Part shown: positions 1 to 42,127 of the stretch, piece after piece
How the letters are laid out: each line of letters opens with the position of its first letter
How positions within the stretch are numbered: position 1 is the first letter of the stretch
DNA from: Candidatus Peregrinibacteria bacterium
GTDB lineage: Bacteria > Patescibacteriota > Gracilibacteria > Peribacterales > Peribacteraceae
NCBI GenBank assembly: GCA_016196225.1
Contig: JACPXZ010000023.1
Span: 1-42,127 of the forward strand
DNA: 42,127 nt
Reading direction: 5' to 3'
Made by a program: the position numbers and the translations under genes
Notes under the pieces: generated by a model
Databases searched by the model: none
What the model was told of the DNA's origin: nothing
The model's input: the letters and a program-made list of their open reading frames with translations, nothing else

Positions 1-96
1 GGTGAGAACATCATTGAATTCACCGCTCCACATCCCGGCAACTTGGCATTTAGCTGTTCAATGGGGATGGTGCGCGTTTCCTTTACTGTTCTTTAA
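1..96 (+). CDS. C-terminal end of a cupredoxin-domain protein (partial)
   Basis: Only the last 31 codons are present; frame 1 reads to TAA at 94-96. The visible tail ends with a phenylalanine followed by SCSMGM and a beta-strand-like RVSFTVL. A Cys-x-Met-Gly-Met segment at the end of a beta-rich tail is what I know from plastocyanin-like domains at the C-terminus of TauE/SafE-type or other copper-trafficking membrane proteins; Cys and Met would be copper ligands. The following genes (HMA protein, Cu+ ATPase, multicopper oxidase) support a copper role. The rest of the protein lies outside the window, so whether it is a TauE/SafE fusion or a stand-alone cupredoxin is undecided. Confidence 0.6.
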   Translation, partial: GENIIEFTAPHPGNLAFSCSMGMVRVSFTVL

Positions 97-117
97 CTAT
101 TTTTCCCCATTTGATAT

Positions 118-258
118 ATGACTTCTCTTAATTGGCAAGATTCTCCCGAAAAAGCTGCGCCTCATCGTGCGACGTTGTCCTCAGGGGACCCCTGGTTTGG
201 TATTTCAGTTGGTCTTATGGGGGTGATCGTGGGATTTATTGTGGGGAATATTCTTTAG
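118..258 (+). CDS. Small single-pass membrane protein, 46 aa, unknown function
   Basis: ATG at 118, TAG at 256-258. A polar N-terminal half (MTSLNWQDSPEKAAPHRA) is followed by a glycine-rich hydrophobic stretch (about residues 28-46, FGISVGLMGVIVGFIVG) that would form one membrane helix near the C-terminus. It sits 21 nt after the cupredoxin-type gene and 20 nt before the HMA gene, on the same strand, so it is probably a member of the copper operon. I do not recognise a family. There is no Shine-Dalgarno sequence before the start. It is too short for strong coding evidence; the tight spacing is the main support. Confidence 0.5.
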   Translation: MTSLNWQDSPEKAAPHRATLSSGDPWFGISVGLMGVIVGFIVGNIL

Positions 259-278
259 TTTTTTAACTTATTTATATT

Positions 279-497
279 ATGCAAACAATGGTATCCATTC
301 CGGGTATTCACTGCGCATCGTGCGCGGCGATGATCAAAGACGTGAGTGCGGATTTTCCACAAGTGAAGAATGTCACTATTGATATAGGTACCAAGAACGT
401 CACTATGGAACATAATGACGAGTTTGATCTTTCTGCTTGGACAAAGGAGATCGAATCGCTCGGCGATACGTATAAAGTCCAGCCTTCGTCCGCCTGA
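279..497 (+). CDS. HMA-domain copper chaperone-like protein, 72 aa
   Basis: A single heavy-metal-associated domain: the N-terminal strand leads into GIHCASCAAMIKDV (Cys12-x-x-Cys15), the Cu(I)-binding CxxC loop of CopZ/Atx1-type chaperones, followed by the expected beta-alpha-beta pattern (VKNVTIDIGTKNVTMEH). It lies 33 nt upstream of the P-type ATPase, which has its own HMA domain, so the likely role is delivering Cu+ to that pump. The last codons and the TGA stop are supplied by a palindromic repeat (489-503), so the natural C-terminus may have been replaced. Size matches CopZ-type proteins (about 65-75 aa). Confidence 0.8.
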   Translation: MQTMVSIPGIHCASCAAMIKDVSADFPQVKNVTIDIGTKNVTMEHNDEFDLSAWTKEIESLGDTYKVQPSSA

Positions 498-512
498 GGC
501 GGACTACGGCCG
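485..512 (+). repeat. Palindromic repeat forming the 3' end of the HMA gene
   Basis: Perfect inverted repeat TCCGCC-TGA-GGCGGA at 489-503 inside a longer CTTCGTCCGCC...GGACTACGG context. The central TGA is the stop codon of the upstream HMA gene and the element fills most of the gap to copA. It resembles the short palindromes inside rsmA and uvrD in this window. Confidence 0.6.
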
Positions 513-530
513 GCAAGTCACCCTCCGTTT

Positions 531-2849
531 ATGTCTTCTCAGATTACTCTCTCTATCACCGGCATGCACTGTGCCAGTTGCAGTGCGCTCATCACCCGCA
601 AGCTTAAGAAGACTGCAGGGGTTGAAGAAGCGAATGTAAATTATGGCGCGAATAAAGCACGCATTCGCTTCGATCCTGCGCAAGTCAATGAACAAGGTCT
701 CATCGCCGCCGTGAAGGCAGCGGGATACGGTGCTGTGATGGCCAATGAGCAGGACAGGGAAGCGGAGCAGAAGCGGAGGCTTGGGGAGATCGCCACCTAC
801 CGCTGGAAGTTCTGGACAGGACTTACTCTGAGTCTCCCCATGCTCGGTTTTATGATTGTCTCATTTTTTCCGAACTCTCCCCTCCATGAGGTGCTTCTTC
901 CGTACATGGGCTTTCTCTCACTCCTCCTTGCAACACCAGTCCAATTCTGGCTCGGCTACGGGTTCTACCGCGGCTTCTGGTCGAGTCTCAAGATGGGCAC
1001 CTTCAGCATGGACAGTCTCATCGCGATCGGGACGTCCACAGCATACTTCTATAGTCTCTGGAACTTCATTGTTCATATCCTCGAGCACGGATCGCTCCTT
1101 GGAGAAGTGCACGATCTGTATTTCGAGGTGGCGGCATTGCTCATCACATTTGTGCTTCTTGGGAAATGGCTGGAGGCACGCGCGAAAGGTTCCACCAGTG
1201 AAGCGATCCAAAAACTCATGGGACTCCAGGCGAAGACTGCGCGCATTCTCAAAGACGGGAGAACATTGGATATTCCCATCGAAGAAGTACAAGTCGGGGA
1301 CACCGTCATTGTCCGTCCCGGTGAAAAAGTCCCTGTTGATGGCATGGTAACGAGGGGGTTAACATCCATTGATGAATCAATGCTTACCGGTGAAAGTATT
1401 CCAGTGGAAAAGAAAGAGGGTGACAAGGTCTTCGGGGCGACGATGAATGGGCACGGGAGTATTGAATTCCGTGCGGAGAAAGTCGGGAGTGAGACCGCGC
1501 TCGCGCAGATCATCCGGTTTGTCGAAGATGCGCAGGGCTCTAAAGCACCCATTCAAGCCTTCGCCGACTGGGTGTCTTCGTGGTTTGTCCCCGCGGTGAT
1601 CGGGATCGCGATCCTCACTTTTGTGATTTGGTGGTTGCTCGGTGCTGAGCTGACATTCGCGCTCCTTGCTTTTGTTTCGGTCATCGTGATTGCCTGTCCG
1701 TGCGCGCTCGGCCTCGCGACTCCCACAAGCATCATGGTCGCAACGGGCAAAGGTGCGGAGTATGGCATCCTCATTCGCGGTGGCGAACCATTAGAGGCTG
1801 CCTGCAAGATCAATACCATCATCTTCGACAAGACGGGGACATTAAGTAAGGGGAGACCGGAGGTGACGAACGTCATTGCTTTTGGAGGATCGAAAGACAA
1901 TGTGTTGAGCATTGCTGCGAGTTTGGAGCAAGGCTCTGAGCATCCTCTCGCCGAGAGTATCGTCAATCATGCGAAGGAGAAGGGAACGACACTCACTGCC
2001 GCCGAACGTTTCAAGGCAATTCCAGGCCACGGCGTGGAAGGGGAGATCGATAGCAAGACGTACTTCCTCGGCAACCGCAAACTTATGCAGAAGATCACCG
2101 TCTCCACACTGGAAGCGGAAGAGCAGATGCAGACACTTGAGGATGAGGGGAAGACCGCGATGCTCCTTGCTGACGAGAAGCACATTCTCGGCATCGTCGC
2201 CGTTGCCGACACTCTCAAAGAGACTTCCACAGAGGCAGTCCAGCGGCTCAAAGCGATGGGGATCGAAGTGTACATGATCACGGGAGACAACAAGCGGACG
2301 GCCCATGCACTCGCGCGGGAAGCAGGGATCGAGAATGTCCTTGCGGAGGTATTGCCGGAAGATAAGGCGAACGAAGTAAAAAAGCTGCAATCCGCAGGGA
2401 AGAAGGTGGCGATGGTCGGTGATGGGATCAACGACAGTCCCGCTTTGGCACAGAGTGATCTTGGGATTGCGATGGGGTCTGGGACTGACATCGCGATGGA
2501 GACTGGTGGGATTGTGCTGGTGAAAAATGATCTTCGGGATGTCGTGACGGCAATTCGCTTAAGTCGCGCAACTGTCGGGAAGATCCACCAAAACATGTTC
2601 TTCGCACTCTTTTACAACATCATCGGCATCCCGATTGCCGCACGCGCCTTCGCTTTTATGGGGATAATCCTGCGTCCAGAACTCGCGGGCCTCGCGATGG
2701 CCTTTAGCTCCGTCTCTGTTGTCACGAACTCGCTCCTCCTCAAAGGATTTCATCCGAAGCGCCGCAATTGGCTCTCGGACATCGCGCCGATCATCATGGC
2801 TGTCGGTTTCACGGCGCTCTTTATCCTCTTTGCCAAGATCAGTTCCTAA
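531..2849 (+). CDS. copA: Cu+-exporting P1B-type ATPase (CopA family)
   Basis: 772 aa, full length for the family. Domains in order: N-terminal HMA domain with GMHCASC (residues 11-17), paired membrane helices, actuator domain with TGES (about 286-289), the transmembrane copper motif CPC within [12 protein letters not shown] (Cys389-Pro-Cys391), phosphorylation motif DKTGT (Asp433), the P1B nucleotide-binding HP pair in GSEHPLAES (about 471), hinge motif [10 protein letters not shown] (about 630), and two C-terminal helices. CPC plus HP marks a P1B-1 Cu+/Ag+ pump that exports the ion from the cytoplasm with ATP. No Shine-Dalgarno sequence precedes the ATG at 531. The upstream HMA chaperone and the multicopper oxidase further on fit one copper detoxification system. 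Confidence 0.95.
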
Positions 2850-2855
2850 TTTTCT

Positions 2856-3077
2856 ATGCGCTGCTCCCCCAAACTCTGTATCGGTCTCATTCTCGTTGGC
2901 ATTGGCGGCGCTGCATTGCTCACAGCATCGGGATATGTCAAAGCAGCTTCCCTCATTGCGTTTCTTCCTCTCCTCGCCTGTCCGCTCATGTGCGTTTTCA
3001 TGATGATGTTTGGACACAAATGCGATTATAAAAGTTGTGACAAAAAATCTTCTTCCCGTACCAATGTTCCGAAATAA
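2856..3077 (+). CDS. Small membrane protein, DUF2933-like, 73 aa
   Basis: Starts 6 nt after the copA stop. Two hydrophobic helices (about residues 7-27 and 30-52) end in LLACPLMCVFMMMFGHKC, followed by a Cys/Lys-rich tail. The pattern of hydrophobic residues, then CPLM, then Phe/Met-rich, recalls the DUF2933 family of small membrane proteins often found near heavy-metal resistance genes; this is recalled by eye, not searched. The Met, Cys and His clustered around the second helix could bind soft metals (inference). Close spacing to copA and the lipoprotein gene 17 nt downstream suggests co-transcription. Confidence 0.6.
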   Translation: MRCSPKLCIGLILVGIGGAALLTASGYVKAASLIAFLPLLACPLMCVFMMMFGHKCDYKSCDKKSSSRTNVPK

Positions 3078-3094
3078 TCTTCTTTCTTTTATAT

Positions 3095-3970
3095 ATGCGC
3101 ATGAACCATATCACCATCGGCTTATTCCTTCCTTTCCTCCTCGCAGCGTGTGCCAGTGGTGGAAATCCCGTTGCCTCACTGAAGGCAAGTCACGTCCATG
3201 GTCTTGCGGTGGACCGAGGGGATAGCAATCGCGTCTATCTTGCCACCCATGACGGTCTCTTTACCGTGCAGAACGATACGGATCTGCAGCGAGTTGGGAG
3301 CAGCCGTGACGATTTTATGGGGTTCTCCCCGCACCCCTCGGATCCGAACATCCTCTTCAGTAGCGGTCACCCGAAGGGTGGTGGGAATATCGGCTTCCAG
3401 CGGTCGGAGGATAAAGGAGAACGGTGGAAGAAAATCAGTAATGGGAATCCCGCAGGTCCCGCGGACTTCCATGCGATGATGGTGCATCCGGCAAACCCCA
3501 ATCACATGTACGGTTGGTATAAGCTCCGCGTCCACCGCTCGCTTGATGGGGGGGAGACTTGGACGGTTCTCCCGAAGCAACCGCCAGAAGTCTTAAGTTT
3601 TGCCGGTGATCCGCGTAATGAGAATGTCGTCTATATCGGGACGATCGGCGATCTTCTCATGAGTACGGACAAGGGGGAGTCGTGGACAAGTATGACAAGC
3701 GTGTTCGCAAATGATGTCGTATTCGATGTCGAGGTGGATGCATCAACTGGTGACCTCTTCCTCGCGACGAGAGATAGTGGCATTGAACGTGTCTCACGAG
3801 GATCGGAGGGTGGGACAATCGTCGAGGTTATGGGGAAACTCCCGGATGGCGACGTACCGCAGCATCTCGCGCTTGATCCGAAGAATCCGCAGATCATGTA
3901 CGCCTTCGGGAAGTCTCATACGCTCTACAAATCGACGGATGGGGGGAAGACGTGGCAGAAAATCCTCTAA
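3095..3970 (+). CDS. F510_1955-type BNR-repeat lipoprotein
   Basis: 291 aa. Lipoprotein signal: a hydrophobic run ending in LLAAC (lipobox, Cys near residue 19), so it should be anchored outside the membrane. The mature part starts with SHVHGLAVD and carries repeated BNR/Asp-box segments (SEDKGERWKKI, SLDGGETWTVL, STDKGESWTSM, STDGGKTWQKI), indicating a sialidase-like beta-propeller. I recognise this as the F510_1955 'glycosylhydrolase' family, which I recall next to copper genes; no enzyme activity is implied by the repeats alone. It is downstream of copA and its DUF2933-like neighbour. Confidence 0.75.
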   Translation: MRMNHITIGLFLPFLLAACASGGNPVASLKASHVHGLAVDRGDSNRVYLATHDGLFTVQNDTDLQRVGSSRDDFMGFSPHPSDPNILFSSGHPKGGGNIGFQRSEDKGERWKKISNGNPAGPADFHAMMVHPANPNHMYGWYKLRVHRSLDGGETWTVLPKQPPEVLSFAGDPRNENVVYIGTIGDLLMSTDKGESWTSMTSVFANDVVFDVEVDASTGDLFLATRDSGIERVSRGSEGGTIVEVMGKLPDGDVPQHLALDPKNPQIMYAFGKSHTLYKSTDGGKTWQKIL

Positions 3971-4025
3971 CGTCTCTCTCTGTAGTCGTTCTTTTTTTAT
4001 TTTTTATTCTTTCCCCCCATTCTCT

Positions 4026-4274
4026 ATGTCCACCTTCGAGGTCATCTCCGCCGATTGTCCTCTGTGTAGGACAACTCTTCATGTGCTGCGTTCCGCTATC
4101 GAAAAGCGAGGATGCGGCTGCAAGGTCGTCGAGCATCGTTGCCAAGGCGATGAGTGCTGCGAGCCTGCGAAGAGCCATGATGTGAAAGCGGTCCCCACCA
4201 TCATGCGAGATGGTATGATCGTTCACGTCGGGAAGCTCACAGAAAAAGAAGCAGAAGCTCTCCTTCCTGCATGA
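4026..4274 (+). CDS. Thioredoxin/glutaredoxin-like redox protein, 82 aa
   Basis: The start MSTFEVISADCPLCRTTLHVL has a CPLC motif (Cys11, Cys14) where a thioredoxin-fold active site belongs, followed by a helix and, near residue 57, the cis-proline segment VPTIMRDG typical of the fold. It also has extra cysteines (RGCGC at 29-32 and DECCEP at 43-46), unusual for a plain thioredoxin and possibly metal-binding. The ATG at 4026 is chosen because the upstream reading frame overlaps the lipoprotein gene and looks non-coding. Its stop overlaps the next start (ATGA at 4271), so the two are translationally coupled. Likely role: thiol redox or metal handling in the copper cluster. Confidence 0.65.
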   Translation: MSTFEVISADCPLCRTTLHVLRSAIEKRGCGCKVVEHRCQGDECCEPAKSHDVKAVPTIMRDGMIVHVGKLTEKEAEALLPA

Positions 4275-4474
4275 TTGCCACGATCACCTGTCCCAAATGT
4301 GGCAAACAGTCGCAGGCACACATCCCTACAGATCAGTGCCAGTACTTCTACGTCTGTCCCCACTGCAAAACGAGGCTTAAATCAAAGGGGGAGGACTGCT
4401 GTGTGTTCTGTAGTTATGGAGATCGAAAATGCGGGAGACGAGATAATCCTAGGCGATTATCCCTTGAAAGCTAG
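4271..4474 (+). CDS. GDCCVxC-domain (Cys form of a selenoprotein family), altered C-terminus
   Basis: 67 aa. CPKCGK and CPHCK form a zinc-ribbon-like pair in the first half, followed by GEDCCVFCSYGDRKC, which matches the GDCCVxC '(seleno)protein' family that I recall near mercury/copper genes; here all positions are cysteine. The family normally ends in a short CPP-type tail, but this protein continues with GRRDNPRRLSLES. The change falls right at the boundary with the restriction-modification insert, whose endonuclease stop shares the same CTAG (4471-4474), so the end may have been remodelled by insertion. Biochemical function unknown. Confidence 0.7.
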   Translation: MIATITCPKCGKQSQAHIPTDQCQYFYVCPHCKTRLKSKGEDCCVFCSYGDRKCGRRDNPRRLSLES

Positions 4475-5001
4475 GTAAATGCTTTAGTGAAATCTTTGAT
4501 TACTCTCCCAAACTTTGCAATGGGTATGAGATCGTTCGGTTTTTTCGTCAATTTGTATGAAGCATTCGCACCTTTTTCCATTGTGACAAGGCTCCCAGCT
4601 TTTCCAGTTACTACGTCTGCTTTAGACCAAACGCGAAAATACAATTTATTGGGAGTAACACCTAAGCATAAAAGAGCATCATATGGTCTATGGTATCTCA
4701 CATGATTAAACTGAAAACTTCCGCTAACATCTTCAGTCGCAGTCTTTAGCTCAAACTTAACATCATCAATTTCAATATCCCACGGACTCTGGCTTAGCCT
4801 TGTTTTATCTTTTTTCATGGGAAACTTACATTTGACCGAAAGAGCATTGCAAAGGCTCTCGATAAAATCTTGACCTACAGAACCAACTTTAGTATTTGAA
4901 ATTGTTTTTATTCCAATAAAAGCACCTGCACCCCATTTAGGATTATCTTTATTGTTTTCCAAGGCTTCGATAAATAATCGTTGGTAGTCAATATCAGGCA
5001 T
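4471..5001 (-). CDS. Type II restriction endonuclease, PD-(D/E)xK fold
   Basis: 176 aa. A PD-(D/E)xK core is visible: Glu48 in the helix GQDFIESL, then PWDIEIDDVKFELK giving Asp75, Glu84 and Lys86 as candidate metal and catalytic residues. The short length and position directly after an adenine methyltransferase (8-nt overlap, 4994-5001) make this the endonuclease of a type II pair. The region is visibly more A+T-rich than its flanks, which suggests acquisition. The recognition site cannot be told from sequence. It ends tail to tail with the GDCCVxC gene at a shared CTAG. Confidence 0.75.
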   Translation of the reverse strand: MPDIDYQRLFIEALENNKDNPKWGAGAFIGIKTISNTKVGSVGQDFIESLCNALSVKCKFPMKKDKTRLSQSPWDIEIDDVKFELKTATEDVSGSFQFNHVRYHRPYDALLCLGVTPNKLYFRVWSKADVVTGKAGSLVTMEKGANASYKLTKKPNDLIPIAKFGRVIKDFTKAFT

Positions 5002-5917
5002 ACAGATGGGAATGATCGAGCAATGCCATCTTGATATGGTACATAGAAATGTGCCGACAGTTATGCGCCGCTAGATTGCTGTACTCATTCCAGTTGATAT
5101 TTTTTAGTATGCTGTGAATCATCTTCTGATGTTTTTTGAAAATTATTCCATAGCCGCATCCGTACCTTACTTCCGAAAAGCTACGCACAAGCACTGGATG
5201 ATCCCCAAAATACGTTCGCTGAATGAACGTATTGCAATCTTGAATTTTCTTCATGCCGCACAATCTTTCTTTTCGTAGATCAACTGTGAATAAATCCACA
5301 AATTCATCACATACGCTCAGATCAGGTTTCGGCGGCATCATTCCTTTTTCCCAGATTTGCCATAGAGCATTGATGTTCATTGTTTCTCCATTAGGAGAAA
5401 TGAAAATATCGTGTGGCAATCTTTCTGAATGAACCAGTCTCATTCCTTCCACTCTATGTTTGGGACTACCCTTGCCATCACTTTGAAACGACATCGGAAG
5501 AATGAAACCTGCATAGTCGCAAAACTCTGCAATCTTGTTCATAAACGAAAGGGCAAGCCATCCTCTATATCCAAAGGGCGGATTGCCTATTGCGATGAAC
5601 CTCCCCTTCCTCGGCGGTTCCCATGTCAGAAAATCATGTTGTATATATTCAGGGCGAAATTGCTCGACATCAATTCCTATTTTCTTTTGTGGAAGGAGAT
5701 CAAAAAATGCGCCGGTGCCTGCGCTTGGCTCTACAAAGGTAAAATCAGCAAGTGACACTTTTTTCTTTTGCAAAAACTTCTGAAATGAAAACCAACAATA
5801 ATCAGCCATTTCGGGCAATGTATTGTATTGATCTAATCCAATTTCTCTTCCGCGAACCCAATCAGGAATGCGATGAGTGAGTTCCCAAGCCTTATTTCTA
5901 ATCATGGTGGCATTCAT
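4994..5917 (-). CDS. Type II DNA (adenine-N6 or cytosine-N4) methyltransferase
   Basis: 307 aa. SAM-binding motif I is EPSAGTGAF (63-71) and catalytic motif IV is NPPF (112-115), in the order I then IV with the putative target-recognition region C-terminal, as in gamma-class amino-methyltransferases. NPPF fits methylation of an exocyclic amino group, usually adenine N6. It is first in a two-gene operon and overlaps the endonuclease start by 8 nt, so both come from one transcript and the nuclease is probably coupled to methylase translation. The promoter region upstream carries an operator nearly identical in layout to that of lexA (5963-5991). Confidence 0.85.
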   Translation of the reverse strand: MNATMIRNKAWELTHRIPDWVRGREIGLDQYNTLPEMADYCWFSFQKFLQKKKVSLADFTFVEPSAGTGAFFDLLPQKKIGIDVEQFRPEYIQHDFLTWEPPRKGRFIAIGNPPFGYRGWLALSFMNKIAEFCDYAGFILPMSFQSDGKGSPKHRVEGMRLVHSERLPHDIFISPNGETMNINALWQIWEKGMMPPKPDLSVCDEFVDLFTVDLRKERLCGMKKIQDCNTFIQRTYFGDHPVLVRSFSEVRYGCGYGIIFKKHQKMIHSILKNINWNEYSNLAAHNCRHISMYHIKMALLDHSHLYA

Positions 5918-5962
5918 AACACCCTAAGAGTATCCTGAATTAGGAGATCAGGATAGCCATTT

Positions 5963-5991
5963 ACACACTATAGGTGTACGAATGTCCACTT
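5963..5991 (-). promoter_or_regulatory. LexA-like operator and promoter of the restriction-modification operon
   Basis: Read on the - strand: CATTCGTACACC directly followed by TATAGT (5972-5967), a good -10. Aligned to the lexA promoter (27645-27673) without gaps, 22 of 29 positions are identical, including the GTGTAC half-site and the TAGG core, with the same orientation and the same placement relative to the -10. The -35 region (CTTTAA) is weak. The methyltransferase ATG lies about 50 nt downstream. Binding by this cell's LexA is inferred. Confidence 0.6.
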
Positions 5992-6051
5992 AAAGTGTTA
6001 CCTATCTACATATGCCTGAGAAATTCACAGACGCAAGGGGAGGAAAGTATC

Positions 6052-6089
6052 TACCCCTAGTCATCAAGGGGTAATCATCTTGTTATAAT
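6052..6089 (+). promoter_or_regulatory. Promoter region of the multicopper oxidase with a TACCCC/GGGGTA inverted repeat
   Basis: TACCCC (6052-6057) and GGGGTA (6068-6073) form an inverted repeat with a 10-nt spacer, just before a consensus -10 TATAAT (6084-6089). TACCCC/GGGGTA arms recall CsoR-type copper operators, though their spacing is usually shorter. No convincing -35 is seen, which would fit an activated or occluded promoter. No regulator gene is in the window. Confidence 0.4.
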
Positions 6090-6145
6090 GTTGTGATAAA
6101 GCCAGGAAAATGCGCTATGTTTCTCGGTATTCTTCTCCGCAGACG

Positions 6146-7708
6146 ATGAACAAAGTCCTCATCCCCCTTTTCGGGAGTATTCTCCTTCTCTCTGCCTGTA
6201 CCGGTGGTGGGTATCGATACAACGATCAGGGGTTTAGTGAACTCCCGCAAGCGGAGACGACAAAAATTATGGAAGTGAACGATGGTGAAACCATTACCCT
6301 CAATCCGGGTTTTGTGCGGAAGTCTGTCGATGGGAAGGAGTTTGCGATGTATGCGTATAACGGCCAAATTCCTGGACCAACACTTAAAGTGGAGCAAGGT
6401 TCAACGTTTACGGTCCAGGTGACCGATGGATTATATGTCCCGACGACGATTCACTGGCATGGGATACGTCTTGCCAATGCGAATGACGGGGTACCGGATG
6501 TCACTCAAAAGGCGATCGAACCCGGTGCATCATTCACCTATACCGTGACGGTGCCTGATGAAGGGATGTTTTGGTATCACCCGCATGTGCGCGAAGATTT
6601 GCAACAGGACATGGGACTGTATGGCAATCTCTGGGTTACTCCAAAGAAAGATAATCTCTACAATCCGGTGAATCGTGAGGAAGTCGTTATTCTCGATGAT
6701 CTGCTCCTCGATGGAGATCGACCGACTCCCTATGGCAAAGAGGAGGCAAACTTTGCGCTCATGGGACGGTTTGGGAACACGATGCTGATCAATGGACAGG
6801 AACGATACGCGTTATCGGTTGCCCGTGGGTCGGTCGTTCGTTTTTATCTTACCAATGCCGCAAATACACGGACATTCAATGTGCGTTTTACTGGCGCACG
6901 GATGAAGTTGGTTGGTGGAGATGTTGGGAGAACTGAGCGTGAAGAATTTTTAGAGAGTGTCATTCTCTCTCCATCGGAACGGGCAATTATTGAAGTGTTT
7001 TTTGATAAAGCAGGAACGTTCATCCTGGAACACCGAACACCAGAAAAAGTAATAGCTCTCGGAACAATCATAGTGACTGATACGGTCGTCTCACCTTCGT
7101 ATGCGACTTCCTTTATTCAGCCGACACAGAACAGTGATGTGATTGCCGATATCAAAAAATTCCGTTCATATGTTGATAAACCAGTCGACAAGATCATTCA
7201 CCTCTCAGTCGAATCGACGATGGCACGGATGATGCAAGGCGGCGGACATGGGGGAGGACATGGAGGATCGGCTGCGAAACCGGAGAATGATGAGGAAATT
7301 GAATGGGAAGACCCTATGCCGCATCAAAATTCGATGTCGACGAAACATAATACCAAGTGGAAGTTTATCGATGAGGCTTCCGCAGCCGAAAACATGGACA
7401 TCGCTTACAACGTCAAGGTTGGTGACAAGGTGAAAATCCGTTTGGTGAATGACGAGGAGACTGATGGTTCTGATCATCCCATGCAGCACCCGATCCACTT
7501 CCACGGGCAACGATTTTTGGTGTTATCGGTGAATGGAGAGAAGAATGAGAATTTCGTCTGGAAAGACACCGTACTCGTTCCGAAGGACGCGATCGTGGAC
7601 ATCCTCCTCGACGTGACGAATCCCGGCGACTGGATGTTCCATTGTCATATTGCAGAACACATCAGCAATGGGATGATGGGGATGTTGAAGGTGAAGGGAG
7701 AGAATTAA
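6146..7708 (+). CDS. Multicopper oxidase lipoprotein (CopA/CueO type)
   Basis: 520 aa from the ATG at 6146, chosen because it gives a lipoprotein signal (MNKVLIPLFGSILLLSAC); an earlier ATG at 6110 would add 12 polar residues. Type 2/3 copper ligands: HWHG (103-106) and HPHVRED (145-151), then HPIHFHG (448-454) and HCHIAEHISNGMMGM (499-513), which holds the T1 Cys, His and Met. A His/Gly-rich stretch with Met (GGGHGGGHGG, about 365-376) resembles the metal-binding inserts of Cu(I) oxidases such as CueO. It probably oxidises Cu(I) to Cu(II) outside the membrane, working with the Cu+ pump. It lies on the far side of the restriction-modification insert from the other copper genes. Confidence 0.92.
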   Translation: MNKVLIPLFGSILLLSACTGGGYRYNDQGFSELPQAETTKIMEVNDGETITLNPGFVRKSVDGKEFAMYAYNGQIPGPTLKVEQGSTFTVQVTDGLYVPTTIHWHGIRLANANDGVPDVTQKAIEPGASFTYTVTVPDEGMFWYHPHVREDLQQDMGLYGNLWVTPKKDNLYNPVNREEVVILDDLLLDGDRPTPYGKEEANFALMGRFGNTMLINGQERYALSVARGSVVRFYLTNAANTRTFNVRFTGARMKLVGGDVGRTEREEFLESVILSPSERAIIEVFFDKAGTFILEHRTPEKVIALGTIIVTDTVVSPSYATSFIQPTQNSDVIADIKKFRSYVDKPVDKIIHLSVESTMARMMQGGGHGGGHGGSAAKPENDEEIEWEDPMPHQNSMSTKHNTKWKFIDEASAAENMDIAYNVKVGDKVKIRLVNDEETDGSDHPMQHPIHFHGQRFLVLSVNGEKNENFVWKDTVLVPKDAIVDILLDVTNPGDWMFHCHIAEHISNGMMGMLKVKGEN

Positions 7709-7714
7709 GGTGAG

Positions 7715-7850
7715 AGGCACCCCTCCCTGGATGGGTGCGAGGACTAAGGGGAGGGGGTCCGAAAAGAGAATCGTCAAAACCAATCACACGCCCCCCTCCT
7801 TTATCCTCCCCCAGTGGGGGAGGTACCCCCGTCGGGGGAGGGAAAAATAG
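7715..7850. repeat. G/C-rich palindromic intergenic repeat (copy 1)
   Basis: Contains palindromes around CCTCCCCCAGTGGGGGAGG and CCCCCGTCGGGGGAGGG, plus an AAGGGGAGGGGGTC run (about 7746-7760) facing a CCCCCCTCC run about 40 nt later. Similar blocks occur at 12087-12205, 23940-23967 and 36170-36232. It may fold strongly and act as a transcription stop after the oxidase gene. Confidence 0.65.
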
Positions 7851-7911
7851 GATCTTCATTAGAAAAACCGGGGCTTTTTTAGAAATGAATGATGAGCCAT
7901 GATGAGAGTGT

Positions 7912-8643
7912 ATGTATGGAAAAAATGAGCGGTATCGTGAGTTGGATGCTCTGCGAGGGGTCGCGGTGCTCTGTATGATGACGTATCACTTCTTTTTCGA
8001 TCTCGCATACTTTTATGGGTATGACATCTCGGTTTATACAGGGGCATGGAAATTATTTGCGCGTGGGACAGGTGCCCTATTTCTGTTGGTTGTGGGGATT
8101 TGCGCGGTGATCTCGTGGGAGCGGACGATGCCAAAAGAGAGAATCATAAAAACGCTCAAGCGAGGGATGATTATTTTTTCGGGAGGGATGATCATTTCGG
8201 CGGTGACATGGATGATTGCTCCGCATGCATTTGTAAAATTCGGGATTTTGCATCTCATTGGTATCAGTGCGCTGTTTCAGCCGATGTTTTCGGTGTTCAA
8301 AAAGTGGAATGCCGTTATCGGACTGCTGTTTGTGACTCTGGGGATAGTGTTTACGAGGAAGACCGTTGAATCTTGGCTGCTATTTCCATTCGGTCTCGAG
8401 TATCCGGGGATGCAATCTCTCGACTACTATCCGCTCTTCCCGTGGTTTGGGGTGATCCTTATAGGAATGGCTCTTGGGCAGTGGCTGTACCAGCCTCTCC
8501 GACACCGCATTCTTACCGCTCCGGGATCACTTGCATATCCTTCATTGCTCCTTTGGTGCGGCCGCCGTGCCCTTTTCCTGTATTTCTTGCATCAGCCTAT
8601 GATTCTCTTGTTTCTTCGTTTTTTTCTTGGATTTTCAAACTGA
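7912..8643 (+). CDS. DUF1624 / heparan-alpha-glucosaminide N-acetyltransferase-like membrane protein
   Basis: 243 aa with about six or seven hydrophobic helices. The N-terminus RYRELDALRGVAVLCMMTYHFFFDLAYF matches the signature start of the DUF1624 family (LDALRG plus a membrane-embedded His), which is related to the catalytic domain of heparan-alpha-glucosaminide acetyltransferase and to other membrane acyltransferases. It would transfer acyl groups to cell-surface sugars, but the substrate is unknown. Another ATG lies two codons in (7918 region), so the exact start is uncertain. It stands alone between a palindromic repeat and the tRNA gene. Confidence 0.75.
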   Translation: MYGKNERYRELDALRGVAVLCMMTYHFFFDLAYFYGYDISVYTGAWKLFARGTGALFLLVVGICAVISWERTMPKERIIKTLKRGMIIFSGGMIISAVTWMIAPHAFVKFGILHLIGISALFQPMFSVFKKWNAVIGLLFVTLGIVFTRKTVESWLLFPFGLEYPGMQSLDYYPLFPWFGVILIGMALGQWLYQPLRHRILTAPGSLAYPSLLLWCGRRALFLYFLHQPMILLFLRFFLGFSN

Positions 8644-8752
8644 TGTCTCACGGTCGTTTTTTGATATACTCATGTCACTAGTCACTGCCTGCCTCTTTGG
8701 CAGAGATTAGGGTAAACTTTGTTTGTTGTTCCTTTGAATACATCAAGACTGT

Positions 8753-8827
8753 GGCCCCATCGTCTAGCGGTTAGGACACTAGGTTTTCAGCCTAGGAACC
8801 GGGGTTCGATTCCCCGTGGGGCTGCCA
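8753..8827 (+). tRNA. tRNA-Glu (anticodon TTC)
   Basis: The acceptor arm GGCCCCA pairs with TGGGGCT (first pair G-T wobble). The D loop contains AGCGGTTAGGA, the anticodon stem CTAGG/CCTAG encloses TTTTCAG with anticodon TTC, and the T arm is CCGGGGTTCGATTCCCCG. The CCA end is encoded (8825-8827). All arms are intact and the identity is glutamate. Confidence 0.97.
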
Positions 8828-8885
8828 TCGCTGGACCTGAGATGGATACAAGCACAAAGTGCGTAGTATCCATCCACTACATGCC

Positions 8886-9143
8886 ATGTGCTACTACTTC
8901 TATCTTGCCCGCTGTTCAGATAATTCTTTGTATTCTGGATCATGCATTGATCTTCAAGAACGTGAAGACCGACACAATGAAGGCAAAGGTGCGAAGTACA
9001 CACGATCGCATCGTCCAGTACGCATCATATATTCCGAGGAATTCAAAACGTTGGTAGAGGCTAGAAGACGCGAGGCAGAGGTGAAAACATGGAGCAAGAC
9101 GAAGAAGGAACAATTAGTCCAAGGGGGGCATCTTACAAAATAG
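8886..9143 (+). CDS. GIY-YIG domain endonuclease-like protein, 85 aa
   Basis: Starting at the ATG at 8886, the sequence MCYYFYLARCSDNSLYSGSC fits the first strand pair of the GIY-YIG nuclease fold (here FYL...YSG), followed by the helix with the conserved Arg (LQEREDRHNEGKGAKYTRSHRPVRIIYSEEF) and the Glu-containing helix (EARRREAEVKTWSKTKKEQL). This is the small stand-alone UPF0213/YhbQ-like type, found widely in bacteria; its role is unknown, possibly DNA repair. It begins 58 nt after the tRNA-Glu gene and may be read from the same transcript. A longer frame from 8859 is possible but lacks similarity. Confidence 0.8.
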   Translation: MCYYFYLARCSDNSLYSGSCIDLQEREDRHNEGKGAKYTRSHRPVRIIYSEEFKTLVEARRREAEVKTWSKTKKEQLVQGGHLTK

Positions 9144-9186
9144 TGAGTAGAGAAACTATTGCCGGATCGGCAGAGAGGGGAGTAGA

Positions 9187-9330
9187 GTGAATATACTTAT
9201 GATTCCTTATAGTGGAAACTTCGGCTGTGGCGGGGGGATGATGTTGTTTGGTGGGATATTCTCGATTCTAGCGACTATTGTGCTGGTCCTTGCTATTGCC
9301 GCTCTCTGGAAGTACATCAATAAAAAATAA
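9187..9330 (+). CDS. Small membrane protein, about 47 aa, unknown
   Basis: Reads GTG (9187) or ATG (9199) to TAA at 9328-9330. After MIPYSGNFGCGGGMMLFGG comes a clear membrane helix (IFSILATIVLVLAIAALWKYI) and a lysine tail. The GTG start is favoured by the purine-rich GAGGGGAG about 5 nt upstream; the ATG gives 43 aa. It lies 43 nt after the GIY-YIG gene. I recognise no family; a glycine-rich head plus one helix resembles many small SHOCT-less membrane peptides. Confidence 0.45.
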   Translation: MNILMIPYSGNFGCGGGMMLFGGIFSILATIVLVLAIAALWKYINKK

Positions 9331-9336
9331 TGGTTA

Positions 9337-9437
9337 CGTTCGCGAGAGCCACACATAGATCGTTTGTACGAAAATGCCGTGATCGTCCGCGAGAGTTTTG
9401 GAAAGCATAAAGGTCGTGATTCTATTGAATCACGTTT
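9337..9437 (+). promoter_or_regulatory. Direct repeat and hairpin upstream of the SerA-like gene
   Basis: CGTTCGCGAGAG (9337-9348) recurs as CGTCCGCGAGAG (9384-9395), 11 of 12 identical. A perfect hairpin CGTGATTC-TATT-GAATCACG follows at 9415-9434 with a short T run. This 166-nt gap has no gene. The repeats could be operator sites and the hairpin a weak terminator or leader structure; neither role is proven. Confidence 0.3.
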
Positions 9438-9496
9438 CCAAGATATGGGGTGCCTGCCATTAATTGCTCTTGTATGGAAGAACGCATGCTTGGAGA

Positions 9497-10753
9497 ATGT
9501 CACCTCCAATGATGACCACTCTCCAGTATCGCGGTGATATTGCCTCCGATGGCAGTATTGTTCCCTTCCGGGTTGCAGCTTGCGACTCCATCAGTCCAGT
9601 CGCCATTCAGCAATTGCAAAGCACACCGGGCATTGAAGTCATTGATGATCCATTACAAGCACAAGGATTGCTCATTCGCAGTGCTACGAAGTTTCTTTTG
9701 CAGGGAGACTTTGAGAAATATCAACATCTCATGTACCTCGTTCGCGTGGGAGTCGGAACGGATAATATCGATATGAAATGTGCATCGGATGCAGGTATAG
9801 CGACGGTGAATACACCGGGGGCAAGCACAAGAGCCGTTGCTCAACGAGCAGTGACATTCATGTTGGATTACGCAGCGCGAACAGTGCAAGGGACGCAAGC
9901 TTTAGCCAAAAAGAATTGGTCTAGAGGAGAGAAGAATACAGAGCCCATCGATTTGAGTGAGAGGACTCTCGGCATCATCGGCTTTGGCCGTATCGGGCAG
10001 GAGACGAAACGACTGGCAGAACCATACTTTCGGCGCATTGTTTTTACTGATGTTCGGAATATTGAAGGGAAAATAGATTTGATCGATCTGTTGAGAGAGT
10101 GCGACATCGTTTCGGTTCATGTGGCAGGCAGTGCAGAAGTTTTGAGTGCAGAGCATATTTCGCTGTTAAAACCGCAGGCACTTCTTGTGAATACGGCGCG
10201 AGGAGAAGTGGTGAATACAGAGGCTATTCTTCAGAGAATGGATGCCGGGTTGCATGTGGCATTGGATGTTTTTCCCGTGGAGGGAGTGAACATGTTCCAA
10301 GATTCTCTTATCGCTCGTATCGTTGAACATCCCAACTTTATCGGGACACCGCACACTGCGGCATCCGATCTTGTGACGCAGAGGAAACTCGGACTCGAAG
10401 GCGTTGAGCGCATGAAGGAGTTTGCGCAGCAAGGTATCGTGAATCCCTTCGATCTCGCGGGACATACATTACCAAGAGTAGCTCCCGCTGAACCAAAGAT
10501 GCCGGGTATTCGTGGGATTCTCACACATCGCAGTATTCCCGGTGTACTTGCAACGATTACAGGGGTCATTGCAGAGTTTGGCGGCAATATTCGAGAACTG
10601 GTGAATGAGGAAGGGGACATCAACAATGGAACCAGATTAGCAATGACCACGTTTGATCTGACCGACGGGAAAAAAGATGTTGCATTGAACATTATGAATG
10701 CAATTACAAGTAATCTTGAATCTCACCAAAAACGTCTTCTTTGTTTTTCTTAG
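9497..10753 (+). CDS. serA: D-3-phosphoglycerate dehydrogenase-type 2-hydroxyacid dehydrogenase with ACT-like tail
   Basis: 418 aa from the ATG at 9497; ATGs at 9509 and 9512 are equally possible (GGAG at 9492-9495 would suit them better). NAD-binding Rossmann motif GFGRIGQE, then the catalytic set of the family: Arg in VNTARGEVVN, Glu in the LDVFPVEG segment and His in GTPHTAAS. The C-terminal 85 residues (RSIPGVLATITGVIAEFGGNIREL) look like an ACT regulatory domain as in SerA. The reaction would be oxidation of 3-phosphoglycerate, the first step to serine. No serB or serC is nearby, so the pathway may be partial or the substrate different. It ends 60 nt before the helicase start. Confidence 0.82.
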   Translation: MSPPMMTTLQYRGDIASDGSIVPFRVAACDSISPVAIQQLQSTPGIEVIDDPLQAQGLLIRSATKFLLQGDFEKYQHLMYLVRVGVGTDNIDMKCASDAGIATVNTPGASTRAVAQRAVTFMLDYAARTVQGTQALAKKNWSRGEKNTEPIDLSERTLGIIGFGRIGQETKRLAEPYFRRIVFTDVRNIEGKIDLIDLLRECDIVSVHVAGSAEVLSAEHISLLKPQALLVNTARGEVVNTEAILQRMDAGLHVALDVFPVEGVNMFQDSLIARIVEHPNFIGTPHTAASDLVTQRKLGLEGVERMKEFAQQGIVNPFDLAGHTLPRVAPAEPKMPGIRGILTHRSIPGVLATITGVIAEFGGNIRELVNEEGDINNGTRLAMTTFDLTDGKKDVALNIMNAITSNLESHQKRLLCFS

Positions 10754-10812
10754 GGAACGGGCCCATTACAAATGGCTATCATTACGAAAGAAATGGTGTA
10801 GTATCGCATTAC

Positions 10813-12081
10813 ATGCAATCCAGTGATGCATCAACCTCTCAAGGGGTGCCTGGTTTCCAGGCACTTGGCATTGATCCTCGTTTTTCGAAGCTCCTTACCC
10901 AGCGGGGGATCACCGTGCCCACGCCGATCCAACATCAGGCGATCCCTATTGGACTGGAGGGCAAGGATGTTATTGGTATTGCACAAACAGGAACGGGCAA
11001 AACATTTGCCTTTGGACTCCCCATGCTCCAAAAGCTTGCGCAGTCGCAAGGACGGGCATTGATCGTTGTTCCGACGCGTGAACTCGCACACCAGATCGAA
11101 GAAGCACTTCGTCCTTTTGCTTCTCTACTCGCGATCCGTATGGCAGTCTTTGTCGGTGGTGCATCGATGTATTTGCAACGACAAGCGTTGAAAACGAATC
11201 CCCGTATTCTCATTGCGACTCCCGGCCGACTCAATGATCATTTGGAGCAAAGGACGGTAACCCTGAAGGAGGTACAGGTTCTTGTTCTGGATGAAGCGGA
11301 TCGGATGCTCGATATGGGATTCAAACCACAGATCGATCGCATTTTGCGACATGTGCCACGTACGCGACAGACGATGCTTTTCTCGGCGACAATGCCGCAA
11401 GACATTATCCGTCTTGCAACGGCCGAGATGCATCTGCCTCTACGGATAGAAGTGGCTCCATCGGGAACGACCGTTGCAACAATAGAACAAGAACTCATCA
11501 TTGTGGAACAACAAGGAAAAATTGTTCTTTTGCAACATCTTCTTAAGGAGCACCTGGGGTCGGTTTTGGTTTTTTCCCGGACCAAGCATGGTGCAAAGAA
11601 AATCACAAAATCTCTTAATGTGGCCGGCTTTCGCGCTGCGGAGATCCACTCCAATAAATCTCTTGCGCAACGACTGGCCGCTCTCGCAGGTTTTAAGGCG
11701 GGAAAATACCGCATTCTTGTTGCAACAGATATCGCGTCTCGTGGGATTGATGTAACGAATATCGAAGTGGTTATCAACTATGATTTACCGGATGATGCCG
11801 CGGATTACGTTCACCGGATCGGGCGTACTGCGCGTGCAGGTCGCGAAGGACGTGCGATTTCGTTTGCGACTCCCAATCAAGCGCGAGACATTCGCGATAT
11901 TGAGCGACTGATCCGCACATCGCTAAAACGGAGAGTTCATGCGTCCATGCCCTCTCTTTCTTTGGACACACATATGACGAAGGATCAGCCGCGTCATCGT
12001 CAATTTGGTGGCTTTCGTTCGAGAAGACCCAATCATAGAGGAAGAGGTCGAACTTTTCGGGGGAGATCGAGAGGTGCATAG
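10813..12081 (+). CDS. DEAD-box ATP-dependent RNA helicase (RhlE/CsdA type)
   Basis: 422 aa from the ATG at 10813; the frame runs 24 codons further upstream, but those overlap serA. Motifs: F-x-x-LGI aromatic Q region with PTPIQ, AQTGTGKT (57-64), PTRELA, TPGR, DEAD in LVLDEADRMLDMGF, SAT in LFSATMP, then the second RecA domain with VFSRTKHGAKK, ATDIASRGIDV and HRIGRTARAGREG. The basic tail (FRSRRPNHRGRGRTFRGRSRGA) would bind RNA. It unwinds structured RNA in ribosome assembly or mRNA decay. A TAGTAT hexamer (10799-10804) lies 8 nt before the start, possibly the -10 of a leaderless transcript. Confidence 0.93.
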   Translation: MQSSDASTSQGVPGFQALGIDPRFSKLLTQRGITVPTPIQHQAIPIGLEGKDVIGIAQTGTGKTFAFGLPMLQKLAQSQGRALIVVPTRELAHQIEEALRPFASLLAIRMAVFVGGASMYLQRQALKTNPRILIATPGRLNDHLEQRTVTLKEVQVLVLDEADRMLDMGFKPQIDRILRHVPRTRQTMLFSATMPQDIIRLATAEMHLPLRIEVAPSGTTVATIEQELIIVEQQGKIVLLQHLLKEHLGSVLVFSRTKHGAKKITKSLNVAGFRAAEIHSNKSLAQRLAALAGFKAGKYRILVATDIASRGIDVTNIEVVINYDLPDDAADYVHRIGRTARAGREGRAISFATPNQARDIRDIERLIRTSLKRRVHASMPSLSLDTHMTKDQPRHRQFGGFRSRRPNHRGRGRTFRGRSRGA

Positions 12082-12086
12082 GAGAA

Positions 12087-12205
12087 AGGCACCTCCCCCG
12101 ACGGGGGAGGGTAGGGAGGGGGGGTCAGATCCGATCTATATATAAACGAACCTCGTACCCCCTCCCCTTAATCCCCTCCCGTCGGGAGGGGTATCCCCAA
12201 GAGGA
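12087..12205. repeat. G/C-rich palindromic intergenic repeat (copy 2)
   Basis: A palindrome CCTCCCCCGACGGGGGAGG with an AGGGAGGGGGGGTC run faces, after about 40 A/T-rich nt, ACCCCCTCCCCTTAATCCCC and a palindrome CCCCTCCCGTCGGGAGGGG. The whole block is a large inverted arrangement built like copy 1. It fills most of the gap between the helicase and the methyltransferase genes. Confidence 0.65.
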
Positions 12206-12222
12206 AGGGGAAAAGGACGGTA

Positions 12223-12228
12223 TATACT
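12223..12228 (+). promoter_or_regulatory. -10 hexamer TATACT, 6 nt before the 12235 start (leaderless)
   Basis: TATACT followed by CCGTTC and then ATG puts the expected transcription start at or within a base of the ATG. No clear -35 is seen. Confidence 0.5.
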
Positions 12229-12234
12229 CCGTTC

Positions 12235-12756
12235 ATGTTTCTCAATATTCTGTTAATTGTTCTGGGATTGGGTATCTTGGCCCTCTCGGTCACGATTATT
12301 CTTCATATTTTTCTTCCGGTTCCGTATGTCCCAACACCGCATAAAATCGTGGAGCGGATGGTGGAATTGGCGGAGTTTAAAGGTGATGAAATTGTCCATG
12401 ATCTTGGTGCCGGGGATGCGCGACTTCTTATTGCAGCCAAGCGGCGCTATCCGGGACTGACGGTGCGAGGATGTGAGGTTGTTCCGACTATTTGGTTCCT
12501 CGGGAAGCTCCGATCGTGGTGGTCGAGAGTGCCGGTAGATTTGTGCTGTGGGAGCATTGAACGGGCGGATGTCCGCGATGCGGACGTTATCTTTTTGTAT
12601 TTGATCCCGTCACTTATGGCAAAACTCGAGAAGAAATTTGACCTCGAACTTAGAGAGGGGACTCGGGTTATTTCTTCCGCCTTTACATTCCCGACAAAGA
12701 AGGAAGTTTACTCGGAGATGGTTTGGGGAAAGAAAGTGTTTGTGTATGAGTGGTGA
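12235..12756 (+). CDS. Membrane-anchored SAM methyltransferase, FAM173-like
   Basis: 173 aa. One N-terminal membrane helix (about 4-27), then PYVPTPHKIVERMVELAEFKGDEIVHDLGAGDARLLIAAKRR, where DLGAGDARL is SAM motif I. VVPTIWFLGKLR and ADVIFLYLIPSLMAKL follow as later motifs. The helix, PYVPTP linker and DLGxGDGR order match the FAM173/ATPSC-KMT type of small methyltransferases; in eukaryotes these methylate lysines of the ATP synthase c-ring, while bacterial targets are unknown. Its 3' end overlaps the opposite-strand comEC gene by 74 nt. Confidence 0.7.
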   Translation: MFLNILLIVLGLGILALSVTIILHIFLPVPYVPTPHKIVERMVELAEFKGDEIVHDLGAGDARLLIAAKRRYPGLTVRGCEVVPTIWFLGKLRSWWSRVPVDLCCGSIERADVRDADVIFLYLIPSLMAKLEKKFDLELREGTRVISSAFTFPTKKEVYSEMVWGKKVFVYEW

Positions 12757-14302
12757 TCCATAATACGAGGAAGACATAGTAGGCAATGACGGATGCAGAA
12801 TTCACTCCGGGTATGTCGAGTGAGGCAAATGGGACACGGGAGAGATATACTGCAATCTGGATGACAAATTCGAGAAAAAACCACGCGATATAACTGATGA
12901 TTTGTCCCAGAGGGAAGGAGAGGAAGCTTACGGTGACGCCGATAAATCCGAAGAGCATTGCCAGTGGGACGGGGAGCGCGACAAGGATATTGGCGAGTGG
13001 AGAGATGAGAGAGATACGGCCAAAGAGGTAAGCGATCCAGGGGATGGCAAACCATTGGGAAGCCAATGTCATCTGGAGGGATTCGTTGATTGCGAAGGTG
13101 TGGGGGACATGTTTGAGATAGGGGGCAAGGATGGGGGAGAGTTCTATGAGGCCAAGGATTGCGAGGAAGGAGAGCTGAAATCCCGCGTCATACCAGAGGT
13201 ACTTCGGGTTGTATGCAAGCATAAAAAAGAGCGTCCAAAGGATGAGGAGGCGGCTCTCTTTTTGGCGGCCGGTATGGAGAGCAAGGAGTCCAAGGATACC
13301 CATGATTGCAGCTCGTACGACCGATGCTTCGGCACCGACGAGGATGGTAAAAAGGACAATAGCGATTGTTGCAGGGATGAATCTTCGTCGTAGTGGCAGA
13401 AAAAAGAGGGAGCCGCTGATGATAGCGAGGATGATCGTGATGTTGTAGCCGGAGATCGCGATGATGTGTGTCAGGCCGGTGGCATTAAAATCGTCGAGAA
13501 GATGCTCGGGGATCCCGCGGCGTGATCCTGTGAGGAGGCCTGCGAGGAGGGAGGCGTGAGGTTCGGGGAAGATGCGGTTGATCTGCTCCTCGAAGCGGGA
13601 TTTGAGAGAGTAGAGGAAAGATTTTATTGCGAAAAAACGAGGAAGTTCCTTGCTCGAAGTTGGCGTGCCAATTTTAACGTATGAAATAATTTTTTCTTGT
13701 GTGCACTCGCCCGAGCCCCAACATTCGTCGCTGCGTACTTCCTCGTTTTTTTCCTGTACGTGGCCTCGATACATCACACTGTAGATCCCATAACGACTTA
13801 GGTACTTATCGTATTCGAAGTTTTCGATCTTATCGGGGCGTTCGAGTTTTCCTGTGACGGTGATTTCCTCTCCGTATTTATATTCGGGGAATTGGGCATA
13901 GTCATTGATGAGGACAAGACCCTGAACGGGAATATTGTTTACGATCTGTGCGGCGATGGTGTATTTGGTGACGAGAGGGCGAGTATCCGGTTCACGCGCG
14001 ATGGTACCGATTACGGTTCCGTGTTTACCGGTGGCATACCAATCGATCGTATGAGGTGATGGGACATGGGTTGTGCGGGCAACAGTGGTAAACGCGATCG
14101 CGAGACCGAATGTTCCTGCGGCGATGAGAGATCCGGTTCGGTGGCCTTCCTGGAGAAGGAGTCCAAGGATGCCGAAGAATCCAAGGAGTCCGACAAGGAT
14201 CCAGAGTTGTTGTGGGTACTGTGGCAGTTGCCAGTATTGAAGGAAGAATACTGTGAGGAGAAAAGAGATCAGGAAGGCAATGGAGAGGTGGTGCGGGCGC
14301 AT
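12683..14302 (-). CDS. comEC: ComEC/Rec2 competence channel, short form
   Basis: 539 aa from the ATG at 14302, which lies 14 nt after the rsmA stop; an earlier ATG at 14347 would overlap rsmA by 31 nt. N-terminal helices are followed by an OB-like DUF4131 region (TGKHGTVIGTIAREPDTRP ... EEITVTGKLERPD) and a polytopic competence domain with HASLLAGLLTGSRRGIP and GLTHIIAISGYNITI, the family signature. The C-terminal metallo-beta-lactamase domain of full ComEC (about 750 aa) is absent. It would carry single-stranded DNA across the membrane during uptake. The 3' end overlaps the methyltransferase gene by 74 nt. Confidence 0.9.
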   Translation of the reverse strand: MRPHHLSIAFLISFLLTVFFLQYWQLPQYPQQLWILVGLLGFFGILGLLLQEGHRTGSLIAAGTFGLAIAFTTVARTTHVPSPHTIDWYATGKHGTVIGTIAREPDTRPLVTKYTIAAQIVNNIPVQGLVLINDYAQFPEYKYGEEITVTGKLERPDKIENFEYDKYLSRYGIYSVMYRGHVQEKNEEVRSDECWGSGECTQEKIISYVKIGTPTSSKELPRFFAIKSFLYSLKSRFEEQINRIFPEPHASLLAGLLTGSRRGIPEHLLDDFNATGLTHIIAISGYNITIILAIISGSLFFLPLRRRFIPATIAIVLFTILVGAEASVVRAAIMGILGLLALHTGRQKESRLLILWTLFFMLAYNPKYLWYDAGFQLSFLAILGLIELSPILAPYLKHVPHTFAINESLQMTLASQWFAIPWIAYLFGRISLISPLANILVALPVPLAMLFGFIGVTVSFLSFPLGQIISYIAWFFLEFVIQIAVYLSRVPFASLDIPGVNSASVIAYYVFLVLWITTHTQTLSFPKPSPSKLPSLSGM

Positions 14303-14316
14303 GGAGGAAGAGAAGG

Positions 14317-15132
14317 CTACGGAGATTTTTTTGCCAAGGCAATCCATTCGTCGATCGAGAGGGTTTGGGGACGACGGGTCGGATCGATATGGGCGTGTTC
14401 CAGGAGTTCCATGGAGATCGTGTTGTGCAGCATCTTTCTCTTTTGACCAAAGGCCGTGTGCGTAAGACGAAATACACGTTCAATGATGTCCGGTTCCGCT
14501 TTTGGTTTTTTAAATGTTTGGATATGGAGGACTGCCGAGTCTACGTTGGGTGGAGGGAGAAAGGCGGATGGTGGAACTTTTGTTATTAGTTTTGGTGTTC
14601 CAAATAGTCCGACGAGGATGCCCAGGCGGGACGAATATTTAGTATCACCCGCCTTCGCTCCTTCGGAGCTACGGACGGGCAGGCAGATTTTCTCGGCCAC
14701 TTCTTTTTGAATAAGAAGGGTGAGAGAAGTTGGGGGATTGGATTCGACAAAGGCATGCCGAAGGAGCGGAGAGGTGATGTGGTAGGGGATATTGGCGACG
14801 ATTTTGTAGGATGCAGCAGGAAATGCCGTTCGTAAAGCATCGTTGTTGATTATTTCTAGTGAGTGTCCTGATGTAAATGCTTTGAGGAGAGGAATAAGAG
14901 ATGTATCAATTTCGATTGCAGTTACATGTTTGGTTTGTTTCAGGAGTTCTCGCGTGAGGATACCGATGCCAGGGCCGATCTCTACAATATGATCATCTGG
15001 CTGGATGTTTGCGGCTTGGATGATGGTGTGGAGAATGTTCCTGGATATCAGGAAATGCTGCCCAAGGGATTTTTTAAAAGTGAGCCTATTGGTCTGCAAA
15101 AAATCATGTACTTCTTTTTGGAGATCAGACAT
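14317..15132 (-). CDS. rsmA: 16S rRNA (A1518/A1519-N6,N6)-dimethyltransferase RsmA/KsgA
   Basis: 271 aa from the ATG at 15132; an ATG two codons earlier (15138) is also possible. SLGQHFL at the N-terminus, SAM motif VEIGPGIGILT, EIDTSLIPLL, and catalytic NIPYHITSPLL are all present. C-terminal helices include TAFGQKRKMLHNTI. It dimethylates two adenines near the 3' end of 16S rRNA. An insertion of about 13 residues after KICLP (VRSSEGAKAGD) corresponds exactly to a palindromic repeat (14649-14686). The gene precedes comEC by 14 nt. A -10-like TATACG lies 8 nt before the chosen start. Confidence 0.95.
   Translation of the reverse strand: MSDLQKEVHDFLQTNRLTFKKSLGQHFLISRNILHTIIQAANIQPDDHIVEIGPGIGILTRELLKQTKHVTAIEIDTSLIPLLKAFTSGHSLEIINNDALRTAFPAASYKIVANIPYHITSPLLRHAFVESNPPTSLTLLIQKEVAEKICLPVRSSEGAKAGDTKYSSRLGILVGLFGTPKLITKVPPSAFLPPPNVDSAVLHIQTFKKPKAEPDIIERVFRLTHTAFGQKRKMLHNTISMELLEHAHIDPTRRPQTLSIDEWIALAKKSP
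14649..14686. repeat. Palindromic repeat inserted in frame in rsmA
   Basis: The core GCTCC-TTC-GGAGC (14657-14669) is flanked by CCGCCTTC and ACGGACGGGCAGG. On the coding strand it adds the residues VRSSEGAKAG without breaking the frame. The flank CGTCCGTAG is similar in style to the element at 485-512. Confidence 0.6.
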
Positions 15133-15140
15133 AAACATAT

Positions 15141-15148
15141 CGTATACT
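15141..15148. promoter_or_regulatory. Divergent overlapping -10 elements for rsmA and the 15156 gene
   Basis: The palindrome GTATAC (15142-15147) supplies TATACT on the + strand (15143-15148, 7 nt before ATG 15156) and TATACG on the - strand (15146-15141, 8 nt before ATG 15132). The two start codons are only about 23 nt apart, so both mRNAs would be leaderless and polymerases would compete for one site. Confidence 0.5.
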
Positions 15149-15155
15149 GCACAAT

Positions 15156-16283
15156 ATGAAGAAGTATATTGTGATTCTATTCATTGTGGTTTTTTTCTGG
15201 CCGACAAGTGTTGATGCATGGAGACGGTTTCCGAACTCCCAATTTTCTCGACGTGTATTACAGGATCGTTTTACAGAGCGGCGTGCAAATCGGGTTCAGA
15301 GTATTCAACGTGCGCAACCAAATAGAATTGTTTCGCCCCTATTACCGATACCGAATGTAAGTGGGACAGATTGGGACACTTCGGTGCCGACATTTTTGTT
15401 ACTGGGTTCCACTTCTCCTATTGTCGGAGCGGCTCGGGTGTTTCCGGACGCAGAACCACTCAATGTATCGGCAATTCATATTGTATTAATAGATGCCGTA
15501 TCATCGGTTCAGTCGTTCCTGGTGTATGACGGACAGTCGCGGTTTTTGGGAAATGCGTATCTTGACCCCTCCATTGCGGGAGGTTTTACGTATGTTCTCC
15601 CTATAAAGACCAGTACGTTGATTTTGCCAAAACGCGAGGTATTCCAGTTTTATGTCAAAGCGCGTCTACGGGCATTTGAGGAAGGAGGGGTCAGTGGGGA
15701 TCAGGTGCAGATACGGTACCTGGTGGTGAAAGGCGACGGATTTTGGAGTAACCGAACCTATAGTCAATCGACATCAGAAACGTTTACTGTTTTTGAAATG
15801 GCGCGATCCATGATCAAAAAAATATCGCGTGTTTCTCCCGAGACTGGCGTGCTGGTCAGTGGACAGGGACAATATCTCGGTGCGTTTCAATTTGAAGGGA
15901 CTCCAAGTGATCCCGGTGCGGAGATCCGCGTTACGGATCTCACATTTCAGGTAAATCAGGCGGGGGGAATCGGTGTCTCCAATATGAGGCTGAAACGTCT
16001 CGGCTCCGGTACTTCTGTCAATTGCACAGTGAGTAGCTCGATAGTGACGTGTGCGGCTATCTCTGAGAGCGAAGGGTCGATTCGGAGTGGACCGGCCACG
16101 TTTCAACTGTATGGAGATGTGTCTATTCCTTCGGATGTGACGAGGGCGTCACTGCAGATTCTTTTAAATGAACCGGGTACTTCTGTAGGTGCGGGGGGGG
16201 TCGGTTGGACCGATGGGCAGAGCACGTTTAACTGGGTGCAATTTGATCAGCCCGTTGCGGGGGGGACAGTATTTTCTTATTGA
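15156..16283 (+). CDS. Secreted protein of unknown function, 375 aa
   Basis: A signal peptide is evident (MKKYIVILFIVVFFWPTSVDA, cleavage likely after Ala21). The mature part is rich in Thr/Ser/Val/Gly and predicted beta strands, with no catalytic motif that I can name. The repeated pattern of hydrophobic strands and short polar turns, and one pair of cysteines (NCTVSSSIVTC), suggest stacked beta-sandwich domains exposed on the surface. Divergent from rsmA, it overlaps the uvrD 3' end by 7 nt. A surface or S-layer-associated role is inference. Confidence 0.6.
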   Translation: MKKYIVILFIVVFFWPTSVDAWRRFPNSQFSRRVLQDRFTERRANRVQSIQRAQPNRIVSPLLPIPNVSGTDWDTSVPTFLLLGSTSPIVGAARVFPDAEPLNVSAIHIVLIDAVSSVQSFLVYDGQSRFLGNAYLDPSIAGGFTYVLPIKTSTLILPKREVFQFYVKARLRAFEEGGVSGDQVQIRYLVVKGDGFWSNRTYSQSTSETFTVFEMARSMIKKISRVSPETGVLVSGQGQYLGAFQFEGTPSDPGAEIRVTDLTFQVNQAGGIGVSNMRLKRLGSGTSVNCTVSSSIVTCAAISESEGSIRSGPATFQLYGDVSIPSDVTRASLQILLNEPGTSVGAGGVGWTDGQSTFNWVQFDQPVAGGTVFSY

Positions 16284-18532
16284 AGAGGCTTGAGTGGTGC
16301 AATACTTAATGCGAATGTTTTGCGTGTACCATCGTCAAATTCAATATCCGCGACGTTTCCCCGTCGGTTCATGACCGTGCCGTTTCCAAATGACGCATGA
16401 GATACTCGTGAGCCCTCATTAAACATATCCTGATTAATGTCATCCTCCAGAAAGTCCACATTCTTTTTAAACTCAATCCGTACTTCTTCATTTATTTTGG
16501 GTTTTACACCTGCCTGCCGGCAGGCAGGTTCTTTTGATTTGCTCCACCCAAATACACTCAAAATATTGTCGCTGCGTTTTTCGATCTCGCTATCCGGGAG
16601 ATCGGCAAGGAATCGACTTGGAGCGCGGGACTCCGTCTTCCCCCAGAGCATACGTGCCCGGGTGAAAAAGAGTTTGAGATAGGTTTTGGCGCGTGTCATC
16701 CCGACATAGAGTAGACGGCGCTCTTCTTCCAATTGTGTGCGATCAAAGAGTGCATTGCCATGAGGAAGGATCCCTTCCTCGCATCCGGCGATGATAACAT
16801 GTTCGAATTCCAGTCCCTTACAAAGATGTAGTGTCATGAGAGTCACGGCATCGGAAGCCAAATCTTCAAGACGATCGACTTCGGAGATAAGGCTGACTTC
16901 TTCCAAGAATGCGGTGAGGCTTATGTTGGGTTCCAGGTGATCGTATTTACGCATCACTGACAAGAGTTCCTGCATATTTTGCCACCGTTCCTCTCCTTCG
17001 TCCGTACCATCCCGGAGCCACGATTCCATATTCGTTTCATTGATGATGAAAAGCGTGAGTTCCGAGACCGGTAGACGGGATGACCGTTCTTGTGCGTGGG
17101 AGAGAACTTCGGTGAATTTAAAAATTCTGTTCTTTGTCCCTTCATTGAGCGCATCTATTTTTGTTGCCGAACAAAGAGTATCCCATAAGGAGAGTGCATG
17201 GGTAACACTATGGTTTTGCATGTGTTCCATGGTTGTGAGGCCGATTTTGCGTGAGGGGGTATTGAGAATGCGCAGGAGCGAGATTGTATCCAGAGGATTA
17301 AGAATCACGCGGAGGTATGCAAGAAGGTCCTTTACTTCTTTGCGTGCATAAAATTTGAACCCTCCGATGATGCGATAGGGGAGCCCCATGCGCATACACG
17401 TTTCTTCAAAAAGGCGGGATTGGGCATTTGTCCGGTAGAGAATGACCTGATCATTGAGAGGGATGCCGGAACTTTGGAGTCGTTCGATGGCGAGAAGAGC
17501 TTCCTCTGCCTCCTTATGCTCATCGGCGACTTCAAAAACCAAAACTTTCGGCCCCTCCTTTCGGTCCGTCCACATCTTTTTTTGGGGGCGATTGGGATTG
17601 GCGATAATGATGCGATCAGCTGCCGTGAGGATTGGTTGGACGGAGCGGTAGTTTTGTTCGAGTATGATGCGGGTCGCATCAGGATAATCCTTTTGGAATT
17701 CTAAAATGTTACGGATATCCGCTCCACGAAAGGCATAGATCGATTGATCGGGGTCGCCGATAACGCAAATGTTGCGATATTTTTTTGCAAGGAGAGAGAG
17801 GAGAAGATATTGGGAGTGGTTGGTATCCTGATATTCATCCACATGAAGATATCGCCAGGTTTCTTGGTAGCGATCGAGGACCTCCGGACATTCACAGAAA
17901 AGGCGTACGGTCTCGAGGATCAGATCATCAAAGTCGAGGGCACTACTGGCATGGAGTTTTTTTTGGTAGAGGACATATGCCTGGGTCACTTTGTGCATGC
18001 GATCGGTCGTTGCTTGTAACTCTGCTTTTTTCGGGGAGAGCGCTTCGCATTTGAATCGGCCGATACAGCCAAGAGCAGCGCGGGATTTGAGTTCGGTTTC
18101 ATCAATTCGACATTCTTTGAGAACTTCCTTCATCAGTCTTTCCTGATCATCGCTGTCATAGATCACAAATTTCCGATCCCGTCCGATCTTATCGATATCT
18201 CTTCGGAGGATCCGTGCACAGATGGAATGGAAGGTGCCCATGGTGGGAAGTTGGCTAGGGGGCAAATTCATTCCTCGGTGGGAGTTGGCCAGCAAATTTT
18301 TAATTCTTTCCTTCATTTCGTTCGCTGCTTTGTTCGTAAACGTCACCGCGAGGATTTGCCATGGAGGAACTCCCTGTTCCATGAGACGGGCGATGCGGTG
18401 GATCAGTGCACGCGTTTTTCCACTGCCGGCGCCGGCGATAATGAGGAGGGGGCCGCTCCGGTGTTCCACTGCTCTTTGTTGCTCGGGATTGAGTTGCTGG
18501 AGGATCGGGTGTTGTAGAGAGAGCTTGGACAT
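16277..18532 (-). CDS. uvrD: UvrD/PcrA/Rep-type superfamily 1A DNA helicase
   Basis: 751 aa from the ATG at 18532 (MSKLSLQHPILQQLNPEQQRAV); the longer frame upstream adds 28 polar residues without similarity. Motifs: Walker A GAGSGKT (34-40), TFTNKAANEM, DEYQDTN, GDPDQSIYAFRGAD, LEQNYRS, TLHLCKGLEFEHV and VGMTRAKTYL, in the right order for a 3'-5' helicase in repair and replication. The C-terminal linker contains KEPACRQAGVKPK, made by a palindromic repeat, then a Tudor-like end (GSRVSHASFGNGTVMNRRGNVADIEFDDGTRK) as in PcrA. It would unwind DNA in excision repair and clear RecA or stalled polymerase. Confidence 0.95.
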   Translation of the reverse strand: MSKLSLQHPILQQLNPEQQRAVEHRSGPLLIIAGAGSGKTRALIHRIARLMEQGVPPWQILAVTFTNKAANEMKERIKNLLANSHRGMNLPPSQLPTMGTFHSICARILRRDIDKIGRDRKFVIYDSDDQERLMKEVLKECRIDETELKSRAALGCIGRFKCEALSPKKAELQATTDRMHKVTQAYVLYQKKLHASSALDFDDLILETVRLFCECPEVLDRYQETWRYLHVDEYQDTNHSQYLLLSLLAKKYRNICVIGDPDQSIYAFRGADIRNILEFQKDYPDATRIILEQNYRSVQPILTAADRIIIANPNRPQKKMWTDRKEGPKVLVFEVADEHKEAEEALLAIERLQSSGIPLNDQVILYRTNAQSRLFEETCMRMGLPYRIIGGFKFYARKEVKDLLAYLRVILNPLDTISLLRILNTPSRKIGLTTMEHMQNHSVTHALSLWDTLCSATKIDALNEGTKNRIFKFTEVLSHAQERSSRLPVSELTLFIINETNMESWLRDGTDEGEERWQNMQELLSVMRKYDHLEPNISLTAFLEEVSLISEVDRLEDLASDAVTLMTLHLCKGLEFEHVIIAGCEEGILPHGNALFDRTQLEEERRLLYVGMTRAKTYLKLFFTRARMLWGKTESRAPSRFLADLPDSEIEKRSDNILSVFGWSKSKEPACRQAGVKPKINEEVRIEFKKNVDFLEDDINQDMFNEGSRVSHASFGNGTVMNRRGNVADIEFDDGTRKTFALSIAPLKPLQ
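16508..16529. repeat. Perfect 22-bp palindrome inserted in frame in uvrD
   Basis: ACCTGCCTGCC followed by its exact reverse complement GGCAGGCAGGT. Read on the - strand it encodes PACRQAG in the linker before the Tudor-like domain. The hexapeptide ACRQAG is one I recall from many CPR proteins. Confidence 0.75.
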
Positions 18533-18610
18533 GGAATATATCTTACTATAGGATGCCTTTCCTCTGCTGCTCTTTAACAAGGATCTTTTTCTCGAAAAGA
18601 GAGGTGTGTG

Positions 18611-19033
18611 ATGCAAAGGCTTTGGTTACTTGTTCTTGTGGTACCGCTCATAGTGTTTGGTTTGTTTATGCGGGCAACCGTCGATGTTCCGCAAACATGG
18701 GAGGAAAGGGTATTGGCATGGGAGGCCTATTTGCACGTTGATGTTGCCATGGATGGGGAATCAGGAAGTGTCGAAGAAACTGTGCGTTTGATCAATGCGG
18801 CGGTGCAAGTGGCCTGCAACAAGGATGGACTCACTCTTAAAAAAGGGGAGTTCGTGGATGACCGGCCACTCTTGGAAGGACGAGGAGCGTTCTCACTGTA
18901 CCGAGAAATGGCCTACCCCCCGGAAGGATACCGAGCGAATGAGGACCTTTGGAGGGAGCTGATGGATACCCTTCTCAAAGAACACAACGTGAAGGTTGAC
19001 TGTGTAGGATTCAGTTCCGCTCACCCACGGTGA
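18611..19033 (+). CDS. Hypothetical membrane-anchored protein, 140 aa
   Basis: The ATG at 18611 is preceded by GAGAGGTG with 4-nt spacing, one of the few good Shine-Dalgarno sites here. One N-terminal helix (LWLLVLVVPLIVFGLFM) is followed by a polar domain of about 115 residues with three cysteines. No family recognised. It lies divergently from uvrD and ends just before a strong + strand terminator (19059-19091), so it is a complete single-gene transcript. Confidence 0.6.
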   Translation: MQRLWLLVLVVPLIVFGLFMRATVDVPQTWEERVLAWEAYLHVDVAMDGESGSVEETVRLINAAVQVACNKDGLTLKKGEFVDDRPLLEGRGAFSLYREMAYPPEGYRANEDLWRELMDTLLKEHNVKVDCVGFSSAHPR

Positions 19034-19058
19034 ACAATTGACAGACAGCAGAGGGTTG

Positions 19059-19091
19059 CCCCCTTCCATGCGTTATGGGAGGGGGTTTTTT
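19059..19091 (+). terminator. Intrinsic terminator after the 18611 gene
   Basis: CCCCCTTCC (19059-19067) pairs with GGGAGGGGG (19077-19085; one G-T pair), loop ATGCGTTAT, followed by six T (19086-19091). It is oriented for + strand transcription. Confidence 0.85.
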
Positions 19092-19092
19092 G

Positions 19093-20145
19093 TTATACAG
19101 ACACCAGAGTTTCCTGTGGGCGTTCAAGAAGGGAGGGATCAACTTTCCCACCCACTTTTTTGTCGGTGAGCTGGTAGATATCTTTATCAAGTTTTTGAAA
19201 TTCTTTATAGGCGATATTGAATGTGTTGACGGTTGTCCCCAGGTGGCCACCAAGTTTTTGCATGTAGGATTCATATCCTGCGATGTGACGACCAAGTTTT
19301 TCCACTTTGAACAGAACTTCTCGCACGGATTCTTCCATCTTAAATGCCTTGAGCCCTTGCAAAACTGTCTGGAGGTACGCGAAGAATGTCGCAGGGGAGA
19401 CAATGACTACCCGTTTACCAAATGCATACTCGATGAGCGTGGTTTTATTAACGTCCACCGTTCCAACTTTATTTATCAATAGATCGTAATAGATGCCGTC
19501 TGCAGGGATGAACATAAATGCAAATTCAGTTGTTCCAGCCTCCGGACGAATGTACTTGGCCGTCTCATCAATGCGGAGTTTCAAGTCACGTTTGAATTCT
19601 TTTTCCAATTCTTCACGGTGCTTCTCGTTGCGTTCGGTAGCGATATCATTGAAACGGTCAGCAGAAAATTTAGCATCGATGGGGATCATCTGTTCACGAA
19701 AGAAGACGACCGCATCGACGATTTCTCCATCCGGAAATGTATATTGCATTTTATACTGCTCCGGTTGGAGTACGTGCGTGAGGAGTGTTTCTAACCAATA
19801 TTCACTTAATACTCCTCGCCCTTTTGGATTTTTTAAAATGATCTGGAGGTCCTGCAATTGTTCCGAGAAGTTCATAACCTGTTTATTGGTTTCGTCGATC
19901 TTGGTGAGCTTTTCTGTGACCTCCTTAATGATGGCAGTACTTTGTCGAAACTGTCCCTGCATCGTCTTCGTGAGGTACTCACGATCTTGGAGACGTGATT
20001 CTTGGAGTTCCTTATGGAGACGTTCGATGTCTTCTCGAAGACTCTTATCCTGTGTCTGTGGTTGGAGGAGTTTCCAACTGATGAATCCGCAGAGAACGAG
20101 GATAAGCCCGAGAGTCGCATAAAGCATAGGCATAGAGTGTACCAT
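19093..20145 (-). CDS. rmuC: DNA recombination protein RmuC
   Basis: 350 aa from the ATG at 20145. Upstream, the frame continues to 20259, but that stretch would cover the rpsO promoter, so the shorter start is preferred. One membrane helix (LYATLGLILVLCGFISW) is followed by a coiled coil (about 30-110) and the RmuC nuclease-like domain: KGRGVLSEYWLETLL, IPIDAKFSADRFND, LRIDETAKYI, EFAFMFIPADGIYYDLL, VVIVSPATFFAYLQTV. The DxK and E residues fit the PD-(D/E)xK-like fold described for RmuC. It limits DNA inversions between short repeats in E. coli. A TATAAA hexamer lies 9 nt upstream of the start. Confidence 0.9.
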   Translation of the reverse strand: MVHSMPMLYATLGLILVLCGFISWKLLQPQTQDKSLREDIERLHKELQESRLQDREYLTKTMQGQFRQSTAIIKEVTEKLTKIDETNKQVMNFSEQLQDLQIILKNPKGRGVLSEYWLETLLTHVLQPEQYKMQYTFPDGEIVDAVVFFREQMIPIDAKFSADRFNDIATERNEKHREELEKEFKRDLKLRIDETAKYIRPEAGTTEFAFMFIPADGIYYDLLINKVGTVDVNKTTLIEYAFGKRVVIVSPATFFAYLQTVLQGLKAFKMEESVREVLFKVEKLGRHIAGYESYMQKLGGHLGTTVNTFNIAYKEFQKLDKDIYQLTDKKVGGKVDPSLLERPQETLVSV

Positions 20146-20161
20146 TTCCTGTGGTTTATAC

Positions 20162-20189
20162 TTGATTTTTAGGAGTTCATCCGTATAAT
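20162..20189 (+). promoter_or_regulatory. rpsO-pnp promoter
   Basis: TTGATT (20162-20167), a 16-nt spacer, TATAAT (20184-20189). A leader of about 70 nt follows to the rpsO ATG, with a CCCGT/ACGGG inverted repeat (20193-20197 and 20211-20215) that could take part in S15 autoregulation. Confidence 0.65.
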
Positions 20190-20266
20190 TCGCCCGTTCA
20201 GCCTCTCTTGACGGGACTCTCCCTCTTGGGGCGGTTGGCAGCGGGTTTTTCTGTTCCATCTCTCTT

Positions 20267-20536
20267 ATGTCTCTCCAAAGGACTCAAAAGAAGCGCCTCA
20301 TCGCAAAACATCGACGGCACGATAAAGATACGGGGTCTCCCCAGGTTCAGGTTGCTCTCCTTACAAAAGAAATCGGTCTCCTTACCAAGCATTTGCAGGA
20401 ACACAAAAAGGATCACTCTGCCCGTCGAGGGCTTCTTGGCAAAGTGGCCCAACGTCGCAAAATGCTTATATACCTCAAAATGAATAAGCCGGTGGAGTAT
20501 CAGGATGTTCTGGAGGTTAATAAGTTGAAGAGGTGA
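20267..20536 (+). CDS. rpsO: 30S ribosomal protein S15
   Basis: 89 aa, normal size. The S15 signature is clear: [37 protein letters not shown], and a basic tail ending in LKR. It binds the central domain of 16S rRNA and starts platform assembly. The TGA stop (20534-20536) overlaps the Shine-Dalgarno sequence of pnp, and the pnp ATG follows one base later, so the two genes are translationally coupled, the classical rpsO-pnp arrangement. Confidence 0.97.
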
Positions 20537-20537
20537 T

Positions 20538-22787
20538 ATGCCGGCCGCACAGAAAGCATTTCAGGCACAAAAGGAATATACGGTCGAGCTTGGTGACCAA
20601 AAGTTGGTCTTTAAGACCGGACTTCTTGGCAATCAGGCAAATGCGAGTGTGGTTTGTCAGATGGGTGATACCGTGTGCATGAGCAACTGTACGGTTGGTG
20701 TTGATCCGCGTGAGGGTGTTGATTTTCTCCCTCTTCAGGTCGTGTATCAGGAGAAATTCTATGCCGGAGGTTCCATTGCCGGATCCCGATTCCGCAAGCG
20801 CGAAGGGCGACCGGCCGATGAGTATGTTCTTCTTGGACGGATGATTGACCGGGGACTTCGACCGATGTTCCCCAAGAATTTTTTCAATGATATTCAGGTC
20901 TTTTGTACGGTGCTTTCGTATGACTTTGAATACGAACACGATATTGCATCCGCCAATGCGGCCAATCTTGCCGTTGCCCTCTCCGATATGCCGGCGGATG
21001 GTCCGCTCGGGTCTGTCCGTGTGGGACTGATCGGTGGAGAACTTGTGCTCAATCCCTCCCGTGAGGCGCGTAAAAAGTCAGATCTTGATATGTTTGTCAC
21101 GGCATCCCCTGATCGTGTGGTGATGATTGAGGCTGGGGCTAACGAAGTCCCGGAAGAGGAGATCTTACGTGCGATCCAATTCGGAAAAAAGTGGGCGCAG
21201 AAGATTGCCCATTCTTTTAAAGATATTGTTGGAGAAAGAGGAAAAACAAAGCGAGAGATTCCGGTTGCTGTGACCCATGACGATGCGTTGGAATATCTTT
21301 CCTTGTGGGCATTGCCGGCGATTACCAAAGCGATTAAGGCACCGATGCCGAAGCTTGACCGACGCAAGATTTTCCACGATTTGATGGCAGATTCTTCTGC
21401 CAAACTTCAGGAGGCCATCGATGCAAAGAAAGTTAAAGTGAAGGACGAAGAAGTGGAAGCGGTTCTTAAGCATGCTCCGGTATTTGTGGATAAAATTATC
21501 AAAGAGGAAGCCCGGCGGTTGATTCTTGAAGAGGGGATTCGAATGAGCAGTCGCACCGTGGATGAAATTCGTGCAGTAGAGGCTATGGTGGATGTTCTCC
21601 CCAATACTGTCCATGGAAGCGCACTCTTCCAGCGAGGGGAAACACAGGGACTGACAACCTGCACGTTGGGTGGCCCGGGACAGAAGTTACTCATCGAAGG
21701 AATGGAAGGGGAACAGGAATTGCGATATTTCCATCATTATAACTTCCCTCCGTTTTCCGTAGGCGAAACAAGTAACCGTTTGTTTGTCGGGAATCGTGAA
21801 ATCGGACATGGCAACCTTGCACAGCGGGGGATCGAACCGGTGTTGCCGGATATCGAGTCCTTCCCATATACCATCCGAACGGTAACAGAAATATTGGAGA
21901 GTAATGGATCGTCTTCCATGGCGGCGACATGTGGTTGCACACTGGCATTGATGGCGGCAGGGGTCCCCATCCGTGCTCCGGTTGCCGGGATCGCCCTTGG
22001 GTTAATGTCAGATGAAAAAAAGGGGAAGTACGTGATCTTGTCGGATCTTCAGGATGAAGAAGATTTTGGGGGGGATATGGATTTTAAGGTGACGGGGACT
22101 CGTAAGGGCATTACGGCGATCCAGATGGATATCAAGATCAAGGGGTTGCCGGATGAGGTATTTGCAGAAGCACTGGAACGGTCAAGAAAAGGGCGGTTCC
22201 ATATTTTGGATATTATGCTGTCGGTGATCGCGGAACCACGCAAAGAGTTAAGTCCCCGCGCGCCGCGAATTGAGACGATCCAGATTAACCCCGAAGACAT
22301 TCGTATCGTGATCGGGAAGGGGGGGGAGACGATCCAAAAGATCACGAAAGATCTTGGCGTAGAAATTGATATCGAGGACAGCGGACTCATCTTTGTGACG
22401 GCCAAGAATGGAGAAGCAATGCTGAAAGCGAAAGAATGGATTGAGGGTCTTACCGCAAGGCCGGAGGTGGGGAAAACGTATGACTGTAAAGTCGTGCGTA
22501 TCGTTGCCGGTGTGGGGGCAATTGTGGAATTCCTTCGTGGTAAAGATGCGATGATCCATATTTCGGAGCTCCAGTGGCAGCGGACGGAGAACGTCGAGGA
22601 TGTGCTGAAGATGGGAGATCAGGTGAAGGCATTATGTATCGAATTTGACCCGGTGGAAAACCGAACGCGCATGTCGCTGAAACAACTACAGGAGCGTCCG
22701 GCGGGTTTTGTGGATCGTCCACAGGGTGGACCACCGCATGGAGGCGGACATCGCGGGCCTCCGCGAGGAGGGGGGTATCGACGATAA
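20538..22787 (+). CDS. pnp: Polyribonucleotide nucleotidyltransferase (PNPase)
   Basis: 749 aa. Two RNase PH domains separated by a helical domain, then KH (IGKGGETIQKIT, about 592-603) and S1 (GKTYDCKVVRIVAGVGAIVEFLRGKDAMIHISEL), ending in a Gly/Arg/Pro-rich tail (GGPPHGGGHRGPPRGGGYRR). FHHYNFPPFSVGE and the second-core Asp of DFGGDMDFKV belong to the phosphorolytic site. It degrades RNA 3'-5' using phosphate. It has a strong Shine-Dalgarno AGAGGTGAT at 20529-20537, unlike most genes here, as expected for the second gene of an operon. It ends one base before the convergent channel gene. Confidence 0.97.
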   Translation: MPAAQKAFQAQKEYTVELGDQKLVFKTGLLGNQANASVVCQMGDTVCMSNCTVGVDPREGVDFLPLQVVYQEKFYAGGSIAGSRFRKREGRPADEYVLLGRMIDRGLRPMFPKNFFNDIQVFCTVLSYDFEYEHDIASANAANLAVALSDMPADGPLGSVRVGLIGGELVLNPSREARKKSDLDMFVTASPDRVVMIEAGANEVPEEEILRAIQFGKKWAQKIAHSFKDIVGERGKTKREIPVAVTHDDALEYLSLWALPAITKAIKAPMPKLDRRKIFHDLMADSSAKLQEAIDAKKVKVKDEEVEAVLKHAPVFVDKIIKEEARRLILEEGIRMSSRTVDEIRAVEAMVDVLPNTVHGSALFQRGETQGLTTCTLGGPGQKLLIEGMEGEQELRYFHHYNFPPFSVGETSNRLFVGNREIGHGNLAQRGIEPVLPDIESFPYTIRTVTEILESNGSSSMAATCGCTLALMAAGVPIRAPVAGIALGLMSDEKKGKYVILSDLQDEEDFGGDMDFKVTGTRKGITAIQMDIKIKGLPDEVFAEALERSRKGRFHILDIMLSVIAEPRKELSPRAPRIETIQINPEDIRIVIGKGGETIQKITKDLGVEIDIEDSGLIFVTAKNGEAMLKAKEWIEGLTARPEVGKTYDCKVVRIVAGVGAIVEFLRGKDAMIHISELQWQRTENVEDVLKMGDQVKALCIEFDPVENRTRMSLKQLQERPAGFVDRPQGGPPHGGGHRGPPRGGGYRR

Positions 22788-23648
22788 CTATCCTTTGCGG
22801 AGGTGCTCTTCGATGTGGTGTACTACCTGCCGGAGATCTTCGAGTGAGGATTGATTGTTTTTACTAATGGAATTCTCCCACAGGTCGACTAGTTTTTTGC
22901 TTTGTGTAAGGAATGCATCGACATTGCGGATACTGTTGGGTGGTAGGTTAACCGTATGGGCACGGAGGGCATGGAAGAACTGTTGTATGCGGATAAAAGT
23001 GCGTACTGCACCCTCCACGAGGAGGTTCTCCCGTCGCTCGGAAAGCGTAACCAGTCCCTCTTCATCGTAAAGTTTGGGAATATCAAGAAATGCTGCCTGC
23101 ACCCGTGCAATGGCAACATCGAAGTCATGCCACTCTGGGTCTGAGAGTTGATGAGCGTGTGTGAGATGTGTGAGGAGGATGTCGATGTCCTGTCGGACAA
23201 GATGGAATTCGTCGAGAATGGTATGTGCGCTTTCTTCGTTGCTCAGACGATAGAGGTTTTCAGTAAAATGTTCCTGTTTTTGGGATACGAGCTTTGTTAC
23301 CAGGATCGCAAAGGTGGAAAGCGAAGCGATTGCCTGAATACTGGTGAGTATCTTTGAAAACCCCTGTGGGACAATGTCACCGAATCCTACGGATGTTGCC
23401 GTCATAATGCTGAAGTAGAGACTATCAAAGAACCGCTCAAATGGCGGTACCGTGATTGCAATGGTCGGTCCGTGATCGGGTGATATGAGGCTAATGATCC
23501 AGTACGCAACGGCAAAACCAAAGGTCATGCCTGCCCATAGCAGAAGCAAGGCGCTATTGGGGAGTTGTGCAATGGCATTGTCCGTATAGCCGCGATTGGT
23601 ATTGGTCGTCACTATTGATATTATAGCATAAAAATCACTTTTTAGCAT
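22788..23648 (-). CDS. Two-helix potassium-channel-like protein with long cytoplasmic helical domain
   Basis: 286 aa from the ATG at 23648, which overlaps the FmdB gene end by 14 nt. Helix 1 (LLLLWAGMTFGFAVAYWIISL), pore helix and filter (SLYFSIMTATSVGFGDIVP), helix 2 (ILTSIQAIASLSTFAILVTKLV). TSVGFGD is a conservative variant of the TVGYGD potassium filter. The remaining 170 residues are mostly helical, with no RCK/TrkA-N domain, so gating must be by something else. An ion channel in the cytoplasmic membrane; K+ selectivity is probable but not certain. Confidence 0.8.
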   Translation of the reverse strand: MLKSDFYAIISIVTTNTNRGYTDNAIAQLPNSALLLLWAGMTFGFAVAYWIISLISPDHGPTIAITVPPFERFFDSLYFSIMTATSVGFGDIVPQGFSKILTSIQAIASLSTFAILVTKLVSQKQEHFTENLYRLSNEESAHTILDEFHLVRQDIDILLTHLTHAHQLSDPEWHDFDVAIARVQAAFLDIPKLYDEEGLVTLSERRENLLVEGAVRTFIRIQQFFHALRAHTVNLPPNSIRNVDAFLTQSKKLVDLWENSISKNNQSSLEDLRQVVHHIEEHLRKG

Positions 23649-23928
23649 TACCCGCATCTTTCTCCTTTTTGTCACATTTGTTCTCTTTCTTTTCAGGTTT
23701 TTTGTCATTCGTGGATTTGTCCGTGGTTTCCTTGAGAGGAGTGACCGGAGACGCGGCACTATCGGTTTTATAGAATCCCTGACCTTTAAAGTGAATACAG
23801 GGGGGCGCGATGCATTTTTGTGTCGTTCTGCCGCAGAGGGGACAGAAGGGCAATGTTTTTATCCCAAAGGGGAGAGTGGATTCGAATATATGGCCGCACT
23901 GGTCGCACTGAAAATCAAAACGTGGCAT
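23635..23928 (-). CDS. FmdB-type zinc ribbon protein
   Basis: 97 aa. MPRFDFQCDQCGHIFE and LPFCPLCGRTTQK give a CxxC...CxxC zinc ribbon, the FmdB/CxxC_CXXC_SSSS regulatory domain, followed by IHFKGQGFYKTD, also typical of the family. The tail is Lys/Glu/Asp-rich and disordered. Function unknown; related proteins were named for a putative formamidase regulator. It overlaps the channel gene by 14 nt, so the two are co-transcribed. Confidence 0.85.
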   Translation of the reverse strand: MPRFDFQCDQCGHIFESTLPFGIKTLPFCPLCGRTTQKCIAPPCIHFKGQGFYKTDSAASPVTPLKETTDKSTNDKKPEKKENKCDKKEKDAGNAKK

Positions 23929-23939
23929 GGAGATATTGT

Positions 23940-23967
23940 ACTCCCCCTCAGGGGGAGGTGGCCTCCG
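23940..23967. repeat. G/C-rich palindromic intergenic repeat (copy 3, short)
   Basis: CTCCCCCTCAGGGGGAG palindrome followed by GTGGCCTCCGC. It belongs by style to the family at 7715, 12087 and 36170, but only one palindrome unit is present. Confidence 0.5.
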
Positions 23968-24129
23968 CTACAAAATCTTCCCCTTTGCACCGGAGAGCAT
24001 TCCTTTGTGGTGGAAGAGATTCCAGATGCCACGGACAGTGAGGGCGCCGATAAGTACTATTCCTGTCACTGCGGCAAGGGAGGAGGTTTCGGCTGCTTCT
24101 AATACTGAGGAGGATTCGAGGGGAGACAT
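23968..24129 (-). CDS. Possible small membrane protein, 53 aa
   Basis: ATG at 24129, TAG ending at 23968. It reads MSPLESSSVLEAAETSS, then a hydrophobic helix (LAAVTGIVLIGALTVRGIWNLF) and a basic tail (HHKGMLSGAKGKIL). The positive-inside layout argues for a real membrane peptide; against it, there is no Shine-Dalgarno site and the 3' end runs into a repeat. It sits upstream of fmdB on the same strand. No family recognised. Confidence 0.4.
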   Translation of the reverse strand: MSPLESSSVLEAAETSSLAAVTGIVLIGALTVRGIWNLFHHKGMLSGAKGKIL

Positions 24130-24183
24130 ATTGACGGCATTGTAGCCAAGAGTTGATGTTTTGCAAGAATATTGTCAAACCCC

Positions 24184-24290
24184 TTGCAATTTGTTTTTTT
24201 GCTCCTAGCATGTATCGGTTTCCCCCTGAAAAGGGGTAAGGAACATTCGCTCTTTCTCTCCAAATACGCCGCCCAATGGGCGGCTTTTTT
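24184..24290 (+). ncRNA. Candidate small RNA ending in an intrinsic terminator
   Basis: TTGCAA (24184-24189), 16-nt spacer, TAGCAT (24206-24211) is a fair promoter; the transcript would be about 73 nt from about 24218. It holds a CCCC/GGGG hairpin near 24221-24237 and the terminator at 24268-24290. No ORF of note fits, and the nearest + strand gene upstream (pnp) ends 1.4 kb earlier on the far side of two - strand genes, so the terminator needs a local transcript. No known RNA family recognised. Confidence 0.35.
24268..24290 (+). terminator. Intrinsic terminator in the gap before valS
   Basis: GCCGCCC-AAT-GGGCGGC perfect 7-bp stem followed by six T (24285-24290), oriented for + strand transcripts. 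Confidence 0.85.
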
Positions 24291-24295
24291 AATGG

Positions 24296-24410
24296 TAAAA
24301 GAAACGGGCGAAGGTTTCCCCTCGCCCGTAGATGTGGATCACCTCCCTTCTTGATCTGGAGATATGAAGCGGTTCATGGGGCTTCGTTCTCCTTTCTTTT
24401 GGCACCAAGG
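24296..24410 (-). ncRNA. Candidate small RNA with SD-like segment and terminator
   Basis: On the - strand: a hairpin GGAGA...GAAGC / GCTTC...TCTCC (24357-24391), then GAAGGGAGGTGATCCAC (24335-24351), which is an extended Shine-Dalgarno sequence with no start codon at a suitable distance, then a terminator hairpin CGGGCGA/TCGCCCG (24304-24328) followed by TTTCTTTT. The order of hairpin, exposed purine tract and terminator resembles a small RNA. No clear promoter was found. An alternative is that the structures belong to a valS leader on the + strand. Confidence 0.35.
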
Positions 24411-24463
24411 ATGAAGAAGTGAAACATCGGGGATATTAGATCAACTTTCCCTTTTTTGCACTC

Positions 24464-24469
24464 TATAAT
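24464..24469 (+). promoter_or_regulatory. -10 hexamer TATAAT, 6 nt before valS ATG (leaderless)
   Basis: A perfect TATAAT with CGAGGC then ATG predicts that transcription starts at the start codon. The -35 is weak. Confidence 0.55.
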
Positions 24470-24475
24470 CGAGGC

Positions 24476-27046
24476 ATGTTGGATAAGGCCTACAACCCAC
24501 AGCCGACCGAGAGCCGGATTTATAAAATGTGGGAGGAGAATAGGGCCTTTGAGCCGAAGGATAATCCAGCTGAAAAACCGTTTTGCATCATCCTGCCACC
24601 ACCGAATGCGAATGGTTATTTACATCTCGGTCATGCGATGTATGTCATTGAGGATATTTTGGTCCGCTGGCATCGCATGCAGGGGCATCCAACACTTTGG
24701 ATGCCAGGAACTGATCATGCAGGTATCGAGACGCAGGTGGTCTACGAGCGGAAACTGGAAGAGGAGGGGCGAAGTCGTTTTGATCTTGGTCCCGATAAGT
24801 TCTATGACGAGGTGATGCGGTTCACACGTGCCAATCAGAAGAACATGATCAATCAAATGCGATCTATGGGATTCAGTGCGGACTGGTCGAAGATCAAGTT
24901 CACGCTCGACGAAGACATCATAGATATCGTCTACGATACTTTCATTGCTCTCGATCGGGATGGAATGGTGTACCGTGGTAATCGTGTTTGCAATTGGTGT
25001 CCGCGGTGCCAGACCTCTTTCGCAGATATCGAGATCAAGTATCAAGAAGAGAGTGCGTTCATGTACACGCTGGATTACGGTTCGGTCCGGATCGGAACCA
25101 CACGTCCTGAGACGATCTTTGCTGATACTGCCGTAGCGGTAAATCCTGATGACAAGCGGTATAAGACGCTTGTTGGGAAGAAAGCAATTGTTCCACTTAT
25201 TCAGAAAATAATCCCGATCATTGCCGATAACCATGTCGATCCGAAGATCGGTACCGGAGCATTGAAGGTGACTCCCGCTCATGATTTTCATGACTATGAG
25301 ATCGGGATGCGGCATAAACTTCCGAATCCGAGTGTGATCGACAAGGAAGGCAGAATGATCAATGTTCCCGATGAACTTTCGGGACTGGTAACCTCAGAGG
25401 CACGCACAAAGACCGTTGATTTACTGGATAAGGCCGGTGTTCTCATTACGAAGGAGCCATTACAACACTCCGTTGCGCATTGCGAGCGGTGCGGCACGGT
25501 GATTGAGCCGATTCCTACAGATCAGTGGTATGTGAAGGTCGATAAATTGAAACAACGATCAAAAGAAGCGCTTGAAAAAGGAGATATTCGTATCATCCCA
25601 GAACGTTTTACAAAGCAATGTATCGATTGGCTCGATCAAATGTACGACTGGAATGTGAGTCGTCAAATCTGGTGGGGGATTCGTATGCCTGTGTACTATC
25701 CGCTGGAGTCAAAGTCGGGAAAGAAAGAATATCTTATTGCAAAAACAGAGAAGGAAGCGAAGGACTACTATGGTGAGAAGAACTATCGTGTAGAAACGGA
25801 TACATTCGATACGTGGTTTTCTTCTTCTCAGTGGCCGCATGCCACACTTGCAACAAATGGAATGCTGGATCAGTTTTATCCTACGAGCGTCATGGAAACA
25901 GGACGCGATATTCTTTTCAAGTGGGTTGCACGTATGATCATGCTCGGCCTCTATACAATGAATGATGTTCCGTTTCGCACGGTGTATCTTCACGGACTTG
26001 TTCGTGATGAAAAGGGACAGAAGATGAGCAAATCCAAAGGCAACGTTATTAATCCTCTTGAGATGACATCAGTATTTGGGACGGATGCGCTGCGGATGGC
26101 GTTGACGATTGGTGTAACTTCAGGAAACGATGGCAGTCTGAGTACAGAAAAGGTTGAAGGGTATCGCAATTTTATCAATAAACTCTGGAATGCAAGTCGG
26201 TTTGTGCTGATGCAGTGTGAAGAGCATAAGGTCGTGCCAGCCAATGTTGCTGAGGATGACTTTGAACTTTTGAGTCTTGCGGATAAAGCTCTGTTCCATG
26301 AGTTACTCGATGTTCGGGTATTTGTAACGCAGGGATTGGAGCAATATCGTTTGAGTGAAGTAGGAGAGAGACTCTATGACTTTATATGGGATTATTTTTG
26401 TGATTGGTATTTGGAACTTTCTAAAGGGGAATCCAATCCTGAGCTTCTTGTATTTGCTGTACGAGAAATCTTAGTACTTCTTCATCCGTACTGTCCTTTT
26501 GTGACAGAAGAATTGTGGTCTCACGTGAAACAAAAAGAATTCGGTATGCTGATACAGCAACCTTGGCCCGCGTTTGTTGATTCAGGTTGTGCGAATGAAC
26601 ATACAGAGTTAGAAGTGGTCATTGCTGTTATTAAAGCTATTCGTAAAATCCGCGCAGAGCAGGGGGTTGCTCCGGATAAAAAAGTACAGGTGATAGTGGT
26701 GCCCGGAAAACATGCATCGGTTCTCAAACCACAACAAGATCACATCATGCGCTTGAGTCGCAGCGATGTACTAGAATTCACAAAAAAACCATCAGGTGAT
26801 GTTGCAAGTTTGTTCCTTCCCGATGGGATCGAAGTGCATGTTTCAATGGAGGGACTGGTGGATTTGGAGGGATTGAAAAAAGAACAAACACAACTCAAAT
26901 CGTATGTGGATTCTTTAGGTAAAAAGTTAAGCAATGAACAATTTACCTCGCGAGCACCGGCAGCGGTGATCGAACAAGAAAGGCAGAAGCTAGCAGAGGC
27001 AGAAGGAAAGTTAAAAAAGATCGAAGAGCGTCTTAGTACTTCCTAA
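24476..27046 (+). CDS. valS: Valyl-tRNA synthetase
   Basis: 856 aa, usual length. Class I motifs: PPPNANGYLHLGHAM (HIGH box as HLGH) and KMSKSKGNVINP (KMSKS box). CP1 editing domain with GTRPETIFADTAVAVNP and TPAHDFHDYEIG; anticodon-binding domain; C-terminal coiled coil (LVDLEGLKKEQTQLKSYVDSLGKKLSN). WMPGTDHAGIETQ is typical of ValS. It attaches valine to tRNA-Val and hydrolyses mischarged threonine. It ends with a 14-nt convergent overlap with lexA. Confidence 0.97.
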   Translation: MLDKAYNPQPTESRIYKMWEENRAFEPKDNPAEKPFCIILPPPNANGYLHLGHAMYVIEDILVRWHRMQGHPTLWMPGTDHAGIETQVVYERKLEEEGRSRFDLGPDKFYDEVMRFTRANQKNMINQMRSMGFSADWSKIKFTLDEDIIDIVYDTFIALDRDGMVYRGNRVCNWCPRCQTSFADIEIKYQEESAFMYTLDYGSVRIGTTRPETIFADTAVAVNPDDKRYKTLVGKKAIVPLIQKIIPIIADNHVDPKIGTGALKVTPAHDFHDYEIGMRHKLPNPSVIDKEGRMINVPDELSGLVTSEARTKTVDLLDKAGVLITKEPLQHSVAHCERCGTVIEPIPTDQWYVKVDKLKQRSKEALEKGDIRIIPERFTKQCIDWLDQMYDWNVSRQIWWGIRMPVYYPLESKSGKKEYLIAKTEKEAKDYYGEKNYRVETDTFDTWFSSSQWPHATLATNGMLDQFYPTSVMETGRDILFKWVARMIMLGLYTMNDVPFRTVYLHGLVRDEKGQKMSKSKGNVINPLEMTSVFGTDALRMALTIGVTSGNDGSLSTEKVEGYRNFINKLWNASRFVLMQCEEHKVVPANVAEDDFELLSLADKALFHELLDVRVFVTQGLEQYRLSEVGERLYDFIWDYFCDWYLELSKGESNPELLVFAVREILVLLHPYCPFVTEELWSHVKQKEFGMLIQQPWPAFVDSGCANEHTELEVVIAVIKAIRKIRAEQGVAPDKKVQVIVVPGKHASVLKPQQDHIMRLSRSDVLEFTKKPSGDVASLFLPDGIEVHVSMEGLVDLEGLKKEQTQLKSYVDSLGKKLSNEQFTSRAPAAVIEQERQKLAEAEGKLKKIEERLSTS

Positions 27047-27638
27047 CCGATCCTCGTACAATCCCTGCCACCTGCAATTCTTCCAATGGATGAAGATCGG
27101 GGTAGGCGGGGTTTTCGGCTTGGAGACAGAACTTTCCCTTATTCCTCTTGAGACGTTTAAGGGTGAAAGCGTTGTCGAGGATACCCACAACAATATCATT
27201 TACTTTCGGCTCTCGACCCTTCTCGACAATCACGAGATCCCCATCGAAGATCCCCGCGTTGATCATGCTGTCTCCTTTGACACGCAGGAGAAACGTTTTC
27301 TTTTTATTGGAGACAAGAAATGTGTCGAGAGTAATCAATTCTTCCGCGTGTTCCTCTGCATCCCCGCCGTATCCTGCCGAGATCGGTCCAAAGAGCGGGA
27401 GCATGAGTGGGGCCGGTAGATCATCGCGATCTTTTAGATCAATGATCTTAATACGCCCTTTAGGATCTTTTTCGATGTGACTCTCACGGACAAGGATGGC
27501 AATCACTTTGGCCACGGCATTTTTGCTGCGCACCCCAAAAGCAAGGGCGAGATCAGCGAGAGACGGGGAGTATCCGCGCTTAAGCTGAAATTCGCGAATG
27601 TAGGCTAAGACCGTGCGCTGATGGGAGGTGAGAGACAT
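27033..27638 (-). CDS. lexA: LexA SOS repressor / S24-type autoprotease
   Basis: 201 aa from the ATG at 27638; an upstream TTG would place coding sequence inside the promoter. Winged-helix N-terminus (SHQRTVLAYIREFQLKRGYSPSLADLALAFGVRS), cleavage site Ala88-Gly89 in GPISAGYGG, catalytic Ser124 in KGDSMINAGI and Lys161 in AFTLKRLK. Ser-Lys dyad and Ala-Gly site are those of a self-cleaving repressor activated by RecA filaments. The gene has its own promoter overlapped by an operator with three half-sites (27645-27677), implying autorepression. A related operator lies upstream of the restriction-modification operon. Confidence 0.93.
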   Translation of the reverse strand: MSLTSHQRTVLAYIREFQLKRGYSPSLADLALAFGVRSKNAVAKVIAILVRESHIEKDPKGRIKIIDLKDRDDLPAPLMLPLFGPISAGYGGDAEEHAEELITLDTFLVSNKKKTFLLRVKGDSMINAGIFDGDLVIVEKGREPKVNDIVVGILDNAFTLKRLKRNKGKFCLQAENPAYPDLHPLEELQVAGIVRGSVRKY

Positions 27639-27644
27639 TGTCGA

Positions 27645-27677
27645 GTACACTGTAGGTGTACAGATGTACACTGTCAA
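27645..27677 (-). promoter_or_regulatory. lexA promoter and LexA operator
   Basis: On the - strand: TTGACA (27677-27672), 17-nt spacer, TACAGT (27654-27649), then 10 nt to the ATG. The spacer and -10 hold three alternating half-sites, GTACAC (27645-27650), GTGTAC (27656-27661) and GTACAC (27666-27671), giving inverted pairs with 5- and 4-nt gaps. This is the best candidate LexA box in the window, and differs from both the E. coli CTGT-N8-ACAG and Bacillus GAAC-N4-GTTC types. Confidence 0.8.
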
Positions 27678-27704
27678 TAGATTACTGTTTTCAGAAGGGC
27701 AATT

Positions 27705-28661
27705 TTATTTTGCAGTTTTATTCTCTGGCGTGACGGAGGTGGAGGGAGAAGGAGGGTTTTCCTCGATAACGTCGAGATCTTTACGGCGGTTGAGTTCGAG
27801 GAAGGTGAGCGTCCAGACCGTTTGTTTAAAGATGTGCAGGTATGCGAGGAAGTAACTCAACACTCCGAGGATGATGAAGCCCAGGATTGTGGCGATAGAG
27901 TAGCTTAACGCAGTGGGCAAAAAGAGTGTGAGGAATACCCCGATCCCAATGGCGCTTGCAGGAGCCAAGAAGAACATTGCGGCATTGATAAAGATGCGGA
28001 GCGTGATCACGATCATCAGAAGAATAAGGAACATGACATGTCCCAAATAACTGATAATGAGCTTGAAGCTCCGTCCAATCGCGGTGAATGGGCCGACTTT
28101 TGTGATCACGATTGCTTCTTCGGCAAAACTGGCGAAGAATCGCAGGATGAGACAAAAGGCAAAGAGAATGAAAAGCATGGTGATCGTAAATCCTTTCAGT
28201 GCTCCATAGCGCAGAATCAGGGAAGTCAATGTCGTAACAGTGGGAATACTGGCAAGGAAGAACAATTCACGGACGACAAAAATAGGAAAGAAGTTATAGA
28301 GCGCAAGGACAAGTCCGCCCTGGGGTTCCTCCTGGCGGTGTATTTTTGCCGCCAGTCCGATGATGGCCCCCAGAGCCATGTGCGGAAAGAAAAACTCAAT
28401 CAGGAGGAGCAGACAAAAGATACTGATGATGGTCAAGAACGTCCAGAAGGGGAGACTCTCAAAGAGCGCACTCTCAATCGCAAAGAATCCGATGGGATCC
28501 CCTCGGACGAAGTACGAGTATGCAAACCATGCCTGATATCCGAACAATTTTGTATTGAGCAGTGTCTCAAGGAGCGTTGATGCAAATCCCCATCGCCGGA
28601 TAGGTCCTCCTTTTTTGGTGATGGCCCACGATTCTGCGATGATGGAGCGGGGAGTGCGCAT
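27705..28661 (-). CDS. Polytopic membrane protein of unknown function
   Basis: 318 aa from the ATG at 28661, 7 nt after the LCP stop; a TTG at 28691 would overlap that gene. About six hydrophobic segments, with a charged N-terminus (RTPRSIIAESWAITKKGGPIRRWG) and a disordered Pro/Ser/Thr tail (VIEENPPSPSTSVTPENKTAK). The N-terminal pattern of a short amphipathic helix followed by many helices recalls DUF7544/'glycerophosphoryl diester phosphodiesterase membrane domain'-like proteins, but I cannot name a family. It is in an operon with the upstream LCP gene; lexA follows with its own promoter. Confidence 0.6.
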   Translation of the reverse strand: MRTPRSIIAESWAITKKGGPIRRWGFASTLLETLLNTKLFGYQAWFAYSYFVRGDPIGFFAIESALFESLPFWTFLTIISIFCLLLLIEFFFPHMALGAIIGLAAKIHRQEEPQGGLVLALYNFFPIFVVRELFFLASIPTVTTLTSLILRYGALKGFTITMLFILFAFCLILRFFASFAEEAIVITKVGPFTAIGRSFKLIISYLGHVMFLILLMIVITLRIFINAAMFFLAPASAIGIGVFLTLFLPTALSYSIATILGFIILGVLSYFLAYLHIFKQTVWTLTFLELNRRKDLDVIEENPPSPSTSVTPENKTAK

Positions 28662-28668
28662 GAGGGGA

Positions 28669-30165
28669 TTACAGAAGGGGTGGGAGAGCAAGAGACTGGA
28701 ACGGACGGTACCGATAGTTCTTTCCGAGGAAGATGGTCAGAGCTGAGGAAGGAGCGGGGGAAATTTCCATTTGTAAGAACTTGCCAAAAAAGATGACGGA
28801 GGGTTGGGTTGGAGAATCCGTCTCAATCATCGAACTCTCTCGCGCGTCCGGAGCATTTGCGGAGTCCGCCACATCGAATCCATATCGCGTAAACTCACGG
28901 GCAAGTTTTGCCGCACTGCCGGGAGGGGCTCCGGCATTGAGAATAGTGAGTGTCGTGGGTTGAATATACGGAGTGCGATAATGGAAGAACAGAGCGGCAA
29001 GAGTTTGTACTTGCGTCCATGAGATCGGAAATTCGGGGATAGAAATCGGCAACAAGACCGATGCGCCATCAAATAATTCCCGCGGAGGCGTATAGAGGAA
29101 TCCTCCGGGGTGCAGGACGTCGCCATAGAGACCGTTACGATCATGGAGTTGCATGGTTTGGATAGAGGTCGGGTCAATATGGAGTGCCACTGCCGCGATA
29201 CCAATGGCTTGGCGAATCGTTGCCGTGCTCATGATATGATCCTGAAGGATATTGATAAGTCGGGTGATGCGGGCAGGATCGGCGAGAAGTGAATGGACAT
29301 CTCCTTTTTGTATAAGCGCGCGGAGGAGCTGCTGTTGTCGCTTGGATCTCTCAAAGTCGCTTGTGGTGGAGCGGCTGCGGGCAAATTTTAAGGCGGTTTC
29401 TCCATCCAGATGTTGTTGTCCCGCGTGGATCTCAAATGGTTGGTATGTATAGTTTGGGCCCGGATAATCAGGGTCAATAATGTCATACGGGACATCGATA
29501 TCAATACCGCCGACGGCATCGATCATTTGTACAAATCCTTCAAAATCCACCTTAACTGCGTGATGGATTTCGATATTGAGACTGCGGCCGATCTCCATTG
29601 CAAGTTCCTGGATTGCAGCCAGAGATGCCTGACGTGCGTCGAGACCTTTTTTGAAGGTAAGAGTATGCATAAAATCCCGATATCGGCTATTGAGTTTACC
29701 GGGTTCCAATTGCAGAGGATGCAGAAGATATAAATCGCGGGGCAGTGACAAGAGCACCGCGCTTTTCGAGGAAGGATCCAGGCTCACCACGATGATGCTG
29801 TCGATCAAATCTTCGCCTGCCTCATCCCCCTGCCCCAGAAGAAGAAAGTTGGTATGACCATATTGGTCAAAAGGGGCGGCTTCTCCCGAAATATTAAGGA
29901 GAGAATGTAGCCCGAGCAGCCGAAGTGAGAGAACGCTCCTTGTAAGGAATGAGAAGACCAAAAGTCCCAATAGAATAGCAATGAGTACGAGAAGGATGCG
30001 CTTCAGAACATTGATGCGATGATTATGGTCCTTTCGTGCTTTCCAGTCCCAATACCAATGAAGGAATGGCCGACCCCACAGTAAGGCGGTCATTGCCATT
30101 TTTTTCCATGGCACACGGGAGGATCCTCGCTCAGGATCACTGACACGTCTGATCACAAAAGACAT
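28669..30165 (-). CDS. LytR-CpsA-Psr (LCP) family protein with LytR_C domain
   Basis: 498 aa. A cytoplasmic basic head, one membrane helix (ILLVLIAILLGLLVFSFL), then the LCP domain: NFLLLGQGDEAGEDLIDSIIVVSLDP, LLSLPRDLYLLHP (Arg and Asp pair), VDFEGFVQMIDAVGGIDIDVP and LDGETALKFARSRSTTSDFERSKRQQQLL, all typical. A C-terminal LytR_C domain (LTILNAGAPPGSAAKLAREFTRYGFDVADSANAP) follows. LCP enzymes transfer polymers from lipid carriers to peptidoglycan or surface proteins. In a cell with a minimal envelope this implies some surface glycopolymer. Confidence 0.92.
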   Translation of the reverse strand: MSFVIRRVSDPERGSSRVPWKKMAMTALLWGRPFLHWYWDWKARKDHNHRINVLKRILLVLIAILLGLLVFSFLTRSVLSLRLLGLHSLLNISGEAAPFDQYGHTNFLLLGQGDEAGEDLIDSIIVVSLDPSSKSAVLLSLPRDLYLLHPLQLEPGKLNSRYRDFMHTLTFKKGLDARQASLAAIQELAMEIGRSLNIEIHHAVKVDFEGFVQMIDAVGGIDIDVPYDIIDPDYPGPNYTYQPFEIHAGQQHLDGETALKFARSRSTTSDFERSKRQQQLLRALIQKGDVHSLLADPARITRLINILQDHIMSTATIRQAIGIAAVALHIDPTSIQTMQLHDRNGLYGDVLHPGGFLYTPPRELFDGASVLLPISIPEFPISWTQVQTLAALFFHYRTPYIQPTTLTILNAGAPPGSAAKLAREFTRYGFDVADSANAPDARESSMIETDSPTQPSVIFFGKFLQMEISPAPSSALTIFLGKNYRYRPFQSLALPPLL

Positions 30166-30172
30166 CGGAGGA

Positions 30173-30201
30173 AGTATAGGACGAGCCTACTTTAATGTCA
30201 C
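30173..30201 (-). promoter_or_regulatory. Promoter of the LCP operon (leaderless)
   Basis: GTGACA (30201-30196), 17-nt spacer, TATACT (30178-30173), then 7 nt to the ATG at 30165. The -35 lies inside the 3' end of rplL. The predicted start is at the start codon. Confidence 0.6.
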
Positions 30202-30609
30202 CTTTGCTCCAGCCTCTTCCAGCTTTTTTTTCATCTTCTCCGCCTCTTCTTTGGGGACTCCCTCCTTGAGCATTTTTGGAGCAGTATCGACCATGGCTTT
30301 TGCTTCACCAAGGGCCAGACCGGTAATCTCGCGAACCACCTTAATGACGGCGATCTTTTGGGCACCGGATTCGGTGAGTTCGACGTTGTAGGAGCTCTTC
30401 TCGTCTTCTCCTCCGGCGGCTGCGGCCCCGCCTGCGGAAGGTGACGGGGCAACGGCGACCGGGGCGGACGCTGAAATACCGTATTCCTGTTCCATGAATT
30501 TGACGACATTGTTGAGCTGGATGACGTTGAGTTTTTCCAGGGCTTCAATGACAGCCTGTTCTTCCTTGGTAAGTTTTACCTTTTCTGCAATTGCGGCGGT
30601 ATCTGCCAT
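30187..30609 (-). CDS. rplL: 50S ribosomal protein L7/L12
   Basis: 140 aa. N-terminal dimerisation helices (LTKEEQAVIEALEKLNVIQLNNVVKFMEQEYGI), an Ala/Gly/Pro-rich hinge (SAPVAVAPSPSAGGAAAAGG), then the conserved C-terminal domain (EKSSYNVELTESGAQKIAVIKVVREITGLALGEAKAMVDTAPKMLKEGVPKEEAEKMKKKLEEAGAKVTLK). It forms the stalk that recruits translation factors. It is second in the rplJ-rplL operon, 45 nt after rplJ; the intergenic gap contains a 14-bp tandem repeat. Confidence 0.97.
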   Translation of the reverse strand: MADTAAIAEKVKLTKEEQAVIEALEKLNVIQLNNVVKFMEQEYGISASAPVAVAPSPSAGGAAAAGGEDEKSSYNVELTESGAQKIAVIKVVREITGLALGEAKAMVDTAPKMLKEGVPKEEAEKMKKKLEEAGAKVTLK

Positions 30610-30620
30610 ATTTTTTGGGG

Positions 30621-30655
30621 GAAAAATGTAAAATGAAAAATGTAAAATGAAAAAT
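30621..30655. repeat. Tandem repeat between rplJ and rplL
   Basis: Unit GAAAAATGTAAAAT repeated twice (30621-30634, 30635-30648) plus a partial third copy. It is A/T-rich and probably arose by slippage; it sets the spacing between the two genes and leaves rplL without a Shine-Dalgarno site. Confidence 0.75.
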
Positions 30656-31182
30656 TACACAGTCTTTTTCTTAGAAAGTTCGTTTAACGCACGAACAAAA
30701 CCAGAGAGAGGCGAGGAGCACATAGTGGCAAATTGCACGAGAGGGGAACGGATCATCATGGCAAATATGGTCAGGAGCATTTCGCGGCTCGGCATTTGTG
30801 CAAATGATCGTGCTTCCTCCTTGGAAAGAAGTTTCCCTTCGAAAATCCCTCCGACAAGATCAACTTGTGCATGATCTTTGCCGAACTTGAATGCGATTTG
30901 AGCCCCCGAGAGAGGATCGGCAAAACTAAAGATACAGCCGATCGGTCCATCGAGAAGAGTCGGAGCCGGAGGGGGGAGAGAGGCATTCTTGATGGCGAGA
31001 TCCATGAGGGTTTTTTTGGAAACCTTTAGCTCGGCATTTTTTGCTTTGAGTTGGCGTCGAAGATGAGTTAAATCCGCAACGTTTAATCCAATATAATGGG
31101 TGAATATCACCGATGATGCGCGCTGCATCTTGTCGGTAAGATCTTTGACTTGAGCCTGTTTTTCGTCGCGTGTAAGCGTCAT
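30655..31182 (-). CDS. rplJ: 50S ribosomal protein L10
   Basis: 175 aa, usual size. MTLTRDEKQAQVKDLTDKMQRASSVIFTHYIGLNVADLTHLRRQLKAKNAELKVSKKTLMDLA is the typical L10 start; GPIGCIFSFADPLSGAQIAFKFGK and GGIFEGKLLSKEEARSFAQMPSREMLLTIFAMM match the rest. It binds 23S rRNA and L7/L12 dimers through its C-terminal helix. Upstream lies a candidate L10-binding leader and an attenuator-like terminator hairpin, indicating autoregulation by L10-L12. Confidence 0.97.
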   Translation of the reverse strand: MTLTRDEKQAQVKDLTDKMQRASSVIFTHYIGLNVADLTHLRRQLKAKNAELKVSKKTLMDLAIKNASLPPPAPTLLDGPIGCIFSFADPLSGAQIAFKFGKDHAQVDLVGGIFEGKLLSKEEARSFAQMPSREMLLTIFAMMIRSPLVQFATMCSSPLSGFVRALNELSKKKTV

Positions 31183-31186
31183 ATAG

Positions 31187-31221
31187 AAAAATCGCTAGTC
31201 TTCCGACCGGGAAGACCAGCG
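31187..31221 (-). terminator. Intrinsic terminator / attenuator before rplJ
   Basis: A 12-bp stem CGCTGGTCTTCC/GGAAGACTAGCG (one G-T pair; 31221-31210 with 31204-31193) with a 5-nt loop, followed on the - strand by ATTTTTC, ending 5 nt before the rplJ ATG. Such a terminator between the leader and gene suggests control by premature termination. Confidence 0.7.
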
Positions 31222-31224
31222 AGG

Positions 31225-31328
31225 TACACGGCACGAATCACCAAGCCGGAGCCGGGTGGCCGATGCTGTATACCTCGGAGGGTCTTACCTTCGGACTGCG
31301 TCCTAATGCCCTCGGTCTTCGGTCGGAG
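31225..31328 (-). ncRNA. L10-type ribosomal protein leader
   Basis: On the - strand the sequence contains AAGACCGAGGG, TTAGGACGCAGTCC, AAGACCCTCCGAGGTATAC: a GAGGG/CCCTC stem enclosing a GGAC..GTCC hairpin and the CCGAGGTATA element, which I recall from L10 leaders. It lies directly upstream of rplJ, downstream of its promoter, where the L10-L12 complex is known to bind in other bacteria. The assignment is by eye, not by covariance search. Confidence 0.7.
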
Positions 31329-31332
31329 AGCT

Positions 31333-31360
31333 AGTTTAGAGATAAGAAGAAAAGTGTCAA
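31333..31360 (-). promoter_or_regulatory. rplJ-rplL promoter
   Basis: TTGACA (31360-31355), 16-nt spacer, TAAACT (31338-31333) on the - strand. A leader of about 145 nt to the rplJ ATG results. Confidence 0.7.
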
Positions 31361-31435
31361 GACAAACTTACTTAACAGTTCCTTTTTCCAAGGGTAATAT
31401 GGATCGTTTTGAAGAGGAATCGGGATAAGAGCAGG

Positions 31436-31441
31436 TAGAAT
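31436..31441 (+). promoter_or_regulatory. -10 hexamer TAGAAT, 7 nt before the relA start
   Basis: TAGAAT then CTCACAC then ATG at 31449, predicting a leaderless relA mRNA. The -35 is not obvious. Confidence 0.4.
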
Positions 31442-31448
31442 CTCACAC

Positions 31449-33185
31449 ATGGAACGACTATCAGAGCGATTGCAGGATCTCCTTGCGCGAGTCCATACAC
31501 ATAGAAAGACTGTTTCTTTTGAACGTCTATCAGAGGCGGCACTGATCGCACAGGAAACCTATGGTTTATCGGAGCATTGGACAGGAGAGAGCCTTCTCGA
31601 TCACACCATTGGCGTTGCGGAGGTACTCCTCCCTTTCGAGCCCGATGAAGATGCCCTAATCGCGTGTCTTTTACACCATGTTCTGCAGTTCCCGGGTTGG
31701 ACGCTCGTGCGTATCGAGCGTCAATTTGGAAGCGCCGTTCAGCACATTGTTCGAGGCGTGCATCTGTTGTCCCATGTGACGATGAATGATCGACGAATGT
31801 CGATGGGGAATCTGCGATCCATGTTGCTCAAGGTTTCGGATGATATGCGGGTTGTTCTGATGATTCTTTGTGATCGATCCCATGTGATGGCGCATGTATC
31901 CCTTCTCTCGCCGGAGGATCAACGGAGAATCAGCGACGATGTATTGCATCTCTTTGCACCAGTGGCGGCGCGGCTTGGTATCTATACTCTCAAACATGCG
32001 CTTGAGGCGTGTGCGTTCCCGGTGGTATATCCGGTGGATACCGAACGTATTTGTGAGCAATTGAACATGTTGAAGAAAAATCGAGGTGTTTTTTTGGAAG
32101 ATACGGCAAAGAAACTCCAGACGTTTCTTCGGATTCACGGCATAGTGACAAGTGTATTTGCACGCGAAAAAGAACCATACAGCATCTTTACCAAGATGCG
32201 GACGAAAACCGTATCGGCCATTACCGATATTTATGATCTTTTTGCGTTACGTGTCGTTGTGGGTACGTTGGAGCAGTGTTATCAGGTATTGGGTTTACTC
32301 CATGGTATCGGGCATCCGGTTCCGCAGCGTTTCAAAGATTACATCGGTTTTTCCAAGCCGAATGGCTATCAGAGTCTCCATACCAATCTTATGAATCTTC
32401 CGGGTGTGCCCGAAGGAGTCATGGTGGAAGTACAGATCCGGACCAAAGAGATGCATCGCGAGGCCGAAATGGGAATTGCGGCACACTGGCGTTACAAAGA
32501 AGGTGGTGCGGCGGAGAAAGCGATCCAGCGCAAGCGCCTCCAGACGGTTCTTGCCGATCAAGAACTTGTTGAAAATAGTCCCGAAGAATCAGCATTGCAG
32601 GATCATATTTTTGTATTGACCCCCAAGGGGGACATTATTGAGCTTCCCGAAAGAGCGACGCCACTCGATTTTGCCTTTGAGGTGCATAGCAACATCGGTC
32701 TCCATTGTCGATTTGCAAAGGTCAACGGGACTACGGTCTCGTTGGATCGGTACCTCGAGAACGGTGATATCGTGGAGATCATCAAGGGGGATCGGCCGTC
32801 GGCGTCGCCGCAGTGGATGTCCATTCTCAAGGTTGCATCAGCCAAGGCAAAGCTACGTAAATATTTGCTCGCAGCAAAACATGCGGGATTTTTGGAGAAA
32901 GAGTCCACGACGTCCGCGCAAGAGAAGATCGCGTCTCCCAAAAAAGAAAAACGCCCACGACTCCAACGTAAGGATGCGCTGATTGAGTTGGAGGGGGGAG
33001 TCCCTATGCCCCTCCTCTATGCGCGTTGTTGTTGTCCCAATGAAGGAGGACATGAATCCATTGCGGGAGTCATCACGCGCAACGGGGAAGTCAAAATTCA
33101 TCGATCAGATTGCGGGATGCTTAAGAATGTCAATCCTGAGCGGCAGATCGGAGTCTGGTGGCGCCCTTCGACTGGCTCAGGGTGA
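31449..33185 (+). CDS. relA: RelA/SpoT-type (p)ppGpp synthetase, degenerate HD domain
   Basis: 578 aa. The HD-domain region is present (DHTIGVAEVL...ALIACLLHHVLQFPGWTLVRIERQFG), but the hydrolase HD pair is His76-His77 instead of His-Asp and the usual EDT is QFP, so hydrolysis is probably lost. The synthetase domain is intact: YSIFTKM, DIYDLFALRVVV, RFKDYIGFSKPNGYQSLHT, VEVQIRTKEMHREAEMGIAAHWRYKE. TGS domain (DHIFVLTPKGDIIELP) and a zinc-finger-like segment (YARCCCPNEGGHESIAGVITRNGEVKIHRSDC) follow; an ACT domain is missing. It makes (p)ppGpp from ATP and GTP/GDP under stress. The last residues and the stop come from a repeat (33164-33183). Confidence 0.9.
   Translation: MERLSERLQDLLARVHTHRKTVSFERLSEAALIAQETYGLSEHWTGESLLDHTIGVAEVLLPFEPDEDALIACLLHHVLQFPGWTLVRIERQFGSAVQHIVRGVHLLSHVTMNDRRMSMGNLRSMLLKVSDDMRVVLMILCDRSHVMAHVSLLSPEDQRRISDDVLHLFAPVAARLGIYTLKHALEACAFPVVYPVDTERICEQLNMLKKNRGVFLEDTAKKLQTFLRIHGIVTSVFAREKEPYSIFTKMRTKTVSAITDIYDLFALRVVVGTLEQCYQVLGLLHGIGHPVPQRFKDYIGFSKPNGYQSLHTNLMNLPGVPEGVMVEVQIRTKEMHREAEMGIAAHWRYKEGGAAEKAIQRKRLQTVLADQELVENSPEESALQDHIFVLTPKGDIIELPERATPLDFAFEVHSNIGLHCRFAKVNGTTVSLDRYLENGDIVEIIKGDRPSASPQWMSILKVASAKAKLRKYLLAAKHAGFLEKESTTSAQEKIASPKKEKRPRLQRKDALIELEGGVPMPLLYARCCCPNEGGHESIAGVITRNGEVKIHRSDCGMLKNVNPERQIGVWWRPSTGSG
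33164..33183. repeat. Short repeat CCCTTCGACTGGCTCAGGG at the relA 3' end
   Basis: An imperfect palindrome (CCCT...AGGG) of a type common in many genomes, including CPR. It supplies the last codons (RPSTGSG) and the TGA of relA, replacing the natural end. Confidence 0.6.
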
Positions 33186-33201
33186 CTCAAAAAGATTTTT
33201 C

Positions 33202-34194
33202 TTACTGCAGGAGTTCCTCCATCAATTTCTCAACTTGTATTTTCCACCGGAGTCGTTCGAAACCCTCTTGTCCTTTTTGGTAGAACGGTTCCTGTTCCTT
33301 GCGATCGTGCTCAGAAAGATGTTCAAGAACATTTTTTGCTGCATGTTCGATATGTTGATCATCGGCGACAATCTTGTGATTTTCGACTAAGTGCTCAATC
33401 CCAAAGCGGATCTTGAGGCGATGTTCCGCCTGTGTGCGCAGTTCTTTCGCAAGATCCTGCGTGGTTTTTTTCATTTGCTTGCACCAGTCATCGACCAAGA
33501 CATTGGCGCGCTTGAGATCTTCTAAAAATTCTTGCGTGAGGATCCGCTCTTCTTCGGCGATGAGTTCGGCGGCAAGATCCACTTCGACGGTATCGCGAAT
33601 GGTATCGAGGAGGACGTGCTGCCGACGGCGATTCTCCCGATCTTCCTCGTAAGCGGTCAGGTTTTTGCGGACTTCGTCTTTGAATGATGCGACTGATGTT
33701 CCGCCGAGTTTTTCTTTGACGAATGCATCGGTGAGCTCCGTTTGATTATACTGCTTGAGGGTGTAATCAATGATGCGTTGAAGATCAACATCCTGCACGT
33801 GCACATCTTTTTTTTCGATCGGGGGGATCTTTTTTGTGGTGACGGTGGGATGTTCGACCAATATTAATTTGATGGTAAGAGGCGAGACGGTCGAAATCGA
33901 AAGAGTGGGGGGGATGATGGGTTTGAGTTGGTGTTCTTGAATGAGTCGGGACAGTGTCTGTGGGAGAAGAATGCGGACGGTGTCATCCATAAGACGCTCG
34001 GATCCGACTTCGGTCCGGACAACTTCGATCGGGGCGTGACCGGGACGAAACCCCTTGATGGTGACATTTTTGCGATGTCGCTCCAGTGCGCTTGCTTCTG
34101 CACGGGATACCTCTTCGGGCAGAAATGTTACCGTGCATTCGATGCGCGACTCGGCGAGGCGTTTGATGGGATGAGTGGCGGTTGTTTGAGTCAC
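33202..34194 (-). CDS. tig: Trigger factor, short form without PPIase domain
   Basis: 330 aa with a GTG start at 34194. The N-terminal ribosome-binding domain is recognisable: ECTVTFLPEEVSRAEASALERHRKNVTIKGFRPGHAPIEVVRTEVG, with GFRPGHAP matching the signature loop GFRxGKxP that docks at L23. A C-terminal helical substrate-binding domain follows (VDLAAELIAEEERILTQEFLEDLKRANV...). The central FKBP-type PPIase domain of about 100 residues is absent, against about 430 aa in typical proteins. It should be a ribosome-linked chaperone lacking isomerase activity. TATCAT lies 8 nt upstream of the GTG. Confidence 0.88.
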   Translation of the reverse strand: MTQTTATHPIKRLAESRIECTVTFLPEEVSRAEASALERHRKNVTIKGFRPGHAPIEVVRTEVGSERLMDDTVRILLPQTLSRLIQEHQLKPIIPPTLSISTVSPLTIKLILVEHPTVTTKKIPPIEKKDVHVQDVDLQRIIDYTLKQYNQTELTDAFVKEKLGGTSVASFKDEVRKNLTAYEEDRENRRRQHVLLDTIRDTVEVDLAAELIAEEERILTQEFLEDLKRANVLVDDWCKQMKKTTQDLAKELRTQAEHRLKIRFGIEHLVENHKIVADDQHIEHAAKNVLEHLSEHDRKEQEPFYQKGQEGFERLRWKIQVEKLMEELLQ

Positions 34195-34224
34195 AGGAGG
34201 GGATGATAGCGGATGAGGGTGGGG

Positions 34225-34252
34225 TTGACATAACTAATTTTATCCGTATAAT
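34225..34252 (+). promoter_or_regulatory. Near-perfect consensus promoter for the 34264 gene
   Basis: TTGACA (34225-34230), 16-nt spacer, TATAAT (34247-34252), the best match to consensus in the window. The predicted start is about 5 nt before the ATG at 34264. Confidence 0.85.
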
Positions 34253-34263
34253 GGTTCGGCTTT

Positions 34264-34518
34264 ATGGAAGCCCAATTTGAACTCCATAGGACGGATGGCC
34301 GCCTCTTTAGTGAGGGGGAGGGCGAACAGATTTTGGCTCATGCTATTACGCGCACGGGATATCCTATGGTTCTGGGAGGGGTCAGGCAGTCAAATGGTTC
34401 TGTTATTGGGAACATACGACTGATCGGAGGGAGCCGGTACTACCGGCTACAGCTTGTTCTTACAGAGCTGCAAAAGGTTCCGAATATTCGTTGCCAGTAT
34501 GGAGGGAGTCAAAACTAA
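34264..34518 (+). CDS. Hypothetical protein, 84 aa, behind a strong promoter
   Basis: Soluble, about half beta: MEAQFELHRTDGRLFSEGEGEQILAHAITRTGYPMVLGG ... VIGNIRLIGGSRYYRLQLVLTELQKVPNIRCQYGG. No family recognised. It stands alone between divergent tig and convergent secF (4-nt overlap at 34515-34518). The consensus promoter 12 nt upstream means it should be highly expressed despite the unknown role. The start at 34264 is the first ATG after the promoter; no Shine-Dalgarno site. Confidence 0.6.
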   Translation: MEAQFELHRTDGRLFSEGEGEQILAHAITRTGYPMVLGGVRQSNGSVIGNIRLIGGSRYYRLQLVLTELQKVPNIRCQYGGSQN

Positions 34519-35411
34519 GTCCGTTTCTCCTGCCAGAGAGAGAGGAGAGGGGTTGCGACAAAAAATGACGAGTAGGTCCCGATGACGGTCCCGACAATAA
34601 GGGTGAGGACAAACCAATGGATTGATTCGGATGCAAGGAAGAAGAGGGCAAAGAGCATGATCAGCGCGCCCATGCCGGTATTGAGCGTACGTGCAACGGA
34701 TTGTCGGAGACTGTATTCGACAATATCCGCAAAGGAATCGCGACGTTCTGCCAGGAAGAGGTTGTCGCGGATGCGATCAAAAATGATGATCGTATCATTG
34801 ACTGAATATCCCATAATCGAAAGGAGGGCGGTGACAAAGAGGGTGTCCATTTGGAATGTGGTGAACCGACTCAAGAGAACAAATATCCCTACGGTAATGA
34901 GGATGTCATGAGCGAGGGCGAGGACAGCCGCAAGGCCGAATCGCCAGGGGCTTAAGTATCGTGGTATCTTTCGGAAGGCGAGGGCGATATACAGAATGAT
35001 AACGATGGTTGCGATGATCAGCGCGAGTAATGATTTGTTGGTCAGGGTGGATCCTACGGAGGGTCCGATCGTTGTGAATTGCAGTTCGGTAATGGGATGA
35101 CCGAGCGACTGTTCCATGTGTGCCATCAGCGCGAGATGTTCTTCGTTGGTAAGGTCGTGCATACGGACGAAGAACGACCCTTCTTTTGTCTGCGTGATCG
35201 AGATTGTTTCGAGTGGAGAAAATCCGGCGAATGTACGCATGGCGAGAAGAATATTGTCCTTTGTTCCCTCGGGGACAGAGAGCTCGATAAGCGTACCGCC
35301 GGTGAATTCGATGGAAAGACGGGGACCCGGGATGATGAGGAGTACAAGCGATACGAGGACAAGCAGTCCCGAAAGAGGTGCAAAGATTTTAGAGGTGTTT
35401 GCGAAGGACAT
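34515..35411 (-). CDS. secF: Protein translocase subunit SecF
   Basis: 298 aa with six membrane helices. SIEFTGGTLIEL (the SecF FTGG motif), a periplasmic P1-like loop (about 35-125), TIGPSVGSTLTNKSLLALIIATIVIILYIALAFR, LAHDILITVGIFVLL, and ALLSIMGYSVNDTIIIFDRIRDNL identify SecF. With SecD it uses the proton motive force to help secretion. No secD gene is beside it, although the two are usually adjacent. A leader of over 150 nt with an L10-leader-like motif and a possible 29-codon upstream ORF lies before it. Confidence 0.95.
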   Translation of the reverse strand: MSFANTSKIFAPLSGLLVLVSLVLLIIPGPRLSIEFTGGTLIELSVPEGTKDNILLAMRTFAGFSPLETISITQTKEGSFFVRMHDLTNEEHLALMAHMEQSLGHPITELQFTTIGPSVGSTLTNKSLLALIIATIVIILYIALAFRKIPRYLSPWRFGLAAVLALAHDILITVGIFVLLSRFTTFQMDTLFVTALLSIMGYSVNDTIIIFDRIRDNLFLAERRDSFADIVEYSLRQSVARTLNTGMGALIMLFALFFLASESIHWFVLTLIVGTVIGTYSSFFVATPLLSLWQEKRT

Positions 35412-35417
35412 GGGAGT

Positions 35418-35507
35418 TCAGCGTACCTTTTTTTGTAAAAACAAGAAATTGGATTGTTTTGGAGGGGGTCTTGAATAAGCCATAAATCGATCAAAAAATG
35501 TATTCAT
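35418..35507 (-). CDS. Possible 29-codon upstream ORF before secF
   Basis: ATG at 35507, TGA at 35420-35418, ending 6 nt before the secF ATG. The peptide reads MNTFFDRFMAYSRPPPKQSN and then FLFLQKKVR, with three consecutive prolines and a basic end. No Shine-Dalgarno site. It could be a leader peptide or chance; SecM and VemP show that Sec genes can be controlled by stalled peptides, but there is no signal sequence here. Confidence 0.25.
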   Translation of the reverse strand: MNTFFDRFMAYSRPPPKQSNFLFLQKKVR

Positions 35508-35558
35508 AAAATGATTTGTGAAGATATGCTAGCGCAAAAACTTGCACCGAAAGACTGT

Positions 35559-35625
35559 GCTGCATATAATGCTCGGATTTGTTTAAAACAAATCGACTGC
35601 GTCCTAACCCTTTGGTCTTTCTCTC
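35559..35625 (-). ncRNA. L10-leader-like RNA motif upstream of secF
   Basis: On the - strand AAGACC, a GGG run, TTAGGACGCAGTC, a GATTTGTTT/AAACAAATC hairpin (35594-35576), CCGAG and ATGCAGC occur in the same order as in the rplJ leader. Thirteen bases are identical to it (35595-35607 against 31294-31306). It lies about 150-210 nt upstream of secF on the same strand. It may be a second L10-responsive element or a relic of a duplicated leader. Confidence 0.45.
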
Positions 35626-35652
35626 TTAAGAAGAGAAAAACAAATACAAAAC

Positions 35653-35694
35653 GTCCAGGCCACGTCGGTCTCAACCGACGTGGCGGACCTGGAC
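35653..35694. other. Strong two-part hairpin
   Basis: GTCCAGG (35653-35659) pairs with CCTGGAC (35688-35694), and CCACGTCGGT (35660-35669) with ACCGACGTGG (35674-35683), loop CTCA, bulge CGGA. On the - strand it is followed by a T-rich tract (GTTTTGTATTTGTTTTTC), so it might terminate - strand transcription arriving from the right. Confidence 0.6.
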
Positions 35695-35727
35695 ACCTTC
35701 TGATCCTTCCCATCATCATCCTTCAAC

Positions 35728-35836
35728 AATAGAGAGAGCAGTGGTCACCGCTCTGATCCGCTCAGTCAAACATATTTTATATATCTTGCTGGGGAACTGG
35801 ATTCATGAGGCCCCGGTGACTACTTCTCTCTCTATT
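35728..35836. repeat. 23-nt imperfect inverted repeat flanking 63 nt
   Basis: The arm 35728-35750 (AATAGAGAGAG...GTCACCG) pairs with 35814-35836 (CGGTGAC...CTCTCTATT) at 22 of 23 positions counting one G-T pair. The loop is A/T-rich. It could be a miniature mobile element or the stem of a structured RNA; there is no ORF inside. Confidence 0.55.
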
Positions 35837-36100
35837 CCCCTCTGCTCTGCGATGACGTGCCGGCGATGTGAGGTCGCTTTCCGGCATGCGCATGCGCTCC
35901 CCAGTGTTCTCCTTCCGCATTATGCGAGGTTTAAAAGAACCGTCCCGGGGAACTCGTCTGGTCACGAGGAAAACAAGAGACCAAAGCAAGGCAGAGATTC
36001 GAGAGCTCCTCCTCTCTTGTCATCCTTTTCCACTTTATGTTGGCTCAGCCTCTTTATACGAGTCTGATAGTCAGCGGATGAGGTTGGCACAAACAAATAC

Positions 36101-36133
36101 AAAAAAGGTCAGAGGTTACTTCTGGCCTTTTTT
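36101..36133. terminator. Bidirectional intrinsic terminator
   Basis: AAAAAAGGTCAGA (36101-36113) pairs with TCTGGCCTTTTTT (36121-36133; one mismatch or G-T), loop of 7. Both strands give a stem followed by a T run. The nearest + strand gene upstream ends at 34518, so a + strand transcript from the 35.4-36.1 kb gap is implied. Confidence 0.75.
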
Positions 36134-36169
36134 GTTAAATGGTAGGAGAAAAACCTACGGTTTTAAATT

Positions 36170-36232
36170 TTCCCTCCCCCGGCGGGGGTACCCCTCCCAA
36201 TGGGGAGGGGATCAAGGGGAGGGGGTCATTAT
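36170..36232. repeat. G/C-rich palindromic intergenic repeat (copy 4)
   Basis: CCCTCCCCCGGCGGGGG, TACCCCTCCC-AAT-GGGGAGGGG and ATCAAGGGGAGGGGGTC follow each other. These are the same building blocks, in the same style, as copies at 7715 and 12087. Confidence 0.65.
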
Positions 36233-36254
36233 CCATTTGCGTTAGCGATGTAAT

Positions 36255-36279
36255 GTTCTTTTTGGAAACCAAAAAGAAC
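36255..36279. repeat. Perfect hairpin, 11-bp arms
   Basis: GTTCTTTTTGG-AAA-CCAAAAAGAAC; a further ACCAAAAAG copy follows directly. It borders the long inverted element at 36290-36424. Confidence 0.65.
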
Positions 36280-36289
36280 CAAAAAGTTT

Positions 36290-36424
36290 CGCTCCTGTGA
36301 TTGCTCGCGGATCAGCCTAAGCTCTAAAACTCCGCTGCAAAAATGGCCTCCTCCACGTACTCCTCCGCATTTTTGCGGACGCTCCGTTTTAGAGAGGCTG
36401 AAACCGCTCACAATCAGGGGAGCG
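36290..36424. repeat. Long nested imperfect palindrome (MITE-like or structured RNA)
   Basis: Nested complementary blocks: CTCTAAAAC (36322-36330) with GTTTTAGAG (36386-36394), CAAAAATG (36338-36345) with CATTTTTG (36368-36375), AGCCT (36314-36318) with AGGCT (36395-36399), and outer CGCTCC near 36290 with GGAGCG near 36419. The whole could fold into one hairpin of about 135 nt. There is no gene inside. Confidence 0.5.
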
Positions 36425-36478
36425 ATAATGTATGTGTAAGAATGTGGCGCGCCACCCCTCCGTAGTACGTATTTTTTA

Positions 36479-37804
36479 TTACAGCTTCTTTAGGAGATCT
36501 TTTGCGACACTGAGGTTGGGATCGAGGGAGAGGGCCTGCGAGAGGGCAGTGCGGGCTTGATCAGGATTATTTGTCTGGAGAGCGATCTCTCCAAGGAGTA
36601 AAAAGGCTTGCGGGTCCTCCGGGAATCGATGGGTGGCGTCGATGGCTTTGAGGAGAGCGAGTTCTTGATTGTCCGATGCGATAGCAAGATGGATCATTTC
36701 TCGGAATACAGCGATTGTTGCCGACGGTAGAGAGAGAAGTGCATCGTATTGATCGATTGCGATGGTGGCATTATCAGTGGCAATCGCTTCTTGAATGATG
36801 AATTTGCGCACTTCACCTTGTGGCTCGAATCCATTTTTGAGGGCGTATTGGAGAAAGGTAAGCGCCGTCGAGTGGTTGCCGAGGGCAGCGTATGACCGAC
36901 CAAGGAAGTATTGGATTTCGGGTTTTTCCGGGTCAAGCGTATACGCACGTTCAAAGGAATGGAGAGACTGGTTAAAGCGTTCGGTCGTGAATTCACAATA
37001 TCCCTGGACAATCCAGGCATCGCGATAGTCATCTTGTTCTTGGGTAACCTGCACAAGCAATGGAAGGGCGAGTTCGCATTCCTGGACTTGTGCAAGAGAA
37101 CGGGCAAGGAGTGTAATCAGGTGAATGTTGGGGCTTGTAGGAAAAAGGTCGTATTCGCCATAGGCTGCAAGGATGGTGATGGCAAAACTACGCAGGATCG
37201 GCTCCCAGCCACTCCGGACATATTCCAAGTGTTCTTTTGCTTTCTGGTGATCACCTTCCAAGATAGCCAGAAGACTTAGTCCGTAATATTTTTGTGGAGA
37301 ATCAGGGGCGTGTTGAAGGAGCGATCGTGCCTGAACCAGTTCACCGCTTCGAAGCAAAATGATGCTCTCAAGGAGGAGGAGGTCTTCACTGCGTGCACCG
37401 GCATTTTTGAGTTGTCGGAGAGTTTCCTTGGCGCCGCGCATGTCTCGTCGCTGGAGTTGGATCTGGGCGAGTTTGCGGAGAGCCGGAAGCCCTCCCCCAT
37501 TGCGGATACTTTGTTCGTACTCTTGCTGTGCCTGCGCCAGTTCTCCGTTTAATGCAAGGAGATCCCCGCGACGAAGTTGTAGGAGGGATTCGTCATATGC
37601 ATTTTCCGGAAAGTGTGCGGGATCGATATCCGGGGGGGAGGGGAATGTGTTTTGAAGAATATTACCGACGAGAGTGCTACTTTTATTTTGTTTAAGCAGA
37701 AGTGCGGTCGAAGTCGCCAGTTGCCACCAGAGTACTGCAATGAGCAGCATCGCGCAGAGTATGGCACTGACAATAGGAATAAAAATCCGCGGATGAATCT
37801 TCAT
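36479..37804 (-). CDS. Membrane-anchored TPR-repeat protein
   Basis: 441 aa. One N-terminal helix (IFIPIVSAILCAMLLIAVLWWQL) is followed by many 34-residue helical repeats: LLALNGELAQAQQEYEQSI, SGELVQARSLLQHA, EGDHQKAKEHLEYV, RFNQSLHSFERAYTLDPEKPEIQYFLGRSYAALGNHSTALTFLQYAL, QTNNPDQARTALSQALSLDPN. TPR arrays act as protein-binding scaffolds; the extracytoplasmic side is probable. Partner unknown. It follows the 37820 gene on the same strand but has its own TATACT (37817-37812) 7 nt before the ATG. Confidence 0.85.
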   Translation of the reverse strand: MKIHPRIFIPIVSAILCAMLLIAVLWWQLATSTALLLKQNKSSTLVGNILQNTFPSPPDIDPAHFPENAYDESLLQLRRGDLLALNGELAQAQQEYEQSIRNGGGLPALRKLAQIQLQRRDMRGAKETLRQLKNAGARSEDLLLLESIILLRSGELVQARSLLQHAPDSPQKYYGLSLLAILEGDHQKAKEHLEYVRSGWEPILRSFAITILAAYGEYDLFPTSPNIHLITLLARSLAQVQECELALPLLVQVTQEQDDYRDAWIVQGYCEFTTERFNQSLHSFERAYTLDPEKPEIQYFLGRSYAALGNHSTALTFLQYALKNGFEPQGEVRKFIIQEAIATDNATIAIDQYDALLSLPSATIAVFREMIHLAIASDNQELALLKAIDATHRFPEDPQAFLLLGEIALQTNNPDQARTALSQALSLDPNLSVAKDLLKKL

Positions 37805-37811
37805 AGGGGCC

Positions 37812-37817
37812 AGTATA
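37812..37817 (-). promoter_or_regulatory. -10 hexamer TATACT, 7 nt before the TPR gene start
   Basis: TATACT on the - strand (37817-37812), then seven bases and the ATG at 37804. It fits the leaderless pattern; no clear -35. Confidence 0.45.
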
Positions 37818-37819
37818 CC

Positions 37820-38434
37820 TTATTGATCGAAAGCCGGTTTGAGTTCGCCGTCTTCTTCTTCCATCGAAGCATCTTGTAGTACATTCTGTGCGGCTGCCTC
37901 GGCAAGATGTTTGGGGATGACGGCTTCCACCGTACCCCAATGGGCATCGGTATTTTTAGGGAGCAGGATAGTAACCTGATCGCCAACTTCGGCTCTATAG
38001 AAGGTGACTGATGCGAGGAGGACTCGGAATGTTTTCCCCTCTGTAAGGATCTTATATTGACCGTCCTCCTGAATGAGGACTCCTTTGACGATCCGACGTT
38101 CGATGGGGGCAATTTGTTTATAGATGAACTTGCCTTCATCGGTGATGGTGAGTTTCATACCATCTCCCTCAACCAATTTACTTTTGCTGGCATAATTTGC
38201 AGGGACGGGATACGTATTGCCATTACTATCCATCATATTTTGACCGTCAAACACCCCCTCGACAACTTTGCCGTTGACGGTACCACTCCCCATTTTCCCC
38301 GCTTTGCTTGTCAGGCGTTCTCGTGCGGGGTCGACGATTCCTGTGAGGTCTCTGAGAAGGGACGAAGCAGTCTTGATCGAGGCACTGGCGCTCTCAAGAA
38401 GTTCCTGGATATGGAGGAGAGTGTCATCAGACAT
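37820..38434 (-). CDS. Conserved CPR protein of unknown function, 204 aa
   Basis: The N-terminal helical part (MSDDTLLHIQELLESASASIKTASSLLRDL) resembles a short coiled coil. A beta-rich part follows (VVEGVFDGQNMMDSNGNTYPVPANYASKSKLVEGDGMKLTITDEGKFIYKQI), then IVKGVLIQEDGQYKILTEGKTFRVLLASVTFYRAEVGDQVTILLPKN. I recall this type as common in Patescibacteria, sometimes mislabelled as a ribosomal protein, with no known function. The repeated segments with VEGDG and VGDQV suggest two OB- or SH3-like barrels. It is soluble and lies in a run of - strand genes. A TATAGT lies about 40 nt upstream of the start. Confidence 0.7.
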   Translation of the reverse strand: MSDDTLLHIQELLESASASIKTASSLLRDLTGIVDPARERLTSKAGKMGSGTVNGKVVEGVFDGQNMMDSNGNTYPVPANYASKSKLVEGDGMKLTITDEGKFIYKQIAPIERRIVKGVLIQEDGQYKILTEGKTFRVLLASVTFYRAEVGDQVTILLPKNTDAHWGTVEAVIPKHLAEAAAQNVLQDASMEEEDGELKPAFDQ

Positions 38435-38465
38435 AAAATGGGTTGTGTCTTAGTAAGTGGACATA

Positions 38466-39476
38466 CTATAAGGGTGATACGCTGATTGCAAGCGGTTTTT
38501 GGGTGATGTCCGCCAGAAGGCGTTTTTTGGAAAGAAGACCGGCTTGTGCTCCAAATACTCCCACCACATTTGCAGCATTGAACGTCCCTGCTTTTAACGC
38601 ATCCGAAAGTGTCCATCCTTCCGCGATGGCGAAGGACACTGCGGTCCCAAAAGCATCTCCTGCGCCCGTGGTGTCGACGACGGTGCTCCTGTGCGGTACA
38701 GGGCAGTGATACTGCGCGGTTCCATCGGTGGCCGTCACGCCGTTTTTTCCCTGAGTGATGCAGATGATCTTTGGTCCTGCACGACAAAGTGCATAGAGGG
38801 CATCATCGATTGTTTCCGTTTTTGTAAATCGGTATGCCTCTTCCTGATTAAGAAGGAGAATGGTCGTGTACGTAAGGAGTTTGCTCATGTGTTTTTCCTT
38901 TATTCCCATGTCCAGCTGACATCCGCCCGGATTCCAGGTCATGCGCAGAGCGTGGTTACCGGTAAGAATATCAATGATGTCATCTTGAATAATGCAGCTT
39001 CCTTCTTGAATGTGATTCAAATAAATCCAATCCATATTGCAGGCGGTCTCCCGGTCGAAAGTTGCATCATGAAGGTGATCATTGGTGCCCGGACTATAGA
39101 GAATGACGCGCTCGCCGCTACCGGCCGAGAGGATGATGGAAAAACTAGAATGTTCCTTTTCGACAATGGTCGTGCAGTTTGTTCGTACATGCTCTGCATG
39201 GAAGTTTTGTAAAAGAGCTTCTCCCCATTGATCGGATCCGAGTATACAAGAGACGTATGCGTCCGCACCCAGACGTGCAAAGCCTACAGCGGTGTTGCAG
39301 GCTCCTCCTCCGCATGTTTGGATGACATCCTGTACACGAATTTTTTCTCCGAGAGGAAGCGCAAGAGTCGCTTGTTTTTTTTGTTCCGTTTGAACAAGGT
39401 CGTGCGCTGTACGCACGAAGAGATCGTAGGTTGCTCCTCCGATGGACATTGTTTTGAGTCCGCTTTTGTTCCCCAT
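38466..39476 (-). CDS. PfkB-family carbohydrate/nucleoside kinase
   Basis: 336 aa from the ATG at 39476, 7 nt after the stop of the upstream surface-protein gene; ATG 39449 is an alternative. GGGACNTAVGFARLGADAYVSCILGSDQWG is the N-terminal PfkB signature; DTTGAGDAFGTAVSFAIAEG is the C-terminal signature with the catalytic Asp and anion hole. ITQGKNGVTATDG fits the ATP region. It phosphorylates a sugar, nucleoside or related alcohol; the substrate is not readable. The link to a surface protein gene upstream is probably only transcriptional. Confidence 0.85.
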   Translation of the reverse strand: MGNKSGLKTMSIGGATYDLFVRTAHDLVQTEQKKQATLALPLGEKIRVQDVIQTCGGGACNTAVGFARLGADAYVSCILGSDQWGEALLQNFHAEHVRTNCTTIVEKEHSSFSIILSAGSGERVILYSPGTNDHLHDATFDRETACNMDWIYLNHIQEGSCIIQDDIIDILTGNHALRMTWNPGGCQLDMGIKEKHMSKLLTYTTILLLNQEEAYRFTKTETIDDALYALCRAGPKIICITQGKNGVTATDGTAQYHCPVPHRSTVVDTTGAGDAFGTAVSFAIAEGWTLSDALKAGTFNAANVVGVFGAQAGLLSKKRLLADITQKPLAISVSPL

Positions 39477-39483
39477 AGGAGTG

Positions 39484-41895
39484 TTATCGGTATTGCCGTT
39501 GCAGCTCTGCAAGGAGGATCATTTCCTGACGGACTTTATAACGATGTAAACCGATGAGACCACTAAGGACTGCAAATATACTGATGCCGATCCATGCCAC
39601 TGTGGGAATTCCGGTGGGGTGAGCGTACGGCGCACGCGGGAGGACCGAGGCGCCGAGAGGAAGGGTCTGATCGCGGGAGAATGGAACGGCGTCGGCGGGT
39701 CGAGGGCGGAATCCCGGTATGAGCGCATGGGGGATGCCCTGTCCGGATGCCGCCATATCCTTGAGGATGTCTCCCGTGAGGCTCACGGGGGTGAGGCGAA
39801 GGTAATAGGTGATATCGTTCAGGAGGTCGTGCAATGTGAATGCCTGGAGGGCACCATGAAGATTGCGTCGTTCGGTCAGATTTGCCGGTTCTATGCCGTA
39901 CTCCAGGAGGTACGAATCAAGTGGGATATCGGTCGGGAGCGCCGGCCATTCGATGAGGAGACTGGCATCCTGCGGAGTAATAGTCAGTACAAGTCCGGGG
40001 ACCGTTGCTTCAACCACTTTTTTTGTTTCGCTCTCGGTATCGCCGATGAGGCAGGTAACGGCGAAGTAGTATTTTTTTCCCGGGAGGAGTCCCGAAACTG
40101 TTGCTTTGGTTGTGGGTCGGCCCGTGTCGAGGCTATAGAGAAAGTCATCGGGATTTTCTCCCACATAAATACGGTACCCATCGACGTCTTCGCAGGGGTC
40201 CCATTCGAGGGCGACCGCGTTTTTGAGCGGAGTCGCCCGAAGATTTTCGACAGATTTTAGACCCACGAGTTCTACCGTGAGCATCGTGCGAAGTTCCGTG
40301 GAGTTTCCTCCAGTATCCACTACGGAGATCATCGGTTGGTATGTGCCGGCAGCAGGCGCCTGAAAAACCGCCTGATAGGATCCGCTTGCTGCAGACGGAG
40401 CGGGAGAAAGATTGATCTCTATCGGTATCCCATCGGTCTCGGTGATGGTCATCATGGCCAGTACGAGATTCGGTTCACTTTCGACAATAACCAGAACACT
40501 TGAACCTTCTTCCGGGCGCTCGGGGGAAAAGGAGACCGTATGGATCGCGGGTCCATCGGTATCGAGGACGAGATGAAGAGATCCCGAATCGTGCTGGCCG
40601 GCTTCATCCCGTACGCGAATGGTAAAATCCCGTTGATTATCGGGGAGTGACAGAGGGGCGGAAAAAAGGCCGGTCGCATCTGTTTCGCTCATAACGTCGC
40701 TCTGTCCGCCCGTGATCATGAGATTGATGAATGGAGGAGCTTTCCCTTGCAGTACGATGTTGGTGGTATTGATTGCCTGATCTTGTTTGTGGGATGTGAT
40801 GATGATTTTCCGTTCGGGAGGAATGGCCATCGATCCGCTGATAACGACGGATGCTTCACCAAAGATATCCGGATTGGTTTTGTCCTGCGTACGAAAAGTC
40901 TGCTCTCCGGGTGTCTGGAATTTTAGTGAAAGCGGGAACTCCCGGACTCCAAGGTCCCGATCACGGAATACGTATTCTCCAAATGCGGGCAGAGCAGCGA
41001 ATGGATCAGTCGAAGAGAAGACGATGGTCCCGACATAATCTTCCACGGTATTCCCCCGGCGATCCACGGCACGGATGACGATTTTTTGCGCTTCCACGCC
41101 GGTGACCATGGTGGAAGGGATCGTCACTTCGAAGTGATCGACAACGTCGAACGATGCGACCTGACCGTAAAACATGCGACCACTGACATGAGTACGAGAT
41201 GGAGCGGACTCTGCGAAGAACGCCTGGTCACGAGCGCGAACATTCTGTGCTTGGGGCGGAGCATATGCCGACTGTCCTTGAACATGGATATCGATTGCGG
41301 CATCCAATGTTTCATTACTGAGGATATCCACTGCGCGAATTTGGCGTGTACCTGTATCAGATGCTACAAGAGAGAATCGTTGTACTCCCGTCTCATCCGT
41401 TTGATGAGTAAGTGTCTGTACAGCGTCGTTTTGCTTCGTAGAGAGAAGTTCGACCAGTCGTCCGGCAAGAGGATTGCGGTACTGATCCATCAGAGTAACC
41501 GTAATCTGTGTTTCTTGATCTCGCGGATCGGTGGGATCCGCCACGATGGACGATGTTCGTGGATCAATGCGGTCGGGGAGGATATTGAAGGTTCCCGTTG
41601 TCCCGCTTTCCTGTACGGAGATCGTATAGGTTCCTGCGCGGGTGAGACGATGACCGGGGAGATCACAGCGGGCCGTTCCATTGGCATCTGCGGCACAAGA
41701 GAACGTGTAGTTGCCACCCGGACCATGAAGTTCTCCCGTAACACTTTTGTGCGGTTCGATATCCCGAAGGATTACCTCTGTCGGGAGTCCTGCAATAGTA
41801 TCCAGAACCTCCAGCATTCCTGCACTCTGCGCAGAGAGAGGTATGGTGAGGATCGTCAGCGCGAGGAACCCTGCGACAGTTCGATAAACAGTCAT
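39484..41895 (-). CDS. Large surface protein with Ig-like/FN3 domains and C-terminal membrane anchor
   Basis: 803 aa. Signal peptide (MTVYRTVAGFLALTILTIPLSAQSAG). Beta-sandwich regions follow: an invasin/Big_1-like segment (DPTDPRDQETQITVTLMDQYRNPLAGRLVELLSTK), middle Ig-like domains, then FN3 domains (LRATPLKNAVALEWDPCEDVDGYRIYVGENPDDF ... LPGKKYYFAVTC; and a second about 655-735). The C-terminal helix (WIGISIFAVLSGLIGL) and basic tail anchor it in the membrane. It probably works in adhesion or host contact, a common idea for CPR surface proteins, but this is inference. The kinase gene follows 7 nt later. Confidence 0.8.
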   Translation of the reverse strand: MTVYRTVAGFLALTILTIPLSAQSAGMLEVLDTIAGLPTEVILRDIEPHKSVTGELHGPGGNYTFSCAADANGTARCDLPGHRLTRAGTYTISVQESGTTGTFNILPDRIDPRTSSIVADPTDPRDQETQITVTLMDQYRNPLAGRLVELLSTKQNDAVQTLTHQTDETGVQRFSLVASDTGTRQIRAVDILSNETLDAAIDIHVQGQSAYAPPQAQNVRARDQAFFAESAPSRTHVSGRMFYGQVASFDVVDHFEVTIPSTMVTGVEAQKIVIRAVDRRGNTVEDYVGTIVFSSTDPFAALPAFGEYVFRDRDLGVREFPLSLKFQTPGEQTFRTQDKTNPDIFGEASVVISGSMAIPPERKIIITSHKQDQAINTTNIVLQGKAPPFINLMITGGQSDVMSETDATGLFSAPLSLPDNQRDFTIRVRDEAGQHDSGSLHLVLDTDGPAIHTVSFSPERPEEGSSVLVIVESEPNLVLAMMTITETDGIPIEINLSPAPSAASGSYQAVFQAPAAGTYQPMISVVDTGGNSTELRTMLTVELVGLKSVENLRATPLKNAVALEWDPCEDVDGYRIYVGENPDDFLYSLDTGRPTTKATVSGLLPGKKYYFAVTCLIGDTESETKKVVEATVPGLVLTITPQDASLLIEWPALPTDIPLDSYLLEYGIEPANLTERRNLHGALQAFTLHDLLNDITYYLRLTPVSLTGDILKDMAASGQGIPHALIPGFRPRPADAVPFSRDQTLPLGASVLPRAPYAHPTGIPTVAWIGISIFAVLSGLIGLHRYKVRQEMILLAELQRQYR

Positions 41896-41954
41896 AAATC
41901 CTTATATTCTATCAAATTTTCCTGTTTCCCTCAATGGAGGGGATAGGTATCGAA

Positions 41955-42031
41955 ACATATTAATGGTATCTGTCTATTTATTCGTTCTTGGATTCAATAA
42001 TCTAACGCAACGGATCATATGATGGATCCGT
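41955..42031. mobile_element. Probable left part of an IS30-type insertion sequence
   Basis: The 137-nt gap between the surface protein and the transposase start holds GGTATCGAAACATATT and a second GGTATC 20 nt later, possibly part of the terminal inverted repeat. The true boundary is not visible; this range is a guess based on the gap. Confidence 0.3.
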
Positions 42032-42127
42032 ATGCATATCACAACCTATCAACGACTTACTCATGAAGAACGAGAAGAAATTAGCCGTAGTCTGGCGCGG
42101 GGAGAAAAAATGACTGCCATTGCCAAA
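42032..42127 (+). CDS. IS30-family transposase, N-terminal part
   Basis: The first 32 codons of an open frame running off the window: YQRLTHEEREEISRSLARGEKMTAIAK matches the HTH_38 start of IS30-type transposases (LT-x-EER-x-x-I...G-x-x-x-x-x-IA). It would bind the element's ends and catalyse a DDE transposition reaction. Upstream, CGGATC...GATCCG (42010-42030 region) forms a small inverted repeat. The element's left end and its terminal repeat cannot be fixed without the right end. Confidence 0.75.
   Translation, partial: MHITTYQRLTHEEREEISRSLARGEKMTAIAK

Follow-up and report, generated by a model that had tools for sequence, protein, structure and literature searches.

A predicted LexA operator precedes an apparently acquired restriction-modification pair in a Candidatus Peribacteraceae genome, with counterparts before unrelated restriction-modification systems in related genomes

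The stretch of DNA analyzed here (hereafter the window; 42,127 nucleotides, contig JACPXZ010000023.1 of GenBank assembly GCA_016196225.1) comes from a Candidatus Peribacteraceae genome of 1.085 Mb in 38 contigs, whose lineage was named via its lexA relatives. Peribacteraceae are tiny bacteria, mostly uncultured. The window carries genes for a Type II DNA methyltransferase (M) and a Type II restriction endonuclease (R), a divergently oriented multicopper oxidase gene, and lexA (Table 1). R and M had no match in Pfam, NCBIfam, or PDB, and both were identified by PADLOC. Together they make up a predicted Type II restriction-modification (R-M) system, without methylome or cleavage data. The end of M and the R reading frame share 8 bp, and the two genes are for this reason probably in one operon.

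Table 1. Features of the window and box-bearing loci in the genome sample
Feature	Coordinates or loci	Strand	Basis or remark
Type II restriction endonuclease gene (R), candidate PWD...ELK nuclease motif	4471..5001	-	PADLOC REase_II, 4.2e-10
Type II DNA methyltransferase gene (M), motifs EPSAGTGAF and NPPF	4994..5917	-	PADLOC MTase_II, 5.6e-60
Inverted repeat ATCCTGA-N9-TCAGGAT, leader between operator and methyltransferase	5932..5954	-	sequence
Degenerate third half-site GTGTGT	5963..5968	-	second-box position of relatives' lexA promoters; sequence
Putative -10 hexamer TATAGT, adjoining the box	5967..5972	-	position of TACAGT (own lexA) and TANNAT (relatives' lexA)
Predicted LexA operator (SOS box) GTGGACATTCGTACAC, methyltransferase promoter	5974..5989	-	matrix, 21.9 bits, and exact extended-box match
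Weak hexamer CTTTAA at the -35 position, 17 nt upstream of the -10	5990..5995	-	aligned with TTGACA of lexA
Divergent multicopper oxidase gene	6110..7708	+	orthologs without box
lexA	27033..27638	-	TIGR00498, 134.8 bits; Peptidase_S24 and LexA_DNA_bind
LexA operator GTGTACATCTGTACAC, lexA promoter	27656..27671	-	sequence, relatives' lexA promoters, matrix
Box before LAGLIDADG gene	G000:C8:98661-98676 (L129:3162-3177); relatives L376-L383, L385, L387
Boxes before comM	G000:C8:43733-43784; 28 relatives
Box before short VIDWS protein gene	G000:C35:31713; L245, L254, L266, L294, others
Box before 23S rRNA-intervening-sequence protein gene	L212, L243, L268, L293, L295
Exact boxes 43-89 bp before R-M or methyltransferase operons	G001 (two), G003, G005, G006, G016, G019, G021, G025 (three), G030, G031, G038, G061
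Exact box 27 bp before R-M or methyltransferase operon	G036
Tandem R-M systems, own box each	G025:C27:23000-31000 (L261)
Extended element at R-M boxes	L207, L211, L214, L241, L251, L256, L264, L272, L303, L319
Extended element at recA distal box	L157, L258

The G+C content of R (37%) and M (41%) is low against that of the window (49%), in keeping with the preliminary description, which held the R-M block to be A+T-richer and probably acquired. A relative, G003, keeps the flanking genes (BNR-like, 85%; oxidase, 72%; next gene, 84%), and at this syntenic locus the R-M block is absent and an unrelated reading frame stands in its place. From the low G+C content and this absence, the M-R pair is inferred to be an acquired, foreign insertion. 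No ortholog of M was found in the 73 other genomes of the family sample (74 genomes including its own) or in the phylum sample that brought the total to 380 genomes. Pattern scans of genome and viral contigs with M likewise found nothing, and tblastn of M against plasmids and phages gave partial matches only (26-38%). For R, tblastn against plasmids gave no match, and a pattern search of viral contigs returned one phage contig. That viral contig, of 189 kb, carries a phage-borne M-R pair in the same gene order, with M 45% and R 49% identical.

Upstream of M, positions 5963-5991 share 22 of 29 bases, ungapped, with positions 27645-27673 of the lexA promoter, the resemblance that had first drawn attention to the site. 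Apart from overlapping and reverse-complement placements of the two sites, ungapped alignments elsewhere in the window matched the lexA operator at 18 of 29 bases at best. Read on the minus strand, the 16-bp dyad core before M (5989-5974) is GTGGAC-ATTC-GTACAC followed by CTATAGTGTGT, and that of lexA (27656-27671) is GTGTAC-ATCT-GTACAC followed by CTACAGTGTAC; in both, the dyad is followed by CTA. The three half-site layout that had been claimed for the two sites needs a small correction. A third half-site is present at both, GTGTAC in lexA and a weaker counterpart, GTGTGT, before M, where it is degenerate; the lexA one is what is left of a second, complete box still found in relatives.

Sites were scored with a matrix built from the boxes of 29 relatives' lexA promoters, with the window's own genome left out. 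The methyltransferase site ranked first in the window at 21.9 bits and lexA second at 19.4 bits, and the third-best position scored 10.0 bits. The family lexA half-promoter, or extended box, GTGNACNNNCGTNCACCTA had one exact match in the 1.085-Mb genome, which is the methyltransferase site; its one-mismatch matches genome-wide were at lexA, in the recA upstream region, and at C35:31713. This genome was searched by pattern and in stretches only.

When aligned with the lexA promoter, the box occupies the -35/-10 spacer of the putative methyltransferase promoter. Both sites had been described as placed over the -10, and in this alignment TATAGT of the methyltransferase and TACAGT of lexA stand at the matching position. 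The resemblance to lexA is limited to the -10, and the -35 (CTTTAA) is poor. A consensus scan found no sigma-70 promoter of at least 9/12 at the methyltransferase site, TATAGT being missed because the -35 is weak. The putative promoter has the lexA form, [box]CTATAGTG. The inverted repeat in the leader, a possible second control site, folds as a hairpin whose stability is unremarkable (z -0.48).

A genome search yielded only one LexA-like gene in the window's own genome, and LexA was present in 69 of the 74 family genomes, mostly at 61-73% identity. Boxes were found upstream of all 30 lexA genes fetched (29 relatives and the window's own). The box of the relatives, GTGNAC-N4-GTNCAC, occurred in one or two copies around the -10 in 29/29 cases. 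Their lexA promoter reads, with minor variants, TTGAC-N-GTGNACNNNCGTNCACCTANNATGGTGNACG..., with one box in the -35/-10 spacer; most of the 29 have a second box 3' of the -10. Across the 74 family genomes, GTGTACNNNNGTACAC occurred 224 times, and its reversed control 8 times.

In the window's own genome, boxes with an exact or close match precede lexA, recA (two), comM (two), the methyltransferase gene, a small gene, and a LAGLIDADG gene that lies within the 23S rRNA gene; in relatives, boxes precede recA, ssb, dinB, rmuC, and recG. Surroundings were fetched for exact boxes in genomes G001-G043, the downstream genes were then clustered, and names were assigned separately for cluster representatives. 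The clusters comprised comM/Mg-chelatase-like genes (29), recA (10), ssb (10), a short protein family (12), 23S rRNA-intervening-sequence proteins (9), BRO-N (6), RmuC (3), and RecG-type (3), as well as DinB and GIY-YIG. LexA autoregulation is well known, and LexA boxes lie over the lexA, recA, ssb, and dinB promoters in SOS regulons, for example in Escherichia coli and Bacillus subtilis. Enrichment of the motif at SOS genes had been set as a test of the LexA reading, and the boxes at lexA, recA, and comM in this genome and at ssb, dinB, rmuC, and recG in relatives fulfilled it. From those at recA, comM, ssb, dinB, and rmuC, we infer that GTGNAC-N4-GTNCAC is the SOS box of Peribacteraceae.

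Among the most constant box-bearing genes was comM, found in this role in the window's genome and 28 relatives. Its product is the Mg-chelatase-like helicase of natural transformation. The box at comM would thereby suggest, without proof, a tie between SOS and DNA uptake in Peribacteraceae.

Other genes carry the box close to their starts. For LAGLIDADG genes in the 23S rRNA gene, it lies just before the start codon in 10/10 full-length relatives checked, at 19-24 bits. That this box acts as an RNA hairpin was rejected as the main reading, since changes in the arms break the pairing and keep the LexA-like sequence; the intron LAGLIDADG endonucleases may, on this ground, be SOS-controlled too. 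A family of short proteins of about 75-105 aa with the motif VIDWS has the box 7-9 bp before the start. The one member checked had no Pfam match, and the genes adjoin a XerC/D-like recombinase gene in some genomes; the family may represent an SOS-controlled inhibitor of cell division or a checkpoint protein. At genes for 23S rRNA-intervening-sequence proteins (PF05635), the box reaches the start codon (distance 0).

We observed the same box before R-M systems elsewhere in the family. At least 15 boxes lie 27-89 bp ahead of the first start codon of operons for Type II R-M systems or DNA methyltransferases. The endonucleases of these systems belong to the Pfam families MvaI_BcnI, BglII, and TdeIII (several genomes), LlaMI, EcoRII-C, AccI, and XhoI, to which a survey of C5-methyltransferases added NgoFVII and Bse634I/Cfr10I, and these families are mutually unrelated. 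That survey, an independent one, covered all 74 genomes and identified 16 C5-methyltransferase loci. In eight of these a box scoring 12.5 bits or more lay a short distance before the start, and two more had one within 400 bp; about 0.03 loci would be expected if random matches occur about five times per Mb. In a PF01555 survey, most of the strongest methyltransferase hits (N6/N4; type III, ParB-fused, and others) had no box, and the rule therefore covers a subset of R-M systems and is not universal. The proposal that LexA controls an R-M system gains support from the boxes at unrelated systems, with the control itself remaining an inference. Their presence before so many unrelated systems suggests that restriction may be switched on by DNA damage or uptake.

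In one relative (G025), unrelated MvaI-type and AccI-type R-M systems stand in tandem. Many R-M boxes of relatives belong to an extended element whose spacing hardly varies, [box]CAYAACATTT-N10-GCA, and about 55 bp beyond the box are shared across unrelated enzymes. The same element occurs at the distal box of recA. Most of the relatives' R-M operators have this element and the window site does not, so its promoter would be of the lexA type rather than the usual R-M type.

Short palindromes arise randomly, and the site had been picked by eye. However, no position in 20 Mb of simulated random sequence reached 19.4 bits, compared with 21.9 bits for the site, which is moreover unique genome-wide and of a kind that recurs before relatives' R-M systems. 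Provided that the matrix is right, the simulation and this uniqueness rule out chance resemblance to a LexA box, to which we attach practically no weight. A genuine operator could still serve the oxidase gene and leave the R-M genes as bystanders, given that it lies within the divergent intergenic region 5918-6109 and that CTATAG is a partial -10 in either direction. Against this, none of 15 multicopper oxidase relatives had a box of at least 8 bits in the 700 bp upstream, and because its orthologs lack the box, the oxidase is probably not the target. The box is also about 57 bp from the start of M versus about 120 bp from that of the oxidase, the oxidase start has its own TTATAAT nearby, and it is R-M genes that bear boxes in many relatives. 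We discarded the oxidase as target on account of its box-less relatives and consider such a role very improbable.

The identity of the regulator could also be questioned, as some relatives encode, besides LexA, a distant protein of the LexA/S24 type, and a controller often comes along with an R-M system. A phage-type repressor or R-M controller copying the specificity of LexA might then read the box without any SOS control. Yet LexA-like genes number only one in this genome, no small HTH controller frame of at least 80 aa was apparent in the R-M block (4300-6110; shorter frames were not covered), and the site is the best match in the genome to the lexA promoter itself, which leaves such a regulator improbable. 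Slightly more room, though still little, remains for the box being part of a mobile R-M unit, as a recombination site or travelling promoter, and not recruited in place by the host. The sequence common to R-M systems of unrelated enzymes beyond the box would fit such a unit, as would the tandem systems with a box before each. The extended element is nonetheless also found upstream of recA, where it has the look of a type of promoter rather than of a site for mobility, and this weakens the reading of relatives' R-M boxes as recombination sites; the window site lacks the element altogether. Furthermore, we observed no box upstream of the phage-borne M-R pair (best score, 2.6 bits).

The preliminary description had left undecided whether the operator was recruited by the host or the system carries LexA-like control of its own. 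The evidence favors the former: the phage-borne pair has no box, the G003 locus has no block, and the lack of a box at both the phage-borne pair and the oxidase orthologs speaks for host recruitment. In the most economical interpretation, the R-M pair came under the control of a LexA-type promoter within this host lineage. We consider it highly probable that a host LexA operator at 5974-5989 holds the acquired M-R operon low, that SOS derepresses it, and that R-M systems have been recruited in this way recurrently across the family.

That LexA binds the site, represses the operon, and lets it be induced, and that DNA uptake is linked to this, are inferences from the sequence and from established LexA biology, with no binding or expression data. 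A LexA dimer in undamaged cells would fill the -35/-10 spacer, block RNA polymerase, and keep the M-R operon low. RecA filaments formed on single-stranded DNA, through damage or DNA uptake, would trigger self-cleavage of LexA. M and R would then be derepressed together with lexA, recA, and comM, and modification and restriction would rise at once. DNA uptake is suggested as one SOS trigger, without proof, because comM and ssb share the regulon. A foreign R-M pair would thus have been put under the host SOS box, a step that would have been repeated independently for many Type II R-M systems in Peribacteraceae.

Like the LexA/SOS regulons of E. coli and B. subtilis, the predicted regulon has autoregulation, a palindromic operator, and a single LexA with an S24 peptidase domain. 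Its box differs from the CTGT-N8-ACAG and CGAAC-N4-GTTCG of E. coli- and B. subtilis-type regulons, and unlike these regulons it further includes comM, R-M systems of Type II, and the homing endonucleases of rRNA introns. Sanchez-Osuna and colleagues reportedly described in 2017 (Environ Microbiol 19:3465) the LexA network of Patescibacteria, the same broad bacterial group. PMC7739468, published later, cites that study among examples of direct-repeat LexA motifs; as cited there, that motif contrasts with the palindrome of Peribacteraceae.

C-protein-controlled Type II R-M systems likewise have a palindromic operator over the R-M promoter that governs M and R, but no C gene stands out here and the predicted regulator is the host's global LexA. 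R-M systems are usually viewed as constitutive or timed by their own controller proteins. LexA repression of toxin-antitoxin genes is reviewed alongside R-M regulation in PMC3874152, and the SOS-regulated genes symE, tisB, and yafN-yafO resemble the present case in being potentially harmful modules under LexA repression. The portion of that review considered here links R-M to SOS as an inducer only and names no LexA-repressed R-M system. DNA damage is also linked to restriction in the alleviation of EcoKI by ClpXP, which is post-translational and lowers restriction, whereas here transcription of M and R would rise. No LexA-repressed Type II R-M system was found in the literature searched, which did not cover the Patescibacteria LexA-network study.

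The SOS regulon itself is known; what appears to be new is that it takes in R-M systems. We know of no bacterium with a regulon content that includes R-M and homing enzymes, and to our knowledge the effect found for damage is a decrease of restriction (alleviation) rather than its activation. The repeated placement of unrelated R-M systems under host LexA suggests that a coupling of restriction to damage or uptake has been selected for. The small-genome bacteria concerned depend on foreign DNA and on hosts. A testable question is whether SOS control allows a dangerous nuclease to be retained, restrains it when it first arrives, or sets its timing to the entry of DNA. Evenly balanced, in our judgment, is the broader proposal that the LexA regulon systematically captures DNA-cutting elements, including at least nine Type II endonuclease families and the 23S-intron LAGLIDADG enzymes, which would be expressed with RecA, SSB, and ComM, making SOS the switch for restriction and homing in damage or natural transformation. 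That homing endonucleases of introns are preceded by the box as well suggests a shared rule, by which DNA-cutting selfish genes would cut when the recombination machinery is up.
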